NCBI RefSeq assembly: GCF_004217315.1
Contig: NZ_SGWR01000002.1
Location: 550,414 to 614,413, forward strand
DNA from: Corticibacter populi
GTDB lineage: Bacteria; Pseudomonadota; Gammaproteobacteria; Burkholderiales; Burkholderiaceae_C
DNA length: 64,000 bases
Direction of reading: 5' to 3'
The notes under the pieces were generated by a model. That model ran no database searches. It was given only the letters and a program-made list of their open reading frames with translations, and was not told the DNA's origin. The first letter of the stretch is position 1. Each line of letters starts with the position of its first letter. Below are positions 1-64,000 of the stretch, one piece after another. The position numbers and the translations under genes were made by a program.

Positions 1-887
1 AGAGCAACTATGCGGAGTTCATGAGCCGCGGGGCCCGACGCATCTCACCCTTTTTCGTGCCCTCGACCATCATCAATCTGGTCGCTGGCCAGGTCTCCAT
101 CCGGCTCGGGCTCAAGGGCCCCAACCTGTCGATGGTCACAGCCTGCACCACGGGCCTGCATTCCATCGGCGAGGCCGGCCGCCTCATCGAATACGGCGAT
201 GTCGACGTGATGGTCGCCGGCGGTGCCGAATCGACCGTCTGCCCACTGGGCATCGGTGGCTTTGCCGCAATGAAGGCCCTCTCCACCCGCAATGACGATC
301 CGCAGGCCGCCTCCCGCCCCTGGGACAAGGACCGCGATGGCTTCGTGCTCGGCGAAGGTGCCGGCGTGCTGGTGCTGGAAGAATACGAGCATGCCAGGAA
401 GCGCGGCGCCCGCATCTATGCGGAGCTGGCCGGATTCGGCATGAGCAGCGATGCCAGCCACATCACGGCGCCCAATGTCGATGGTCCGCGCCGCTCCATG
501 ATCAATGCACTGCGCAACGCCGGTGTGAACCCGGAAGATGTCGACTACCTCAATGCCCACGGCACCTCGACGCCGCTGGGCGACATCAACGAGTCCAACG
601 CCATCAAGGCCGCGCTGGGCGAGCATGCGAAAGGCATCGTGGTCAGCTCCACCAAGTCCATGACCGGTCACCTGCTGGGTGGCGCAGGCGGGCTCGAGAG
701 CGTGTTCACGGTACTGGCGGTGCACGAACAAAAGATTCCGCCGACCATCAACCTCGACAACCTCGATCCGGAGTGCGATCTGGACTACTGCGCCAATGTA
801 GCCCGCGACGCCCGCGTGGACGTGGCCGTCAAGAACAACTTCGGCTTCGGCGGCACCAACGGCACTCTGGTCTTCAAACGCATCTGA
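1..887 (+). CDS. fabF: 3-oxoacyl-ACP synthase II (KAS II), 5' end missing
   Basis: Condensing enzyme of fatty acid elongation: it joins malonyl-ACP to a growing acyl-ACP in the cytoplasm. The reading frame is open from the left window edge, so about 120 N-terminal residues are missing. Numbered from the first in-frame ATG at 21, the thiolase-fold catalytic residues are all visible: nucleophile Cys42 (TACTTG), His180 (AHGTSTP), Lys212 and His217 (KSMTGHLLG), and the C-terminal GFGGTN loop. The order Cys-His-His marks an elongating KAS I/II rather than FabH, and the SPFFVPST segment is typical of FabF. acpP and fabG usually lie upstream, outside the window. A strong hairpin terminator follows the stop, so the gene is transcriptionally separate from the sigma-E genes downstream. 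Confidence 0.97.
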
Positions 888-896
888 GGCCACGGC

Positions 897-943
897 AAGG
901 CAGGATCAGGTGCCCGTGAATCACGGGGGCTGTCCTGCCTTTT
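897..943 (+). terminator. Rho-independent terminator after fabF
   Basis: AAGGCAGGA (897-905) pairs with TCCTGCCTT (933-941), and an inner stem CCCGTGA/TCACGGG (913-919/921-927) extends the hairpin. A short T run follows at 940-943. It lies directly downstream of the fabF stop. Confidence 0.75.
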
Positions 944-952
944 ACGCACTCC

Positions 953-1450
953 ATGCCAGGCCGCCATCATGCCCCCGCCTTGCACTATCCGGTGCAACGC
1001 AGCCGTCGCCTTGGCGTGCTGCTGCTGGCTTGCAGCTCCGCCTCGCTGATGGCACTTCTGGCATGGATCTGGCCACGCATCAGCGCGGCCAGCGCCAGTG
1101 AGACCGCCCCGATGGTCCTGGCGATGCTGCTGTGGCTGCTCGGCAGCGTTGCCATCGCACGGCAGTGGCGCCGCAGCCCCCATGGCACGCTATGCTGGAC
1201 CGGCCATGGCTGGCAGTGGATCGACGGCTCCGCTGCGACAGGTCATGACTGCATTCCCACGCTCGCCTGGGATTGGCAACACGCCATGCTGCTGCGCTGC
1301 CAGCATGCCACGACTGATGCAGCGGCGAACGCGGCCACCACGCCGCTGCCGCAATGGCTCTGGCTGGAGCGGCAGACTGCGCCCGCGCGCTGGCCAGCCC
1401 TGCGCCGTGCGGTATATTCCCATGCGGATGGTGCCGAGCCGGCGGCCTGA
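953..1450 (+). CDS. Small membrane protein, YgfX-like, upstream of rpoE
   Basis: A 165-residue protein with two closely spaced hydrophobic segments, at about residues 20-43 and 54-70, followed by a soluble tail. The tail carries a W-L-x-x-R...RWPALRRAVYS pattern resembling the C-terminus of YgfX/CptA-like proteins (two membrane helices and a tryptophan-rich tail). That resemblance is the only functional hint, and no assignment beyond inner-membrane protein is safe. The start at 953 is the first ATG after the fabF terminator, but no clear Shine-Dalgarno precedes it, so a later start cannot be excluded. It lies 91 bases before rpoE in the same direction and may be cotranscribed with it. An unnamed small membrane protein in this position is, from memory, common in Burkholderiales. 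Confidence 0.6.
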   Translation: MPGRHHAPALHYPVQRSRRLGVLLLACSSASLMALLAWIWPRISAASASETAPMVLAMLLWLLGSVAIARQWRRSPHGTLCWTGHGWQWIDGSAATGHDCIPTLAWDWQHAMLLRCQHATTDAAANAATTPLPQWLWLERQTAPARWPALRRAVYSHADGAEPAA

Positions 1451-1541
1451 ACGCCACGAGCCGAGCACATGGTAGCGGCGCGCGCCGGCTGCACCGGCCC
1501 ATTGGCTCCACCATTCCCCTCTTTGCACACACCACTTTCTC

Positions 1542-2171
1542 ATGACCGACAAGCAAGCCGCCAGCCGCGATGACGCCAGTGACCTGCAACTGGTCGAGCG
1601 CACACTGGCAGGCGATCAACGCGCCTATGAGCTGCTGGTCGTCAAGTACCAGCGCCGCATCGAGCGGCTGATTGCACGCATGGTGCGCGACACCGACCTG
1701 GTCGAGGACATCGCGCAGGAAACCTTCATCCGCGCCTATCGCGCGCTGCACCAGTTCCGCGGCGATGCGCAGTTCTACACCTGGCTTTATCGCATCGCGG
1801 TCAACACCGCCAAGAAGACACTTAGCGACATGAAGCGCGACCCCACCATCAGCGAGAGCGCGCTGCGCCCGCGCGAGGGCGACGACGAAAATGGCCCCAG
1901 CCTGATGGAACTTACCACGGCAGAAACACCCGAAACGGTGATGGCGGCCAAGGAGATTGCCGCTGCGGTCAATGCCGCCATGGAAGACTTGCCGGAGGAT
2001 CTGCGCCAGGCGGTGACGCTGCGCGAGATCGAAGGCCTGAGCTACGAGGCGATTGCCGAGGCCATGGACTGCCCCATCGGCACCGTGCGCTCGCGCATCT
2101 TCCGCGCCCGCGAGGCCATCTCGGCGCGCGTCAAGCCGCTGCTGGAGAACCGCAGCGGCAAACGCTGGTGA
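1542..2171 (+). CDS. rpoE: ECF RNA polymerase sigma factor sigma-E
   Basis: Extracytoplasmic-function sigma factor directing transcription of envelope-stress genes; it is held at the inner membrane by RseA until stress-induced proteolysis. The protein has 209 residues, close to the usual RpoE/AlgU length. Region 2 is clear, with the DLVEDIAQETFIRAYRAL and FYTWLYRIAVNTAKK segments (residues about 48-90). Region 4 is at about 150-195, with LPEDLRQAVTLREIEGLSY and the helix-turn-helix IGTVRSRIFRAREAI. The ATG at 1542 gives the standard N-terminus. The next gene is its anti-sigma factor, with a possible sigma-E promoter between them, suggesting autoregulation. Family assignment is firm; regulon content is not visible here. 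Confidence 0.96.
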   Translation: MTDKQAASRDDASDLQLVERTLAGDQRAYELLVVKYQRRIERLIARMVRDTDLVEDIAQETFIRAYRALHQFRGDAQFYTWLYRIAVNTAKKTLSDMKRDPTISESALRPREGDDENGPSLMELTTAETPETVMAAKEIAAAVNAAMEDLPEDLRQAVTLREIEGLSYEAIAEAMDCPIGTVRSRIFRAREAISARVKPLLENRSGKRW

Positions 2172-2178
2172 AGCATGC

Positions 2179-2198
2179 TGGTAAAGAATGGTAAAGAA
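2179..2198 (+). repeat. Two tandem copies of a 10-bp unit after rpoE
   Basis: TGGTAAAGAA occurs twice in direct succession immediately downstream of the rpoE stop, an A-rich patch in GC-rich surroundings. Its function is unknown; it could be chance or a binding site. Confidence 0.6.
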
Positions 2199-2214
2199 AA
2201 TGGCTGGATCGAGT

Positions 2215-2241
2215 GAACCAATGCGGTATTTGTTCGTCCAA
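2215..2241 (+). promoter_or_regulatory. Candidate sigma-E promoter upstream of rseA
   Basis: GAACCA (2215-2220) resembles the sigma-E -35 GAACTT and lies 16 bases before TCCAA (2237-2241), which fits the TCNNA -10 pattern. It is placed so that rseA, and not only rpoE, could be induced by sigma-E. Read by eye only. Confidence 0.35.
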
Positions 2242-2290
2242 TCAGCCATACGCAATGTCGATACGGTGATGATGAGTTTTTGAGGTAGCC

Positions 2291-2980
2291 ATGCAAGCGC
2301 AACAACATCCCCAGTCCAACATGCATGTGCAGGCACCTGCTTCTGCGGTCGCCACGGAAGAATGGCTCTCGGCCCTGGTCGATGGAGAGCTTTCCAAGCG
2401 CGAGTGTGAAGCGCTGATGCAACGCCTTGACGCACTCGATGCGCCGGACCATGCGGCATGGAGCCGCTACCACCTGATCGGCGATGCGCTGCGCTCGCAG
2501 AACCATGTCTATGTTGCCGACTCCGCGGCATTTCTGACGCGGTTGCGCGGGCGTCTGGCCGAAGAGGCGCAGCCTGCGGCCCTGCAGCCCGCGCCGGCAC
2601 TGCAGGCCGTGACGGCGCAGCCTGATCTCCCTGCCGCCAATGCCTCGGTGTTCCGCTGGAAGATGGTCGCGGGCTTTGCCTCGCTGGCGGCCGTGACGGC
2701 CATCGGCTGGCACAGTTTCGCCAGTCTGCCGGGCGCAGGCAATAGTGGGGAAGGCATGCAGCTGGCTGCAGCGCCCGGCGGCAATGCTCGTCAGAATGGC
2801 CCCATCCTGGTGGCGGAATCCTCGCCGCCGACGGTCAGCCAGGCATTGGCCGCCGGCGAGATCATTCGCGACCCGCAACTCGATGAACTGCTGGCCCGCC
2901 AGTACGCCAACACGAATGCCCTGCAGGCACCGGCCCCCTTTCTGCGCAACGCCAATTTCAACTCAGGCCGCGCGCAATAG
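2291..2980 (+). CDS. rseA: Sigma-E anti-sigma factor RseA
   Basis: Single-pass inner-membrane anti-sigma factor. Its cytoplasmic N-terminus binds sigma-E, and stress-triggered cleavage of the periplasmic part frees it. The 229-residue protein begins with a typical RseA N-domain, with EEWLSALVDGELS at about residues 23-35 and LMQRLDALDAPDHAAWSRYHLIGDALR downstream. It then has a low-complexity Ala/Gln linker, one transmembrane helix (about 119-140) and a periplasmic tail. The ATG at 2291 is preceded by GAGG at suitable spacing. The order rpoE-rseA is standard, but the expected third gene, rseB, does not follow. Instead a terminator and then mucD are found. Confidence 0.92.
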   Translation: MQAQQHPQSNMHVQAPASAVATEEWLSALVDGELSKRECEALMQRLDALDAPDHAAWSRYHLIGDALRSQNHVYVADSAAFLTRLRGRLAEEAQPAALQPAPALQAVTAQPDLPAANASVFRWKMVAGFASLAAVTAIGWHSFASLPGAGNSGEGMQLAAAPGGNARQNGPILVAESSPPTVSQALAAGEIIRDPQLDELLARQYANTNALQAPAPFLRNANFNSGRAQ

Positions 2981-3053
2981 CGCTGGCGCAGGCCTTTGCG
3001 GAGAGACAGGGGCCTCTGTCCAGCCACCCTGCTGCGATGTGACCAAACCATCC

Positions 3054-3077
3054 AACCCTGCCCTGGCAGGGTTTTTC
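3054..3077 (+). terminator. Rho-independent terminator after rseA
   Basis: AACCCTGCC (3054-3062) pairs with GGCAGGGTT (3065-3073) and runs into a T tract (3072-3076). It separates rpoE-rseA from mucD, which must therefore have its own promoter or depend on readthrough. Confidence 0.85.
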
Positions 3078-3130
3078 TTCGTCTGTACAGCATCTATGCC
3101 ACCACGGCATGCGATATGCGTCATCATGCG

Positions 3131-3158
3131 GAACCAAACGGAGACCAATCGCTTCTTA
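3131..3158 (+). promoter_or_regulatory. Candidate sigma-E-type promoter upstream of mucD
   Basis: GAACCA (3131-3136, preceded by G) and TCTTA (3154-3158) are separated by 17 bases. The -35 matches the one proposed for rseA, but the spacer is one base longer. It lies between the rseA terminator and mucD, where a promoter is needed. Weak, eye-only call. Confidence 0.3.
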
Positions 3159-3252
3159 GACGGGGTACGTTCCGGTCCATGGGCAGGCCAGTCCATCGCG
3201 GACAGCACAGCAAGGCCTACTCACCGGCATGCTTTGAAAGGTATACGCAACC

Positions 3253-4767
3253 ATGAGCACATCTGCAAGAACTTCGAAACTCTGGGCCGCCACCGCAATG
3301 GCCCTGGCCATGTCGTCCGGGGCAGGGCTCGCCACCTTCTATGCCGCACCATCGGCAGCGCAGGAAGCGCCCGCAACCACTGCCCCCGTGAGCCCGGCCG
3401 CCCCGGCCCTGGCGGGCCTGCCCGACTTCACGCAACTGGTCGAGGCCGTCGGCCCATCGGTGGTGAACATCCGTACCACCGCGCGCGTGAACAACCGCAA
3501 CCCGCGCCTGCGCGGCATGGATGAGGACATGCTGGAATTCTTCCGCCAGTTCGGCATTCCGGTGCCGGGCCAGCCCGGCCAGCAGGGTGAGCCGCAGCAA
3601 CCCGAATCGCGCACCGTGCCACGCGGCGTCGGCTCGGGCTTCATCCTCAGCGCCGACGGCTACATCCTGACCAACCATCACGTCGTCGAGGACGCTGAGG
3701 ATGTCATCGTCACCCTCACCGACGAGCGAGAATTCAAGGCCAAGGTGATCGGCTCCGACCAGCGCACCGATGTGGCCTTGCTCAAGATCGAGGCCAGCGG
3801 CCTGCCCGCCGTGCGCATCGGCAATATCGACCAGCTCAAGGTGGGCGAGTGGGTGATGGCCATTGGCTCGCCGTTCGGCCTGGACAACAGCGTCACGGCC
3901 GGCATCGTCAGCGCCAAGCAGCGTGACACCGGAGAGTACCTGCCCTTCATCCAGACCGACGTGGCCATCAACCCGGGCAACTCGGGCGGCCCGCTGATCA
4001 ATCTGCGCGGCGAGGTGGTCGGCATCAACAGCCAGATCTATTCGCGCTCGGGCGGCTTCATGGGCATCTCGTTTGCCATCCCGATCGACGAGGCCATCCA
4101 CGTCAGTGATCAGCTCAAGAAGAGCGGCCGCGTGGTGCGCGGGCGCATCGGCGTGCAGGTCGGTCCGGTGAGCGGCGAGATCGCCGAGTCACTGGGCCTG
4201 GAAAACCGCTCCACCGGGGCGCTGGTCTCGGCAGTGGAAACGGATTCGCCGGCGCAGAAGGCCGGCGTCCAGGCCGGCGACATCATCACCCACTACAACG
4301 GCACGGTCATCAACCGCGTCTCCGACCTGCCGCGGCTGGTGGGCAACACGGCGCCGGGCAGCAAGGGCACCATCACGGTGTTCCGCCGCGGCAAATCGCT
4401 TGAGCTACCGGTCACAATCGAAGAGATCAAGGATGCCAGCAGCGCCTCGGCCAGTGACGGGCCGGCCGCCAGTGGCGAGGCCACCGCCAAGGCCGACGCG
4501 CTGGGCCTGACGGTGCAGGACCTGCCGGCTGCCCAGAAGCAGTCTCTGGGCGTGCGTGGCGGTGTGCTGGTGCAGGCGGCCAGCGACGCCGCGGCCCAAG
4601 CCGGCATTCGCCCCGGCGACGTGGTGCTGGCCGTCGGCCAGACCGAGGTGCTGGATCTGGCCAGCTTCAACGCGGCGATCCGCAGGCTCGACAGCAAGCG
4701 GCCGGTGAGCGTGCTGGTGCGGCGTGACGAATGGGCGCAGTATGTGCTGATCCGTCCGCAAAAGTAA
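3253..4767 (+). CDS. mucD: Periplasmic Do-family serine endoprotease MucD/DegP
   Basis: Envelope quality-control protease that degrades misfolded periplasmic proteins and dampens the sigma-E response. The 504-residue precursor starts with a signal peptide, with likely cleavage after the APSAAQ region near residue 37. The trypsin-like catalytic triad is intact: His143 (TNHHVV), Asp173 (RTDVALLKI) and Ser244 (GNSGGPL). Two PDZ domains follow, at about 280-375 and 405-500, so the architecture matches DegP/DegQ/MucD rather than the single-PDZ DegS. Its position behind rpoE-rseA supports the MucD name, although a terminator and a gap separate it from rseA and the usual intervening rseB is missing. 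Confidence 0.95.
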   Translation: MSTSARTSKLWAATAMALAMSSGAGLATFYAAPSAAQEAPATTAPVSPAAPALAGLPDFTQLVEAVGPSVVNIRTTARVNNRNPRLRGMDEDMLEFFRQFGIPVPGQPGQQGEPQQPESRTVPRGVGSGFILSADGYILTNHHVVEDAEDVIVTLTDEREFKAKVIGSDQRTDVALLKIEASGLPAVRIGNIDQLKVGEWVMAIGSPFGLDNSVTAGIVSAKQRDTGEYLPFIQTDVAINPGNSGGPLINLRGEVVGINSQIYSRSGGFMGISFAIPIDEAIHVSDQLKKSGRVVRGRIGVQVGPVSGEIAESLGLENRSTGALVSAVETDSPAQKAGVQAGDIITHYNGTVINRVSDLPRLVGNTAPGSKGTITVFRRGKSLELPVTIEEIKDASSASASDGPAASGEATAKADALGLTVQDLPAAQKQSLGVRGGVLVQAASDAAAQAGIRPGDVVLAVGQTEVLDLASFNAAIRRLDSKRPVSVLVRRDEWAQYVLIRPQK

Positions 4768-4791
4768 GCACCCGCCATCAACGGCAACCAG

Positions 4792-4827
4792 CTAGGCCAG
4801 CCTTTGTGGGCTGGCCTGGCTTTTTCC
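4792..4827 (+). terminator. Rho-independent terminator after mucD
   Basis: AGGCCAGCC (4794-4802) and GGCTGGCCT (4809-4817) form a 9-bp stem with a short loop, followed by GGC and a T5 run (4821-4825) just downstream of the mucD stop. Confidence 0.85.
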
Positions 4828-4987
4828 TTTTGGATGGAGAAATCGCTCTCCTGCACGAGAATGGATGGCGCCGGGCCCGTATCTGACCTGCCGTTGTCGG
4901 GCCGGTGTCGGGTGCCTGTCATGCCCATGTCGTTGCCGCTGCGGTCGAATGCCCCCAGACTGACGCTGGTGAAACCAAGGAATGCCC

Positions 4988-5455
4988 ATGCTTGTCCAAA
5001 AACTCAGACTTCAACGCGGATGGTCGCAACAACAGCTTGCGCAGTTGTGCGGACTCAGCGTCCGGACCATTCAGCGGATCGAGCGGGGCCAGCCGGCCAG
5101 CATGGAAACCTTGAAAGCACTGGCCTCGGTCTTCGAGATCGAGTTTTCCGCCATCAGCAACGAGGACAACATGGCAACAGCAACCGCCCCCGAACTGGAA
5201 GAGCAGCATGCCTTCCTGCAGGTGAGAAAGCTCAAGGGCTTTTACATCCACCTGACCCAGTACTGCCTGATGATACCACTGCTGTGCATCATCAATCTAC
5301 TCACCAACCCCTCCACGCTGTGGTTCATCTGGCCCGCCCTGGGATGGGGCATCGGGCTACTGGTCCATGCGGCGGCGGCATTCGAGGTGACGCCATTTCT
5401 CGGCGCACAATGGGAAAAGCGCCAGGTCGAGAAACGCCTGGGCCGGCCGCTGTAA
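4988..5455 (+). CDS. XRE-family helix-turn-helix protein with a two-helix membrane domain
   Basis: A protein of 155 residues (157 if the ATG at 4982 is used). AAGGA at about 4977-4982 favours the ATG at 4988. The N-terminal 55 residues are a Cro/CI-type HTH, with LRLQRGWSQQQLAQLCGLSVRTIQRIERG clearly aligning to the family. The C-terminal half contains two hydrophobic helices (about residues 85-107 and 113-135) joined by a short turn, followed by a basic tail with EKRQVEKRLGR. That resembles the small '2TM' domain sometimes attached to histidine kinases and HTH proteins. A DNA-binding regulator tethered to the inner membrane is implied; the signal and targets are unknown. It stands alone, convergent with the gsp operon. 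Confidence 0.8.
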   Translation: MLVQKLRLQRGWSQQQLAQLCGLSVRTIQRIERGQPASMETLKALASVFEIEFSAISNEDNMATATAPELEEQHAFLQVRKLKGFYIHLTQYCLMIPLLCIINLLTNPSTLWFIWPALGWGIGLLVHAAAAFEVTPFLGAQWEKRQVEKRLGRPL

Positions 5456-5491
5456 ACGGCGCTGGCGCGAGGATGCCAGCCTCGCCGGGGT

Positions 5492-6883
5492 TCACTCGCG
5501 CGTGACGCGCAGCACCTCTTCGGGGCTGGTGATGCCTTCGCGCACCAGCCGCTGGCCATCGTCGCGCATCAGCTGCATACCGCCGGCCAGCGCCAGTTCG
5601 CGAATGCGCGATTCGGCACCCTCGCCGTGGATCTGCGCACGAATGGCCTCGTCCACCACCAGCAGCTCGAACACGCCGGTGCGGCCGTGGTAGCCACTCT
5701 GGTTGCAGCGTTCGCAGCCTTGGCCGTGGCAGTGCAGGCAATACTTGCGCACCAGGCGCTGCGCCAGTACGCCCAGCAGTGAAGAGGACAGCAGAAAGGG
5801 TTCGACCCCCATGTCGATCAGCCGCGTGACGGCACTGGCCGAATCGTTGGTGTGCAGTGTCGCCAACACCAAGTGGCCGGTCAGCGAGGCCTGGATGGCG
5901 ATCTGCGCGGTCTCGAAGTCGCGGATTTCACCGATCATGATGACGTCCGGGTCCTGGCGCAGGATGGCGCGCAGCGCGGTGGCGAAATCCATCTCGATCT
6001 TGCTGTTGACCTGGGTCTGGCCAACGCCGGACAGCTCGTACTCGATAGGGTCTTCCACCGTCATGATGTTCTGCTGGCGCGCATCGAGCCGGTGCAGGGC
6101 GGCATACAGCGTGGTGGTCTTGCCCGAGCCGGTCGGCCCGGTCACCAGCAGAATCCCATGGGGCTGGTGGATGAGGCGCTCGAAGCGTTGCAGCGTCTCG
6201 CCCTGCATGCCAACCGCCTCCAGACTCAGGCGCCCTTCGCTCTTGTCCAGAAGACGCAGCACGGCGCGCTCGCCATGTGCATTGGGCAGCGTGGAGACGC
6301 GCACGTCGATGGCGCGGGTGCCCAGCCGCAACGCAATGCGGCCGTCCTGCGGCAGGCGCTTCTCGGCGATGTCCAGGTCCGCCATGATCTTCAGGCGCGA
6401 TATCAGCGCCGCATGCAGCGCGCGATTGGGCTGGACGATCTCGCGCAGCGTGCCATCGATGCGCAAACGCACGCTGGAATGGCGTTCGTAGGGTTCGATG
6501 TGGATGTCGCTGGCGCCATCGCGCGCGGCCTGCGTCAACAGCGCATTGAGCATGCGGATGATGGGCGCGTCATCGGCGGTTTCCAGCAGGTCCTCCACCG
6601 CCGGCAGCTCCTGCATCATGCGGGTGAGATCGGCCACACCCTCGACTTCGCTGACCACGGTGGCGGCGCTCGATTCGCTGCCCGAATAGGCGGCACTGAT
6701 GCGCTGGGCCAGCTGCGCGGCATCGATGACGCGCAAATCCTGCACCGGATGCTTGCGCAACACCTCGCCCAGCGCGCTGGCGTTGGGGCTGGGCGCATGC
6801 CAGAGTGTCAGGCCGCCCTGTCCGTCGTCCTCCAGCAGCAGCTGGGCGGTGCGGGCAAAGGCATAGGGAAGCGGGTGGTGCAT
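5492..6883 (-). CDS. gspE: Type II secretion system ATPase GspE
   Basis: Cytoplasmic hexameric ATPase that powers the type II secretion pseudopilus. Visible features in the 463-residue protein are the Asp box and linker (SDIHIEPYERHSSVRLRIDG, about 125-144), Walker A GPTGSGKTT (249-257), Walker B with Glu319 (VIMIGE), and the His box (ATLHTND, 341-347). There is also a Cys4 site at Cys382, Cys385, Cys390 and Cys393. The four cysteines are much closer together than the roughly 29-residue spacing I recall for well-studied GspE proteins. The N-terminal domain is short, about 100 residues. The neighbour is the secretin gspD, 87 bases upstream in the same operon, which favours GspE over PilB. Confidence 0.93.
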   Translation of the reverse strand: MHHPLPYAFARTAQLLLEDDGQGGLTLWHAPSPNASALGEVLRKHPVQDLRVIDAAQLAQRISAAYSGSESSAATVVSEVEGVADLTRMMQELPAVEDLLETADDAPIIRMLNALLTQAARDGASDIHIEPYERHSSVRLRIDGTLREIVQPNRALHAALISRLKIMADLDIAEKRLPQDGRIALRLGTRAIDVRVSTLPNAHGERAVLRLLDKSEGRLSLEAVGMQGETLQRFERLIHQPHGILLVTGPTGSGKTTTLYAALHRLDARQQNIMTVEDPIEYELSGVGQTQVNSKIEMDFATALRAILRQDPDVIMIGEIRDFETAQIAIQASLTGHLVLATLHTNDSASAVTRLIDMGVEPFLLSSSLLGVLAQRLVRKYCLHCHGQGCERCNQSGYHGRTGVFELLVVDEAIRAQIHGEGAESRIRELALAGGMQLMRDDGQRLVREGITSPEEVLRVTRE

Positions 6884-6970
6884 GGGAAATCCAGTGCCTG
6901 CATGGCAGGGTTCGGCCCTGCCGGGTCATTGCTCTCTCGGAACGCGCGGCCGATGTCCGTTCATCGCCAA

Positions 6971-9421
6971 TCAGTAGGCGCCCCAACTGGCGTCACCGGA
7001 CTGCACATCACGGATGTCCACGGCGCGCCGCACGGCCGGCTGGGCCGCTGGTGCCAGCTGGGCTGCGGGCGCCGCCGGCGTGGCTGCGGCGGGCTGCGGC
7101 TGCTCGAAGGGCGCCACCAGCGGGCGCGGTACAGCACCGTCTTCCGCAGTCAGTTGTGCCGCGTTCGGGTACTCGGGCAGTACCGGCCCGGTGTTGACCG
7201 ACAGCACGCTACTCGGCCGTGGCTGATCCTGGATCTGCAGCGTGCGGATCATGTCGTAGCGGTCGAGTGCCAACCGGTCCATGCTCTGGCTGTCCTGCAG
7301 GATCACCGGGCGCAGGAACACCATCAGGTTGGTCTTGCTGCGGCTGCGGCTCTGGCTGCGGAACAGCCCGCCGATCAGCGGCAGGTCACCCAGCACCGGC
7401 ACGGAGCTGTTGGTGATGTCGAGCTGATCCTGGATCAGCCCGCCCAGCACGGCGGTGTTGCCGTCCTGCACCAGCACTGTCGAGGCAATGGTGCGCTTGT
7501 TGGTCACCAGGTTGGTGGAGTCCGTCGTGCTGGAGCCCAGCGAGCCCGAGATGCTGGAGACTTCCTGGTAGATCTGCAGCTTGATGGTCCCATCGGCATT
7601 GATCTGCGGACGGATGTTGAGCACCAGCCCCACGTCCATGCGCTCGTAGGTCGTGTAGGGATTGACCGTGGAGCTGGAGCCGGTGGTCGAATACGAACCG
7701 GTGGCCACCGGCACGTTCTGGCCGATGGTGATCTTGGCTTCCTGGTTGTCCAGCGTCAGCAGGGTTGGCGTCGAGAGGATGTTGGCATTGGTCTTGGTCT
7801 CCAGTGCACTGGCGAGCACCGCCAGCGAGCCTTTGTAGAGACCGATGTTCATGCCTTGCCCAAGACTCATGCCGGTATAGTTCTCCAGCGCGTAGTTGGC
7901 CGCATTCGTCACTAGGTTGCCGGTGGTGCCGAAGTTGGTGCCGCCACCGATGTAGCCATTGCTGTCCGATGCCAGCCCCAGCCACTGTACGCCCAGGGCG
8001 CTGGTATTGTCGGCCGCCACTTCGGCAATCAAGGCCTCGACATAGATCTGCGCGCGCCGCGTGTCGAGCTGGTCGATCACGGCCCGCATCTGGCGGTACA
8101 GCGGCGCCGGCGCGCTGATGATCAGGGCATTGTTGACGGGGTCGGCCTGGATCTGCCCGCCGGTGCTGGTCTGCTGGACACCACCCAGCAGATTGCTGCC
8201 GGTCGGATTGGCAGAGCTGCTGGAGCCCGAGACGCCGCTCGATGAGGTGGCACTGCCACCCTCGCTGACGGCCGTCAGTCCGCCACCGGAGGTTTGGCCG
8301 CCGCTGGCATTGCCGGCCCCCGCGCCGGCGCCGCCGCCCGTGGTCTGGCTGGCAAAGCCGGGATCGGCCGCAATGGCCGCGCGCAGGGTGCCGGCCAGTT
8401 GCACCGCATCGGCATTGCGCAGGTACACGACATGGATGTTGCCGCTGTCGGTCTCGGCGGTGGGCCGGTCGAGCCGGGCCACCAGCGAGCGTACCAGCGC
8501 CGCGCGCGCCGGATTGGCCGCCCGCACCACCAGACTGTTGCTGCGCGAGTCGGCCAGCACCGCGGTGCGGTAGAGATCGCCGCTGGCGACGGCATTCTGG
8601 GCGCCGCCGGCAGCGGCGGACACGGCACTGGCACCACCGCCCTCGATCAACCGGTTCACCAGCACGGCCAGGTCGGTGGCAATGGCGTGCTGCAGCGGGA
8701 TCACATCGATGTCGCTGGCATTGCTGACATCCAGCGCGGCCACGATCCGCGCAATGCGCGAGAGATTGTCGGCATAGTCGGTGATGACCAGCGCATTGGT
8801 GCCGGGATTGACGTTGATGGTGTTGTTGGGGCTGATCAGCGGCCGCAGCGTGGGCACCAGGTTGGCGGCATTCTCGTGCTGCAGGCGGAATATTTGCGTG
8901 ACGATCTGGCCGCCCGTCGGTGCCCGCGTCGGAAAGGCCCCCTCGGTCACGTTGACCACGCCGGTCTGCAGCTTGGCGTCGGCCTCGGGCACCACCTTGT
9001 AGAGGCCGGCGGCTTCGACCATCGTGAAACCCTGCATGCGCAGCGCCACCATGAACTGGTCCATCGCCGTCTGTGCCGAGACCGGATGGCCGGTCACCAG
9101 GTTGATGGTGCCGCGCACGCGCGGATCGACCACCACGTTGCGGCCGGTGATGGTGGCCATGGCCCGTGCCACTGCCTCGATCTCGGCGTTCTCGAAGTTG
9201 AGCGTCACCGGTTCACCCTGGCGGATGCTGGGCTGCCCGCCGGCGCCGGAGCTGGCATTCTGCGCCCAGGCCGCGCCGCTGCCCTGCATGGCCACCAGCA
9301 GCGCCAGCGCGGCCTGGGCGCAGAACGCCAGCCCGGACCGGTGGGCGCGCAATGGCTGCTGCGGTCGCGTGGCCCGGGCCGGGACGTCGGAGAGGGTCGT
9401 CATTCGTTTGGAGAAATGCAT
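6971..9421 (-). CDS. gspD: Type II secretion outer-membrane secretin GspD
   Basis: Outer-membrane channel of the type II secretion system. The open frame extends upstream without stop, but the real start is most likely the ATG at 9421. It is preceded by GAAG, lies just after the gspN stop and opens a signal peptide (hydrophobic core about 31-50, AWAQ near 53). The 816-residue product has N0 (about 65-145), repeated N1-N3 domains, a Gly/Ser-rich insertion inside N3, and the secretin core ending in VPVLGDLPLIGGLF. A Pro/Ala-rich C-terminal extension follows, possibly the site for pilotin or lipoprotein contact. An internal ATG at 9403 is an alternative start. gspN and gspM lie immediately upstream. 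Confidence 0.93.
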   Translation of the reverse strand: MHFSKRMTTLSDVPARATRPQQPLRAHRSGLAFCAQAALALLVAMQGSGAAWAQNASSGAGGQPSIRQGEPVTLNFENAEIEAVARAMATITGRNVVVDPRVRGTINLVTGHPVSAQTAMDQFMVALRMQGFTMVEAAGLYKVVPEADAKLQTGVVNVTEGAFPTRAPTGGQIVTQIFRLQHENAANLVPTLRPLISPNNTINVNPGTNALVITDYADNLSRIARIVAALDVSNASDIDVIPLQHAIATDLAVLVNRLIEGGGASAVSAAAGGAQNAVASGDLYRTAVLADSRSNSLVVRAANPARAALVRSLVARLDRPTAETDSGNIHVVYLRNADAVQLAGTLRAAIAADPGFASQTTGGGAGAGAGNASGGQTSGGGLTAVSEGGSATSSSGVSGSSSSANPTGSNLLGGVQQTSTGGQIQADPVNNALIISAPAPLYRQMRAVIDQLDTRRAQIYVEALIAEVAADNTSALGVQWLGLASDSNGYIGGGTNFGTTGNLVTNAANYALENYTGMSLGQGMNIGLYKGSLAVLASALETKTNANILSTPTLLTLDNQEAKITIGQNVPVATGSYSTTGSSSTVNPYTTYERMDVGLVLNIRPQINADGTIKLQIYQEVSSISGSLGSSTTDSTNLVTNKRTIASTVLVQDGNTAVLGGLIQDQLDITNSSVPVLGDLPLIGGLFRSQSRSRSKTNLMVFLRPVILQDSQSMDRLALDRYDMIRTLQIQDQPRPSSVLSVNTGPVLPEYPNAAQLTAEDGAVPRPLVAPFEQPQPAAATPAAPAAQLAPAAQPAVRRAVDIRDVQSGDASWGAY

Positions 9422-9429
9422 AAACGGCT

Positions 9430-10248
9430 TCAGAAATTGAGAATGGCGCGTGGCCCATCGCGGCGACCCAGCAGACTCAGCAGATTGGAGAGCGCGGGCA
9501 GGTGCTCGGGTGCTGCGCTGGCCTCGCCGGCAAAGCGCAGGCGGCCGCCCTGCCACTGCCCACTGCCACTGAGCTGCAGCGGCCCGGCATCGGTGCTCAG
9601 CGTCAGCTCCACCGTCTCGGCCCCCCGCATGATAAGTCGATAACTGCCCATGGGGCGGATGGTGGTGAGGCTGGAACTGGCATTGCGCAGCGACAGCTCG
9701 GCCGTGCCGCGCAGCAGATCGCGCCCCTGCACCGATTGCCAGCCGAACTGGCGCAGCTGCAGGGTCAGCGTGCCATCGAGCTGCAAGGTGTTCCAGGGTG
9801 CGCCCAGGCCCTGCAGCAGGCTTGCCGGCCACTGGCTGGCGTGGTCCTCCACCGTGACCGCCACACGCTGCCAGCCCAGCCGCAGCCGGGCCGCCAGCGG
9901 CGCGCTGGCGCAACAATCGGGCAGCAAATGCACATCGGCGCCCAACCAGGCAGGCCGGATGCGCCAATCGAGATGACCCGGCAGCACCATTTGATCGCGG
10001 CTGCCCGTGCCACCGCTGAGCACCAGTTGCGCCGTGCCATTCCAGACGGTGCCCCGCGCATCCTGCAGCAGCACCTGCTGGCCGCTGGCGGCGGCCACGG
10101 CGGCCGCCAACCAGCGCGCCGGGGCAAACAGCAGCAGTGCCAGCAGCATGCCCAGCAGCGCGCCCAGCACCGCCCAGCGCCGCAGGCCAGGGGTGCGGGA
10201 AGCGGCAGCGGCCGCCCGCTGGGGACGCACACGTTGGCGCATTGCCAT
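9430..10248 (-). CDS. gspN: Type II secretion protein GspN
   Basis: Bitopic inner-membrane component of some type II systems. The 272-residue protein has a basic N-terminus, one transmembrane helix (about residues 24-52) and a periplasmic region. The periplasmic part contains the VWNGTAQL and LDWRI segments typical of GspN, plus the W-x-x-LQLDGTLTL repeat-like strand. Its ATG at 10248 directly abuts the gspM stop (TAG at 10251-10249), so translation is probably coupled; an ATG two codons later is possible. GspN is dispensable in some species, and its exact role is unsettled. Confidence 0.88.
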   Translation of the reverse strand: MAMRQRVRPQRAAAAASRTPGLRRWAVLGALLGMLLALLLFAPARWLAAAVAAASGQQVLLQDARGTVWNGTAQLVLSGGTGSRDQMVLPGHLDWRIRPAWLGADVHLLPDCCASAPLAARLRLGWQRVAVTVEDHASQWPASLLQGLGAPWNTLQLDGTLTLQLRQFGWQSVQGRDLLRGTAELSLRNASSSLTTIRPMGSYRLIMRGAETVELTLSTDAGPLQLSGSGQWQGGRLRFAGEASAAPEHLPALSNLLSLLGRRDGPRAILNF

Positions 10249-10755
10249 CTACGGTGCCGCCGCTGGCAGGGCCAGCACCACCGTGCCACTCCAGACCAGC
10301 GGCGCGCCGTCGCCACCGGGCGCGTGGCGAATGTCCACCTGTACCGGCTGACTGCGCGCGCCCTCGCGCACCTCCTGCAGCCAGGCCTGCAGCGCAGGCG
10401 CCGGCACATTCTGCAGGCGCACCGTGCTCTGCTCGCCCACGGTGGTGAGCTGCGCCGCATCGCCCAGCAGGCGCGTGGTGGCGGCCTGGATGTGGCGGCC
10501 GGCAGCGGCCGGGCTCACATTGCTGGTCTGCTCGCGGTACTGCAGCGCTTGTTGGCGCAGCCGCTGCATCTGCTGGACCTGCGTATCCAGCGCGCGGCTG
10601 GCGGCATCGAACCCCCGCGCGGTCTGCAGGGCCGGCGCGAGCGCCAGCCACCAGACCAGCGCGGCCAGCACCACCAGCACCGCGCCCGCAACCAGCCTGC
10701 GCTCGCGCGGCTGCATACCCTGCCATTGCTGGCGAATCTGGGTGCGCACGCTCAT
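10249..10755 (-). CDS. gspM: Type II secretion protein GspM
   Basis: Inner-membrane platform protein that partners GspL. The start chosen at 10755 (MSVRTQ) has GGAGAAGG upstream and overlaps the gspL stop as ATGA, giving 168 residues, the normal GspM size. There is a short cytoplasmic segment with RERRL just before one transmembrane helix (about 24-46). A periplasmic coiled-coil-like stretch and a C-terminal ferredoxin-like domain (about 90-165) follow. An upstream in-frame start exists but lies inside gspL and lacks a ribosome-binding site. Confidence 0.9.
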   Translation of the reverse strand: MSVRTQIRQQWQGMQPRERRLVAGAVLVVLAALVWWLALAPALQTARGFDAASRALDTQVQQMQRLRQQALQYREQTSNVSPAAAGRHIQAATTRLLGDAAQLTTVGEQSTVRLQNVPAPALQAWLQEVREGARSQPVQVDIRHAPGGDGAPLVWSGTVVLALPAAAP

Positions 10756-12002
10756 GGACCTTCTCCGGGTCGCAGCGCGATGCGCACTGCCGTATCCTGC
10801 CAATCGGCCTGCAGACCGCGCTCGGCCAGCGCAGCCTGCCAGAGGGCAAAGGCTGCGTCATCGAGCGTCAGCCCGCCCAGCAGCAGGCTTTGGCCTTCGT
10901 ATTGCAGGGTCTGCGGCAACTGGCCGGCCGGCAGCGTTGCGCCGACGGCGGCGGCCAGCACCTCGAAGGAGCCGTGCGTGAGCGCGCCGCTTTGCTGCTG
11001 CAGGCGTTGCAGTTCACGGCGCATCTGCAGCGGCGCATCGACCACCACCGGCACGCTCGGGAAAGTGGTGGCGAACAGGCTGTTGATCTGGTCGCGCTTG
11101 TCATCGAGCTGCTGGCGGGCCTGCCAGGCCCAGACGTTGACTCCCAGCAACTGCGCCAGCACCAGCACCAGCAGGCCCCAGCGGGCCGGACGCCACTGCG
11201 GAGCGCGCAGCAGGTTCTGCGTGCCGCTGGCCAGGCCCTGGGCCAGCCGGTCACGGCCGGAATTGGCGAACTGGAACTGCGCCAGACTCCAGGCGCCACC
11301 GGCGGCCTGCAACAGGCGGTCGCCGGTTTCGAACAGGCGCACTGGCCGGCCCAGGCGCTGCTGCGCCAGTTGATAGACGGCCGGCTCGGCATCGACCACG
11401 GTCTCGGGCGAGAGCGCCGCCACCAGATCCATGGCGCCAGCCGCCGGCGTCAGCGGCAGGGCCAGCACCTGGCCATCACCGTCGGCGCCGCGAATCACCA
11501 GCCAGGGGGCATCTTCGGTACCAAGCGCCAGCAACCGAGGTGTGACAACGGCATCCTCCTGCGCCGGGGCTTCGGGTGCGAAGGCCGGCACGATGCGCTG
11601 GACCACCAGACCGGCTGCGGCCAGCACATCCAGCGCGGATTCCAGCCAGGCCACGCGGCACACCGACACCCAGCTGGCCTGACCGGCGGCGGCATCCGGA
11701 GCCAGCGAAAAATGCAGCTGGCTGACGTCGTCGAGCAGTTGGTCCTCGAGCAGGCCCTGCAGCACGGCGCGCAGACGTTGGCGGTCCTTCAGCGGCACCT
11801 TGGGCAGCTTGATGCGATGCCACGACAGCAATTGCACGGGCACCACCAGCACCACCTGCGTGCCCTTGCCGGGCCGCGGCAGGAGGGCAGCAAGGCCCTG
11901 CCCGGCCTGCTCCAGCGTCTGGCCATCGCCGCTGAAGGCAAAGGCCAGGGGCGTTTGCGCCGTGATGTCACGCGGCGGGGGTTCGATGATCAGAAGGGGC
12001 AT
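10752..12002 (-). CDS. gspL: Type II secretion protein GspL
   Basis: Inner-membrane protein that anchors the GspE ATPase through its cytoplasmic actin-like domain. The start at 12002 (MPLLIIEPP) fits the family N-terminus. A TTG 13 codons earlier is open but unsupported, and neither has a strong Shine-Dalgarno. The 416-residue protein has a cytoplasmic domain (about 1-265), one transmembrane helix (about 278-298, GLLVLVLAQLLGVNVWAW) and a periplasmic ferredoxin-like domain. It is the first gene of the gspL-M-N-D-E run. A TACAAT hexamer at 12083-12078 and an inverted repeat lie upstream. Confidence 0.9.
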   Translation of the reverse strand: MPLLIIEPPPRDITAQTPLAFAFSGDGQTLEQAGQGLAALLPRPGKGTQVVLVVPVQLLSWHRIKLPKVPLKDRQRLRAVLQGLLEDQLLDDVSQLHFSLAPDAAAGQASWVSVCRVAWLESALDVLAAAGLVVQRIVPAFAPEAPAQEDAVVTPRLLALGTEDAPWLVIRGADGDGQVLALPLTPAAGAMDLVAALSPETVVDAEPAVYQLAQQRLGRPVRLFETGDRLLQAAGGAWSLAQFQFANSGRDRLAQGLASGTQNLLRAPQWRPARWGLLVLVLAQLLGVNVWAWQARQQLDDKRDQINSLFATTFPSVPVVVDAPLQMRRELQRLQQQSGALTHGSFEVLAAAVGATLPAGQLPQTLQYEGQSLLLGGLTLDDAAFALWQAALAERGLQADWQDTAVRIALRPGEGP

Positions 12003-12077
12003 GCTGCAAAAAACGTCCGGTGTGCGGCCCAGCCGCGGCAATCATGGACGGGCTGCGGACTCCGGGAAGTGGCCGCT

Positions 12078-12122
12078 ATTGTAGAAGGCAAAGGTAGCAG
12101 GATTTGATGACAGTTTTGTCAT
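12078..12122 (-). promoter_or_regulatory. Putative promoter and operator region for the gsp operon
   Basis: On the minus strand TACAAT (12083-12078) is a good -10, though no convincing -35 is seen at 17 bases. Farther upstream lies the perfect inverted repeat ATGACA-GTTT-TGTCAT (12107-12122), a candidate regulator site. Confidence 0.35.
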
Positions 12123-12179
12123 ATTCGACCAGGGCAGAGACCCACGGGCGGGCCTCGCGGGGCCCTGCCAGTCAGACCA

Positions 12180-13262
12180 TCAGTTCGGCCGGATGCCCAG
12201 GCGCTCGAGTACCGGGCCCCACTCGGCCCGCTCGGCGGCGATGCGCGCGGCAAAGCCCTGCGCGCTGTCATGGTATGGAATGGAGCCCTGCGCGGCCATC
12301 GTGGCCACGAAGGCCGGGTCGGCAACGGCCTCGCCAATCACCTGATTGAGGCGCGCCACCACCGCATCGGGCGTATCGCGGTGCGTCACCACACCGAGCC
12401 AGACCGCGCTTTCGAAGCCGGCAAAGCCTTCCTGCTGCAGCGTCGGCACATCGGCAAAGGTCGGACTGTCCACATGCGGGCTGACGGCCAGCAGCTTGAG
12501 CCGCCCGCTCTTGACGAGCGGCTCGACCAGCGCCGTGCCGGCCCAGTAGACCTGGGTGTCGCCGGCCACGGTGGCGGTCAGCGCGTCAGGACCGGTCTTG
12601 AATGGCACGTGCACGATGTCGACGCCGGCCTGCTCGCGCAGCACCTCGAAGAGCACGTGCGGCGGGCTGCCGTTGCCGGAGCTGGCGTAGTTGAGCACGC
12701 CCGGCTCGCGCCGCGCCAGCGCCAGCAGTTCAGCCAGATTGCTCACCGGCAGTTGCGGGTTGACCGTCAAGGCCATCGGCAGCACCGCCACCGGGCTGAC
12801 GGGCTTGAGGTCGACGGCAGGGTCATAGGTGAGCTTGGGGAATACATAGGGGCTCCAGACCGCATGGGCATTGGTGACGATGGCCAGCGTGTGGCCGCTG
12901 CCATCGCTGTCCTTGAGGTGCTGCAAAGCCACCATGCCACCGGCGCCGGGCCGGTTGTCCACCACCACCGGCTGGCCGAGCGCGGCGTGGAGCTTTTCGG
13001 CCAGCGGACGCGCGAAAATGTCCGGCAGGCTGCCGGCACCGCCGTTGACGATGATCGTCATGGTGCGGCTGGGAAACGCGCCGGAGAGGCCCGGATCATC
13101 CACCGCCGCGCCCGCCACTGGCGCCGCCTGTGCCTGGACTGCCAGCGGCAGTGCCAGCACCGCCAGCGCACCGAGCAGTGCGCTGCACAGCGCACGCCTG
13201 CCAACACCGGTCTGCACTACACTCAGGCCCTGCGCCACCGATCGCCATTCCCGTCTTGTCAT
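12180..13262 (-). CDS. Bug/TctC-type periplasmic solute-binding protein
   Basis: Periplasmic receptor of the Bug family (tripartite tricarboxylate transporter receptor type), expanded in Burkholderiales. Start 13262 was chosen because AGGTG precedes it and it opens a signal peptide (hydrophobic core about 25-43, then VQAQA). The mature protein shows the two-lobed Bug fold signatures: FARPLAEKLHAALGQPVVVDNRPGAGG in lobe 1, and VDIVHVPFKTGPDALTATVAGDTQV plus FADVPTLQQEGF in lobe 2. No tctA/tctB membrane genes are nearby, so it is an orphan receptor with unknown ligand. It is divergent from the M23 peptidase gene, with only 32 bases between starts. Confidence 0.88.
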   Translation of the reverse strand: MTRREWRSVAQGLSVVQTGVGRRALCSALLGALAVLALPLAVQAQAAPVAGAAVDDPGLSGAFPSRTMTIIVNGGAGSLPDIFARPLAEKLHAALGQPVVVDNRPGAGGMVALQHLKDSDGSGHTLAIVTNAHAVWSPYVFPKLTYDPAVDLKPVSPVAVLPMALTVNPQLPVSNLAELLALARREPGVLNYASSGNGSPPHVLFEVLREQAGVDIVHVPFKTGPDALTATVAGDTQVYWAGTALVEPLVKSGRLKLLAVSPHVDSPTFADVPTLQQEGFAGFESAVWLGVVTHRDTPDAVVARLNQVIGEAVADPAFVATMAAQGSIPYHDSAQGFAARIAAERAEWGPVLERLGIRPN

Positions 13263-13294
13263 CGTACACCTCGCCTCATGGGCAAAAAACACGC

Positions 13295-14206
13295 ATGTCC
13301 ATCTTGAATTCCTGCGCGAAGAATAGCATCCACCGCCGCTACGGCCGCCGTATTGTGGCGTGGTGCGCCCGCCGGCCGGCCGGCGCGCTGCTGCTGGCGC
13401 TCAGCCTGGGCCAGACCGGCGCGGCGCTGGCGCAAGCTGCGCCGGCTGCCGATGCGCGCCTGGCGTTTCCGGCCAGCGTGCAACAGGGCTCGATGGTCAT
13501 CGGCAGGGTGGTGCCGGGCAGCACGGTGCGCTACCGCGACCGCACGCTGCGCACCACGGGCTACGGCACGGTGGTGTTCGGCGTGGGACGCAACGAGACC
13601 GGCCCGGCCGTGCTGCAGGTGCAAAGCCCCGATGGACAGGCCAGCAGCGTCAGCATCGCCGTGACCGGCCGCGACTGGCCTACCGAATACGTCAATGGCG
13701 TGCCGCCCAAGACCGTCAACCCGCCAGCGGCGATTGCCGAGCGCATCCGCCGCGAGCAGGCCCAGGTGACGGCCGCGCGCGAGCGCGACGACGACCGCGC
13801 CGATTTCGCCCAGCGCTTCATCTGGCCGGTGCAGGGCCGCATCAGCGGCCGGTTCGGCAACGCGCGGGTCTATAACGGCCTGCCCAGCGGCAGCGGCCAC
13901 TCCGGCATGGACATCGCCGCGCCAACGGGCACACCGGTCAAGGCACCGGCGGCCGGCATCGTCACCTTCGCTGCGGACAACCTCTACCTGACCGGCGGAA
14001 CGCTGCTGCTCGACCATGGCTTTGGCATCAGCTCCAACTTCCTGCACCTCTCGCGCATCGACGTGAAAGTGGGCGAGCGCGTCGAGCAAGGCCAGGTGAT
14101 CGCCGCCGTCGGCGCCACCGGCCGCGCCACCGGGCCCCACCTGCACTGGGGCATGAACTGGTTCGACGTCCGCATCGACCCGCTGCTGGTGCTCGAACGG
14201 CCCTGA
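13295..14206 (+). CDS. M23-family peptidoglycan DD-metallopeptidase
   Basis: Secreted or periplasmic zinc endopeptidase that probably cuts peptidoglycan cross-links. From the ATG at 13295 the protein has 303 residues: a signal peptide (hydrophobic core about 27-45, ending ALAQA), a beta-rich N-domain (about 50-125) and a helical linker. The LytM core carries the metal ligands His202 and Asp206 (HSGMD) and His282-x-His284 (HLHWG). All expected ligands are present, so it should be active rather than an EnvC/NlpD-like activator. Longer in-frame starts lie inside the divergent Bug gene and are unlikely. lemA follows 70 bases later. Confidence 0.9.
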   Translation: MSILNSCAKNSIHRRYGRRIVAWCARRPAGALLLALSLGQTGAALAQAAPAADARLAFPASVQQGSMVIGRVVPGSTVRYRDRTLRTTGYGTVVFGVGRNETGPAVLQVQSPDGQASSVSIAVTGRDWPTEYVNGVPPKTVNPPAAIAERIRREQAQVTAARERDDDRADFAQRFIWPVQGRISGRFGNARVYNGLPSGSGHSGMDIAAPTGTPVKAPAAGIVTFAADNLYLTGGTLLLDHGFGISSNFLHLSRIDVKVGERVEQGQVIAAVGATGRATGPHLHWGMNWFDVRIDPLLVLERP

Positions 14207-14276
14207 CCGGGCCGGTCCCTGGCGAACCCCGAACCGCGTAGAATTTTCCGGATCACCCATTCGAGGAGAAACACAC

Positions 14277-14885
14277 ATGCAACGCATCTGGCTCATGCTC
14301 GCCGCCAGCCTCACCCTGCTGCTGGGCGGCTGCGGCTATAACGACTTCCAGCGCCTGGACGAGCAGGCCAAGGCAGCCTGGAGCGAGGTCGTCAACCAGT
14401 ACCAGCGACGCGCCGACCTCATCCCCAACATCGTCGCCACCGTGCAGGGCGAGGCCAACTTCGAGCGCGACACGCTCACGCAGGTGATCGAAGCCCGCGC
14501 CAAGGCTACCTCGATCCAAGTCACGCCCGAGACGCTGCAGGACCCGCAGGCGCTGGCGCGCTTCCAACAAGCCCAGGGCGAACTCTCGGGTGCGCTCTCG
14601 CGCCTGATGGCGGTGGCCGAGAGCTACCCCACGCTTCAGGCCAACCAGGGCTTTCGCGACCTGCGCGTGACGCTCGAAGGCACCGAGAACCGCATCACCG
14701 TCGCCCGCAACCAGTACATCCAGGCCGTACAGGAGTACAACGTGCTGCGCCGCAGCTTCCCGACCAACCTGACGGCCCGGATCTTCGGCTATGACGAGAA
14801 GCCGGCCTTCAGCGTGGCCAACGAAGCCGCCATCGCGACCCCGCCGAAGGTCGACTTCTCGGGCGGCCAACCGGCTGCGCAGTAA
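14277..14885 (+). CDS. lemA: LemA family lipoprotein
   Basis: A LemA-fold helical-bundle protein of 202 residues with a lipoprotein signal (LLGGC, acylated Cys19), so it should be membrane-anchored and periplasmic. The conserved LemA core is clear: DEQAKAAWSEVVNQYQRRADLIPN (about 28-51) and the NQYIQAVQEYNVLRRSFPT segment near residue 150. GAGGAG precedes the ATG. It begins an operon with two TPM-domain genes, a conserved association. The biochemical role of LemA remains unclear, with links to envelope stress and protease partners in some species. Confidence 0.93.
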   Translation: MQRIWLMLAASLTLLLGGCGYNDFQRLDEQAKAAWSEVVNQYQRRADLIPNIVATVQGEANFERDTLTQVIEARAKATSIQVTPETLQDPQALARFQQAQGELSGALSRLMAVAESYPTLQANQGFRDLRVTLEGTENRITVARNQYIQAVQEYNVLRRSFPTNLTARIFGYDEKPAFSVANEAAIATPPKVDFSGGQPAAQ

Positions 14886-14926
14886 GCAACTGCTCACCGC
14901 GCCACCAAGGCCCGCCGTCACAACCC

Positions 14927-15877
14927 ATGCCTCGCCTCACTCTGCGCCATCTGCTGCCATTGCCGCTGCAGGCTCTGCCGGCAACCCTGCTGGGCCTGTT
15001 GCTGGGCCCGTTGCTGTGCCTGACGCTGGCCTGGCCGGCGGCCGGCGCGGCGCAGACCGGGCTGCAGGCCATCCCGGCGCTCAGCGGCCGTGTCATCGAC
15101 CAGACCGGCACGCTCGATGCCGCCGCGCAGCAGCAGATCAGCACCCAGCTCGCCGGCATCGAGACGCGCTTTGGCACGCAGGTGGTGGTGCTGATGGTGC
15201 CCACCACCCAGCCCGAGGACATCGCCGCCTATGCCTATCGCGTCGCCAGCGCCTGGAAGATCGGCCGCCGCGACGTCGGCGACGGCCTGCTGCTGCTCAT
15301 CGCCAAGCAGGACCGTGCGCTGCGCATCGAGGTGGCGCGCGCGCTCGAGGGCACCGTGCCCGACATCGCCGCCGCGCGCATCATCGACAACGTGATGGTG
15401 CCCCACATGCGCCAGGGTGACTTTGCCACTGCCATCAGTGCCGGCATCGATGCCGTGGCGGCCCGGCTGGCCGGTGACGACAGCCTGCCCGCACCTGCGG
15501 CGGCATCACCTTCGGGTGGCTCGTCCCATAGCCCCATCAACTGGGAATCGCTGCTCGTGCTGGCCTATCTGGGCATCGTCGTGGGCAGCGCGGTGCTGCG
15601 CCAGCTGCTGGGCCGCAAGCTCGGCGCACTCGCCAGCGGCGCCGCCGTCGGCGCGGTGCTGTACTTTGCCACCACCATGCTGCTGGTGGCCATTGGCGGC
15701 GGCATCGTCACCGCCTTGCTGGCCTTTTCGGCAAGCGGCAAGGTCGGTCTGGGCAGCACCGGCTCCGGCCGCGGCGGCTGGGGCGGCGGGCGCAGTGGCG
15801 GCAGCAGTGGAAGCGGTGGCTTTCGCTCCGGTGGCGGCGGCAGTTTTGGCGGCGGGGGCGCCTCGGGACGATGGTAG
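14927..15877 (+). CDS. TPM-domain membrane protein, YgcG-like
   Basis: A protein of 316 residues with a signal peptide (about 1-42) and a TPM domain (about 45-185). The domain has LSGRVIDQTGTLDAAAQQQI, FGTQVVVLMVPTTQPEDIAAYAYRVASAWKIGRRDVGDGLLLLIA and the ALEGTVPDIAAARI motif. Two transmembrane helices (about 205-222 and 237-262) and a Gly/Ser-rich tail ending [10 protein letters not shown] follow. This architecture is typical of the larger TPM partner found with LemA. TPM domains have been linked to photosystem repair, phosphatase activity and respiratory-complex biogenesis in other organisms, but the bacterial role is not settled. Confidence 0.9.
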   Translation: MPRLTLRHLLPLPLQALPATLLGLLLGPLLCLTLAWPAAGAAQTGLQAIPALSGRVIDQTGTLDAAAQQQISTQLAGIETRFGTQVVVLMVPTTQPEDIAAYAYRVASAWKIGRRDVGDGLLLLIAKQDRALRIEVARALEGTVPDIAAARIIDNVMVPHMRQGDFATAISAGIDAVAARLAGDDSLPAPAAASPSGGSSHSPINWESLLVLAYLGIVVGSAVLRQLLGRKLGALASGAAVGAVLYFATTMLLVAIGGGIVTALLAFSASGKVGLGSTGSGRGGWGGGRSGGSSGSGGFRSGGGGSFGGGGASGRW

Positions 15878-16440
15878 GCGATCGGCACACGCCATCCGGC
15901 ACGGCTGCGGCGCCCGCTGCGGGCTGGCCGGGCAAGCTGCTGCGCCTGTGGCGGCACCGCTGGCATGATGGCGCTGCGCGCCGCCTCATGACGCCGGCAC
16001 TGCAACAGCATCTGGCAGAGAAAATCGCCGCGAGCGAAGCCACGCACCAGGGCCAGATCTGCATCTACGTCGAGGGTGGTCTGCCGGCGCATTGCATCTG
16101 GTCGGGCGAGAGCGCACGCGCACGGGCCATTGCGCTCTTTGGCAAGACCGGCGTGTGGGACACCGAGCACAACAATGGCGTGCTGATTTACCTGCTGATG
16201 GCCGAGCACGCCATCGAGATCGTCGCCGACCGCGGCCTGCGCCAGCGCGTCGATGCCAACGCTTGGCAGGATGCCGTCGCCCACCTGGCCGAGGCGCTGC
16301 GCAGCGGCCGCTACGAGGCCGGGCTGGATCTGGCCATCGACGAAGTCTCGGCCCTGCTGGCCGCGCACTTCCCTGCGCCGGACGGCCGGCTCGGCCAGCC
16401 CGGCGGCAACGAGCTACCCGACGCGCCGCGCTTTCGCTGA
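15871..16440 (+). CDS. TPM-domain protein, second copy
   Basis: A protein of 189 residues overlapping the preceding gene by 7 bases (ATGGTAG), so translation is probably coupled. No signal peptide or membrane helix is evident. The TPM core is recognisable at about 45-165, with [37 protein letters not shown] and [21 protein letters not shown]. The HNNGVLIY segment marks the shorter TPM type that often follows a YgcG-like gene. Its last 27 bases overlap the 3' end of copA on the other strand. Confidence 0.87.
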
Positions 16441-18774
16441 CTCCGCCTGTGGCGCAGTTGCCGGCGCCGCCCTCGGCCGCCAGCGCGTCAGCAGCAGCGC
16501 ATTGGCCATCACGCTGACGCTGGAGGCGGCCATCGCCGCACCCGCCACCACCGGACTGAGCAAGCCGAAGGCCGCAAACGGAATACCGATCACGTTGTAG
16601 GCAAAGGCCCAGAACAGGTTCTGGCGGATCTTGACCACCGTGCGCTGCGACAGCTCCAGTGCCTGCGCCACCAACATCAAATCACCGCGCATCAGCGTGA
16701 TGCCGGCGGCCTCCATGGCCACGTCGGTGCCATTGCCCATGGCGATGCCGATATCGGCCGCCGCCAGCGCCGGCGCATCGTTGATGCCGTCGCCCACCAT
16801 GGCCACCACCACGCCGTCCTGCCGCAGCGCCTGCACGCGCGCGGCCTTGTCGGCCGGCAGCACCGGCGCCTGCACGTGCGCGGCATCGATGCCCAGTTGC
16901 GCCGCCATCGCCAGCGCAGCCGGCCGGTTGTCGCCCGAGATCATGACCACCTCGCATCCCTGCGCACGCAATGCCGCCAGCGCCGCACCGGCATGGGGCT
17001 TGGGCAGATCCCGGAATGCCAGCAGGGCCACCGGTGTCGCCTCAGCCGTCATGGCATCCGCTCCGCCATCCGCCAGCGGTGCGCCAAGCCGCAACAGCGC
17101 CGAAACCGTGGCGCCAGCAAAGGCAGGCCGCTGCAGCAGCGCCGACGGCACCGCCACGCCCAGTTCCTCGCACCACGCCAGGCTGCCCAGCGCCCACCAT
17201 TGGCCGTCGATGCAGGCCTGCACGCCCCGTCCGGCAAGCACGCGCGCATGGCTGACGGCCACGGGGGGCACCTGCTCGCGCTGCGCTTGCTGCTGCACGG
17301 CCCGCGCCAGCGGGTGGCTGCTGCCCTGCTGCAGGCCGGCGGCCAACGCCAGCAAGGCGGATGCCGGCAGCACGGCGACGCCTGCCGCCTGCGGCAGTGG
17401 CTCCAGTGCCACCAGTTCCGGTCGTCCCAGCGTCAGCGTGCCGGTTTTGTCGAAGGCCACCAGCCGCACCCGGTGTGCCGTCTCCAGCGCCTGGGCATCC
17501 TTGATCAGAATGCCGTGGCGCGCGGCCACTCCGGTGCCGGCCATGATGGCCACCGGCGTGGCCAGCCCAAGCGCACACGGACAGGCAATCACCAGCACCG
17601 CCACGGCATGCAGCAGCGCCGGCTCCAGCCCGCTGCCGGCCAGCCACCAGCCCAGGCCCGTGAGCAGCGCCAGCACCAGCACCACCGGCACGAACACGGC
17701 CGCCACCCGATCGACCAAGCGCTGGATCGGCGCCTTCTGCGCCTGAGCATCCTCGACCAGGCGGATGATGCGCGCCAGCACCGATTCGGATCCCACCGCC
17801 GTGACCGCGATCACCAGCCGGCCCGAGCCGTTGACGGCGCCGCCGGTGACCCGCTCGCCCGGCTGGCGCACCACCGGCAGCGGCTCGCCGGTCAGCATCG
17901 ATTCGTCGATCTCGGAGGCACCCTCGACCACCGTGCCATCGGCAGGAATGCGCTCGCCGGCGCGCACGGCCAACCGGTCGCCCACCACCACCTCATCGAG
18001 TGGAATGTCGCGCTCGGCCGGCAAGTCCACCAAATGGGCGACATCCGGCCGCAGCTGCTGCAAGGCCGAGATGGCCGAGAGGGCCTGGCGCTTGGCACGC
18101 GCCTCCAGCCACTTGCCCAGCCGCACCAGCGCAATCACCACCGCCGAAGCCTCGAAATACAGGTGCAGCGGCGTGTGCACCGCATGGGGCGACTGCGGCG
18201 CCTGTGCATGGCGCCACCACAGCCACAGCGACAGGCCATAGGCGGCACTGGTGCCGATGGCCACCAGCAGGTCCATGTTGCCGGCGCGCGCCTTCACAGC
18301 CTGCCAGCCGGCCCGATAAAAGCGCGCACCCAGCACGAACTGCACCGGCGTGGCCAGCAGGAACTGCGCCCAGGCCGGCAGCATCCAGTGCAGGCCGAAG
18401 GGCTGCAACAGCATCGGCAGCACCAGCGGCGCTGCCAGCAGCAGGCCCAGCGCCACCGGAGCGAAGCCCTGCCAGGGCGATTCCGGCGCGCTGCCGCGCT
18501 GCTGCGCCGCCACCAGGCGCGGCGTGTAGCCAGCATCGCGAATGGCGCGCTGCAGCCGCGCCTGCAGACCCGCCGGCGCCGTGACGCGGGCCGACTCGGT
18601 GGCCAGGTTGACACTGGCCTGCGCCACGCCCGGCACCTTGGCGAGCGCCCGCTCGACCCGCGCCACGCAGGAGGCGCAGGTCATGCCATCGATACCGATG
18701 TCGTACTGCTGCGCGACAGCACCGGGCGATTGAGGTGCGCCAGACGGATGAGAAGAAGATACGGAATGGTCCAT
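16414..18774 (-). CDS. copA: Copper-exporting P1B-type ATPase CopA
   Basis: Inner-membrane pump that expels Cu(I). In the 786-residue protein, one N-terminal metal-binding domain carries Cys33/Cys36 (GMTCASC). The actuator has LTGEP (295-299), the membrane copper site is Cys398-Pro-Cys400, the phosphorylated residue is Asp442 (DKTGTLT), the nucleotide domain has SSHPLARAV, and the hinge is [10 protein letters not shown]. Only one soluble metal-binding domain is present, whereas E. coli CopA has two. It diverges from copZ-cueR across a shared regulatory region. The predicted transcription start lies within a few bases of the ATG, and no Shine-Dalgarno precedes it. Confidence 0.96.
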
Positions 18775-18783
18775 GGGTTCGGC

Positions 18784-18814
18784 AGCATAAACCCTGACAT
18801 GCTGTCACAGTCAA
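18784..18814 (-). promoter_or_regulatory. CueR-type copper promoter for copA
   Basis: -35 TTGACT (18814-18809) and -10 TATGCT (18789-18784) are separated by 19 bases, the long spacer typical of MerR-family activation. The dyad TGACA-TGC-TGTCA (18807-18795) begins one base inside the spacer. Transcription should start about 18777, three bases before the copA ATG. Confidence 0.75.
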
Positions 18815-18831
18815 GGCAGGCGCCAAGCGTG

Positions 18832-18862
18832 TTGACATTGACATGGTGTCAGACTCGATAAT
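18832..18862 (+). promoter_or_regulatory. CueR-type copper promoter for copZ-cueR
   Basis: -35 TTGACA (18832-18837) and -10 GATAAT (18857-18862) are separated by exactly 19 bases, with the dyad TGACA-TGG-TGTCA at 18839-18851. The geometry is identical to the divergent copA promoter. A leader of about 54 bases precedes copZ. Confidence 0.8.
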
Positions 18863-18922
18863 GGCATCCGTACCATCTGGGTTTCCATATCTGGAGTCCC
18901 ATATTTCAACAAGGAGATCGCC

Positions 18923-19123
18923 ATGAACCAGACCTTCAAGATCCTCGGAATGACCTGCGAGCACTGCGTGCAGGCTGTGCAGAAAGCCATTTTGCAGACC
19001 GACAACACTGCCAAGATCCAGATCGATCTGGGCACGGGCCTCGCCAGCATCAACAGCGAACAGCCACGCAGCACGCTGATCGCCGCGATCAAGGAGGCCG
19101 GCTACGACGTCACCAGCCTCTGA
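18923..19123 (+). CDS. copZ: Copper chaperone CopZ (heavy-metal-associated domain)
   Basis: A 66-residue cytoplasmic Atx1-like chaperone that binds Cu(I) and delivers it to CopA. The single HMA domain has the metal pair Cys12/Cys15 (GMTCEHC) and the usual beta-alpha-beta-beta-alpha-beta pattern ending EAGYDV. AAGGAGAT is well placed before the ATG. It is followed after 10 bases by the copper regulator gene, so the two are cotranscribed from the copper-responsive promoter. Confidence 0.93.
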   Translation: MNQTFKILGMTCEHCVQAVQKAILQTDNTAKIQIDLGTGLASINSEQPRSTLIAAIKEAGYDVTSL

Positions 19124-19133
19124 GCCGGGCCGG

Positions 19134-19637
19134 ATGGCAGGCAATCTGCAGCCCATTGGCGAAGCCGCGCGGCAAAGCGGTGTCTCGGTGCGGATGATCC
19201 GCCACTACGAGCGCCTGGGCCTGCTGCCGGCGGTGGCCCGCACCGAGGCGGGCTACCGCCAATACGGCCGCGCCGAGGTGCACACGCTGCAGTTCATCAA
19301 GCGCAGCCGCGAGCTGGGCTTTTCGGTGCCGGAGATCGCCCAGTTGCTCGAGTTGTGGCAAAACCGCCAGCGCAGCAGTGCCGACGTGCGCTCGATTGCC
19401 CAGCAACACCTGCTGATGCTGCGGCAGCGCATTGCCGAGATGCAGGCCATGCACGAGACGCTGGCAAGCCTGGTGCAATGCTGCCAGGGCGATGCACGCC
19501 CCGAATGCCCGATTCTCGAAGACCTGGCCAGCCCCCGGCACCGCAAGGCCCCTGCCCCTTCAAAGGCGACGGCGGAGGTCCCAGCCGTCCGCCACCACCC
19601 TCATTCCTGCGCGTCGCCGCAGGCCTCGAGGCGGTAG
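19134..19637 (+). CDS. cueR: MerR-family copper-responsive activator CueR
   Basis: Transcriptional activator that untwists long-spacer promoters on binding Cu(I). The 167-residue protein has an N-terminal winged HTH (IGEAARQSGVSVRMIRHYERLGLLP), a dimerisation helix (about 80-113) and the metal loop Cys117-x7-Cys125 (CQGDARPECPI). That spacing is diagnostic of CueR-type Cu/Ag/Au sensors. The C-terminus is longer than in E. coli CueR and rich in Pro, Ala and His, with HH and HPH near the end that might bind metal. The gene overlaps the 3' end of the following minus-strand gene by 37 bases. Confidence 0.92.
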   Translation: MAGNLQPIGEAARQSGVSVRMIRHYERLGLLPAVARTEAGYRQYGRAEVHTLQFIKRSRELGFSVPEIAQLLELWQNRQRSSADVRSIAQQHLLMLRQRIAEMQAMHETLASLVQCCQGDARPECPILEDLASPRHRKAPAPSKATAEVPAVRHHPHSCASPQASRR

Positions 19638-20296
19638 CCGACACCATAGACGGCATTGACCACGTAGCCATTCTCGGGCGTCAGATCGAGCTTGGCGCGC
19701 AGCCGCGAGACATGGGTGTCGAGCGAGCGCGAGGGCACCTGGAACAACTGGCCCCAGACCATCTCGCGCACATGGTCGCGCGAGAGCAGGCGGCCGACGT
19801 TCTGGAACATGAAGAGCGCCAGATCGAATTCGCGCGTCTTGAGATCGATCGGCTGGCCGCGCACCTCCAGCGTGCGCTTTTCGGTGTTGAAGCGGTAGAT
19901 GCCGAAATGGAGTTCATCCGAATGCGTGGCCGGATAGGCGCGGCGCAGCAGCGCGCTCATGCGCGCCACCAGTTCGCCCACGCGCACCGGCTTGGTCATG
20001 AAATCGTCGGCGCCGCTGCTGAGGCCCTCGACGATGTCCTCCTCGGTATCGCGCCGCGTGACGAAGAGAATCGGCATGTTCGAGCCAATGCCTTGCCGCA
20101 CCGACTCGACGACCTTGGGACCATCCATGTCCGGCAGGTACCAGTCCACGATCAGCAGATCGAAAGTCTGCCGCCGCAGCTCCTTGAGCAGGCTAGCGCC
20201 ATCGCTGTAGACATAACAGCTGTGGCCCATGCCTTCGACGGCAGCGCGCTCAATTTCCTGCACCAGTGGATCGTCATCCAATATCGCGATTCTCAT
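19601..20296 (-). CDS. Orphan OmpR/PhoB-family response regulator
   Basis: Two-component DNA-binding regulator of 231 residues. The receiver domain has acidic residues Asp7-9, phospho-acceptor Asp51 (LLIVDWYLPDMDG), Thr80 and Lys102 (MTKP), all intact. A winged-helix effector domain follows (about 130-225, with LKTREFDLALFMFQNVGRLLSR and SRSLDTHVSRLRAKL). No histidine kinase lies adjacent, so its partner must be encoded elsewhere. The minus-strand upstream region is AT-rich and has a perfect TATAAT (20352-20347) without a clear -35. Its 3' end overlaps cueR convergently. Confidence 0.93.
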   Translation of the reverse strand: MRIAILDDDPLVQEIERAAVEGMGHSCYVYSDGASLLKELRRQTFDLLIVDWYLPDMDGPKVVESVRQGIGSNMPILFVTRRDTEEDIVEGLSSGADDFMTKPVRVGELVARMSALLRRAYPATHSDELHFGIYRFNTEKRTLEVRGQPIDLKTREFDLALFMFQNVGRLLSRDHVREMVWGQLFQVPSRSLDTHVSRLRAKLDLTPENGYVVNAVYGVGYRLEACGDAQE

Positions 20297-20436
20297 AAGT
20301 TGTATTCACAATCAGCTATTCGTTATTCAATTCCGCATTTCCGTGGATTATATGAATGGCATCCAATGGCACTGTGCGCTGCATCAAGCAAGCGGCTCAG
20401 GCGTGGCAGCATACCAACGTCTGGCGCCCCTGGCGC

Positions 20437-21633
20437 TCACTGGCGCAGCAGCAGCCAGCCCAGCGCCACCAGCAGCAGCACCGCACACACGGCCAAGGCG
20501 ATCTTGCCCCAGCTGTATGGCCGCTCGCCCGCCAACTGGCCAGTGTAGCCATTGCCGAGAATCTGGAAGCTGCGTGCGCCATAGGTGTAATGCACCAGCC
20601 AGACCGGCACCAGCACATGCTTGAAGGTGCGACCCTGGTACCGGGCATCGACCACCAGGTTGCGCTGGGTATCACCAGGAACCTGCTGGGCGCACATCTG
20701 GCGCAGCTGCGCCTGCATCTGCTCCTGGCCGATGGCGGCGGCGCGCCGCAGATCGACCTGGTAGCGCTCCACTGTCCAGCCGCGCACATATTCGGGCGCA
20801 TAGGGCTTGAGGTCGGTGCGGGTCGGGAAAGGTTCGATGCGGCGCAGCAAGGCGGCATGCGCGCCCACCGTGCCGGGCACCAGCGCATCGTCGAAGAAAT
20901 GCTGCAACTGTCCGGACGCTGGCACCCAGCGCACCTGCCGCACCTGGCGGGTCTGCATGCGGCCCTGGCTGTCGCGATAGCGCTCGGTGGTGTAGTAGTA
21001 ATGGCCGGCCTCGGCGCGCCAGCGTGCGCTGGCATGGGCATCGAAGGTCCAATATGGCAGGTACACGCCCTTGAGCGTGTCGGTCAGCGCTGCCTTCTTC
21101 AGGCGCCCAGGCGCGAACCAGCGCGAGCCGTACCACTGGCGAATCCGCTCGCGCATCTGCACGTCGCTGATCCGGAACGGCAGGAGGCTCTGCGGTGTGA
21201 TGGCGTCCTGCAGTTCCTCGTGCGCGACGATGGCCGGCGAGCCGCAGAAGTCGCAGCGCTGCGCCACCCGGCCGTCGACGAATACCGAAATGGCACGGCA
21301 GCTCTGGCATTGCACCTCGCGCCGCTGCGCACCCCAGTCGCGCCCATCGACCGGTACGCGCAAGGCCGCTTCAAGATCCTGCTCGATGACGGGCTGGCCG
21401 CCCTCGCCCGCCACATCCGCGGGGTGCGCAGGCTGCCATGGCGCCACGGTACCGCAATACGGACACACCAATGCCTGACGGGCAGCGTTCCATTCCAGAT
21501 TGCCGCCACATTCCGGGCAAGGGTGCCGGCCGATCGCGGTGGTGGTCGCAGCGCCGGGCGAGCCCGTGGTCGCCGGGGCGCTGGCACCAGCGGCCACGGA
21601 TGGGCCAGCCTGGCTGGGACGGGCCTCTGTCAT
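20437..21633 (-). CDS. Zinc-ribbon membrane-anchored protein, partner of the SPFH protein
   Basis: From the ATG at 21633 the protein has 398 residues. Four CxxC pairs (Cys39/42, 57/60, 109/112, 127/130) form two zinc ribbons near the N-terminus. A long soluble region follows, rich in Trp, Tyr and Arg (YLPYWTFDAHASARW, YYYTTERYRD), and then a single C-terminal transmembrane helix (about 377-396) with almost no tail. Such proteins are sometimes mis-annotated as primosomal or TFIIB-like because of the ribbons. The gene sits 55 bases downstream of the SPFH gene in the same direction, a pairing I recall from other genomes. No catalytic motif is seen and function is unknown. Confidence 0.8.
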   Translation of the reverse strand: MTEARPSQAGPSVAAGASAPATTGSPGAATTTAIGRHPCPECGGNLEWNAARQALVCPYCGTVAPWQPAHPADVAGEGGQPVIEQDLEAALRVPVDGRDWGAQRREVQCQSCRAISVFVDGRVAQRCDFCGSPAIVAHEELQDAITPQSLLPFRISDVQMRERIRQWYGSRWFAPGRLKKAALTDTLKGVYLPYWTFDAHASARWRAEAGHYYYTTERYRDSQGRMQTRQVRQVRWVPASGQLQHFFDDALVPGTVGAHAALLRRIEPFPTRTDLKPYAPEYVRGWTVERYQVDLRRAAAIGQEQMQAQLRQMCAQQVPGDTQRNLVVDARYQGRTFKHVLVPVWLVHYTYGARSFQILGNGYTGQLAGERPYSWGKIALAVCAVLLLVALGWLLLRQ

Positions 21634-21688
21634 GGCTGGTGGATACCCTGCACTGAATGCCTTGATCCGACGGCCTGATCCGCCGGCA

Positions 21689-22759
21689 TCAGCCGCGCAG
21701 GAACTCCTCCAACGCACTCCTGGCAATGCGCCAGGCGCTGCCGATCCGGCGCGCCTTCAGATCCCCCGCGTCGATCGCGGCCATCACGTCCTCCGGCGCG
21801 ACGCCCAGCAGCTGCGCGGCCTGCTCGGGCGTGAGCACCTCCAGCACCGGCACGGCCACAGGCGACGGCCCTCCCGCTGGCGCGGACGTGCCGCTGGCGG
21901 GCTGCTGCATGCTCTTCATCATTTCCTGCGCCAGCCCAAAGCCCATGGCCATCTGCGCCGGCACGGCAGCCGCCGCGCCAGCCTCGCCGCCCTCGCCCAT
22001 CGCCACACCCATCTGGTATTTGACGTAGTCGTTGAGGTTGCCGATCACGCCCATGGAGGAACGCTTGTCGATGGCCTGCTCGACTTCCGGCGGCACCGAG
22101 ACATTCTCCAGGATGAAGCTGCTGACCTCCAGCCCATACTTGTCACGGATCGCCGGGTTGATGATCGGCAGCAGCGCATCGCCCAGCTCCGAGTAGCGCT
22201 GGGCGATGTCCAGCACCGGCACATGGGCCTTGGCCAGCGCCTCGGTGAAGACGCTGACGATGCGCGAGCGCATGGTGTCGTTGAACTCGTCGAGGCGGAA
22301 GTTCTGATCCGTGCCAGCGACCTCCTTGAGGAACTTCGGCGCGTCGACGATGCGGAAGTCGTAGGTGCCGAAGGCGCGCAGGCGCACCACGCCAAAGTCC
22401 TGGTCGCGCATCATCACCGGGTTGGAGGTGCCCCACTTGTTGCCGGTGAAGAGGCGCGTGTTCAGGTAGTACACGTCGCACTTGAAGGGCGACTGGAAGC
22501 CATACTTCCAGCCCAGGATGGTCGAGAGGATGGGGATGTTCTCGGTCGAGAGCGTGTGCTTGCCGGGATTGAACAGATCCGCGAACTGGCCGGCCGCGAC
22601 GAACTGCACCTGCTGCGACTCGCGCACGATCAACTGCGCGCCGTTCTTGATTTCCTTGTCCTCGTCGGGCCAGCGGAACGACAGCGTGTCGCGCGAATCA
22701 TCGGTCCACTCGATGACCTCGATCAACTGGTTTCTGACGAGATTGAAGATGCGCTCCAT
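21689..22759 (-). CDS. SPFH-domain protein with C-terminal excisionase-like HTH
   Basis: A 356-residue protein related to the 'virion core protein' SPFH group. The start at 22759 has AAGGA six bases upstream; the longer open frame begins inside the divergent gene. Residues about 30-265 are an SPFH/band-7-like domain (WRWPDEDKEIKNGAQLIVRESQ region, GVVRLRAFGTYDFRIVDAPKFL, LDIAQRYSELGDALLP). A Gly/Ala/Met-rich linker leads to a last 50 residues that look like an excisionase/MerR-type HTH (LTPEQAAQLLGVAPEDVMAAI...RRIGSAWRIARSALEEFL). The DNA-binding-like tail on an SPFH protein is unusual. It is likely coexpressed with the zinc-ribbon protein. Confidence 0.85.
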   Translation of the reverse strand: MERIFNLVRNQLIEVIEWTDDSRDTLSFRWPDEDKEIKNGAQLIVRESQQVQFVAAGQFADLFNPGKHTLSTENIPILSTILGWKYGFQSPFKCDVYYLNTRLFTGNKWGTSNPVMMRDQDFGVVRLRAFGTYDFRIVDAPKFLKEVAGTDQNFRLDEFNDTMRSRIVSVFTEALAKAHVPVLDIAQRYSELGDALLPIINPAIRDKYGLEVSSFILENVSVPPEVEQAIDKRSSMGVIGNLNDYVKYQMGVAMGEGGEAGAAAAVPAQMAMGFGLAQEMMKSMQQPASGTSAPAGGPSPVAVPVLEVLTPEQAAQLLGVAPEDVMAAIDAGDLKARRIGSAWRIARSALEEFLRG

Positions 22760-22904
22760 GACCATTCCTTCAGCAAGGGGTTGACGGTGGCCGCATTCTA
22801 GCGAACGCGGCCGTGCCGCACGCACGCATACAATGGGGCTCTTTCGCACCATCGGCCCCGGCCCCGGTTCATCCCCTTCTTTTCTGCAAACGCTTTTTGA
22901 CGCC

Positions 22905-23318
22905 ATGACGACACCGGTAGCCCTGCCCCAGGACATGGAATTGGTCCTCAAGGTCGCGCCCATGCCCAAGGACAGCAACATCAACGGCGACATCTTCGGC
23001 GGCTGGGTGATGGCGCAGGTGGACGTGGCCGGCTCCATCCTGCCGGCGCGCCTGGCGGGCGGGCGGCTGGCCACCGTGGCGGTCAAGGAATTCATCTTCA
23101 AGCAGCCCGTGCAGGTGGGCGACCTGCTGTCCTTCTATGCCAAGGTCACCCGCATCGGGCGCACCTCGGTACAGGTCTTCGTCGAGGTGTTTGCCGAGCG
23201 CCGCTACCAGCACGGCCAGTATGTCAAGGTGACGGAGGCCACGCTCACCTACGTCGCCATCGACGACAACGGCCGCCCCCGTCCGCTGCCGACTGGCGCC
23301 GAAGGCATCCGCTGCTGA
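22905..23318 (+). CDS. yciA: Acyl-CoA thioesterase, YciA-like hotdog protein
   Basis: Cytoplasmic hotdog-fold thioesterase hydrolysing acyl-CoA. The start at 22905 (MTTPVALPQ) gives 137 residues, close to E. coli YciA. The active-site segment NINGDIFGGWVMAQVDVAG (about 25-43) contains the conserved Asn, Asp and Gly residues, and the central helix and strands (VAVKEFIFKQPVQVGDLLSFYAKV, VEVFAER) match the family. A 24-codon upstream extension is open but lacks a ribosome-binding site. It stands alone, divergent from the SPFH gene and convergent with lgt. Confidence 0.9.
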   Translation: MTTPVALPQDMELVLKVAPMPKDSNINGDIFGGWVMAQVDVAGSILPARLAGGRLATVAVKEFIFKQPVQVGDLLSFYAKVTRIGRTSVQVFVEVFAERRYQHGQYVKVTEATLTYVAIDDNGRPRPLPTGAEGIRC

Positions 23319-23352
23319 AGGGTGCGGGTCGGCACTGAACCCATCAGGCCGG

Positions 23353-24165
23353 TCAAGCCGCCTGGCGCCGTCCGGCCCAGATCCACACCGCCGCGCCAGC
23401 GGCAATCATCGGCACGCACAGCCACTGTCCCATGCTCATGCCCAGCGACAGCAGGCCCAGGAAATCATCCGGCTCGCGGAAGAACTCGGCGATGAAACGC
23501 AGCGCGCCATAACCCATCAGGAACACGGCCGCCACGCGGCCCCGGGCCCGTTCACGCCGCGCATACAGCCACAGGATGATGAACAGCAGCACGCCTTCGA
23601 GCAGGAACTGGTAGAGCTGCGAGGGATGGCGCGGCAGCATGCTGCCGCTGTGCGGGAACACCATGCCCCAGGGCAGATCGGGCGGCGCAAAACGCCCCCA
23701 CAGCTCGCCATTGATGAAATTGCCGATGCGCCCCGCCGCAAAGCCCAGCGGCACGCAGGGGGCAACGAAATCCGCCACCTGCCAGAACGGCCGGCGGCGC
23801 GTGACGGAGAACCAGACCATCGCCACGATGGAGCCGATCAACGCGCCATGAAAAGCCATGCCGCCCTTGTTGATCATGATGATCTCCAGCGGATTGTGCA
23901 GGTAGTACCCGGGCTTGTAGAACAGCACATAACCCAGCCGCCCGCCCAGGATGATGCAGACCACGCCGATGAAAAGCAAGTCCTCGACATCGCGCTTGTG
24001 CCAGAGCCCCTGGGCCACCAGCCGGTCAAACGGAGGCTGGCGCAGGCGCAAGCGCCCCAGCAGGATGAAGAGGGCAAAGCCCACCAGGTAGGTCAGGCCA
24101 TACCAGTGAATGGCCAGCGGCCCGAGCTGCAGGGCCACCGGGTCGATTTGGGGATAGGTCAGCAT
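23353..24165 (-). CDS. lgt: Prolipoprotein diacylglyceryl transferase
   Basis: Essential inner-membrane enzyme that transfers diacylglycerol from phosphatidylglycerol to the lipobox cysteine of prolipoproteins. The 270-residue sequence has seven hydrophobic segments and the signature [13 protein letters not shown] (about residues 145-157). It also has the conserved [11 protein letters not shown] near the N-terminus, [10 protein letters not shown] and [12 protein letters not shown]. Length and motif order are normal for Lgt. It lies about 100 bases downstream of the Bug gene in the same direction; cotranscription is possible but not evident. Confidence 0.96.
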
Positions 24166-24269
24166 GTCTGGGGTTGCTTCTTCATTGCTTGATAGGAGGC
24201 GGGCGCCGCAGGCCGGCCCTCACCGTGAATCATCATGGCATACGCATTGGAGCCATGCATGACAGCCCC

Positions 24270-25262
24270 TCATTGCGGCTGGAAGCCACTGGCCTCGATG
24301 ATGCGCGACCAGGCCTGGCTGTAGGCCTGCTCAATGGCCTCGAACTGGCGGTGATCCATGTAGCGCACGTCGATGGCCCAGGCCTGCATCTGCTGGCGCA
24401 CTTCGGGCACGGCCAACACCTGCTGCGTAGCCTGTTCCCAGCGGGCAATCTGCGCCTCGCTCCAGCCCTTGGGCGCGAAAATGCCGTAGAACGGCGTGTC
24501 CCTGAAGCCGCGCACGCCCAGTTCCTCGAAAGTCGGCACCTCGGGCAAGGCCGTCTGGCGATCGCCGCCGAGCACCGCCAGCACGCGCAGGCGGCCCGAC
24601 TGGTGCAGTTCCAGGAATTCCTGCACCGAGCCGATGCCGGCATGGATCTGGCCTGCCAGCAGATCGCCGATCATCGGCGCGCTGCCTCGGTAAGGCACCG
24701 GCACCAGACTCAGATCAAACTGCCTTGCCAGCACCCCGACCAGGAATTCCGGCGTCGATGCCGGCGCCGGAATGCCGATGGCACCGGCATCGGCGGCCTG
24801 CTGGCCGCGCACCCAGTCGATGTACTCGGCCAGGCTGTGCGCCGGATGGCCACCGGTCACCGCCAGTGCATTGACGAAGGTGCCCAGCCCCGCCACCGGC
24901 TGGAAATCGCGCCGGGTATCAAAGCCTGCATCCCTGACGACCTTGGGCAGGATGCTGACCGTGTGGTCGTGCGTCAGAAACACCGTCTGCCCATCGGGCG
25001 CGGCCGCCTTCAGGGCCTGCGCGGCAATCTGTCCGCCAGCGCCGGGCCGGTTGTCCACCACGATGGCGGTACCCAGCGCCTGTTGGAGATGCGCGGCCAG
25101 CAGCCGCGCCAGCATGTCCGTGCCGCCTCCGGGCGGAAAACCCACCAGCATGCGCACGGGCGCCGATGCCCAGGCACCGCGCCACTGCGCGGCGGCAGCC
25201 AGCGCCGCGACCCCGTGCAGGCCGCCGGCCAGCCATTGGCGGCGGTTGATGGTCTTGGACAT
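24270..25262 (-). CDS. Bug/TctC-type periplasmic solute-binding protein
   Basis: Second orphan Bug receptor of the window, 330 residues from the ATG at 25262, which has AGGAGGAAAGC directly upstream. The N-terminus carries a twin-arginine-like signal (NRRQWLAGG then a hydrophobic stretch to WASAP), so Tat export is possible. Bug signatures are present: VGFPPGGGTDMLARLLAAHL, VVDNRPGAGGQIAAQALK, VPYRGSAPMIGDLLAGQI and EVPTFEELG. It has the normal Bug size and no associated transporter membrane genes. Ligand unknown; the family binds mostly carboxylates and aromatic acids. Confidence 0.88.
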   Translation of the reverse strand: MSKTINRRQWLAGGLHGVAALAAAAQWRGAWASAPVRMLVGFPPGGGTDMLARLLAAHLQQALGTAIVVDNRPGAGGQIAAQALKAAAPDGQTVFLTHDHTVSILPKVVRDAGFDTRRDFQPVAGLGTFVNALAVTGGHPAHSLAEYIDWVRGQQAADAGAIGIPAPASTPEFLVGVLARQFDLSLVPVPYRGSAPMIGDLLAGQIHAGIGSVQEFLELHQSGRLRVLAVLGGDRQTALPEVPTFEELGVRGFRDTPFYGIFAPKGWSEAQIARWEQATQQVLAVPEVRQQMQAWAIDVRYMDHRQFEAIEQAYSQAWSRIIEASGFQPQ

Positions 25263-25495
25263 GCTTTCCTCCTGAACTGCGCGCAAGTGCAAGTGCAAGT
25301 ACCACCGCGGCCACCGCGTGGCATACAGCTTGCATAAAGCGGAAATTGTAGGGGAAGAGCCTAGCCCCGCCCGCCAGCAGGGTGGGCGCACGGCCCATGC
25401 AAAAAAAGCCACGCCGCACCGCCATCTGTATAGAATGGAACAAAAAATACCTTTTGTTACACTCATCCTTCCCTTGGTCTGCGTCAGGAGAAAGA

Positions 25496-26722
25496 TTGTC
25501 GCCTCAGAACATCCAGTACTTCGGACTGATCGTGCCGGCCTGCATGCTGCTGCTGGGTCTGACCCTGCAGGCCTGCTGGATGGTGCTGCGCGAGCAGCGT
25601 TTCCTGCTGTGGATCGCGGCGGGCTACTTCCTGCCATCCGTCGCCCTGGCAGCCCAGTCGCTGATGGACAACGCGCAATTGGCGCGCTGGTCCATGCTGG
25701 CGGGCACGTTTTATCTCATGGGCAGTTGGGCATTGGCACACGGCATGGCCAAACGCCAGGGCGGCCGCGCCTTCGGGGCCCTGGCGCTGGCCATCGGCGT
25801 GACCTGCATGGCCGCCATGGCGTATTACACGCTGGTAGACGAACAGCTGTGGATCAGGACCTTGTGGCTCAACAGCTCGATCTGCCTGCTCTATGCGCTG
25901 GGCTTGCCGAGTGTGCTGCGCTCGCCCAATGCCAAGGATCCGTTCGAGCGCGCCTTGCGCTGGTCCTATGTCAGCATCGTCGGGCTGGCCCTGCTGCGGC
26001 CGATCCTGGTCCTCAACTGGGTGCCGGGTGACCAGTTGGAGCGCCTGACTGCATCTCGCTTCTGGTTCCTGCTGCTGGCCATCACGCTGCTGCTGGGACT
26101 GTGGTTCATGGTCGTGTTGCTGGCCTGCACCTTCCGCGACGTCATGCGGGTGTTCGACGATGAACGCAACCGCGACCCGCTGACCCGCCTGTCCAACCGC
26201 CGCCGCTTCTTCGAAGCGGCGACGCGCTGCCTGCAAATGTCCCGGCTGCAACCATGGACCATTCTGCTGTGCGATATCGACCACTTCAAGAAAATCAACG
26301 ACCGCTGGGGCCACGCAATGGGCGACAAGGTGCTGCAGCAATTCGCCGAAGTGCTCGAATCGTCCGTACGTAGCGGCGATCTGGTGGGGCGCCTGGGCGG
26401 CGACGAGTTCGTGCTGCTGCTCAACCGCTGCGACCCGGAGAGCGCGCAGCTGGTATACCAGCGGGTGCGAAAGTGGCTGCAGGAGCAGCCCATGCTGCCG
26501 GCCGGGCAGTGCATTACCACCAGTTTCGGCGCCGCTGCCATCGATTCTGCCCACGCACTGCCGCAAGCGATGGAGCAGGCCGATACGGCGCTCTATCGCG
26601 CCAAGCAGGCCGGGCGCGACTGCATGCACACCATGGGCGATGGGCTCAGCGCCACGCTGCGATTCACGCCATCGTCACCAGCTCCGCCCATTCCCTTGCC
26701 GCCAAGTGCGGGATGGCATTGA
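25496..26722 (+). CDS. Membrane diguanylate cyclase (7TM-GGDEF)
   Basis: Enzyme making cyclic di-GMP. A TTG at 25496 with AGGAGAAAGA immediately upstream is the best start, giving 408 residues; an upstream ATG adds 38 polar residues without support. Seven hydrophobic helices span about residues 6-212. The catalytic domain has DPLTRLSNRRRF, DIDHFKKIND and an intact GGDEF (301-305). The RSGD at 292-295 is a proper RxxD inhibitory site, so product inhibition is expected. No EAL or PAS domain is present. The last 59 bases overlap the histidine phosphatase gene convergently. Confidence 0.92.
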   Translation: MSPQNIQYFGLIVPACMLLLGLTLQACWMVLREQRFLLWIAAGYFLPSVALAAQSLMDNAQLARWSMLAGTFYLMGSWALAHGMAKRQGGRAFGALALAIGVTCMAAMAYYTLVDEQLWIRTLWLNSSICLLYALGLPSVLRSPNAKDPFERALRWSYVSIVGLALLRPILVLNWVPGDQLERLTASRFWFLLLAITLLLGLWFMVVLLACTFRDVMRVFDDERNRDPLTRLSNRRRFFEAATRCLQMSRLQPWTILLCDIDHFKKINDRWGHAMGDKVLQQFAEVLESSVRSGDLVGRLGGDEFVLLLNRCDPESAQLVYQRVRKWLQEQPMLPAGQCITTSFGAAAIDSAHALPQAMEQADTALYRAKQAGRDCMHTMGDGLSATLRFTPSSPAPPIPLPPSAGWH

Positions 26723-27347
26723 AGCTGTGCAGGTTGATGCGCCTTGGCGTGATGCCCAGCTCCGTGATGGCGGTGTTGCGGATGCGCATGTTCAGGCCAA
26801 TGGCCTGCTCCGGCGCGGTATCGAGCACGGCGGCCACGGCCGTGGAGATCGGCCCGCCGCTGGAGACGACGAGCACCTGCTGGCCCACATGCTGACGGCG
26901 CAGGGCCTGCAGCAGGCCGGTGATGCCATCCTGGAACGCCTGCCAACTCGGCATGCCAGCCGGGCTGATCGTGCCGCCCATCCACTGCTCCAGCGCCGCG
27001 CACAGGCTGCGAAAGTGCTGGCGCGCCTGCTCGGGCGCCTCGGGCCGCGGCAGGTTCACGTTCAAGGCCGCCAGCAACGCGTCGCTGTCATACTCGTTGA
27101 GTTCGGACTGGAACGTGTGCAGCTGCTGAACTTCCTCGGGCGTCCACTGCATGCCGCGGGCGATCGCCTCCAGCGTCTGCCGGTGGCGTCGCAGCGTACC
27201 GGTGTAGACCGCATCGAAACGCATGCCGTGACCATGCCACCACTGTCCCAATTGCTCGCCCTGGCGGTAGCCCTTGTCGCTGAGTTGGTCATAATCGGCC
27301 GCACCAAACGATGCCTGACCATGCCGTACGAGGTAGATGGTTCCCAT
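26664..27347 (-). CDS. Histidine phosphatase superfamily protein (phosphoglycerate mutase-like)
   Basis: A 227-residue protein beginning MGTIYLVRHGQ, with phospho-acceptor His9 in the RHG motif, and with further family features (TGTLRRHRQTLEAI, NEYD). At the position where the second catalytic histidine usually sits (V-S-H-G), this protein has VVSSGGPIS. The histidine is replaced, as in a subgroup I recall with T/S-S-G-G. Substrate cannot be inferred; a cofactor-dependent mutase role is unlikely. It overlaps the diguanylate cyclase gene tail to tail. Confidence 0.85.
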   Translation of the reverse strand: MGTIYLVRHGQASFGAADYDQLSDKGYRQGEQLGQWWHGHGMRFDAVYTGTLRRHRQTLEAIARGMQWTPEEVQQLHTFQSELNEYDSDALLAALNVNLPRPEAPEQARQHFRSLCAALEQWMGGTISPAGMPSWQAFQDGITGLLQALRRQHVGQQVLVVSSGGPISTAVAAVLDTAPEQAIGLNMRIRNTAITELGITPRRINLHSFNAIPHLAAREWAELVTMA

Positions 27348-27451
27348 GGCCGCGATTGTGAAGAGCGGCGGCGCCCGCGCATGTCGCCGCCAGGACTGCG
27401 GGCCATGCAGGACTTGGCAGGATCATCCGGTTGGCGCAGACAGCCCGGCGG

Positions 27452-28186
27452 TCAACCCGCTTGCGCCGGCAGCACGCGGCGCTGCAGCCAGTCCAGCAGC
27501 ACGGCGGTGACGGCCTCGGGCTGCTCCAGCGTACTGAGGTGGCCACAATCGGCGATGGTGCGCAGCTCGGCGCCCGGAATGCCGGCGGCCATCTCGGCGG
27601 CCAGCTCGGGCGGGGTGAGCTGGTCCTGGTCGCCCACCACAATCAGCGACGGGCACGCGATGGCAGCCAGCGTGGGGCGCGCATCGGCGCGCTGCATGAT
27701 GGCGTGCTGCTGGCGCACATAGGCGTCCACGCCGGTGTCCTCTGCCATGTCCCGGGCAAGGCTGCGCAGCCCGGAGTCGGCGGCGCGGCGCGGATGCACC
27801 GAGCGCGGGAAATTCAGTTCGGTGACGAGCGCCAGCTTGCCCTGCCGCGCCAGCTCGATCATGCGCAGGCGTTTCTGCGAAGCCTCCGCGCTGTCCGGCC
27901 GCGCCGAGGAATTGAGGATGGCCAGGCCCGCCACCCGCTCGGGCGCCTGGCGCAGCATCTCGAAGGCGATGTAGCCCCCCATCGACAAACCAGCCAGCGC
28001 AAAACGCGGCGGCGCCTCGCGCAGGATGGCCGCCGCCAGTGCCGCAATGCGGTCATGGCCGGTCGTGGCTGCGACGGTAACGGCACCAATGCGCCACAGC
28101 GCCGGCAGCTGCGGCGCAAACAGGCGCGGCGAGCAGGCCAGGCCTGGCACCAGCACGGTGGGCAGGGACGGGGTGGATTGGGGCAT
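27452..28186 (-). CDS. Alpha/beta-fold hydrolase
   Basis: A 244-residue protein from the ATG at 28186. The nucleophile is Ser68 in GLSMGG. The acid is probably in VVGDQDQLTPP, and the catalytic His in the C-terminal DCGHLSTLEQPEAV motif, which is the usual alpha/beta hydrolase order. HG near the oxyanion site is replaced by VPGLACS. It belongs to the broad esterase/lactonase-like group; substrate unknown. A GTG seven codons earlier would overlap the upstream patatin gene by four bases and cannot be excluded. Confidence 0.85.
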   Translation of the reverse strand: MPQSTPSLPTVLVPGLACSPRLFAPQLPALWRIGAVTVAATTGHDRIAALAAAILREAPPRFALAGLSMGGYIAFEMLRQAPERVAGLAILNSSARPDSAEASQKRLRMIELARQGKLALVTELNFPRSVHPRRAADSGLRSLARDMAEDTGVDAYVRQQHAIMQRADARPTLAAIACPSLIVVGDQDQLTPPELAAEMAAGIPGAELRTIADCGHLSTLEQPEAVTAVLLDWLQRRVLPAQAG

Positions 28187-28203
28187 CGCGGATTTTCCCG
28201 GGT

Positions 28204-29385
28204 TCACCGAATGGATGGTGGTGGCACTGGCGCACCGGTCACACCGGCCTCAACAGCGGCACTGGCCTCACTGGCCTCGTTGGCCTGGAGCGTCGGCAAC
28301 ACCCGCTCCAGCGTCTCGCTGGCGCAGCGGTAGCCGATCTCGATGATCTCGCTGGCGCGGTCGAACTCCATGAAGCGGATGTCGCCCAGCGGCGGCTGGA
28401 TCAGCACCTGCGGCGCCTCGTACACGAGGTTGATCGCGGTCAGCCGCGCCTGCGTGATGTAGAGCGAGGCCAGCAGCGTCTCCAAAATGCCCGGCAAAGG
28501 CGGCTGGTAAGCCTTGGCAGCCACTGCCGAAGCGGCGGCATGATCACCGGCATCACTGGGGCTGCTGCTCCAGAGCCAGCTCGAGACCTGCTGCGCCAAC
28601 GGATGGCGGGCCTGCTGCATCAGCACTCGCAGCCGCTCCAGCACGGGCGGCTCGACCGCCGCGGGCATCGTTGCAGCCGCGTCGGGCGTGGATTCAGCCA
28701 AGGGGGCCGCCTGGGGAGCCAGGTTGCGGGCAATGCGCTTTTGCACGATGTCGTGGTTCAGGTCCACCGCCACGACCAGCCGCGCCCCCATGGCCCGTAC
28801 GGTGCTGACGGGCACCGGATTGACCAGGCCGCCATCGACCAGCACACGCCGCCCACGGCGCACCGGCGTGAAAAGCCCCGGCACCGCAAAGCTGGCATGC
28901 ACGGCCTCAACCAGCCGGCCGCTGCCGAGCGTTACCTCGTCCCCGCTGAGCACATCGGTGGCGACAGCGCGAAACGGCACCGGCAATTCATCGAAATGCT
29001 CGGTCGGCAGCATCTGCGCCAGAAAGCGCTCGACCTTTTTGCCGTCGAGCAGACCCGAGCGCGGAAACACCGGGTCGAGCAGCGCCAGGATGCCCCGCCA
29101 GTCCATGGCCCGAAAGGCCGCTTCCAGATCCCCCGCCTTGCCTGATGCCACCATCGCACCCACCAGCGCCCCCATGCTGCATCCGGCGATCGCTTCGACC
29201 TGGAGACCGGCCTGCTGCAGCGCCCGCAACACGCCAATGTGTGCGAGGCCTCGCGCCGAGCCGCTGCCCAGCGCCAGGCCGACCCGCCTGGCCTGCGGCG
29301 CGGCCTTCACCGGGGAGCCGGCGCCGGGCAGCGGCTCGGCGGCGGCCTCGCCCGCAGGCGCGCCGGTTCGGCGTGGGTTGTTCAT
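28204..29385 (-). CDS. Patatin-like phospholipase, RssA type
   Basis: A 393-residue protein with an N-terminal patatin domain: GLALGSGSARGLAHIGVL (about 36-53), nucleophile Ser70 in GCSMG, and the Asp of the catalytic dyad in VDGGLVNPVP. The C-terminal 180 residues are poorly conserved, with a Pro/Ala-rich linker and a helical segment. The start at 29385 overlaps the gph stop as ATGA, so the two genes are translationally coupled. Expected to be a cytoplasmic or membrane-associated lipid acyl hydrolase; the true substrate is unknown. Confidence 0.9.
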   Translation of the reverse strand: MNNPRRTGAPAGEAAAEPLPGAGSPVKAAPQARRVGLALGSGSARGLAHIGVLRALQQAGLQVEAIAGCSMGALVGAMVASGKAGDLEAAFRAMDWRGILALLDPVFPRSGLLDGKKVERFLAQMLPTEHFDELPVPFRAVATDVLSGDEVTLGSGRLVEAVHASFAVPGLFTPVRRGRRVLVDGGLVNPVPVSTVRAMGARLVVAVDLNHDIVQKRIARNLAPQAAPLAESTPDAAATMPAAVEPPVLERLRVLMQQARHPLAQQVSSWLWSSSPSDAGDHAAASAVAAKAYQPPLPGILETLLASLYITQARLTAINLVYEAPQVLIQPPLGDIRFMEFDRASEIIEIGYRCASETLERVLPTLQANEASEASAAVEAGVTGAPVPPPSIR

Positions 29386-30161
29386 GGCTGGCCCGGCTTG
29401 GCGCCGGCGGGGGGGCGCGCCGGCAACTGCCGGGCAATGGCGTCGATCGAATCGAAGTAACCGTCGGCGTCCACCGTCTCGATCGGCAGGCCATGGTTGA
29501 AGCCATAGCGCATCAGCACCACCGGGCAGCCGGCCGCGCGTGCCGCCAGGGCGTCGTTGCTGGAGTCGCCGATCATCAATGTCCGCGCAGGTGACGAGCC
29601 CAGGCGCTCGCAGGCCTTGAGCAGGGGGTACGGATCGGGTTTGCGCTTCTCGAAGCTGTCGCCGCCATAAAGAAACTGTACCCAGGGCGCCAGTCCCTTG
29701 GTCGCCAGCAGCGGCTCGGCCAGGCGCAGTGGCTTGTTGGTCACGACCGCCATCGGAATGCCCTTGCCGTGCAGCACGCGCAAGCCATCCAGCGCGCCGG
29801 GGAACACCGTGGCCAGTTGGCCGTCGACCTCGCCATAGCCGGCGTAGTAGCGGGCCATGGCATCCGCGAAACGCGCCTCGACCGCCGCCGCATCGTTTGC
29901 CCGCCCGGCACGCCCGAGCGCCAACGCCAGCACGCTGCGCACCAGATGTTCGGAGCCCTTGCCGATGATGCGGGCAATCTCGTCCTTGGCCACCGGCGGC
30001 AGGCCCATGCCGCGCAGCATGTGCGCGAGCGCCACGTCGAACTCGTCGAGCGTGTTGATCAGTGTGCCATCCAGGTCCAGCAACACGGCCTCGGCAGCCC
30101 ATTGCGACAGGTCCAGCCGCCCGGGCCGGTCAGCCGACAACGCGGCAGTCACAGCAGTCAT
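29382..30161 (-). CDS. gph: HAD-family phosphoglycolate phosphatase
   Basis: HAD hydrolase of 259 residues that dephosphorylates 2-phosphoglycolate. Motif I is DLDGTL with nucleophile Asp29 and Asp31, motif II includes VVTNKP, motif III is KRKPDPYPL, and motif IV is MIGDSSND. The cap domain (about residues 37-118) has the helical C1 form typical of Gph. About 25 extra residues precede motif I. In the family, other small phosphomonoesters may also be substrates. First gene of a pair with the patatin gene, divergent from rodA. Confidence 0.88.
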   Translation of the reverse strand: MTAVTAALSADRPGRLDLSQWAAEAVLLDLDGTLINTLDEFDVALAHMLRGMGLPPVAKDEIARIIGKGSEHLVRSVLALALGRAGRANDAAAVEARFADAMARYYAGYGEVDGQLATVFPGALDGLRVLHGKGIPMAVVTNKPLRLAEPLLATKGLAPWVQFLYGGDSFEKRKPDPYPLLKACERLGSSPARTLMIGDSSNDALAARAAGCPVVLMRYGFNHGLPIETVDADGYFDSIDAIARQLPARPPAGAKPGQP

Positions 30162-30266
30162 TCCATTTCACCTTCCCATCGAAAACCCGCCGCCACGGGA
30201 CGGATACCGCCCAATGGTGCCATATCCGCATGGCGGCCAGATGCAATTGCCAACGATAATACGGCC

Positions 30267-31481
30267 ATGTCCGTCACCCTCGACAAGACTCCCTGGCATC
30301 GCCATTTCATCGGCCTTTTCCTGCGCTTCGATGGCTGGCTGATCCTGGCCATCCTGTTCCTGGCCGGACTGGGCCTGCTGGCCATGTACTCGGCCGGCTA
30401 CGACCACGGCACACGCTTCATCATGCACGGACGCAACATGCTGCTGGCCGCCGGCATCCTGTTCGTGGTGGCGCAGATCCCGCCGCAGCGGCTGATGCAG
30501 CTGGCAGTGCCCATCTATCTGGTGGGCGTGCTGCTGCTGCTGGGCGTGGAGTTCTTCGGCATCACGCGCAAGGGCGCGCAGCGCTGGGTCAACATCGGCA
30601 TCGTCATCCAGCCCAGCGAGATCATGAAGATCGCCATGCCGCTGATCCTGGCCTGGTGGTTCCAGCTGCGCGCCGGCCAGTTGCGCTGGCCGGACTTCAT
30701 CGTCGCCGGCCTGCTGCTGATGGTGCCGGTGGGGCTGATCCTGCACCAGCCGGACCTGGGCACCTCGCTGCTGGTGCTGGCCGCCGGCCTCTCGGTGATC
30801 TTCTTCGCGGGGCTGTCCTGGAAGCTGGTCGCGCCGCCCGTCATCCTCGGTGTCGTCGGCATCGTGCTGATCATTCTCTACGAGCCCTCGCTGTGCCAGG
30901 CAGGCGTCGACTGGGTGGTGCTGCACGACTACCAGAAGACCCGCGTGTGCACCCTGCTCGACCCCTACCGCGACCCGCTGGGCAAGGGTTTTCACATCAT
31001 CCAGGGCATGATCGCCATCGGCTCCGGCGGCCTGTGGGGCAAGGGCTTCATGGCCGGCACGCAGACCCATCTCGAATTCATCCCCGAACGCACCACCGAC
31101 TTCATCTACGCGGCCTATGCGGAAGAATTCGGGCTGGTCGGCACACTGGCGCTGATCATAGGCTTTCTGTTCCTGATCTGGCGGGCCATGGTCATCGCCG
31201 CGCGCGCCAAGAGCCTCTTCGGGCGCCTGCTGGCCGCTTCAATCGCCATGATCTTCTTCACCTATGCTTTCGTCAACATGGGCATGGTGATGGGCGTGCT
31301 GCCGGTGGTGGGCGTGCCGCTGCCTTTCATCAGCTATGGGGGCACCGCCATGGTGACGCTGGGGCTGGCGCTGGGCATGCTGATGTCGATCGCCCGCGAA
31401 CAGGTGCCAGAGAAGCCCAGCCTCGAATGGGGCGCGGGCATGCCGTCGGCGCCAGCGGCCCGCCGGCGCCTGCGGGCCTGA
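30267..31481 (+). CDS. rodA: SEDS peptidoglycan glycosyltransferase RodA
   Basis: Inner-membrane polymerase of the elongasome. The 404-residue protein starts at 30267; the open frame runs farther upstream into gph on the opposite strand. It has about ten hydrophobic segments with SEDS signatures: AQRWVNIGIVIQPSEIMKIAMPL, LHQPDLGTSLLVLAAG and GTQTHLEFIPERTTDFIYA. The last favours RodA over FtsW. The C-terminal VGVPLPFISYGGTAMVTLGLALG is also typical. Its usual neighbours mreBCD and mrdA (PBP2) are not adjacent here. A short basic tail follows. Confidence 0.95.
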   Translation: MSVTLDKTPWHRHFIGLFLRFDGWLILAILFLAGLGLLAMYSAGYDHGTRFIMHGRNMLLAAGILFVVAQIPPQRLMQLAVPIYLVGVLLLLGVEFFGITRKGAQRWVNIGIVIQPSEIMKIAMPLILAWWFQLRAGQLRWPDFIVAGLLLMVPVGLILHQPDLGTSLLVLAAGLSVIFFAGLSWKLVAPPVILGVVGIVLIILYEPSLCQAGVDWVVLHDYQKTRVCTLLDPYRDPLGKGFHIIQGMIAIGSGGLWGKGFMAGTQTHLEFIPERTTDFIYAAYAEEFGLVGTLALIIGFLFLIWRAMVIAARAKSLFGRLLAASIAMIFFTYAFVNMGMVMGVLPVVGVPLPFISYGGTAMVTLGLALGMLMSIAREQVPEKPSLEWGAGMPSAPAARRRLRA

Positions 31482-31573
31482 GCGTCCGGCCCGGACGCCA
31501 AACGCCGCCACCGCGCCCGTGGTTGCCGCCGGCGCGCCGGGCAGCGCCAGGGCATCCATCCTACAATCGGCGC

Positions 31574-33097
31574 ATGAGCACCTTCCATGCCCCCAGCCTG
31601 CAACACGGCACCGCAGGCACCAGCGCATTTGCCATTGCCGCCGAACCCCACGTGACCAGCACCGAGGACCGCCTGGCAGTGGCCAGGCGCGTGCTGCTGG
31701 CACCCTATGGACTCGACGAACAGCATCTGCGCCGCGCACTGACCGAGATTCGCCGCCGCCGCGTCGATGACGCCGACATCTACTTCCAGTACACCCGCCA
31801 TGAGAGTTGGAGCCTGGAGGAGGGCATCGTCAAGACCGGTGCCTTCGGCATCGACCAGGGCTTTGGCGTGCGCGCAGTCGCCGGCGAGAAAACCGCCTTT
31901 GCCTATTCCGACGACATCTCCGAGGCCGCCCTGCTCGATGCCGCGCACACCGTGCGCAGCATCGGGGCAGCGGGCGGCCGGGCCCGCGCCGGCCGCCACC
32001 GCCTGGCCGCCAGCCGCTCCCTCTACCCCGCGCTGGACCCGATCACCACCCTGGGCAGCCAGGACAAGGTAGACCTGCTCGGCCGTGTCGAGACCCTGGC
32101 GCGCGGGCGCGATCCGCGCATCGTACAGGTCATGGCCGGCCTGGCCGCCGAATGGGACGTGGTGCTGGTGGCCCGCGCCGACGGCACGCTGGCGGCCGAC
32201 GTGCGGCCGCTGGTACGCCTGTCGGTGACGGTGATCGCCGCGCAGAACGGCCGTCGCGAGATGGGCTCGGCCGGCGGCGGCGGCCGTTTTGGCCTGGCCT
32301 ACTTCGACGATGCGCTGATTGCCGGCTACGTGGACGAGGCCGTCGGTGCGGCACTGACCAACCTCGAATCGCGTCCGGCCCCGGCCGGCGAGATGAGCGT
32401 GGTGCTCGGCCCCGGCTGGCCCGGCGTGCTGCTGCACGAGGCGGTCGGCCACGGCCTGGAGGGCGATTTCAATCGCAAGGGCTCGAGCGCCTTCAGCGGC
32501 CGCATCGGCGAGCAGGTCGCCGCCCGGGGCGTGACGGTGCTCGACGACGGCACGCTGGCCGACCGGCGCGGTTCGCTCAACATCGACGACGAGGGCCACC
32601 CCAGCCAGCGCAACGTGCTGATCGAAGACGGCATCCTGGTCGGCTACATCCACGATGCGATGAACGCCCGGCTGATGCGCTCCGCCCCCACCGGCAACGG
32701 CAGGCGCGAGAGCTATGCGCACATCCCGATGCCGCGCATGACCAATACCTACATGCTCGGCGGCGCGCACGACCCGCAGGAGATCATCGCCAGCATCGAC
32801 CGCGGCCTCTATGCCAGCAACTTCGGCGGTGGCCAGGTCGACATCACTTCCGGCAAGTTCGTCTTCAGTGCCAGCCAGGCGTGGTGGGTCGAGAAGGGCC
32901 AGTTGCGCTACCCGGTCAAGGGCGCCACCATCGTCGGCAACGGCCCCGAAGTGCTCAAGCGCGTGAGCATGATCGGCAACGACCTGCAACTCGATAGCGG
33001 CGTGGGCGTGTGCGGCAAGGAAGGTCAGAGCGTGCCCGTCGGCGTGGGCCAGCCGACGCTGCGCATCGATGGTCTCACCGTCGGCGGCACCGCCTGA
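31574..33097 (+). CDS. tldD: Metalloprotease TldD
   Basis: Cytoplasmic zinc protease that works as a TldD/TldE heterodimer, processing modified peptides and degrading unfolded short peptides. The 507-residue protein starts at 31574. The catalytic motif is HEAVGH, with His288, Glu289 and His293, and the third ligand is expected in the C-terminal cysteine/glycine-rich region ([17 protein letters not shown]). Length is slightly above the usual 480 because of an N-terminal extension of about 30 residues. The partner tldE/pmbA is not in the window. Confidence 0.95.
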
Positions 33098-33143
33098 CGG
33101 CACACAAAAGATACAAAAAAAAATACGCAAGAAAGCACACATC

Positions 33144-34154
33144 ATGGCCGTCTCCCGCCAACCCCGCCTGTCCATGCTGGACCTGGTCACGGTGCGCCAG
33201 GGCCAGGGCGTCGCCCAGGCCATCGACGTGACCGTTCGCACCGCGCAGCTCGCCGAATCGCTGGGTTTTGCCCGCTACTGGCTCGCCGAGCACCACAACA
33301 TGCCGGGGATCGCCAGCTCGGCAACTGCGGTTCTGATCGGCCATGTCGCCGGACAGACGCAGCGCATCCGCGTCGGCTCTGGCGGCATCATGCTGCCCAA
33401 CCACGCGCCGCTGGTGGTGGCAGAGGCATTCGGCACGCTGGAAGCGCTGTATCCGGGCCGCATCGACCTGGGTCTCGGCCGCGCGCCGGGCACCGACCAG
33501 CCCACCATGCGCGCGCTGCGCCGCCATCGCATCGAAAGCGAGGACGATTTTCCCCGCGAGGTGCAGGACCTGCTGGCGCTGCTCGATGAGCCCCGCCCGG
33601 GCCAATCCATCGTCGCCACACCTGGCGCGTCCAGCCACGTGCCGATCTGGCTGCTGGGCTCGAGCCTTTTCTCCGCGCAGCTCGCCGCGCACCTGGGCCT
33701 GCCGTATGCGTTCGCCTCGCACTTTGCGCCACGCTTTCTCTACCAGGCCATCGCGATGTACCGCGACCGGTTCCAGCCCTCCAAGCACCTCGCACGGCCT
33801 TACGTGATGATCGGGGTGCCGGTCATCGCCGCCGCCAGCGATGACGAAGCCCGCCTCCTCGCCAGCAGCACCTACCAGCGCATCCTGGGCATTCTGACCA
33901 ACCAGCGCGGCCTGCTGCAACCACCCACGCCCGGCTATCTGGAGAGCCTCGAGCCCGGCGCCCGCAAGGCCATCGAGGACTTTCTGGCCATCGGCATCAT
34001 TGGCAGCCCGCAAACCGTGCAGCAAGGCCTGGTGCATCTGGCCGAATCGACCGGGGCGGATGAATTCATGCTGGTCACCGACATCTATGACGCGGACGCC
34101 CGCCTGGAATCCCTGCGCATCACGGCCAGCGCGCTGGCCGGGGAGGCGCCTTGA
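33144..34154 (+). CDS. LLM-class flavin-dependent oxidoreductase (luciferase-like)
   Basis: A 336-residue flavin monooxygenase-like protein of the bacterial luciferase family, single-component subgroup. Recognisable segments are [11 protein letters not shown] near the N-terminus, [38 protein letters not shown], and [14 protein letters not shown] (about 108-121). Substrate unknown. Start 33144 follows an A-rich stretch (33107-33124). Its stop overlaps the TTG start of the next gene (TTGA), so the two are probably coupled. Confidence 0.9.
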
Positions 34155-35191
34155 CCGCTGTCATCAAAAAGCGCCTCAAGGCCGCGCTGTTGCTGCCATG
34201 GCATACCGCCGTGCTGGCGACGCCGGCTAAGAGCTTCCGTGACAATCCGGTAATCGGCAACCGGGTCCTCAATGCGCTGGGCCTGCACGTCATCCGGCTG
34301 GTGCTGGCCCACGCCGTCTTCGGCCTCAAACTGCGTCTGCTGGCGCCGCTGGCCCGGCGGGACGAACGGGAGACCTACCGCCGCGACGGCTTCATCCTGA
34401 AAAGGGACTTCCTGCCAAAGCAGGCCTTCGAGGCGCTCCGGCAGGAAGCCCGCGACTATTCCGGCGAAGCCTGGCAGTGCGTGCAGGGCAACACCATCAC
34501 CTGGCGCGCGCTGATCGACGAGGACATGCTGGCGCGCAGCCCCGCGACGCGCGCGCTGGTGGACAACCGCCTCTTCGCACGGCTGCTCAAATACACCTCC
34601 GGCCGCAATGAGAGACCGCTGCTGTACATCCAGCAGATCCAGAACGGCCACGCCAACAGCCAGGCACCGGACCCGCAGAAGGTGCTGCATGCCGACACCT
34701 TTCACCCCACCATGAAGGCCTGGCTGTTCCTGGAGGACGTCGGCCCGGACAATGGCCCCTTCACCTATGTGCGCGGCTCCAACCGCCTGAGCTTCAAACG
34801 CATCTGCTGGGAATACCGGCGCTCGCTGCGCGCCCGCTATGTGCATGACGGCTACTCTGAGAAGGGCTCGTTCCGCATTCAGGACGATGAACTCGCCGAG
34901 CTGGGCTTGCCGCTGCCCGAGAGCCTGGCCGTGCCGGCCAACACGCTGGTGATTGCCAATACCTGCGGCTTCCACCGCCGCGGCGACACGCAGCAGCCCC
35001 AGGCCACCCGGCTAGAGATCTGGGCCATGAGCCGCACCAACCCCTTCAACCCGTTTCCGGGCCTGGGCATTGGCGCGCTGGTACGCTGGCGCGATCGCAT
35101 CTACCGCGCCTATCTGCGCCGCACCGACCGGCAGGCCCGCGCGCGCGGCCGGCGGGCCAGTTGGCATGCGGCCCCCGGCCAGCCCAAATGA
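34151..35191 (+). CDS. Phytanoyl-CoA dioxygenase-like Fe(II)/2-oxoglutarate oxygenase
   Basis: A 346-residue protein starting with TTG at 34151, overlapping the preceding stop. The double-stranded beta-helix core has the Fe(II) ligands His180 and Asp182 ([15 protein letters not shown]), with the distal ligand probably His275 (CGFHRRGDT), whose downstream Arg could bind 2-oxoglutarate. [15 protein letters not shown] motif also fits PhyH proteins. The N-terminal 70 residues are hydrophobic and basic and may form a membrane-associated helix. Substrate unknown; hydroxylation of a lipid or small molecule is possible. Confidence 0.82.
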
Positions 35192-35200
35192 GACCCGGGC

Positions 35201-35506
35201 TCAGCTGCTGATCGTCGACGTCAGCACGTCGATACGCACCACCGACTTGCCCAGCGCGGCGATCACCGCGGCGGCAAAGCGCCCGGCCCAGTCGGCATCG
35301 CCCAACTGCCGGGCGCCTGCCGCGTCGGCAACGGCCAGTACCTTGTCGACCAGCAGCACCTTGCCGCTGGCGCGCACTGGCTGGCAATCGAGCTCGACGA
35401 ACTGATCATCCAGCCAGCGCCGCGCCTCATGGGGCTCCAACTGCGCATGCGGGATGAGATGAAATTCCTGGTCGGCCCCCAGAACCACGGTTACTTCGCT
35501 GTGCAC
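35201..35506 (-). CDS. Small conserved protein of unknown function
   Basis: A 101-residue protein with a GTG start at 35506, preceded by GAGGAG at good spacing; an ATG five bases upstream is out of frame. The composition is mixed alpha/beta and acidic, with no signal peptide, membrane helix or metal motif. Predicted segments include RRWLDDQFVELDCQPVRASGKVLLVDK and an alanine-rich helix, and the protein ends IDVLTSTISS. I do not recognise a family. Codon use is like its neighbours, and the ribosome-binding site supports expression. Confidence 0.65.
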   Translation of the reverse strand: MHSEVTVVLGADQEFHLIPHAQLEPHEARRWLDDQFVELDCQPVRASGKVLLVDKVLAVADAAGARQLGDADWAGRFAAAVIAALGKSVVRIDVLTSTISS

Positions 35507-35636
35507 GGCATGTCTCCTCGGAAATCGACGAATGGCGGCCAGCTTAGCGGCGGCGGCGCCAATCGCCTATAAGGGAAACGCTGAGCGGCCGCAGCAAACC
35601 GGCCGTTGCCCTCCCACGCATCCGCTTAGGACCTGT

Positions 35637-36764
35637 TCAGGCCTGTCGGCGGCGCGCCAGCACGGCTGCCGAGAGGGTCTTGAGAATGTCCTCGGACTCT
35701 TCCCAACCCACGCAGGCATCGGTGATGCTCTTGCCGTATTCCAGCCGGGTCGGATCGTCCTCGCCCGGGTTGAATTTCTGCGCCCCGGCATTGAGGTGGC
35801 TCTCGATCATGACACCGAAGATCTGCTGCGAGCCATCGGCGATCTGGCCAGCAATGTCACCGGCCACGACATGCTGCAGTTCATGCTTCTTGCAGCTGTT
35901 GGCATGCGAGCAATCGACCATCAGCGACGGATGCAGACCCACTTTCTCCAGGTCGGCACAGGCACTGGCGACATGCTCGGCCTGGTAGTTCGGTGTCTTG
36001 CCGCCGCGCAGGATCACGTGGCAGTCGGTATTGCCTTCGGTGACGACGATCGCCACCTGCCCGCTCTTGTGCACCGAGAGGAAGTGGTGCGGACGGCTGG
36101 CCGACATGATCGCGTCGGTGGCGATGCGGATGTTGCCGTCGGTGCCATTCTTGAAACCGATCGGCGCCGACAGGCCCGAGGCCAGTTCGCGATGCACCTG
36201 GCTCTCGGTGGTGCGCGCACCGATGGCACCCCAGGCAATCAGGTCGCCGATGTATTGCGGCGAGATCACGTCCAGCATCTCGCTGCCAGCCGGCACGCCC
36301 AGGCGGTTGATGTCGATCAGCAACTGGCGCGCAATGCGCAGGCCTTCGTCGATGCGGTAGCTCTGGTCGAGGTAGGGATCGTTGATCAGCCCCTTCCAGC
36401 CCACCGTGGTGCGCGGCTTCTCGAAATATACGCGCATGACGATCTCCAGTGAATCGCGATACTGGTCCCGCACGCGCTTGAGCCGCCTGGCATATTCCAC
36501 CGCCGCCACCGGGTCGTGAATGCTGCAAGGGCCGATGACGACCAGGAGGCGGTCGTCCTGGCCGTTCATGATGCGGCGAATGTGATCGCGCGTATCAGCC
36601 ACCAGCCGCTCGACGCGTGTGCCCTGGATCGGGAAGAATCGAATCAAATGCTCGGGAGGAGGCAGCACGGTGATGTCCTGAATTCGCTGGTTGTCTGTCT
36701 GGCTGGTTTTTTCGACAGAGTGATACCAGCGCCCGGGCGGTTGGTTCGTGATGTCAGCGGTCAT
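35637..36764 (-). CDS. aroG: 3-deoxy-7-phosphoheptulonate (DAHP) synthase, class I
   Basis: First enzyme of the shikimate pathway, condensing phosphoenolpyruvate and erythrose 4-phosphate. The 375-residue protein is of the AroF/G/H type, with VVIGPCSIHDPVAA (metal-binding Cys), MRVYFEKPRTTVGWKGLINDP, GARTTESQVHRELASGLSAPIGFKNGTDG and VDCSHANSCKKHELQ. Which aromatic amino acid inhibits it cannot be told by eye. GAGGA precedes the ATG. Upstream on the same strand lie a terminator and an aromatic-rich leader peptide, indicating control by transcription attenuation. Confidence 0.96.
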   Translation of the reverse strand: MTADITNQPPGRWYHSVEKTSQTDNQRIQDITVLPPPEHLIRFFPIQGTRVERLVADTRDHIRRIMNGQDDRLLVVIGPCSIHDPVAAVEYARRLKRVRDQYRDSLEIVMRVYFEKPRTTVGWKGLINDPYLDQSYRIDEGLRIARQLLIDINRLGVPAGSEMLDVISPQYIGDLIAWGAIGARTTESQVHRELASGLSAPIGFKNGTDGNIRIATDAIMSASRPHHFLSVHKSGQVAIVVTEGNTDCHVILRGGKTPNYQAEHVASACADLEKVGLHPSLMVDCSHANSCKKHELQHVVAGDIAGQIADGSQQIFGVMIESHLNAGAQKFNPGEDDPTRLEYGKSITDACVGWEESEDILKTLSAAVLARRRQA

Positions 36765-36842
36765 GGGGTCCTCGTTGCTGAATGGAAGAAAGTGGATCGG
36801 TCAGGGCAAACGCTCGAACTGGGGTTCCAAACACAAGCCATG

Positions 36843-36876
36843 AAAAAACCGCCGAGCTTTGCGGGCATCGGCGGTT
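36843..36876 (-). terminator. Attenuator terminator in the aroG leader
   Basis: On the minus strand AACCGCCGA (36876-36868) pairs with TCGGCGGTT (36855-36847), followed by a run of six U (36848-36843). It lies between the leader-peptide stop and aroG, so it should stop transcription before aroG when aromatic amino acids are plentiful. GGCGG at the end of the leader peptide (36926-36922) could pair with the CCGCC of the terminator's 5' arm as an antiterminator. Confidence 0.85.
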
Positions 36877-36917
36877 CTTGGTAATCGAAGCTTGCGTGAT
36901 CTGCGCGTCTCGACCTC

Positions 36918-36974
36918 TCATCCGCCAGGGACAGAGAAGTAAAACCAGAAAAAGTAGGAACGCGCAATCTGCAT
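36918..36974 (-). CDS. aroG attenuator leader peptide
   Basis: An 18-codon frame reading MQIARSYFFWFYFSVPGG, then TGA. Residues 7-13 are seven consecutive aromatics (Y-F-F-W-F-Y-F: four Phe, two Tyr, one Trp). It ends 42 bases before an intrinsic terminator that precedes aroG. This is the arrangement of leader peptides such as PheL, where ribosome stalling at codons of scarce amino acids prevents terminator formation. The Shine-Dalgarno is weak. A promoter at 37009-36982 would start transcription almost at the ATG, so the leader message may be leaderless. Confidence 0.85.
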   Translation of the reverse strand: MQIARSYFFWFYFSVPGG

Positions 36975-36981
36975 GCCGCAA

Positions 36982-37009
36982 ACTCTAGCACAGATCTTCC
37001 CTCTGGCAA
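36982..37009 (-). promoter_or_regulatory. Putative sigma-70 promoter for the aroG leader
   Basis: TTGCCA (37009-37004) and TAGAGT (36987-36982) are separated by 16 bases. Transcription would start about 36975, next to the leader-peptide ATG at 36974. The -10 is only a 4/6 match. Confidence 0.45.
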
Positions 37010-37170
37010 TGCGGCAGCCGCAAAAATCGCCGTGCCGGCACCTGCTCTTGTCGCTGGAGGCGACGGGACGATGCGGCCTAGACGGTTGCCGCGCTGGCGC
37101 CAAGCCCAATCCGAAGCACAACTGATCCAGCACAAACATTCCCGCAAAAAACGCCGCCTTCAGGAACGAC

Positions 37171-37212
37171 GCAGGCAAGGCCTGCAACGCGCTCACCGGC
37201 GCTGCCTATAAT
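37171..37212 (+). promoter_or_regulatory. Putative promoter for the c-type cytochrome gene
   Basis: A perfect TATAAT -10 (37207-37212) lies 53 bases before the ATG at 37265; the -35 region is poor. The imperfectly spaced inverted repeat GCAGGC-AAG-GCCTGC (37171-37185) just upstream may bind an activator. The rest of the 290-base gap from 36975 to 37264 shows no gene. Confidence 0.4.
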
Positions 37213-37264
37213 TTCCCAGGCCCATTGCCGCCCATGGCAGGCCCACAATAATTCGAGGTTCCCC

Positions 37265-37798
37265 ATGAGTGCAAGCGTTCAGACCGGCGAGAGCCACACC
37301 GGCCCGACCGAATCATCCAGGCAATCCCTGCTGGCCACTGCATACGCGGTGCTGCTGCCACTTTTCATTCTCTGTGCGCTGGCCTATTACGCCATCTCGA
37401 CGCACACCCGCGCCAACAGCGACTCGCAGCAGTTGGCCGCCACCGATGCGCGCATCAGCAAGGTCGGCGGCATCGAGATCCGCGACGCCAACCGCCCGTT
37501 GGTCGGCGGGCAAGTGGTCTACGAGGCCCAGTGCGCGGCCTGCCATGCCAGCGGCGTTGCCGGCGCCCCGACATTCGGCGATGCCAGCGCCTGGACGGCG
37601 CGCATCGACACCGGCTTTGACGCGCTGGTGAAATCGGCCCTCGAAGGCAAGGGCGCCATGGCCCCACAGGGTGGCGGCAACTTCAGTGACCTGGAGATTG
37701 CCCGCGCCGTGGCCTACATGACCCATGCCGCCGGCGCCTCCTTTGCCGAACCCGATCCCGAAAGTGGCGAAGGCGAATCAAGTACGCCGGCACCATGA
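37265..37798 (+). CDS. Membrane-anchored c-type cytochrome (class I, c5-like)
   Basis: Periplasmic electron carrier tethered to the inner membrane. The 177-residue protein has a cytoplasmic N-terminus, an uncleaved signal anchor (about 22-44) and one haem c domain. The haem is bound at Cys90-x-x-Cys93-His94 (QCAACHA), with a distal ligand probably Met132 (GAMAPQGG). The short haem domain and GKGAMAPQGG loop match cytochrome c5/c555-like proteins. A Glu/Pro-rich tail follows. No oxidase genes are adjacent, so its redox partner is unknown. A strong terminator follows the gene. Confidence 0.92.
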   Translation: MSASVQTGESHTGPTESSRQSLLATAYAVLLPLFILCALAYYAISTHTRANSDSQQLAATDARISKVGGIEIRDANRPLVGGQVVYEAQCAACHASGVAGAPTFGDASAWTARIDTGFDALVKSALEGKGAMAPQGGGNFSDLEIARAVAYMTHAAGASFAEPDPESGEGESSTPAP

Positions 37799-37861
37799 AT
37801 GGATCGCCGTGCAGGCGCATCCGTCCAGGGTCTGTGGAACAGGTTCCGGAGCCGCAAATTA

Positions 37862-37891
37862 GAAAACGCCGGGCAGTTGCCCGGCGTTTTC
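37862..37891. terminator. Bidirectional intrinsic terminator
   Basis: A perfect 14-bp stem, GAAAACGCCGGGCA (37862-37875) with TGCCCGGCGTTTTC (37878-37891). U tracts are available in both directions. It serves the cytochrome gene on the plus strand and the Roadblock cluster on the minus strand. Confidence 0.85.
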
Positions 37892-37980
37892 AGTTCCTGG
37901 TTTGCAGTGCCATCCGCGAAATCAAATCGACTGGACAGCACTCCAGAAGAATCGGCGACAGCGATTGGCAGGAAAAAAAT

Positions 37981-38361
37981 TCACTGGTCGGCCAACGCCG
38001 CCAGTTGCAAGGCCTTCTGACGGGCCTCAAGCAGCACCCGCCCCAGATTGGCCCCGCTCTCTGCCGACAAAGTCAGCGCGCGGCCCGGACCGGCTTCGAC
38101 CAGCAGCATGACGCCACGGCTCCCGCCCAGGATGACCTGCTTGAGATCGCCCACGTCCACCTCCTTGGCAGCACGGCGCGACAGCGCCAGCAGCGAGGCG
38201 CACATGGCGCCGATGCGATCGGCATTGACCTCCGCATCGGAAACCGAGGCCAGCACGAAGCCGTCGAAGGAAACCCATGCTGCCAGTTCGATCTGGCCGG
38301 AATTGGCCCGCAGCTCCCGCAAGATGCGGCGCGCCTGGGAACCCGTGACTTCTGACAGCAT
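37981..38361 (-). CDS. Roadblock/LC7-domain protein
   Basis: A 126-residue cytoplasmic protein made of a single Roadblock/LC7 domain, the fold of MglB and other regulators of small Ras-like GTPases. Features include the N-terminal helix SQARRILRELRANSG, the central strand pair IELAAWVSFDGFVLASVSDA, and the helix RIGAMCASLLALSRRAAKEVDVGDLKQVILGGSRGVMLL. These align with the family pattern. It is the last gene of a minus-strand cluster that also encodes a second Roadblock protein and a GTPase, suggesting that it acts as a GTPase regulator or dimeric scaffold. Confidence 0.88.
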   Translation of the reverse strand: MLSEVTGSQARRILRELRANSGQIELAAWVSFDGFVLASVSDAEVNADRIGAMCASLLALSRRAAKEVDVGDLKQVILGGSRGVMLLVEAGPGRALTLSAESGANLGRVLLEARQKALQLAALADQ

Positions 38362-38435
38362 TCAAGCTTTCCAAAAACACCCCGACGGGACCGCGCCATG
38401 GGCATGGCCGGCACCTCTCCCGCAGGGATACGGCA

Positions 38436-38837
38436 TCAAAGCGAGGTTTCGATCGCAGGCATCGCCATGCGGGCCTTGGTCAGCACCATGCCCAGGTTGG
38501 CGCCCTTGCGACAGACGAAAGTGGCAACCTGCGATTGCTGCTTGCCACGGATGAAAACGTGCAACAGGTTGTCGCTGTTGACAATGATTTCCTGGAAATA
38601 GTGGCGACCATCTTCCTGCACGCCACGCACGCGGCGGAAGATCTTCTCGATCGCCTGCACGTTGGGGCCCTGAAACAGGTCGGCCGTGGCGGCCGACAGC
38701 AGGTCGATCACTTCCTGCGCATGCGAATCGACGGTCTTGATGGCCAGCAGCATGCCGGACTCAAGGTCCACGTAGCCAGCGGCCACGCAATCGGGAATGG
38801 AGGTAATGGCCTTCTGGAGGCTGGCATCGAGTGACAT
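38436..38837 (-). CDS. Second Roadblock/LC7-like protein
   Basis: A 133-residue protein with a divergent Roadblock-like layout: a helix with two short strands (SIPDCVAAGYVDLESGMLLAIKTV), a central helix (AQEVIDLLSAATADLF), then strands (HYFQEIIVNSDNLLHVFIRG, SQVATFVCRKGANLG) and a final helix (MVLTKARMAMPAI). Its C-terminal GANLGMVLTKAR resembles the GANLGRVLLEAR end of the neighbouring Roadblock protein, supporting common descent. It is separated by 74 bases from that gene and by 113 AT-rich bases from the ABC-phosphatase gene. Confidence 0.75.
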   Translation of the reverse strand: MSLDASLQKAITSIPDCVAAGYVDLESGMLLAIKTVDSHAQEVIDLLSAATADLFQGPNVQAIEKIFRRVRGVQEDGRHYFQEIIVNSDNLLHVFIRGKQQSQVATFVCRKGANLGMVLTKARMAMPAIETSL

Positions 38838-38950
38838 CGCGGTATCTTCCTTGTGGTGAATCGAACGGCATCAATGACGGTGAAGGCCAAGCCTGCCAAT
38901 CATTACGCACTGCAATAATTGTAAGGAAAATAAAAAAAATTTGTGCTGGA

Positions 38951-40279
38951 TCAAGAAAAAGTAACACTTTCCAACAAGAACCGTTGGAATTGCGCCAGAA
39001 AGATCCGCTGCGCCTCGGACTGGATCCAGCCGGTATCGATGCGTCGCATGGCGCGCAGGGCCTGTTCGCCCGACCATTGACCCTTGGAACGCCACATCAG
39101 GTACATGCCCAGCACCGTGCCGGTGCGGCCCTGCCCGGCCTTGCAGTGCACGGCCACACAGGCTCCCGCAGCCAGTTTCCGATCCAGCAGCGCGCAGATG
39201 TCGACAGCCTGCTCCAGGCTCGGTGCGGCCATGTCCGGCATCGGCGTGAAGCAGCATTCGATCCCATACTGGGCAGCCAGCGCCGCATCGAACGGGGTCT
39301 CGGTGAGATTGAGCAGGGTGGTGATGCCACTGCCTTGCAGGCCTTGCAAATCCTGCTGCACATCGGCCAGCAGCCCGGGCATGGCCACGCCTGCCAGCTG
39401 GTCCGGCACCACCCAGCGAAACCGATTGGGCTGCAGGGCGTGGCCACGGCCATGCCCGGGCCTGCGCCCGGCCTGCAGGGCGGCCATCGCCATGGCGATG
39501 CGATCGCTGGTCTGCGCCGGCTCCTGCGCCGGCTCGGCGCTTTGCTCCGGCAGGGTGCCATGGGCGAGAAAGTAGCGCGCCTGCTCGCTTTGCGGCGCGG
39601 CGAAGAACCGCGCCGCCGGTCCTGCTTCGATCACGCGACCATTGCCCATCAGAATGACTTGGTCTGCCACCACCCTGGCCTCGCCGAGGTGATGGGTAAT
39701 CATCAACAGACTGGCGCGCAGCGCGAGTGCCCGTACCAGTGCCAGCACTCGCCGCGCGGCGGCTTCGTCCAGGCCGGCCGTGGGCTCGTCGAGCAGGACC
39801 AGGTTCGGCTGCAGCGCCGCCACTTTCAGCAGGTTGAAGCAGATCCAGTCGGCTTGCGCCAGGGCGGCGCATTCGTCGAACAGCGCCGGCAGCCATTCGC
39901 GGCAATCCAGCTCCGCGAACAGGCTACGCAACTGCTGCAGCACGGTGGCCGCATCCTCGGCCCGCCCCTCACAAAAGAACTGCAGGACAGTGCCAGCCGG
40001 CCGCGCCGGTTTCTGCAGCACCGCCGCGCAGCGCAGCGGCGCGTGGCGCGTGGCGCCGGTACAGGCGGCGCGCCAGTCGCCCTCGTCCACCTGCAGGACG
40101 CCTGCTGCCGCCTGGCCCAGCACGCGGATGCTGCGCAGCAGGGTCGACTTGCCCGTGCCGGACGGGCCCAGGATCACGCAGCAGCCCCGCTCCGGCAGCG
40201 CCACATCGGCGCCGAAAAGAACCTGTCTATCCGCATACCAGGCATCGAGTCCTTCAATGGACAACAGGCACGGCCTCAT
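38951..40279 (-). CDS. ABC-type ATPase fused to a dual-specificity phosphatase
   Basis: A 442-residue protein with two recognisable halves. Residues about 5-235 are an ABC ATPase with Walker A GPSGTGKST (38-46), Q-loop Gln89, Walker B LVLLDEP (160-166) and an H-loop near His196. Where LSGGQ should precede Walker B there is no such motif (the region reads QADWICFNLLKVAAL), so normal paired ATP hydrolysis is doubtful. Residues about 285-440 are a dual-specificity/tyrosine phosphatase domain with general acid Asp349 (PMPDM) and the P-loop HCKAGQGRTG (Cys379, Arg385), all intact. No membrane segment is seen. The start overlaps the GTPase gene as ATGA. Function unknown; probably a signalling ATPase/phosphatase rather than a transporter subunit. 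Confidence 0.85.
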   Translation of the reverse strand: MRPCLLSIEGLDAWYADRQVLFGADVALPERGCCVILGPSGTGKSTLLRSIRVLGQAAAGVLQVDEGDWRAACTGATRHAPLRCAAVLQKPARPAGTVLQFFCEGRAEDAATVLQQLRSLFAELDCREWLPALFDECAALAQADWICFNLLKVAALQPNLVLLDEPTAGLDEAAARRVLALVRALALRASLLMITHHLGEARVVADQVILMGNGRVIEAGPAARFFAAPQSEQARYFLAHGTLPEQSAEPAQEPAQTSDRIAMAMAALQAGRRPGHGRGHALQPNRFRWVVPDQLAGVAMPGLLADVQQDLQGLQGSGITTLLNLTETPFDAALAAQYGIECCFTPMPDMAAPSLEQAVDICALLDRKLAAGACVAVHCKAGQGRTGTVLGMYLMWRSKGQWSGEQALRAMRRIDTGWIQSEAQRIFLAQFQRFLLESVTFS

Positions 40280-40887
40280 GCCTGGGTGCCTGTGAGGACG
40301 TGCATGCGCTCGTGCAGCAGGGAACTCGGGTAACGGTGGAAAGACTCCAGCAGCGCCGTCATCACCACCAGCAACACGGCCACATCCTGCTGCTCGCGCG
40401 CGTCACACCACAGTATGGGCGGATGGCAGAGGCTGCAGGTACAGGCCGAGCGCTCGGCGAAGTAACGCTGGTAGATGTCCAGGCTGCGCGTCTCGGCATC
40501 GTCCGCATGGGTGATACCGATGACCACCGGGAAATCGGTGCCGCCCTTTTGCGCGTGCACTGCCTCGATGTAGGCATTGAGGTCCGCCCGCGGATCAGGG
40601 CGGCTGTGGTCGAGGAAGATCACCGCGCCCTTGGCCTGCTCGAGCAGAATCTCCCACATGAAGTCGAAACGGTCCTGGCCGGGCGCGCCATGCAGGCGCA
40701 GCCGGTCGCCGTTGCCCAGGTCCATCACCCCCATGTCCATCGCCACAGTGGTGGTTTCTTTGAGGGCCAGGGTCTCCTCGTCGGAAGCCCTGACATCGGT
40801 ATCAACGACCTCGATGTCGCTGATGGCGCGAATAGCCGTGGTCTTGCCGGAGCCGACCGAACCAAGAACTGCAATATTCCATTCCAT
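40276..40887 (-). CDS. Small Ras-like GTPase of a Roadblock cluster
   Basis: A 203-residue cytoplasmic GTPase of the group found with Roadblock proteins (conservon CvnD/MglA-like, COG2229 type). P-loop GSVGSGKT (9-16), switch I threonines about 45-47, a G3 motif read as GAPGQDRF (67-74), and a G4 region ITHADD (125-130) in place of NKxD. The C-terminal part contains Cys149, Cys151, Cys154 and Cys161, close enough to bind a metal. No lipid anchor motif is visible. It overlaps the ABC-phosphatase gene by four bases, implying coupled synthesis. Confidence 0.88.
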   Translation of the reverse strand: MEWNIAVLGSVGSGKTTAIRAISDIEVVDTDVRASDEETLALKETTTVAMDMGVMDLGNGDRLRLHGAPGQDRFDFMWEILLEQAKGAVIFLDHSRPDPRADLNAYIEAVHAQKGGTDFPVVIGITHADDAETRSLDIYQRYFAERSACTCSLCHPPILWCDAREQQDVAVLLVVMTALLESFHRYPSSLLHERMHVLTGTQA

Positions 40888-40926
40888 GGCAGAGATTGTC
40901 CTGTAATACGCGATCCGGTTCGGCCC

Positions 40927-41361
40927 TCAGGCCACCAATTTCTTCCACAAACGATGCAGGAACGAGCCTTCCGGCGAGGATGGCGGCCGCATCGCATCGG
41001 CCGCTGTCACCGTCGGTGCGGGGGCGGCGCGTTCCGATGGAGCAGCAGGCTGTTTCGGCAAGGCTGGCGCGGCTCCGTCGGGGGCCGCCGCCGAGGGCGT
41101 GGGCGCCGCCTGGAATATGCCGATGCAGCCGGCATCGAACAGTTCCTGCAGCATGGTTTCAACTTCATAGCTGGGCAGGTCTACCGCGCGATGGACCAGG
41201 AACCCCACCGTGGGCTTGCGCGAGAGCAATGCACAGATGCGCGCGATGTCGCCAATCCGTGAAATGTCGTATTGCAGGGAGAAATCCGGCCATTGCCGGA
41301 TATAGAGGAGCCGCGCACGAACGCTCTCGTCGAACGCACTGGGTGTAGAGCCGAATGACAT
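40927..41361 (-). CDS. Small winged-helix-like protein, first gene of the Roadblock/GTPase cluster
   Basis: From the ATG at 41361 the protein has 144 residues; AAAGGG lies upstream, and a start eight codons earlier is possible. Residues about 20-80 (ISRIGDIARICALLSRKPTVGFLVHRAVDLPSYEVETMLQELFDAGCI) look like a compact winged-helix domain, comparable in position to the DUF742 protein of actinobacterial conservons. That comparison is by layout, not by a sequence match. A Pro/Ala-rich linker and a basic C-terminal helix (FLHRLWKKLVA), perhaps membrane- or partner-binding, follow. Function unknown. Confidence 0.65.
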   Translation of the reverse strand: MSFGSTPSAFDESVRARLLYIRQWPDFSLQYDISRIGDIARICALLSRKPTVGFLVHRAVDLPSYEVETMLQELFDAGCIGIFQAAPTPSAAAPDGAAPALPKQPAAPSERAAPAPTVTAADAMRPPSSPEGSFLHRLWKKLVA

Positions 41362-41629
41362 CTTGCTTTGCCCTTTCTTCTTCATGCGCACGTCAGGCGC
41401 CCTGCCAACCATCCCGCATGCCGAGAAGCCACCTTCAGCGAAATGCAAGAATATTGTTACACATGTTTCAACAATTCAAACAACTGCCGCGATTATTCCG
41501 CTTTTGCCAACGGTCTGCTGGCACCTCCTCCGGCAGGCCCTGCCCCAGCAGGGTTTCCAGGCCCCATGCATGCGCCGTTCATTGTCCATGTTCCAACCCG
41601 ATACAGGCGGTCAATAGATAATAGGGCGC

Positions 41630-42130
41630 ATGCAAAACCGCTGGAAACCCAATGTCACTGTCGCCGCCGTCATCGAGCACGGTGGCCGCTTTCTGCTGGT
41701 CGAGGAAGACACGGCCGATGGCATTCGCTACAACACCCCAGCCGGGCACCTCGACCCGGGCGAAGACCCGATTCAGGCCTGCCGCCGCGAAACCCTGGAG
41801 GAGACCGCCCACGACTTCACGCCCACGGCGCTGGTCGGCATCTACCTCAACCGCTTCACGAGCAGCCGCAGCGGCGCCGATGTCACCTACCTGCGCTTTG
41901 CCTTTCGCGGCGAACTGGGTCAGTTGCACACCGATCGGCCGCTGGATACCGGCATCCTGCGGGCCGTGTGGATGAGCCTCGACGAGGTGCGGGCCTGCCA
42001 TGCCCTGCACCGCTCTCCAATGGTCTTGCACTGCATCGAGGACTATCTGGCCGGTCAGCAGTACCCGCTCGCGCTGATCCACGCCGACCCGAGCATCTAT
42101 CACCAGCCCCAACCCAGTCTGGCCGCCTGA
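41630..42130 (+). CDS. nudJ: Nudix hydrolase, NudJ-like
   Basis: A 166-residue pyrophosphohydrolase. The Nudix box G-x5-E-x7-R-E-x2-E-E is complete (GHLDPGEDPIQACRRETLEET, about residues 39-59). The N-terminal MQNRWKPNVTVAAVIEHGGRFLLVEE and the WMSLDEVRACHALHRSPMVLHCIEDYLAG region match the NudJ/phosphatase group (broad activity, including thiamine pyrophosphate precursors in E. coli). Assignment to that subgroup is by resemblance. pepP follows after 13 bases, so the two are probably cotranscribed. Confidence 0.87.
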   Translation: MQNRWKPNVTVAAVIEHGGRFLLVEEDTADGIRYNTPAGHLDPGEDPIQACRRETLEETAHDFTPTALVGIYLNRFTSSRSGADVTYLRFAFRGELGQLHTDRPLDTGILRAVWMSLDEVRACHALHRSPMVLHCIEDYLAGQQYPLALIHADPSIYHQPQPSLAA

Positions 42131-42143
42131 GGCGACCCGCACC

Positions 42144-43538
42144 ATGTCTTCCAGCACCTCCGTTTACGCCCAGCGACGCCAGCGCGCCGCCGCCCAGATG
42201 CAGCCGGGCAGCATCGCCATCATTCCCACCGCACCGGAGCGGCTGCGCAACCGCGACAGCTACTTTCCATACCGGCACGACAGCTACTTCTACTATCTGA
42301 CCGGCTTTGCCGAGCCCCATGCCGTGCTGCTGCTCGATGCCGGCGGCCACAGTACCTTGTTCTGCCAACCCAAGGATCTCGAGCGCGAGATCTGGGATGG
42401 CTACCGCCTCGGCCCGGCCGCCGCCACCGAGGTGCTGGGCGTCGACACGGCCTGGCCGATCGGCGAGATCGACACCCGCCTGCCCACGCTGCTGGAAAAC
42501 CGCGAGGCCGTCTGGTACCCGTTTGCCACTCACGAGGGACTGGCGCTACGCATCGAAGGCTGGTTGACCAAGGTGCGTGCCCGCGCGCGTTTCGGTGCCA
42601 GCTGCCCGCAATCGCAGCACGACATCTGCGCCATCCTCGACGAGATGCGCCTCGTCAAGGATGGGCACGAGATCGCGCTGCTGCGCCGCGCCGGCGCCAT
42701 CAGCGCGCGCGGCCATCTGCGCGCCATGCAGCGCAGCGCCCGCATGCTGGCCGCTGGCGACGATGCCCGCGAATACCACCTGGAGGCGGAACTGCTGCAC
42801 GAATTCCGCCAGCAGGGCGCGCAGTTTCCCGCCTACAGCAGCATCGTCGCCGCCGGAGCCAATGCCTGCGTGCTGCACTACCGCGCCGGCGATGCCCCAT
42901 TGCGCGCCGGAGAGCTGGTGCTGATTGACGCCGGCTGCGAATTCGACAGCTACGCCGGCGACATCTCCCGCACCTTTCCTGCGGACGGCCGCTTCGGCGC
43001 CGCCCAGCGCGATCTCTACGATCTGGTGCTGGCCAGCCAGCAGGCCGCCATCGACGCCACGCAACCGGGTGCGCGCTTTACCGACCCGCATGACGCCACC
43101 GTGCGCGTGCTGGCGCGCGGCATGCTTGACTTCGGCCTGCTCGATGCCAACCGGGTCGGCACGGTCGACGACGTGATCGAGCAGCGAGCCTATTTCCGCT
43201 TCTACATGCACCGCACCAGTCACTGGATGGGCATGGACGTGCACGACTGCGGCAGCTACAACGAGCCGGGAGAGCAGGGCCAGGTGCAGGAGCGCCGCGA
43301 TGCGCTCTCGGGCGAGATGGTGCGGCAGCGGCCGGCACGCATCCTGCGCCCCGGCATGGTGCTGACGATCGAGCCAGGCATTTACGTGCGCGCCGCAGAC
43401 GACGTGCCCGAGGCCTTCCATGACATCGGCATCCGCATCGAGGACGACGCCCTGGTCACCGAACAGGGCCACGAGCTGCTGACCCGTGACGTGCCCGTCG
43501 AGGCCGATGCCATCGAAGACTTGATGCGGCAGGACTGA
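42144..43538 (+). CDS. pepP: Xaa-Pro aminopeptidase
   Basis: Cytoplasmic metallo-aminopeptidase that removes N-terminal residues preceding proline. The 464-residue protein has the N-terminal aminopeptidase-P domain (about 1-170, with YRRQR, FPYRHDSYFYYLTGF) and a pita-bread catalytic domain. Visible metal ligands: Asp in LIDAGCEFDSYAGDISRTFP (two), His in HRTSHWMGMDVHD, Glu in MVLTIEPGIYV and Glu in IGIRIEDDALV. Length and motif order are normal for PepP. Confidence 0.94.
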   Translation: MSSSTSVYAQRRQRAAAQMQPGSIAIIPTAPERLRNRDSYFPYRHDSYFYYLTGFAEPHAVLLLDAGGHSTLFCQPKDLEREIWDGYRLGPAAATEVLGVDTAWPIGEIDTRLPTLLENREAVWYPFATHEGLALRIEGWLTKVRARARFGASCPQSQHDICAILDEMRLVKDGHEIALLRRAGAISARGHLRAMQRSARMLAAGDDAREYHLEAELLHEFRQQGAQFPAYSSIVAAGANACVLHYRAGDAPLRAGELVLIDAGCEFDSYAGDISRTFPADGRFGAAQRDLYDLVLASQQAAIDATQPGARFTDPHDATVRVLARGMLDFGLLDANRVGTVDDVIEQRAYFRFYMHRTSHWMGMDVHDCGSYNEPGEQGQVQERRDALSGEMVRQRPARILRPGMVLTIEPGIYVRAADDVPEAFHDIGIRIEDDALVTEQGHELLTRDVPVEADAIEDLMRQD

Positions 43539-43696
43539 GAACCGGCTCACAGGTTCATACTCCTGCGGTTGCAGTCTGAAAATCATGCAAGAAAACGAAA
43601 GAAACCCGATCTTTACGCGCCAATATGGCAAAAACAGCGCATATTTCACGTAAATTCAGCATCGCAACCCCTGATTTTTACTGAAGGATTATTCAA

Positions 43697-44281
43697 ATGG
43701 GCGTCCAATCCAACTTTTTCGGCAAACGCGATTCGGGCAAGACCGAACCCAGCAGCGCCCCCGCAACACCTGCCACCAGCGCCGCGCCGCTGACACCGGG
43801 CGCCGCCAAGCCCGCCGGCTTTTTTGGCGCATCGGCACCATCGGCCACTCCGCCGTCGGCCACGGCAGCGCCCTTTGCCGGGGCTCCCGCCGCCAGTGTC
43901 CCCGCAGCCGATGCGGCAGCGCCCAAGCAAAGCAAGCTCACCGTCGGCCCCAACATCAAGCTCAAGGGCGTCGAAATCACCGACTGCGATGTGCTGTTCA
44001 TCGAAGGCGTGGTCGAAGCCACCCTGGACTCGCACCTCATCCAGATCGCCCAGCAGGGCTCGTTCAATGGCACGGCCAACATCGACATTGCCGAGATCCG
44101 CGGCACTTTCGAGGGAGACCTGACGGTGCGCGACAAGCTGACGGTATTCTCGACCGGCAAGGTGCAGGGCAAGATCCGCTACGGCAAGCTGGTGGTCGAG
44201 GAAGGCGCGACCATCACCGGCGAGATCAGCGCCAGCGGCACGGGCGGCGCGAGCAGCCCCGCCAGCACGGACAGCAACTGA
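43697..44281 (+). CDS. Bactofilin (polymer-forming cytoskeletal protein)
   Basis: Self-polymerising cytoskeletal protein of 194 residues. A disordered Ala/Pro/Ser-rich N-terminus (about 1-75) precedes the beta-helical bactofilin core (about 78-178), with LTVGPNIKLKGVEITDCDVLFIEGVV, GTANIDIAEIRGTFEGDLTVRDKLTV and GKVQGKIRYGKLVVEEGATITGEI. The core's repeated V/I-x-I-E/x-G pattern is typical. AAGGA precedes the ATG. In other bacteria bactofilins scaffold polar proteins, stalks or peptidoglycan hydrolases; no specific partner gene is next to it here, although a Roadblock/GTPase cluster lies 2.3 kb away. Confidence 0.93.
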   Translation: MGVQSNFFGKRDSGKTEPSSAPATPATSAAPLTPGAAKPAGFFGASAPSATPPSATAAPFAGAPAASVPAADAAAPKQSKLTVGPNIKLKGVEITDCDVLFIEGVVEATLDSHLIQIAQQGSFNGTANIDIAEIRGTFEGDLTVRDKLTVFSTGKVQGKIRYGKLVVEEGATITGEISASGTGGASSPASTDSN

Positions 44282-44350
44282 AAACGCCCGCCGGCGCTGC
44301 CTGCCACTGAATGGTGGGAAGCCCCCTCGGGGCCAGTGACGCCAAAGTAA

Positions 44351-44362
44351 CGTTTGCAAACG
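44351..44362. promoter_or_regulatory. 12-bp palindrome upstream of yfhM
   Basis: CGTTTGCAAACG is a perfect 12-bp palindrome in the 231-base gap between bactofilin and yfhM, resembling LacI-family operator half-sites. No LacI-type gene is nearby. A CATAAT -10-like hexamer occurs at 44405-44410. The rest of the gap shows no gene. Confidence 0.4.
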
Positions 44363-44512
44363 CTTGTGCGGGCTGGCCTCGGCCGGCCTGCAAACAGACT
44401 GCCCCATAATGCAGCACCACTGCGGGGCGGTTCCCTTCAAGCCAAGCCCGAAGCTCAGCCAGCACCGGGACCGACCTTCGCCTGATCAATCCGTGTCTTC
44501 AAGAAGGTTGGT

Positions 44513-47500
44513 ATGGCTCCCCCTCTGCACCGCCCTCTGGGCCTGACCGCGGCCGCCTTGGCCATAGTCTGTACGGCCCTGATTTGCACCGCGGCCCAGG
44601 CCGCCCAGATTCAATCGATCACGCCCTCCGGCAGCGTATCCTCCGACACTGCCCAGGTGGTGGTGAACCTGCGACAGCCCGCCGTGGTACTGGGCCGCCC
44701 CGATGCCCCGGCGCCCGTTGCGATTGCCTGCGAAGGGGTGCAGGTCGAAGGCCAGGGCCGCTGGGTCAACGAAAAGCGCTGGGTGTTCGATTTCAACACG
44801 CCGCTGCCTGGTGGCGTGCGCTGCACCGTCACCGCCGACCCCAGCTTCCGTGACCTGGAGGACACCTCCATCACCGGCGCCAAGCCGCACCGTTTCGACA
44901 CCGGAGGTCCGATCGTCGAACGCATCCGCCCCTACACCTGGTCGTCGGCCATCGACGAGGAACAGCATTTTCTGCTGAGCACCAATGGCGCGGTGGATCT
45001 CAAGACCCTCAGCGGCAAGGTGTGGTGCCAGAGCGCCGATGTCGGCGAGCGCATTCCGGTGCGCCTGCTCGATGACCAGGAACGTGCCAAGCTGCTGCAA
45101 AGCACCGGCATGGGCCGCGCGGACGACTATGACGCCGACTACGAGGCCGATGACGGGGAGGGAGACGCCCCGGAGCCAGGCACCAGCGCCGCAGCCGACC
45201 CGCGCCGTTACATTGCGCTGGCATGCCAGCGCCGACTCACGCCCGGCACCGATGTGCAACTGGTCTGGGGCAAGGGCATCGCCTCGCCCGCAGGCGTGGC
45301 AACGGACGAGCCGCAGCGCTTTTCCTACACGGTGCGCAAGCCCTTCGAGGCCAACTTCAGCTGCCAGCGCGAGCAGGCCGACCGCAAGTGCATTCCGGTG
45401 CTGCCGATGCGCTTGCAGTTCAATGCGCCGGTCGAGGCCACGCAACTGCCGAAGATCAAGCTCCGCGCCGGCGGCCAGGAATGGCCAGCCCGTGCGCAGG
45501 CGGGCGACGACTATGGCTATGCCGATGGTGACTTGTTCGATGCCGCCGCCGTGCTGGCCGATCCGGCCCGCTTCGAAGGCCGGCAAATCCACAGCGTGGT
45601 GTTCGAGGGGCCGTTCCCCGAGAACACCCGCATGAGCCTGGAGCTCGACGGTGCGCTCAGCGACGATGCTGGCCGGCCGCTGAGCAACGCCGCGTCCTTT
45701 CCACTGGCCGTGGCCACCGACCGCGCACCGCCGCTGGCCAAGTTCCCCACCGGCGAATTCGCCGTGATCGAGCGCTTTGCCGAGGGTTACCACGAACCGG
45801 CGCTGCTGCCGGTGAGCCTGCGCGCCGTCGAAGTGCCGCTGCCCATCCAGACGCTGCGGCTGGGCGCCGATGCCAGCGACGCCGACATCATCGACTGGAT
45901 GTACCGCACCGAGAAATACCAGCCCGGCCGCTATGTCAGCCGCAAGCAGGCCGGCGAGGACGGCATCCGCAAGCTGCCCACCTTCGTGCCCAGCGAGACG
46001 CGCGACCGCCACGAAAGCTACCTGGAGACTCGCGCGCTGTCGCTGCTCGATGGCGCCAGCCAGGTCTCCCAGCAAACTATTCCGGCCCGCAAGGACAACC
46101 CGGACCGCGAGGCCACCGAAGTCGTCGGCATTCCGCTGGAGCCGGGCTTCCAGGTCGTCGAGATCGCCTCGCCGGCCCTGGGCGAGGCGCTGCTCGCGCC
46201 CGACTATGAAGGCCCGCGCACACTGTATGCCCGCACCGCGGTGCTGGTCACCAACCTGAGCGTGCACTTCAAGCTCGGCGCCGCCAACTCGCTGGCCTGG
46301 GTGACCTCGCTCGACAGCGGCAAACCAGTGGCCGGGGCGACGGTGCGCGTCAACAGCTGCGAAGGCCAGCAGGTCGCCGAAGCCACCACCGATGCCAACG
46401 GCGTGGCGCGCTTCGATGACATCTCCGGCCGGCCCCAGTGCCGCCGAAACGGCGACTACTGGCACGACCGCGCCTACATGGTCAGCGCCCGCTCGCCCGA
46501 CGGCCAGGACCTGGGCCTGGTCTGGACCGACTGGCAGCGCGGCATCGAACCCTGGCGCTTCCAGGTGCCGACCGACTATGCGCTGCAGGGCGACAGCGAA
46601 CTGGCCCACACCGTGTTCGACCGCACGCTGCTGCGCGCCGGCGAGACGGTGTCGATGAAGCACTATGTGCGGCTGCCGGTGCTCGCCGGCATCGATGGCA
46701 AATCCTTCGGTCCGGACGAGCTGCTGATCCGCCACAACGGCAGCGGCCAGGAATTCACGCAGACGCTGGAGTGGTACAAGACCAGCGGCGGCGGCCTCAG
46801 CGCGGATTCCTCGCTGCAGTTGCCACGGCTGGCGCCGCTGGGCAGCTACAGCGTCATCCTGCGCGACAACGAAACCAATGACGATCTCTACACCGGCAGC
46901 TTCCGCGTCGAGGAGTTCCGCCTGCCGGTGTTCGAGGGCTCTGTGGTTCCGGTCGGCGGCCAGGCCCTGGTAGGCGTCGAGCAGATCGACATGAACCTGC
47001 AGCTGGGCTACGTCAGCGGCGGCGGCGCAGCCCACTGGCCGGTACAGGTCTCGGCCATGCTTGAACCATTGGCGGTGCGCTTCGCCAACTACGAGAACTA
47101 CCGCTTCGACCCGCCCGCAAGGCGCGATGACACGGCCGATGAAGCGCCCATCCAGGAGCAGGCCTCCCGCAAACTGGTGATGGACAAGCGTCCTCTCAAG
47201 CTCGACGCACAGGGCAACACCCGCTTCAGCATCGATGCCAAGGACCGCAGCGACCGGCCGCAGAACCTGCGCATCGAAGCCACCTTCGAAGATCCCAACG
47301 GCGAGATGCAGACCATCACCCGGGTCGAGCCGGTCTGGCCGGCCGCAGTGCTGGTGGGCCTGCGAACCGACTACTGGATTTCGGTGGACAAGCCGCTGGC
47401 CGTGCAGGCCGTGGCGCTGACGCCCGATGGCAAGCCGGCGGCTGGCACGCAGGTCAGCGTGCGCGCGCGCAGCCACACCACGCTCACCACCCGCAAGCGC

Positions 47501-50500
47501 ATGGTGGGCGGCTTCTACAAATACGAGCACCAGTACGAAAGCAAGGACCTCGGCCAGGTCTGCGGCGGCAAATCCGATGCCGCAGGACGCATCGAATGCA
47601 AGGTCCAGCTCGAGGAGCCGGGCCAGATCGAACTGATCGCCAGCGCCAGCGATGGCAGCGGCCGCGACTATGCCGCCGCCACCAGCGTGTGGGTCACCCG
47701 CAAGGGGGAAGTGTGGTTCGACGGCGAAGCCTCGGACCGCATGGACGTGCTGCCCGAGAAGCCGTTCTACGAGCCAGGCGAGACGGCACGTTTCCAGGTT
47801 CGGATGCCCTACCGCAAGGCGCAGGCGCTGGTCGCCGTCGAGCGTGAGGGCATCCTCGAGACCCATCTGATGGAGCTCTCGGGCAGCGACCCGAGCTTCA
47901 CCCTCAAGGTTGGCGATCAATGGAGCCCGAACATGTACGTCAGCGTGCTGGCCGTGCGGGGACGGCTGCGCGAAGTGCCCTGGTACAGCTTCTTCACCTG
48001 GGGCTTTCGCTCACCACGCGTCTGGTGGCAAGCCTGGCGCAACGACACCGGCGAAGCCGTGCCGCCCACCGCACTGGTCGACCTGAGCAAGCCGAGCTAC
48101 CGCTTCGGCGTCGCTGCCGTCAAGGTGGGCCATGCCAGCCACCGCATCAACGTGCAGGTCAAGGCCGACAAGACCCGCTATGCCACACGCGAGAAGGCGG
48201 TGCTCGACATCCAGGCCACACTGCCGGGCGGCAAGCCCGCCGCGGGTGCCGAAGTGGCGCTGGCGGTGGTCGACAAGGCCCTGCTGGAGCTGGCGCCCAA
48301 CCAAAGCTGGGACCTGCTCTCGGCCATGATGCGCGAGCGCAGCTGGAGCGTGCAGACCGCCACCGCGCAAATGGAAGTGGTGGGCCGCCGCCACTACGGC
48401 CGCAAGGCCGCCCCGGCCGGCGGTGGCGGCGGTGCCGATGGCGCCACCCGCGAGCTCTTCGACACGCTGCTGCTGTGGCAGCCGCGCGTGCAGCTCGATG
48501 CCCAGGGCAAGGCCCGCGTCGAAGTGCCGCTCAATGACAGCATCACCACCTTCCACGCCGAGGCAGTAGCCGACGCCGGTGTGCAGTTCTTCGGCTCGGG
48601 CAGCGCCGAACTGAAGGTTGCGCAGGACCTGCAGATCATCAGCGGCCTGCCGCCAGTGGTGCGCGAAGGCGATGTGTTCGACGCCCGCTTTACGATCCGC
48701 AACAGCACCGACGCGCCCCTCAAGGCCATCGTCGAGGCGGCCATCCAGAGCGGCGATGTGCTGCCCAATGGTGCCGCGCCGGCACTGGCGCCGCAAACCG
48801 TCGAGATCGCCGCCGGCTCGGCGCAGACCGTGCAATGGCGCGTCACGGTGCCCTACCTCGGCCAACCCGAACCCGAGGCGCGGCAGACCTGGACGCTGTC
48901 GGCCCGTACCGAAGGCGGCAAGGTGGTGGCGGAAGACCGCATCGAGCTGCCACAAACCATCGTGCCGGCCATCCCGGTGACGGTGCGCCAGGCCAGCCTG
49001 CGCCAGCTCACCGAACCGCTCGAATTGCAGGTGGGCATGCCGGGCGATGCCCTCGAGGGGCGTGGCGGCATTCACATCGATGCGCAGGCCTCGCTGGGCG
49101 GCGACCTGCTGCCTGGCCTGACGCGCTGGTGGCGCTACTACCCCTATGCCTGCCTGGAGCAGCGCTACGGCAAGGCCATCGGCCTGATGGATACCAGCCT
49201 CTGGAAGGGCGTGGCCGACGACCTGCCGGCCTACCTCGACGATGACAGCCTGGCCAGCTACTTCCCGCCGCGCCGTGGCGACGATGGCAGCGTGTTCCTC
49301 ACCGCCCACCTGCTGGCCGCCGACGCCGCGCTGGCGGCGCTCGGCGAGACCGAACTGCGCATCGACGAGGGCTCGCGCCAGCGCATGATCGAGGCACTGA
49401 CAGCCTTTGCCGAAGGGCGCCTGCAGCGCGAGGTCTTCGCGCCGCGCAACGACCTGCCGATCTACAAGCTGATGGTCATTGCCGCGCTGGCCAGCCATGG
49501 CGCCGCCGAGCCGCGCCTGCTCGAGAGCATCCAGATCACGCCGCAGCGCTGGCCCACCCATGCGGTGCTCGACTGGCTGCAGATCCTCAAGAAGCTGCCC
49601 AATCTGCCGCAGCGCGCGCAGCGCCTCGAGGAAGTCCAGCAGGAACTGCTCAGCCGCATCCTGCAGACCGGCGCACAGGTGCTGTTCACCACCGAGAAGA
49701 CCGACGACTGGTGGTGGATGATGCAAAACGGCGACACCAATGCCGCCCGCCTGCTCTACCTGACCGCCGACATGCCGGAATGGAAGGACGAGATGGGCGG
49801 CCTGGCCAGCGGCCTGCTGGCGCGCCAGCGCCAGGGCGCCTGGAGCACCACCACCGCCAACCTGTGGGGCCAGCTGGCAGTGCGGCAGTTTGCCCGCATC
49901 CATGAATCGGTGCCGGTGACCGGCACGCTGGCCGCCGCGCTTGGCGCCGAGCGACAAAGCGCCGACTGGCCGGCGCAGGCCGCCGCCACTGGCAGCGACA
50001 CCGCCAGCCGGCCTGTCAACACCAGTACCGACAAGCTGCATCTGGAATTTGGCTGGCCCGACGCCATCGCGCGGCTGGGCGATGCCGAGAATGCCTCGCG
50101 CCTGGCCATCACGCAGCAGGGCACCGGTGCGCCCTGGGTCACCATCAGTTCACTCGCGGCGGTACCGCTGAAGGCGCCGGTGCATTCGGGCCTGCGCCTG
50201 GAAAAATCCATCACCCCCATCCAGCAGGCCGTGCCCGGCCAGTGGAGCCAGGGCGACATCTACCGCGTGCGCCTGGTCATCCACAGCAATGCGCAAGTGG
50301 GCATCACGGCGCTGACGGACCCGATTCCTTCTGGCAGCACCATCCTGGGCGGCGGCCTGGGCCGCGACTCGGCCATCGCCACCGAGGGCGAAGCGCAGCA
50401 GCGCGGCTATGCCATCGCCTGGGAAGAGCGCAAGATGGACATGATGCGGGTCTACTACTACGCCATCTGGCCCGGCTCCACGCAGTACGAATACACCGTG

Positions 50501-50620
50501 CGGCTGAACCAGCCCGGCGAATTCTCGTTGCCGGCCACGCGCGTGGAAGCCATGTACATGCCGCATGTCTTTGGCGAAGTGCCCAATGACGCGATGCACA
50601 TCGGCCCGTTGCCGCAGTGA
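44513..50620 (+). CDS. yfhM: Bacterial alpha-2-macroglobulin, YfhM type
   Basis: Very large periplasmic protease trap of 2035 residues, thought to work with PbpC in protecting or repairing the envelope. An N-terminal signal peptide (about 1-31, ending AAQAAQ) lacks the lipobox seen in E. coli YfhM, so it should be soluble or otherwise attached. Macroglobulin-like beta domains follow (MG and bait region), then the intact thioester motif CLEQ at Cys1547 (YACLEQRYGKAIG), the alpha-alpha toroid around it, and a receptor-like C-terminal domain. It is about 380 residues longer than the E. coli protein. AAGAAGG precedes the ATG. pbpC follows directly, the known partner arrangement. Confidence 0.93.
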   Translation: MAPPLHRPLGLTAAALAIVCTALICTAAQAAQIQSITPSGSVSSDTAQVVVNLRQPAVVLGRPDAPAPVAIACEGVQVEGQGRWVNEKRWVFDFNTPLPGGVRCTVTADPSFRDLEDTSITGAKPHRFDTGGPIVERIRPYTWSSAIDEEQHFLLSTNGAVDLKTLSGKVWCQSADVGERIPVRLLDDQERAKLLQSTGMGRADDYDADYEADDGEGDAPEPGTSAAADPRRYIALACQRRLTPGTDVQLVWGKGIASPAGVATDEPQRFSYTVRKPFEANFSCQREQADRKCIPVLPMRLQFNAPVEATQLPKIKLRAGGQEWPARAQAGDDYGYADGDLFDAAAVLADPARFEGRQIHSVVFEGPFPENTRMSLELDGALSDDAGRPLSNAASFPLAVATDRAPPLAKFPTGEFAVIERFAEGYHEPALLPVSLRAVEVPLPIQTLRLGADASDADIIDWMYRTEKYQPGRYVSRKQAGEDGIRKLPTFVPSETRDRHESYLETRALSLLDGASQVSQQTIPARKDNPDREATEVVGIPLEPGFQVVEIASPALGEALLAPDYEGPRTLYARTAVLVTNLSVHFKLGAANSLAWVTSLDSGKPVAGATVRVNSCEGQQVAEATTDANGVARFDDISGRPQCRRNGDYWHDRAYMVSARSPDGQDLGLVWTDWQRGIEPWRFQVPTDYALQGDSELAHTVFDRTLLRAGETVSMKHYVRLPVLAGIDGKSFGPDELLIRHNGSGQEFTQTLEWYKTSGGGLSADSSLQLPRLAPLGSYSVILRDNETNDDLYTGSFRVEEFRLPVFEGSVVPVGGQALVGVEQIDMNLQLGYVSGGGAAHWPVQVSAMLEPLAVRFANYENYRFDPPARRDDTADEAPIQEQASRKLVMDKRPLKLDAQGNTRFSIDAKDRSDRPQNLRIEATFEDPNGEMQTITRVEPVWPAAVLVGLRTDYWISVDKPLAVQAVALTPDGKPAAGTQVSVRARSHTTLTTRKRMVGGFYKYEHQYESKDLGQVCGGKSDAAGRIECKVQLEEPGQIELIASASDGSGRDYAAATSVWVTRKGEVWFDGEASDRMDVLPEKPFYEPGETARFQVRMPYRKAQALVAVEREGILETHLMELSGSDPSFTLKVGDQWSPNMYVSVLAVRGRLREVPWYSFFTWGFRSPRVWWQAWRNDTGEAVPPTALVDLSKPSYRFGVAAVKVGHASHRINVQVKADKTRYATREKAVLDIQATLPGGKPAAGAEVALAVVDKALLELAPNQSWDLLSAMMRERSWSVQTATAQMEVVGRRHYGRKAAPAGGGGGADGATRELFDTLLLWQPRVQLDAQGKARVEVPLNDSITTFHAEAVADAGVQFFGSGSAELKVAQDLQIISGLPPVVREGDVFDARFTIRNSTDAPLKAIVEAAIQSGDVLPNGAAPALAPQTVEIAAGSAQTVQWRVTVPYLGQPEPEARQTWTLSARTEGGKVVAEDRIELPQTIVPAIPVTVRQASLRQLTEPLELQVGMPGDALEGRGGIHIDAQASLGGDLLPGLTRWWRYYPYACLEQRYGKAIGLMDTSLWKGVADDLPAYLDDDSLASYFPPRRGDDGSVFLTAHLLAADAALAALGETELRIDEGSRQRMIEALTAFAEGRLQREVFAPRNDLPIYKLMVIAALASHGAAEPRLLESIQITPQRWPTHAVLDWLQILKKLPNLPQRAQRLEEVQQELLSRILQTGAQVLFTTEKTDDWWWMMQNGDTNAARLLYLTADMPEWKDEMGGLASGLLARQRQGAWSTTTANLWGQLAVRQFARIHESVPVTGTLAAALGAERQSADWPAQAAATGSDTASRPVNTSTDKLHLEFGWPDAIARLGDAENASRLAITQQGTGAPWVTISSLAAVPLKAPVHSGLRLEKSITPIQQAVPGQWSQGDIYRVRLVIHSNAQVGITALTDPIPSGSTILGGGLGRDSAIATEGEAQQRGYAIAWEERKMDMMRVYYYAIWPGSTQYEYTVRLNQPGEFSLPATRVEAMYMPHVFGEVPNDAMHIGPLPQ

Positions 50621-50624
50621 GGCA

Positions 50625-53000
50625 ATGCGCAGCCTGCGGCGGCTGATCGCCACCGCGGCGCTGGGCGCTGGCGCCCTGTGGCTGGCCGGGCCCAGCGCTG
50701 CATGGGCGCAAACGCAAGCACAGGCGCAAACACAGAGGCAATCGCCTAGGCAGGCACAGACGGAAGCGCCGGCAGTGCTGCCTGGCTTCGAGGCGGTACG
50801 GCAGGACTGGCGCGCCTCGGAGACCTGGCTGCTCGATCGCCACGGCCAGCGGCTGCAACGCGTGCGCACCGACTTCTCGGTGCGGCGTGGCGACTGGGTG
50901 GCACTGGAGGACATGTCACCGGCGCTGCTGCACGCCATCGTGCTGACCGAGGACAAGCGCTTCTACGAGCACAGCGGGGTGGACTGGAGCGCCGTCTCGG
51001 CCGCTGCCTGGAGCAACCTCTGGAACGAGCGCACCCGCGGCGCCTCGACCATCACCATGCAGCTGGCCGGGCTGCTCAATGAATCGCTGCGCAGCCGCGC
51101 GGGCGGGCGCAGCTGGCAGCAGAAGTGGCGCCAGCTCTGGTCCGCGCGCGACCTCGAAGACCTCTGGAGCAAGGCCGAGATTCTCGAGGCCTACCTGAAC
51201 CTGGTGCCGTTCCGTGGCGAAATGGTCGGCATCGACGCCCTCTCGCGCAGCCTGTTCGACAAGGCGCCCGACGGCCTGGACCTGCGCGAATCGGCCATTG
51301 CCGCGGCGCTGCTGCGCGCGCCCAATGCCCCGGTGGCCACCGTGGCGCAGCGCGCCTGCCTGGCACTGCAGCAAGGCGGCTCGCACTGGGGCGGGGACTG
51401 CAAGGCACTGGCGCTCTACACCACCGCAGCGCTGCAGCGGCGGCACTTCAACCCGGTCAGCGGGCCGGCGCCCCACTTTGCGCACCACCTGCTGGCCCGA
51501 CAACGGCAGCCAGCAGCCGGCCAGGCGGAGGACGGTCATGCCGAGCAAAGCATCGTCACCAGCCTGGATGCCCGCATCCAGCGCCATGCGCTGCGCAGCC
51601 TGCACACCCACCTGGGCGCGCTGCAGGGCCGCAACGTGCAGGATGGCGCGGTGCTGGTGCTCGACAATGCCAGCGGCGAGGTGCTGGCCTGGGTCGGCTC
51701 CTCCGGTCAGGCGCTCAGCCGCGCCGCCGAGGTCGATGCGGTGCTGGCGCCGCGCCAGCCGGGCTCGACGCTCAAGCCGTTCCTGTATGCCCAGGCCATC
51801 GCCCAGCGGCGCCTGACGGCCGCTTCGCTGCTGCACGATTCCCCTGCGAGCATTCCGACCGAATTCGGCATCTACGCACCGCAGAACTACGACGAAGGCT
51901 ACAAGGGCTGGGTGTCGGTGCGGCAAGCGCTGGGCAGCTCGCTCAACATTCCTGCCGTGCGGGCCCTGCGCATGGTCTCGCCCGAGGCCTTCTCGCAGCA
52001 GCTGCGCGCGCTCGGCCTCTCGCTGCCCGAGCCCTCGGGCTACTACGGCTACAGCCTGGCGCTCGGCGGCGTGGACGCCAGCCTGCTCGAACTCACCAAC
52101 GCCTATCGCACGCTGGCCAATGGCGGCTGGCACAGCGATGTGCGCCTGACTCCCCGGCAGGCACGGAACAGCGCAGAAGACCAGGCGGAAAACCGGGCCG
52201 ACGACACCGGGGGCCAGCGCGTGCTCGATGCCGCCGTGGCCTTCATCGTCACCGACATGCTGGCCGACCGCCATGCCCGCGTGCTCACCTTCGGCACCGA
52301 CAGTCAGCTCGCCACGCGCTTCTGGAGCGCCGTCAAGACCGGCACCAGCAAGGACATGCGCGACAACTGGGCCATCGGCTTCACGCCCCGCTTCACCATC
52401 GGCGTGTGGGTCGGCAATGCCGACGGCTCGCCGATGCAGGAAGTCAGCGGCGTCTCCGGCGCAGCGCCGGTCTGGGCCGACGTGGCCGCCTACCTGCACC
52501 GCCTGCAGCCCGCCCATGCGCCCGCGCCACCGGCCGCTCTGGTGCACCAGGCCGTGCACTACGACATCCCCGCCGGCAACGCGCGCGAGCGCTTCCAGGA
52601 GGCCGACCGGCTCGAATGGTTCCTGCCCGGCACCGAGCAGGCCGTGTTCAGCCTGAACGTGCCGGATGAGGTGCCGGACGAGCCCCCAGCCGACACCGTG
52701 ACCGGGGGTGCCGAGGCCGCGCGTGCGCGCATCCTGCGGCCCGACAGCGGCACCATTCTCGCGCTCGACCCCGACATTCCGCCGCACAACCAGATGCTGC
52801 GCCTCTCGGCCAGCCGCGCCGACGTGCGCTGGTACGTCAACCAGCAGCCCGTCACCGGCCTGACCGACGCGCGCAACTGGTATTGGCCACCCATGCCGGG
52901 ACGCCACCGCATCGAACTGCGCAGCGCCGATGGCGAGCGCCTGCTCGATGCGGTGCAGATCGAAGTGCGCGGCGCCAGCCTCAAGACCAGCGGCGAATGA
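50625..53000 (+). CDS. pbpC: Penicillin-binding protein 1C
   Basis: Bifunctional peptidoglycan synthase. The start at 50625 follows the yfhM stop by four bases; an earlier in-frame ATG lies inside yfhM. The 791-residue protein has a signal/anchor (about 5-28) and a GT51 transglycosylase domain (EDKRFYEHSGVDW, GASTITMQLAGLLN). The transpeptidase domain has Ser381-x-x-Lys384 (GSTLKPF), Ser439-Leu-Asn441 and Lys571-Thr-Gly (VKTGTSKD). The C-terminal BiPBP domain (about 700-790) includes ILALDPDIPPHNQMLRLSA. All catalytic motifs are intact. Confidence 0.95.
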   Translation: MRSLRRLIATAALGAGALWLAGPSAAWAQTQAQAQTQRQSPRQAQTEAPAVLPGFEAVRQDWRASETWLLDRHGQRLQRVRTDFSVRRGDWVALEDMSPALLHAIVLTEDKRFYEHSGVDWSAVSAAAWSNLWNERTRGASTITMQLAGLLNESLRSRAGGRSWQQKWRQLWSARDLEDLWSKAEILEAYLNLVPFRGEMVGIDALSRSLFDKAPDGLDLRESAIAAALLRAPNAPVATVAQRACLALQQGGSHWGGDCKALALYTTAALQRRHFNPVSGPAPHFAHHLLARQRQPAAGQAEDGHAEQSIVTSLDARIQRHALRSLHTHLGALQGRNVQDGAVLVLDNASGEVLAWVGSSGQALSRAAEVDAVLAPRQPGSTLKPFLYAQAIAQRRLTAASLLHDSPASIPTEFGIYAPQNYDEGYKGWVSVRQALGSSLNIPAVRALRMVSPEAFSQQLRALGLSLPEPSGYYGYSLALGGVDASLLELTNAYRTLANGGWHSDVRLTPRQARNSAEDQAENRADDTGGQRVLDAAVAFIVTDMLADRHARVLTFGTDSQLATRFWSAVKTGTSKDMRDNWAIGFTPRFTIGVWVGNADGSPMQEVSGVSGAAPVWADVAAYLHRLQPAHAPAPPAALVHQAVHYDIPAGNARERFQEADRLEWFLPGTEQAVFSLNVPDEVPDEPPADTVTGGAEAARARILRPDSGTILALDPDIPPHNQMLRLSASRADVRWYVNQQPVTGLTDARNWYWPPMPGRHRIELRSADGERLLDAVQIEVRGASLKTSGE

Positions 53001-53138
53001 GGCGCCGACATCAAAGCGCACCAACCCAGCTTTGCCTGACCCAGGCGGACCACAATGTCCCCAAGGCAAGGATGCCCGACACACGAGCAGCGGACAAGTG
53101 GCGAGCGCGCGCTTCAGCGCTATCTTTTGAACAGATTC

Positions 53139-56100
53139 TCAGTCAATCAGCTCGCGCCAGGATATGCGGCGAGCGCGCTGGATGGCAGCCGTCGCATCCG
53201 ATTGCCCGGCATCTTCGACCGTGCTGCCGCCTGAGCTGTCCCTGACCAGAACCTTGATGCTGCCGTCGCTGGCAGTGACAACGGTAAGGCCGACGATCAA
53301 CGAATCGGCGCTAAACTGCTCGGCCGTGACTGCACCGCTGCTGATGGTGAAGTAGTACAACCATGACGCGCCGCCGGATGAGCAGACGTCACCACTGGGG
53401 ATGGCCGTAGAGACGATCAGGCGCGAGCCCGCCCACTCCGCCGCGACGAAAACGCGCTCGCCTGCCTGCGGGAAATCAAGCCACCAGCCAGCACCGCTGC
53501 TCCAGCTCACCGTTCCCACACTGGCGTTGCTGGCCGCGGTGCCATTGATGGTGATGTTCTGCTCGACGAAGTCGCCGCTGGTGCGCACCACGCCCCAGCC
53601 GGTGGCGGTCAACGGGTCACGAATGGCTGCAATCGACTGTACCTGATCGTCAGCGATGTCACTGGTACCGAGATAGCGTCCGGTGGTCACCACCACGACC
53701 GGCTGCGAGGATATTTCGCGCAGCTTTGGCTCGGTTGTGATGGGCTGACCGTTGCCACTGGCATCCTGCATCTGCGCCAACAGCAACGCGGACTGGTATG
53801 GCTGCACCAGATCGTCTACATCAAAGCGCCAGACGTTGCCCAGCATGTCGCCGCCATAAAAGCGCAACACGGTATTGTCGGCACTCGATGACACCCAGGC
53901 GTTGAGCTGGGCCAGCCCACTCGGGGTGTCGGGCGATCCTGCCGTGGTGGCGATGTTCCGCAGGATTTCGCCGCTCCTGGCCGAAACCACGTAGAGGTGC
54001 CCCTTGCCATCCCCGGACGTATTGTTGTAGCCTGAAGAGAAGGCCACCACCCAGGTGCCGTCGGCCAGTTTGGTGACGATCGGCACGCCGTAGCTCAGGC
54101 CGAGGTTGCTGTCGGTAAACTCCCACAGGAGCTTGGGCGACTCGGGAGAGGTGATATCCAGCGCGTAATAGGACTGGCCGCCGGCATTGAGACCGCCGAC
54201 CAACATGGTGCGCCATTCACCATCCCAATACACATCGGCCTGCACGGTCTTGCCGTCGACATAATAGCGGTGCGGATAGCTGCTGTTGGTACCGTAGTTC
54301 TTGTCGGCAAGGTAATAGAGGTTGGGAATCACCGCAGTGGGCACATAGGCCCACTGTTCCTTGCCGGTATTGGCGTTGAAGGCATGGAGCATGCCATCGT
54401 TGGCGCCTGCGTAGACCATCGGCGTGCGGCTGGCCTGTGCGGTCTTGAAGGCGGTGTAACCGCTGTCCGTATAGCTGAACGGCGGTGCGCCCACATAGAT
54501 GGGCTTGCTATTGATGATGTCCCCCAGCAGGCTGTCGCGCGTGCGGAACAGCGGGCTGGTGCTATTGCTGGCGACTTCGTAGCTGCGCTGGCCACGCAGG
54601 AAGTTGACCACATGCTCGCCATTGTTCAGCAAGGTCTTGTTGCTGCTGCTGAGCGAGCTGCATTGCGAAAGTTTCAAGCTGCTGCAAAGACTCGCGAAAC
54701 TGCTGGCGTGACTGCCCTGAAGGTTGGCCCAGGTGAAGCTGGTGAGGTTACCGCCTTGATTGAACCAGATGGTGCGGCTCGAATAGCTGGTACTGGCCAA
54801 TTGGGTGGCGGCGGACCAGATGGCATCGCCATCAACTTCAGCGGTGGTGCCATCGATGGGCCAGGCCACGACATCCCCGCTCCATACCAGGGTGGTGTAA
54901 CTGGCCTCGTAGGCCACGTTGTCGCTGCCCGCAACCAGGTCCAGGGTGCTGGTCGACGCGCCGGAGGCAGAGCCAGTGGATTGCTGCACGGCCGAGACCA
55001 CGCCCTGAATGGCATCGGTCAGGGCGCTGGCATTCATGGCCGAGTAATACTGGCCACGGCCATTGACGGCGGCATGCCAGAGGTCGTCGATATTGGTCGC
55101 GTTACCTCCTCCGTTGGAAGAGCCCAAGTTATATCCATACGGCACAGGCCAGCTTTTGGTGCCGTTGCTCAAATCCACATAGTCGCCCGACGTCTGGTTC
55201 AGGTAGTCCGCATCATAGGACAACGTTCCATTGACGCCCAAGCCAACGGTATAGGTGGTCATGTGCTGGTGAGTCGCCGTGTCGCGCCCCGACGTGGGCA
55301 CAACATCGTCCAGATCGCTGCGCAAGTCGTTCTGATAATAGTAGAAGGCAACATCAGCGAGGGTGTTGGCGGTCTTGGTGGCATCCCGCAGCGGCAGACC
55401 CACATCCGAGCCCGAGTCCATATCGCCAACATAGGTGCTGCCATCCAGTTTCACGCCATAGTCGCCGTTCCAGTAGCCATCGGTAGTCAACAGCGCGAAG
55501 TTGCGCTGACATGCATACTCCATCGGATCGTAGGACTGCCCCGAAATCTTCTTGGCGAAATAGCGTCCTGCCCTGGACAAGGCCACCCGTGATGGCGTGG
55601 TTCCATACGTGGTGGTGCCATAGAGGCTGCTGTAGAAATTGCTCTTCCAGGCAGTATCGAAATCCTGTATGTCCCGGAACGTTGTGCCATTCGTAATGCC
55701 GGTGCGGCCAAGAGTCATGAAGCCGACCCGGTAGCTGTCGTCCAGTTCAGTGAAGGCCTGCCCAACGGCCGTGCGCATCAGTTGCAGCCGCGTGCGATAG
55801 TAGGAATACCAGTTAGCGTAATTGGTGGCCTCGGACGAACTGGAAGTGACTGTCACTTTCGTGAACACACTGCTGCTGGAACTCGCAGAGGTCATGCACT
55901 CCTTGTAGAAAGTGGTGCTGGTGTTCACCGATCCAGAACTGCCGTAGGTCCAGTCCATCGCCGTCTGACTGCCCGTATAGGTGTAGTAAGTCTGACCGCT
56001 GCCCTGGGTGGTCACCGTCCAGTTGCCGGTGCCACTCGAGGAAAAACCGCTGAGACTGACGACCAGGGTGTAGGTATTGCCCGATCTGGTCCAACTGGTC

Positions 56101-56657
56101 ACTGTTCCACTGTAGGAAGTACCATTCCCACGCCTGACCGTCACCGTGCTGCCTGCCGTGAAAGTGGACGTGCTGACGCCACTGTTGAAGGTCAAAGTTG
56201 CGCTCGACCCGCTCGAAGACGAAAGGCTGCTGGCCGTGTAGGAAGATCCCGTGCCCTGAAGATTGACCGTGCTGCTCTGCGTATAACCGTCACTCCAAGC
56301 TGCGGTGAAACTGGCGTCGGGGTAGGAAGTTCCATCCGCATACAACGGCGCCGTGTAAGTGTAGGCGGGGTCATAGGCTACACCATTACATTGGGCTGAG
56401 TAGTAGCCGTAATAGCTGGATCCGCTCATGTTGTCCGGCATGTAGGCCCGGTTCATGCTGGTCGAGTCGTCCAGGATGAACATCAGGTTCGGCTTGGCCT
56501 TGACCTCGGTCATGCTGATCAGCGGCTCGTCGGCAATATCCGTCTCGGCGGCCTGTGCCGGCAGCCAGACCAGCGCAGACAACAGGGGTACAAGCGCGCG
56601 GATGGCAAGTTGTCGGCCTGGGATGGCGGCGCGCGCAAGGCAGGGCAGGAAATGCAT
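53139..56657 (-). CDS. pilY1: Type IV pilus tip adhesin/assembly protein PilY1
   Basis: Large exported protein involved in type IV pilus assembly, adhesion and surface sensing. From the ATG at 56657 it has 1172 residues with a signal peptide (about 18-36). The N-terminal region begins with a von Willebrand A-like segment (NLMFILDDSTSM), interrupted by a long Ser/Thr/Gly-rich low-complexity stretch (about 110-260). The C-terminal half is the conserved PilY1 beta-propeller (SLLGDIINSKPIYVGAP, VYAGANDGMLHAFNANTG, DIYWDGEWRTML-like segment). Last gene of the minor pilin operon and separated from pilX by 18 bases. Confidence 0.93.
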   Translation of the reverse strand: MHFLPCLARAAIPGRQLAIRALVPLLSALVWLPAQAAETDIADEPLISMTEVKAKPNLMFILDDSTSMNRAYMPDNMSGSSYYGYYSAQCNGVAYDPAYTYTAPLYADGTSYPDASFTAAWSDGYTQSSTVNLQGTGSSYTASSLSSSSGSSATLTFNSGVSTSTFTAGSTVTVRRGNGTSYSGTVTSWTRSGNTYTLVVSLSGFSSSGTGNWTVTTQGSGQTYYTYTGSQTAMDWTYGSSGSVNTSTTFYKECMTSASSSSSVFTKVTVTSSSSEATNYANWYSYYRTRLQLMRTAVGQAFTELDDSYRVGFMTLGRTGITNGTTFRDIQDFDTAWKSNFYSSLYGTTTYGTTPSRVALSRAGRYFAKKISGQSYDPMEYACQRNFALLTTDGYWNGDYGVKLDGSTYVGDMDSGSDVGLPLRDATKTANTLADVAFYYYQNDLRSDLDDVVPTSGRDTATHQHMTTYTVGLGVNGTLSYDADYLNQTSGDYVDLSNGTKSWPVPYGYNLGSSNGGGNATNIDDLWHAAVNGRGQYYSAMNASALTDAIQGVVSAVQQSTGSASGASTSTLDLVAGSDNVAYEASYTTLVWSGDVVAWPIDGTTAEVDGDAIWSAATQLASTSYSSRTIWFNQGGNLTSFTWANLQGSHASSFASLCSSLKLSQCSSLSSSNKTLLNNGEHVVNFLRGQRSYEVASNSTSPLFRTRDSLLGDIINSKPIYVGAPPFSYTDSGYTAFKTAQASRTPMVYAGANDGMLHAFNANTGKEQWAYVPTAVIPNLYYLADKNYGTNSSYPHRYYVDGKTVQADVYWDGEWRTMLVGGLNAGGQSYYALDITSPESPKLLWEFTDSNLGLSYGVPIVTKLADGTWVVAFSSGYNNTSGDGKGHLYVVSARSGEILRNIATTAGSPDTPSGLAQLNAWVSSSADNTVLRFYGGDMLGNVWRFDVDDLVQPYQSALLLAQMQDASGNGQPITTEPKLREISSQPVVVVTTGRYLGTSDIADDQVQSIAAIRDPLTATGWGVVRTSGDFVEQNITINGTAASNASVGTVSWSSGAGWWLDFPQAGERVFVAAEWAGSRLIVSTAIPSGDVCSSGGASWLYYFTISSGAVTAEQFSADSLIVGLTVVTASDGSIKVLVRDSSGGSTVEDAGQSDATAAIQRARRISWRELID

Positions 56658-56675
56658 GGATGTCGTCCTAGCGGC

Positions 56676-57362
56676 TCAGAAATGCACGATGGTCTCGGTG
56701 TAGCTGACGGTGTTGCGCGGCCCCTTGGTGCGCACCAGGATGCGGTAGTAAGGGCTGGAAGCGGTGCCCGCGCAGCCTGTTCCCTGGTTCTCGTAGTTGA
56801 TGGCACCCTGGCAATCCCCTGTGCTCGCGGCGCTGGATGCGGCCGCACAGGTGGCCTCGCCGCTGCCATAGGAGCCGGATGCGTCACAAAGCCGGAAGAC
56901 GATCCAGCCGGCCTCATTGCCGTTGATACTGACAGTGCTCGCACTGGGGGTGTAGGCGCAACTCGCGTAGGAGGAATAGCCGCTGCAATAATCACTGTCC
57001 CACTGAATGAGCCGACGGCTGCTGGCATCGTCCGCACGGGCGTAGCCGGTCGGATCAAGGTGCCCATCGGTGCTGGCGTAGTATCCGATGTCCGGCAGAT
57101 CCGCATCGAGGCTGTCGGCGTCCGCGGCGAGCCGGGCATAGAGCACGCTGATGGCTTGCTGTGCGGCGCGATCGGCCGTAACGGTGGCGTCCTGCTTGAA
57201 TGCCAGGTTGCCGGCCACCAACGCGCCGGTGTTGACCGAGCGGACCAGGGCCACACCGGCCAGTATCAGCGCCAGCAGTACCAGCAGCGCGAAGATCAGA
57301 GCCATGCCGCGCTGCTGTCCGCCGCACATGCCCTGACCTGGCGGCACGACAACGGGGGTCAT
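56676..57362 (-). CDS. pilX: Type IV pilus minor pilin PilX
   Basis: A minor pilin-like protein of 228 residues from the ATG at 57362, which overlaps the pilW stop as ATGA; a start four codons earlier is open. The N-terminus has the PilX pattern QRGMALIFALLVLLALILAGVALVRS, where the prepilin peptidase site is the less usual RG-M-A-L, followed by the hydrophobic helix. A globular region with several cysteines follows. Helps prime pilus assembly with PilV, PilW, FimT/FimU and PilE. Confidence 0.87.
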   Translation of the reverse strand: MTPVVVPPGQGMCGGQQRGMALIFALLVLLALILAGVALVRSVNTGALVAGNLAFKQDATVTADRAAQQAISVLYARLAADADSLDADLPDIGYYASTDGHLDPTGYARADDASSRRLIQWDSDYCSGYSSYASCAYTPSASTVSINGNEAGWIVFRLCDASGSYGSGEATCAAASSAASTGDCQGAINYENQGTGCAGTASSPYYRILVRTKGPRNTVSYTETIVHF

Positions 57363-58441
57363 CCGGCATTCCATAGCAGGTTCCTCATCGGAATCATGGT
57401 GTCGAGCAATTGATAGCGGTAGTGCTGCCAGTCATCCCCGACATGCTCGAGATCGAGGCTCAGGCACTGGCTTTCGGCATCGCCGTTGCAGGCATGGGCG
57501 CCGCTGACGGTAGCGCTGCCGAGAACCCACTCGGGTGCGTCCGTGGTGACGGCCTCCTTGTCGTAGTGCGGACTGCGAGCCACCAGCACCAGGCGCACGG
57601 CCAGCACATTGCCCCAGTCGGATACCGATGGCTGCGTGGCTTCGTAGGTGTCGATGGTGGCGTCACTGTTGGTGTCCTTGCCATACAGCGCCCGCATCAG
57701 CACGATTTCAGGATAGGCATCCACGGCGGAAGGCGCGGTCGTAGCCAGATCCGTCATTTGCAACACCGCGCGATCGGCATCGATGCTCCAGCGCCGATAG
57801 ACGGGAATGGCCCCCAGGTCGGAAAGCACACTGCCATCCGCGAAAGCAGCCATACCAGAGGCGTGCCCAAGGCTGTACTGGCTACCGATGGTGGTGATAC
57901 TGCCGAGTTGGAACACCTCGCAGGTGCTGCCATCAGTGACAAGCATCCAGTCGCTGGCACTGAGCCCGGCGGCCGTGGCGGTGATGAAGGCGGTGCCGCT
58001 GACCGCATGGTCCTCGGCCAGTTGGATCGGCATGGCGGCATCGCTGCTGCCGCTGGCGAGAACCGTCACCGCATCGGACGGGTGGTCACTGTCGCCCGGC
58101 GTGATCACAACAGGTGCCAACACAGTTCCGGACAGACCGACCTTGGCAGCGTCGCTGGAGTCTTCCGTCTGGCAACCCAGCCAGTCCCGCGGACCCAGAC
58201 CATAACCGGCCTGGCGGATGTCGCGCTGCAACGCATCCAGCGCCAGCACGCCATTCACATGCGCGTTGGCACCGCTGGTGGGAATGCGTCGATACTGTTC
58301 CGACACCAGGAAAACCTGCGTGATGACCAGCACGGTCAACAGGCCGATGGCCATACCGACCAGCAGTTCCACCAGCGAGACACCATGGGCACCATTGACT
58401 GGCTGCGGCAGGCAGGAAGAAGAAGTTCGATACAAGCTCAT
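57359..58441 (-). CDS. pilW: Type IV pilus minor pilin PilW
   Basis: A 360-residue minor pilin with leader-peptide site HG-VSLVELLVGMAIGLLTV (prepilin peptidase cleavage before Val21), the strongly conserved PilW N-terminal helix with Glu at +5, followed by LQRDIRQAGYG. The rest is a large globular domain. The ATG at 58441 overlaps the pilV stop (ATGA), so translation of the operon is coupled. Confidence 0.9.
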   Translation of the reverse strand: MSLYRTSSSCLPQPVNGAHGVSLVELLVGMAIGLLTVLVITQVFLVSEQYRRIPTSGANAHVNGVLALDALQRDIRQAGYGLGPRDWLGCQTEDSSDAAKVGLSGTVLAPVVITPGDSDHPSDAVTVLASGSSDAAMPIQLAEDHAVSGTAFITATAAGLSASDWMLVTDGSTCEVFQLGSITTIGSQYSLGHASGMAAFADGSVLSDLGAIPVYRRWSIDADRAVLQMTDLATTAPSAVDAYPEIVLMRALYGKDTNSDATIDTYEATQPSVSDWGNVLAVRLVLVARSPHYDKEAVTTDAPEWVLGSATVSGAHACNGDAESQCLSLDLEHVGDDWQHYRYQLLDTMIPMRNLLWNAG

Positions 58442-58902
58442 TCCGTGTAGCTCTCGGCGATCGTGGTCGTGGTGACGTAGCGGTGCTGATCTCCGTTGGG
58501 CATGGTCCAGAAAACGGTGATCTCAACATCGCTGCCGTTGGCGCCCGAACCATCGTTCAGCGCGTTGATGTCGATGATGCACTGCCCCCCGGGCAGCCGT
58601 TCGGCGACCTTGTCGGTCCAGCGCATGCAGGCAGCGGCATTGCAGTCACCATCTGCATCGGCCTTCGCATAGTTCGAGAGATGGGCGATATCCGCCCACA
58701 TCAGGCCGACCATTTCCTGCGCCAGGTATGCCGCATCGGAGCGCATCTGTGTTTGGGTCAATTCGCGCGTCATGCTGACCTGCAGTCCGACCAGGCCCAG
58801 GATTCCGATGACGAACAGGAGGATGGCGACCAATGATTCCAGCAACGCAAACCCGCCTTGGCGGCTGCACTGTGGCAATGACAAACGGTGAACATGTGGC
58901 AT
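58438..58902 (-). CDS. pilV: Type IV pilus minor pilin PilV
   Basis: A 154-residue minor pilin with type III signal GG-FALLESLVAILLFVIGILGLVGLQ (cleavage before Phe18, Glu at +5). The segment LTQTQMRSDAAYLAQEMVGLMWADI is typical for PilV. Start 58902 lacks a clear Shine-Dalgarno, but it lies 18 bases after the fimT stop, consistent with cotranscription. Confidence 0.9.
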   Translation of the reverse strand: MPHVHRLSLPQCSRQGGFALLESLVAILLFVIGILGLVGLQVSMTRELTQTQMRSDAAYLAQEMVGLMWADIAHLSNYAKADADGDCNAAACMRWTDKVAERLPGGQCIIDINALNDGSGANGSDVEITVFWTMPNGDQHRYVTTTTIAESYTE

Positions 58903-58920
58903 GACAGGCTGCTTGTACGG

Positions 58921-59598
58921 TCAGGACGGGCAACGGCGTGGGTCGGTGCCGGTACTGCTCAGCGCCGGGTCGCACAGATGGATCGCACCCGTGCCGGAAA
59001 TCAACAGGCGCAGGCGGCGAAAGGTGTCGGTGGCGTCACCGCTGTTGCTGGCATCACTGGAGTCTCGAATGTCGATGCGGGCAATGGCACTTGCGACGCT
59101 GGAGCTGGCGATGCGACCATAGCCATCGAAGCGAAGGCTGCTGGCGGCGGAGCCGCCTGCATTAACGGCAGCCACCGATACGGAGGCAGCGCCCGCCACC
59201 TCTTTATCGACCACCATCGGCGCCTCGGTCGCGGATGGCTCGGAGGCGCATTGACCAGCAGGGTCGGAGACGCTCACTACCCAGGAGCCGCTGCTGGCCG
59301 AGAGTTGGCAGTCATCATCCATGGCACCCTGGGTATTACCCGCCGCAACCAACCAGAAACCGACTGGCTGGTTACGGCGCATGGCCTCATGGCGTGCGAT
59401 CTGCAGGCCGTTTTGCAAGCTTTGCGCCGTATTGCGGATATTCTGGTTGCGCATCCAGTCGCGCATGTCTGGTGCCACGGCCAGCGCCAACAGCCCAACA
59501 ATGGCCAATACCACCATCAGTTCCAGCAGCGTAAAACCAGCACCACGGCCGGGCATGCCGCCATTCACATCAGGGCCGAGGCTTCGTCTCCGTTGCAT
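58921..59598 (-). CDS. fimT: Type IV pilus minor pilin FimT/GspH-like
   Basis: A 225-residue prepilin with cleavage site GAG-FTLLELMVVLAIVGLLALAVAP and the GspH/FimT-type continuation RNTAQSLQNGLQIARHEAMRRNQPVGFW. A C-terminal globular domain follows, with paired cysteines near the end (LCDP, RRCPS). It could equally be named fimU; the FimT/FimU split cannot be settled by eye. Second gene of the pilin operon. Confidence 0.88.
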   Translation of the reverse strand: MQRRRSLGPDVNGGMPGRGAGFTLLELMVVLAIVGLLALAVAPDMRDWMRNQNIRNTAQSLQNGLQIARHEAMRRNQPVGFWLVAAGNTQGAMDDDCQLSASSGSWVVSVSDPAGQCASEPSATEAPMVVDKEVAGAASVSVAAVNAGGSAASSLRFDGYGRIASSSVASAIARIDIRDSSDASNSGDATDTFRRLRLLISGTGAIHLCDPALSSTGTDPRRCPS

Positions 59599-59613
59599 TT
59601 GAGGAGACTCCGT

Positions 59614-60060
59614 TCAGCAACTGGCCGAGCGCAGTAGCCAGCAAGAAGCAGTCACCACGTTGCCGGCGTACATCGTCGTTTTGCGCGTCCCGGACTCATT
59701 GACGCTGTAGTTGTAGCCAGACGTCAGGCCACCGGAACCACTGGCCGCGAGCGTATAACCTTGCGCATCAGAATCCAGAGTACATTGAAACGAGAAATAA
59801 TTACTCTGTAACGATGAGGCAGAGAGGCGACACGTGCTCTCACCGTAGTTGCGATTGTCTTGATAAGACTGCTCCATCTTCAACTGATAGCTGGACATCT
59901 GGGAAAACGCATCCTGCAGTTGACCGCGCCGCACATAGGACTGGTAGGATGGCACCGCAATGGCCGCAAGAATGGCAATGATGGCCACCACGATCATGAC
60001 TTCGATCAGCGTGAACCCACGGTTGACGGCCGTGCAACCCATCTTGGGCGATAGCATCAT
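59614..60060 (-). CDS. pilE: Type IV pilin, PilE-like
   Basis: A 148-residue pilin with the canonical prepilin site RG-FTLIEVMIVVAIIAILAAIAVPSYQSYV (cleavage before Phe16, Glu at +5). The globular domain has the Cys...Cys D-loop (Cys67 area, Cys90s and C-terminal CWLLRSASC). GGAGAAAAA precedes the ATG at 60060; a second ATG follows directly. First gene of the operon pilE-fimT-pilV-pilW-pilX-pilY1. It resembles the minor pilin PilE of the Pseudomonas-type cluster as much as a major pilin. Confidence 0.88.
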   Translation of the reverse strand: MMLSPKMGCTAVNRGFTLIEVMIVVAIIAILAAIAVPSYQSYVRRGQLQDAFSQMSSYQLKMEQSYQDNRNYGESTCRLSASSLQSNYFSFQCTLDSDAQGYTLAASGSGGLTSGYNYSVNESGTRKTTMYAGNVVTASCWLLRSASC

Positions 60061-60547
60061 CGCGTTTTTTCTCCATCGTCGGCTAAAACAGCCATTCCCA
60101 CAGGCATTCTGATTGGCGTGTCAGTGTCCATTCATGGCACGCACCAGTCAGCCTCGGCACGTCCAGCCGATTGGACCGCCCCGTCGATGAAAATGGCAAT
60201 TAATTTATTGGATATTAATATCCAGAACCAATTAAAGCCAACACCAATATTTCATTTACAGATAATTTACGTAAACATCGATAATATTTACTGAAACATT
60301 ACTTTATTGATTTACTTTAACCTATTATTCATCCATATCGATCCGGTTTTATTGTGTTGCCGCGCAACTCCACAAAGCCCAATGACGATTCGTTGACGAA
60401 AACCCAAATGCATGCTGTCTTATGCGCATGGAAAAAGAGAGGTAGCGCCTCCACCCTCGCCTCAAAAAGAACATCATCTGGCGTTTGGCCACACGACCTG
60501 GCACGCCATGACCGGACGGAGATGCCGGCAGCGGATGTGCGACCGAA
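60061..60547. promoter_or_regulatory. AT-rich intergenic region upstream of the pilin operon
   Basis: A stretch of 487 bases with no gene. The part from about 60190 to 60360 is strikingly AT-rich compared with the rest of the window. It contains a perfect 16-bp palindrome TGGATATTAATATCCA (60209-60224), the palindrome TTTACGTAAA (60266-60275), and further TTTAC copies at 60255, 60287 and 60311. Several TAAT-rich segments could serve as pilE promoter elements or as sites for nucleoid proteins. No sigma-54 -24/-12 element was found. Confidence 0.7.
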
Positions 60548-61450
60548 TCACATGCCCCAAGGCGCAGCACGGATGGCACCAGCCAGGTGGTCGACGAAGG
60601 AGGCGATGCGGGCCGAGACGGCGGTGTTGCGGTAGTACACGGCGTGGATGGGCTGCTGCATGACCAGTGTCTGCTGCGGCAGCACCTGCACCAGCCGGCC
60701 CTGGGCCAGATCCTGCCAGGTCATGAAGTCCGACAGGCAGGCGATGCCCGCGCCTGCCAGTGCCAGCTGGCGCAGCGTCTCGCCATTGGTGGAAACCATG
60801 CTGGGCACCACCTGCAGCGGCAGGCCGCCCGGACCTGGCAGCGGCCAGGTGTTGAGCGACTCGGGCTGGCTGAAGCCCAGCCGCTCGTGCGCGTCGAGCT
60901 GGCCGGGGCGCTCTGGCATGCCGTGCCGCGCCAGGTAGCTGGGGCTGGCCAGCACGCGCAGGCGGCTGCGGCCCAGCAGACGGCTGCGCAGCGTCGAGTC
61001 CTTGAGCGCGCCGATGCGGACCGCCACATCGGTGCGCTGCTCGAGCAGATCGATGAAGCCCTCGTTGCTGCTCAGCGCCAGTTCCACCAGCGGAAAGCGC
61101 GCACGATACGCCTGCACCAGCGGCGCGATGACGTGCAGCATGAACGGCGTGGCCGCATCGACGCGCAGCGGCCCCGAGGGCTGGCCGCGCCGCTGCGTCA
61201 TGCGCGCCTCGGCCTGCTCGACGGCGGCGACGATGGCGCGCGCATCCTGCAGGAAGGTGCAGCCCTCGTCGCTCAGATCGAGGCGCCGCGTGGTGCGGCG
61301 CAGCAAGGTGGTCTGCAGCTTGCCCTCCAGGCGCGCCAGCAGCCGGCTGGTGGCCGAGACGGTCTGCCCCAGTTGCTGCGCGGCAGCGGTCAGCGAGCCG
61401 GTGTCGACCACCGCGAGAAAGGTCTGCAATTCGTCGAAGGTGACTTTCAT
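60548..61450 (-). CDS. LysR-family transcriptional regulator
   Basis: A 300-residue LysR-type regulator. N-terminal winged HTH (FDELQTFLAVVDTGSLTAAAQQLGQTVSATSRLLARLEGKL) and a C-terminal periplasmic-binding-protein-like effector domain. It is divergently transcribed from an MFS transporter gene, the usual LysR arrangement. In the 142-base gap a GCGATTA motif occurs twice (61455-61461 and 61486-61492), 31 bases apart, about three helical turns, a possible binding site. It probably controls the transporter and the aldo/keto reductase gene. Confidence 0.92.
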   Translation of the reverse strand: MKVTFDELQTFLAVVDTGSLTAAAQQLGQTVSATSRLLARLEGKLQTTLLRRTTRRLDLSDEGCTFLQDARAIVAAVEQAEARMTQRRGQPSGPLRVDAATPFMLHVIAPLVQAYRARFPLVELALSSNEGFIDLLEQRTDVAVRIGALKDSTLRSRLLGRSRLRVLASPSYLARHGMPERPGQLDAHERLGFSQPESLNTWPLPGPGGLPLQVVPSMVSTNGETLRQLALAGAGIACLSDFMTWQDLAQGRLVQVLPQQTLVMQQPIHAVYYRNTAVSARIASFVDHLAGAIRAAPWGM

Positions 61451-61592
61451 TCTTGCGATTATTTCAAAAGTCTTTCCATGGAGAGGCGATTAATCCGCAA
61501 AAGTGAAAAGCGCATACTGGCGGCCTTGCAAGACGCCCTGGAACAGCCGGGGTGCGCTTCTCCCATCGTTCATCGCCCCTTTTCCACTCCAG

Positions 61593-62831
61593 ATGCAACA
61601 CGCTCCCTCCCATACCGAAGCGCCCCAGGCCACCCAGGCCGTGCCGGCCGGCGCTTCGGACCATCCGGGCCATGCCGGCCTGGCCCTGCTGGCGCTGGCC
61701 ATCGGCGCCTTTGGCATCGGCACCACCGAATTCGGCCCGATGGGCTTTCTGCCGATCATCGCCACCGGTGTCGATGTCTCGATTCCAACGGCCGGCATGC
61801 TGGTCTCGGCCTACGCGTTCGGCGTGACGATCGGTGCGCCGCTGATGACGCTGCTGCTGGCACGCTGGCCGCGCCGCCAGGCCCTGATCGCGCTGATGGC
61901 CATCTTCACGCTGGGCAACATACTCTCGGCGCTGGCGCCGGGCTATACCTCGCTGCTGCTGGCACGGCTGGTCACCAGCCTGAACCATGGCGCCTTCTTC
62001 GGTTTGGGCTCGGTGGTGGCGGCCAGCCTGGTGCCGCGGGACAAACAAGCCAGCGCCGTGGCCACCATGTTCCTGGGCCTGACAGTCGCCAACATCGGCG
62101 GCGTGCCGGCCGCCACCTGGCTGGGCCAGACGATCGGCTGGCGCATGTCGTTCGCGGCCACCGCCGGGCTCGGCGTGCTGGCCATGCTGGCGCTGCGCCT
62201 GGCCCTGCCGCCAGGGGCGCGCGGCCGGGTGCCCAACGTGCGCGCCGAGCTGGCAGTGCTCACGCGCCGGACCGTGCTGCTGGCGCTGGCCACCACGGTG
62301 ATGGGGGCCAGCGCCATGTTCACGCTCTACACCTACATCGCGCCCACGCTGGAGCAGCTCAGCGGCGCTTCGCCCTCGTTCATCACGGCCATGCTGGTGC
62401 TGGTGGGCGTGGGCTTCACGCTCGGCAACATGGCGGGCGGGCGGCTGGCCGACCGCTGGCCTAATGGCAGCCTGATCGGTTTCCTGACGCTGCTGGCGGT
62501 GGTGATGCTGGCCTATCCGTGGCTGGCGGCCAGCCGCACCGGCACGGCTGCCGCGCTGCTGGTCTGGGGCATGGCCGCCTTCGCGGTGGTGCCGCCGCTG
62601 CAGATGCGCGTGATGCGCGCCGCGGCCGAGGCACCGGGGCTGGCTTCCTCGGTGAACATCGGCGCCTTCAACCTGGGCAACGCGCTGGGCGCGGCCATTG
62701 GCAGCGCGGTGCTCAAGGCCGGCCTGGGCTACCAGGCCGTGCCGCTGGCCGGCGCGGTGGTGGCCCTGCTGGGCCTGGCACTGGCTGTGGGGCAGGCCCT
62801 GCAGCAGCGCCAGGATCAGAACGGGTTCTGA
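61593..62831 (+). CDS. MFS efflux transporter, AraJ/YdhP-like
   Basis: A 412-residue major facilitator with about 12 membrane helices. The N-terminal helix segment LALLALAIGAFGIGTTEFGPMGFLPIIATG and motif ARWPRRQALI are typical of the AraJ/YdhP drug/arabinose efflux subfamily (DHA1). The start at 61593 gives a 40-residue hydrophilic N-terminus; the longer open frame is unsupported. Substrate unknown. Sits between a divergent LysR gene and a dkgB-like gene, an arrangement I recall from other Proteobacteria. Confidence 0.9.
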   Translation: MQHAPSHTEAPQATQAVPAGASDHPGHAGLALLALAIGAFGIGTTEFGPMGFLPIIATGVDVSIPTAGMLVSAYAFGVTIGAPLMTLLLARWPRRQALIALMAIFTLGNILSALAPGYTSLLLARLVTSLNHGAFFGLGSVVAASLVPRDKQASAVATMFLGLTVANIGGVPAATWLGQTIGWRMSFAATAGLGVLAMLALRLALPPGARGRVPNVRAELAVLTRRTVLLALATTVMGASAMFTLYTYIAPTLEQLSGASPSFITAMLVLVGVGFTLGNMAGGRLADRWPNGSLIGFLTLLAVVMLAYPWLAASRTGTAAALLVWGMAAFAVVPPLQMRVMRAAAEAPGLASSVNIGAFNLGNALGAAIGSAVLKAGLGYQAVPLAGAVVALLGLALAVGQALQQRQDQNGF

Positions 62832-62888
62832 CACCGCGCTGCACCAGCCTCTTCCATTCCCATTCGACAATCACAGGAGAACATCGAC

Positions 62889-63713
62889 ATGAGCACACGC
62901 ATTCCCGCCTTCGGCCTGGGCACCTTCCGCCTCAAGGGCCAGGTCGTCATCGACTCGGTACGCAACGCGCTGGAGCTGGGCTACCGGGCCATCGACACGG
63001 CGCAGATCTACGGCAACGAGGCCGAGGTCGGCCAGGCCATTGCCGACTCGGGCGTGGCCCGCGAGGCGCTGTTCCTGACCACCAAGATCTGGACCGACAA
63101 CTACAGCCGAGCAAAGCTGGTGTCCAGCCTGCGCGAGAGCCTGGAGAAGCTGCGCACCGACCATGTCGACCTGACTCTGATCCATTGGCCGGCACCGGCG
63201 CAGCCAGTGCCGCTGGCCGAATACATGGAGGCGCTGGCCGAGGCCAAGGCGCTGGGGTTGACGCGGCAGATCGGCATCTCCAACTTCAACATCGCGCTGA
63301 CCCGCCAGGCCATCGGGGTGGTGGGCCAGGGCGAGATCGCCACCAACCAGATCGAACTCAGCCCTTATCTGCAAAACCGCAGGCTGGCCCGCTTCCTGCA
63401 GGACGAGGGAATCCAGGTCACCTCCTACATGACGCTGGCCTACGGCAAAGTGCTGCAGGACCCGGTACTGGCCGCGATTGCCGCGCGCCACCAGGCGACC
63501 ACCGCACAGGTGGCGCTGGCCTGGGCGATGCAGCTGGGCTATGCGGTGATTCCCTCCTCGACCAGCCGCGAGCATCTGGCCAGCAATCTGCAGGCGCAAC
63601 AGTTGCGCTTGAGCGATGCGGAAATGGCCGAGATCGCCACGCTGGAGCGCGGCGGCCGCGAGATCGACCCGCAGGGCCTGGCGCCCGAATGGGACGTGGA
63701 CACGGCAGCCTGA
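62889..63713 (+). CDS. dkgB: Aldo/keto reductase, 2,5-diketo-D-gluconate reductase B-like
   Basis: NADPH-dependent (alpha/beta)8-barrel reductase of 274 residues. The catalytic tetrad is complete: Asp36, Tyr41 ([11 protein letters not shown]), Lys66 (TTKIW) and His99 (LIHWP). The cofactor loop [13 protein letters not shown] (about 220-232) and FNIAL region match DkgB; methylglyoxal and other aldehydes are likely substrates. AGGAGAAC precedes the ATG. It follows the MFS gene by 57 bases and is probably in the same transcript. Confidence 0.92.
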
Positions 63714-63719
63714 ACACCC

Positions 63720-63751
63720 GTCCGTCCGGCCAACCGCTCGGCCGGACGGAC
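63720..63751. terminator. Hairpin between convergent dkgB and alr genes
   Basis: GTCCGTCCGGCC (63720-63731) pairs perfectly with GGCCGGACGGAC (63740-63751), an eight-base loop between. No U tract follows, so it may act as a weak terminator or mRNA 3'-end stabiliser. Confidence 0.55.
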
Positions 63752-63784
63752 AGACCAGGCCAAGGGCCGTCAACGGGCCGCGGC

Positions 63785-64000
63785 TCAGTCCTGCAGCGGC
63801 TCGATCTCGAAGGGCACGCGCGGCGCCACCGCGCACATCAGCTCATAGCCGAGTGTCTGCGCATGCGCGGCGACCTCGTCGATGGGCAGCCACTGGCCGC
63901 CGTGCGTGGCGCTGGCGCGGCCCCACAGCACCACCTCGCTGCCAAAGCCGCTGGCGTGACCGGCGGCAATGGGCGCCGTCAGATCCACCGCCAGCATGTC
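63785..64000 (-). CDS. alr: Alanine racemase, C-terminal fragment (5' part beyond the window)
   Basis: The last 71 codons of a gene entering from the right edge. The sequence DMLAVDLT, then [40 protein letters not shown], matches the C-terminal beta domain of pyridoxal-phosphate alanine racemases (MDMLTVDLT, GYELLCGLTPRVP in relatives). It makes D-alanine for peptidoglycan. Whether biosynthetic (alr) or catabolic (dadX) cannot be told from the fragment. Confidence 0.85.

Follow-up and report, generated by a model that had tools for sequence, protein, structure and literature searches.

A conserved leader with mixed aromatic codons: a putative, probably leaderless attenuator in front of aroG in Corticibacter populi and its relatives

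What is the role of a very short open reading frame with seven aromatic codons in a row in front of a gene for DAHP synthase? This question is raised by a locus of Corticibacter populi, which we analysed within a stretch of 64,000 nucleotides (the window). The minus strand carries there, in this order, a promoter-like pair (37009-36982), a reading frame of 18 codons (36974-36918), an intrinsic terminator (36876-36843) and aroG, which starts at 36764 and extends to 35637. In our opinion, the arrangement is best explained as a ribosome-mediated transcription attenuator of aroG, and judging from sequence comparison we consider this very probable. That it would respond to all three of phenylalanine, tyrosine and tryptophan is, we believe, likely, with a somewhat lower degree of confidence.

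The product of the presumably regulated gene is a class I DAHP synthase according to its match with the profile TIGR00034 (529 bits, cut-off 173.2); its match with the AroG equivalog NF006723, 537.3 bits, is under the cut-off of 568. Among the matches listed, the protein of Ottowia beijingensis (L085, Comamonadaceae) is 83% identical to it in the best segment. Beyond the promoter lies a plus-strand gene with a cytochrome c domain (37265-37798), and since this gene is divergent, the terminator on the aroG side does not end an upstream minus-strand gene. Still farther away there is a group of minus-strand genes (37981-40887), which consists of a Roadblock/LC7 protein (37981-38361), a reading frame with no Pfam match (38436-38837), an ABC ATPase fused to a dual-specificity-type phosphatase (38951-40279) and a GTPase-like ATP_bind_1 protein (40276-40887).

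The short reading frame encodes MQIARSYFFWFYFSVPGG*, and its codons 7 to 13 (36936-36956) specify Tyr, Phe, Phe, Trp, Phe, Tyr and Phe. This peptide with its YFFWFYF run was already claimed in the initial annotation; it is read directly from the DNA, and the leader is conserved as a class. A search for relatives covered 30 genomes, 29 of which have a DAHP synthase match, and 80 named loci were added as the best 80 of 590 candidates that had been confirmed; these added loci lean to close kin. There are 111 loci in total, and 110 of them have at least 300 nucleotides upstream (L071 falls short). An upstream reading frame with at least five aromatics per eight codons is found in 88 of these 110 loci, the best 80 of 590 candidates included. 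The same score is reached by 1 of the 110 reverse strands and by 13 of 2,200 dinucleotide-shuffled sequences. When at least six aromatics are demanded, the count is 78 of 110 loci, with none among the 110 reverse strands and none among the 2,200 shuffles. The run is thus far above chance, and these controls rule out chance as its origin. Certain counts given below refer to 83 leaders, that is, the 88 without L006 and L093 (a near-copy and a copy), without L110, which has no terminator and is taken for a false positive, and without L023 and L106, for which the sequence as cut at the BLAST start shows no terminator. A covariance model (described below) does match the element of L023 (G024) with an E-value of 1.5e-18.

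The terminator (segments 3:4) is formed by the arms AACCGCCGA (36876-36868) and TCGGCGGTT (36855-36847), which enclose a loop of 12 nucleotides, with six T at 36848-36843. A simple terminator scan with a loop limit of 8 did not list this hairpin with its 12-nucleotide loop. Folded alone, it has an energy of -19.9 kcal/mol, equalled by none of 200 shuffles. The 9-bp terminator with six U of the initial annotation can indeed be read from the sequence, and 85 of the 88 leader loci likewise have a terminator ahead of aroG.

What could compete with this terminator? The initial annotation proposed that GGCGG near the end of the reading frame pairs with CCGCC in the terminator arm. In the window GGCGG occupies 36922-36926 and would form the 5' strand of the putative antiterminator (segment 2); 83 of the 88 leader loci have it at most 60 nucleotides behind the final aromatic codon. 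CCGCC (36870-36874), which is common to the terminator 5' arm and the antiterminator, is invariant in the 82 leaders of alignment A2 (82 of 84 leader segments; L006 and L111 were left out). Hence both motifs of the proposed pairing are conserved in the relatives, as are the aromatic run and the terminator, and the comparison of regions upstream of aroG that the initial annotation had suggested came out in its favour. The reading frame of GGCGG was determined in 81 loci, a set that omits L020, L023, L038, L063, L106, L110 and L111, where no GGCGG lies within 40 nucleotides or no terminator was seen. It is frame 0 in 48 loci and frame 2 in 33. Since GGCGG encodes different residues in the two frames, it is the bases and not the residues that are kept, which makes an antiterminator likely. 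The endings of the leader peptides differ by group: SVxGG in many Comamonadaceae, MSAKFYFYFFWYLRPLADREG and similar in Burkholderia, FFTGYFYFSNSNPKAVE in Massilia and its kin. The base pair adjoining GGCGG/CCGCC in the same 81 loci is C-G in 39, U-A in 13, A-U in 2 and U-G in 11, with a mismatch in 16; it is thus Watson-Crick in 54 of 81 versus a maximum of 51 in 2,000 shuffles, a statistic that ignores shared ancestry. The number of contiguous antiterminator pairs ranges from 5 to 12.

The signal from folding is fainter. In the minimum free energy fold of the window leader, a possible protector hairpin (segments 1:2, 36913-36940) surrounds GGCGG, weakly reflected in the comparison: in the chimera test of helix 1:2 the native mean is -13.67 vs -12.81, and among 79 leaders (the set of 81 minus L006 and L093) there are 9 whose native helix beats 90% of the chimeras. 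Helix 2:3 beats 90% of its chimeras in 17 of 79, which is also a weak signal. The stability of the antiterminator stretch is not exceptional, as 180 of 200 shuffles fold equally well, and RNAalifold finds the terminator alone, whose innermost pair has both bases changed in 21 of 82 leaders. When the 3' arm is there as well, the terminator has the greater stability. The antiterminator would therefore have to win by timing, as it does in classical attenuators.

How would transcription and translation of the leader begin? The promoter-like pair claimed in the initial annotation was recovered on the minus strand as TTGCCA (37009-37004), a candidate -35 element, a spacer of 16 nucleotides and the hexamer TAGAGT (36987-36982), a conserved -10-like element; the pair scores 9 of 12 positions and TG stands ahead of the second hexamer. 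Transcription usually starts about 7 nucleotides beyond the -10 element, which would place the first base of the transcript at the ATG of the leader; the predicted start is at or next to the A of this codon (36974-36975). The initial annotation overlooked a consequence, namely that the leader is probably leaderless in the sense of translation initiation. Not one of the 83 leaders contains AGGA, GGAG or GAGG in the 15 nucleotides ending 4 nucleotides before its ATG, while such Shine-Dalgarno-like tetramers precede 61 of 76 aroG genes (at one candidate start) and occur in 186 of 2,342 random upstream windows. Of the 83 leaders, 61 have a TANNNT hexamer that ends 6 to 9 nucleotides before the ATG, and 56 have it with the TG extension; the mononucleotide shuffles gave 306 of 4,150 for the plain and 12 of 4,150 for the extended form. 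At any other distance up to 65 nucleotides the hexamer is never found in more than 4 leaders. Absence of Shine-Dalgarno-like sites combined with a -10-like hexamer so close to the ATG suggests that the reading frame is probably translated from a leaderless mRNA. The leader types of Burkholderia and Massilia have, as seen by eye, TATAAAG- or TATAGTC-like boxes farther upstream; these types would have short 5' UTRs, still with no Shine-Dalgarno-like site.

Based on these elements, the following sequence of events can be envisaged. RNA polymerase would begin with the leader ATG or right next to it, and translation would start on the leaderless RNA. A shortage of Phe-, Tyr- or Trp-tRNA would make the ribosome stall in the aromatic run and leave GGCGG free to pair with the emerging CCGCC, a pairing that would block closure of the terminator, so that aroG would be transcribed. 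With an ample supply of all three, the ribosome would reach the stop codon, which in the window is located directly 3' of GGCGG, and would cover GGCGG; then the terminator would form and the transcript would end about 130 nucleotides from its start.

Does the run sense three amino acids, as its composition suggests? The initial annotation argued that mixed codons suit a DAHP synthase, and indeed 66 of 83 leaders contain Phe, Tyr and Trp, with Phe and Tyr in 14, Phe and Trp in 2 and Phe only in 1. The accompanying remark that known leaders such as PheL or TrpL mostly sense a single amino acid needs a correction: leaders with codons for several amino acids are already a known class. The cores of the 83 leaders hold 352 Phe, 141 Tyr and 70 Trp residues, and 59 of the 70 Trp codons lie 12 to 18 nucleotides before GGCGG. 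Similar leaders among the 79 were compared two at a time (1,199 pairs, which overlap). Codon differences in the core are synonymous in 34%, aromatic-for-aromatic in 30% and aromatic-to-other in 31%, the last share counting against the attenuator; in the N-terminal part 10% are synonymous. Codon usage in the 83 leaders has its own peculiarity: Phe is encoded by TTT in 65% of cases vs 19% in aroG of the same loci, and the third-position GC of other codons is 0.65 vs 0.84 in aroG.

We modelled stalling in the 79 leaders by hiding 10 nucleotides past the A-site codon, a usual figure for the ribosome mask, and by scoring the RNA before the 3' arm exists. Modelled stalls favour the antiterminator at 494 of 552 aromatic codons, and 75 of 79 leaders have at least one effective codon for each aromatic type present. 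At 9 nucleotides or less from GGCGG a smaller share of stalls is effective (21 of 38), and failures also occur at some very large distances. In the window leader codons 8 to 12 are effective in the model, while Tyr7 (0.39) and Phe13 (0.31) are not. For a stall at the stop codon the antiterminator is favoured in 0 of 79, which results from the mask setting. With no ribosome on the RNA, the antiterminator is still the favoured fold of the model for 34 of 79 leaders, whereas a classical attenuator would terminate.

It could be argued that the attenuator is the same but effectively has a single input, most likely Phe, and that other aromatic codons are tolerated since they leave the run rich in U and free of structure. 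In favour of this, Phe outnumbers Tyr and Trp in the core, and Tyr, Trp or both are missing from 17 of 83 leaders. Nevertheless, all three aromatics are kept in the large majority of leaders, and most Trp codons are found where modelled stalls work; we therefore regard a single input as rather unlikely. The leaders of Massilia, Rugamonas, Janthinobacterium and their kin (L099, L100, L102, L104, L107, L108, L109) have a run with Phe and Tyr and no Trp, and these Trp-less leaders provide a natural test of specificity.

How far does the proposed attenuator extend? A covariance model built from 82 leaders, partly from C. populi's own family, matches 146 of 150 genomes of this family (E≤1e-6), representing 137 of 141 genera, once in each genome. 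The element is thus nearly universal in the sampled genomes of the family. In the order 220 of 399 genomes match at E≤0.01, a number that includes partial matches to bare terminators. Among 40 order regions, which were hand-picked and not random, 28 are followed by aroG, and a leader reaches the score in 24 of these 28. Ten of the 12 regions without aroG, in this fetched set with its weak model matches, were taken for unrelated terminators; the other two are L130 and L132. In one genus of the order (L130, positions 150-971, also L132, L167 and L168) a similar leader beginning with MITFSAVFNAYFYWYRSS, followed by GGCGG and a GCCGCC terminator, precedes a reading frame of about 200 amino acids (MNEVSDA...) instead of aroG; this frame has no Pfam match below E 0.03. 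At E≤1e-4 the model matches 22 of 274 genomes of the class, including three of C. populi's own family; ten further class matches contained two true leaders before aroG (L157, L158), both from one family. The upstream regions of DAHP synthase genes in other orders of the class gave no leader, as none of 20 reaches five aromatics and the highest has 4.

The 22 of 110 loci below the leader score include paralogues or more distant families (L002, L024-L026, L028-L031), L044 and L060 with four aromatics each, an Azoarcus MAG (L090) and the MAG loci L079, L082, L083, L087 and L095. No aromatic leader by score was seen in three Polynucleobacter (L052, L057, L058), in two Cupriavidus (L069, L072), one of them on chromosome 2 and perhaps a paralogue, and in Candidatus Burkholderia humilis (L097). 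L002 is the second DAHP synthase of the C. populi genome, 55% identical to AroG of the window; no aromatic leader precedes it, the top upstream reading frame scoring 2. Within the same genome, the regions from 600 nucleotides upstream of pheA (L152), trpE (L153) and the TrpE-like L154 and L156 have no small reading frame with at least three aromatics per eight codons, and L155 has an upstream frame with only three.

The distribution also bears on another possibility, that the leaderless short RNA or its peptide acts in trans and that termination before aroG mainly serves to produce it. The predicted RNA of about 130 nucleotides resembles rnTrpL/peTrpL of S. meliloti, for which the account in PMC7298713 reports trans functions of both RNA and peptide. 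However, the peptide is conserved in its aromatic class but varies freely at its N-terminus, and the element is tied to aroG in those 28 of the 40 chosen regions that have this gene, so we consider this very unlikely. Scarcely credible is a riboswitch or protein-bound leader sensing an aromatic compound with an incidental reading frame: a terminator and alternative folds do exist, but Rfam gives nothing over the leader at E≤1 (its three weak matches lie elsewhere, at 37819-37910), the conserved parts are the reading frame, GGCGG and the terminator, and no consensus fold besides the terminator emerges from RNAalifold.

A ribosome-mediated attenuator, the reading that we prefer, has obvious relatives. 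The leaders trpL and pheL are mainly sensors of one amino acid with Shine-Dalgarno sites. The aroG leader shares with them a peptide with control codons, a terminator and a competing antiterminator, and differs from them in its mixed codons and in that a Shine-Dalgarno-like site is not seen. The ilvGMEDA and thr leaders are multivalent, with codons for several amino acids of one pathway; in this the aroG leader is like them, unlike them in that their codons are branched-chain or Thr/Ile and not the aromatic set. Among the amino acid attenuators listed in PMC1183508 are trpL and pheL of E. coli and Salmonella. The initial annotation knew of no attenuator of this composition for aroG. The composition indeed appears new, but a precedent for a DAHP synthase leader exists: PMC4046766 describes a putative leader peptide with Phe-Tyr-Phe for aroF of Corynebacterium glutamicum, and counts some small reading frames of this species as leaderless. 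Compared by that description, aroF resembles our case in having an aromatic-codon leader peptide before a DAHP synthase gene, and differs in belonging to another phylum, in its shorter aromatic stretch and in the lack of Trp in the stretch named. As for initiation, the trpLE(G) transcript of S. meliloti starts with the ATG of the leader reading frame and its leader RNA is terminated, according to PMC7298713; the predicted start of the aroG leader is at the same place, and the leader of S. meliloti differs, as presented there, in having Trp codons only. Our literature search, in which subscription journals were thinly covered, found no description of a mixed-aromatic aroG leader. The principle of attenuation is classical, and the mixed-aromatic, probably leaderless form is what appears new here.

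In E. coli, control at the entrance to the shikimate pathway falls to three isoenzymes and to repressors. By extrapolation from our analysis, a leaderless three-input sensor might govern this entry in cis across much of Burkholderiales, with the terminated RNA and the peptide acting in trans besides; taken together, the two parts make a long shot. If the attenuator does work with three inputs, a large bacterial group would set the flux into all aromatic amino acids via one switch read by the ribosome, and this switch would read the supply of Phe, Tyr and Trp together. It becomes testable how a leader with mixed codons weighs three inputs, and why the Trp codons are near the switch. The element also offers parts for biosensors of aromatic amino acids, and it points to a small gene that is kept in very many genomes.
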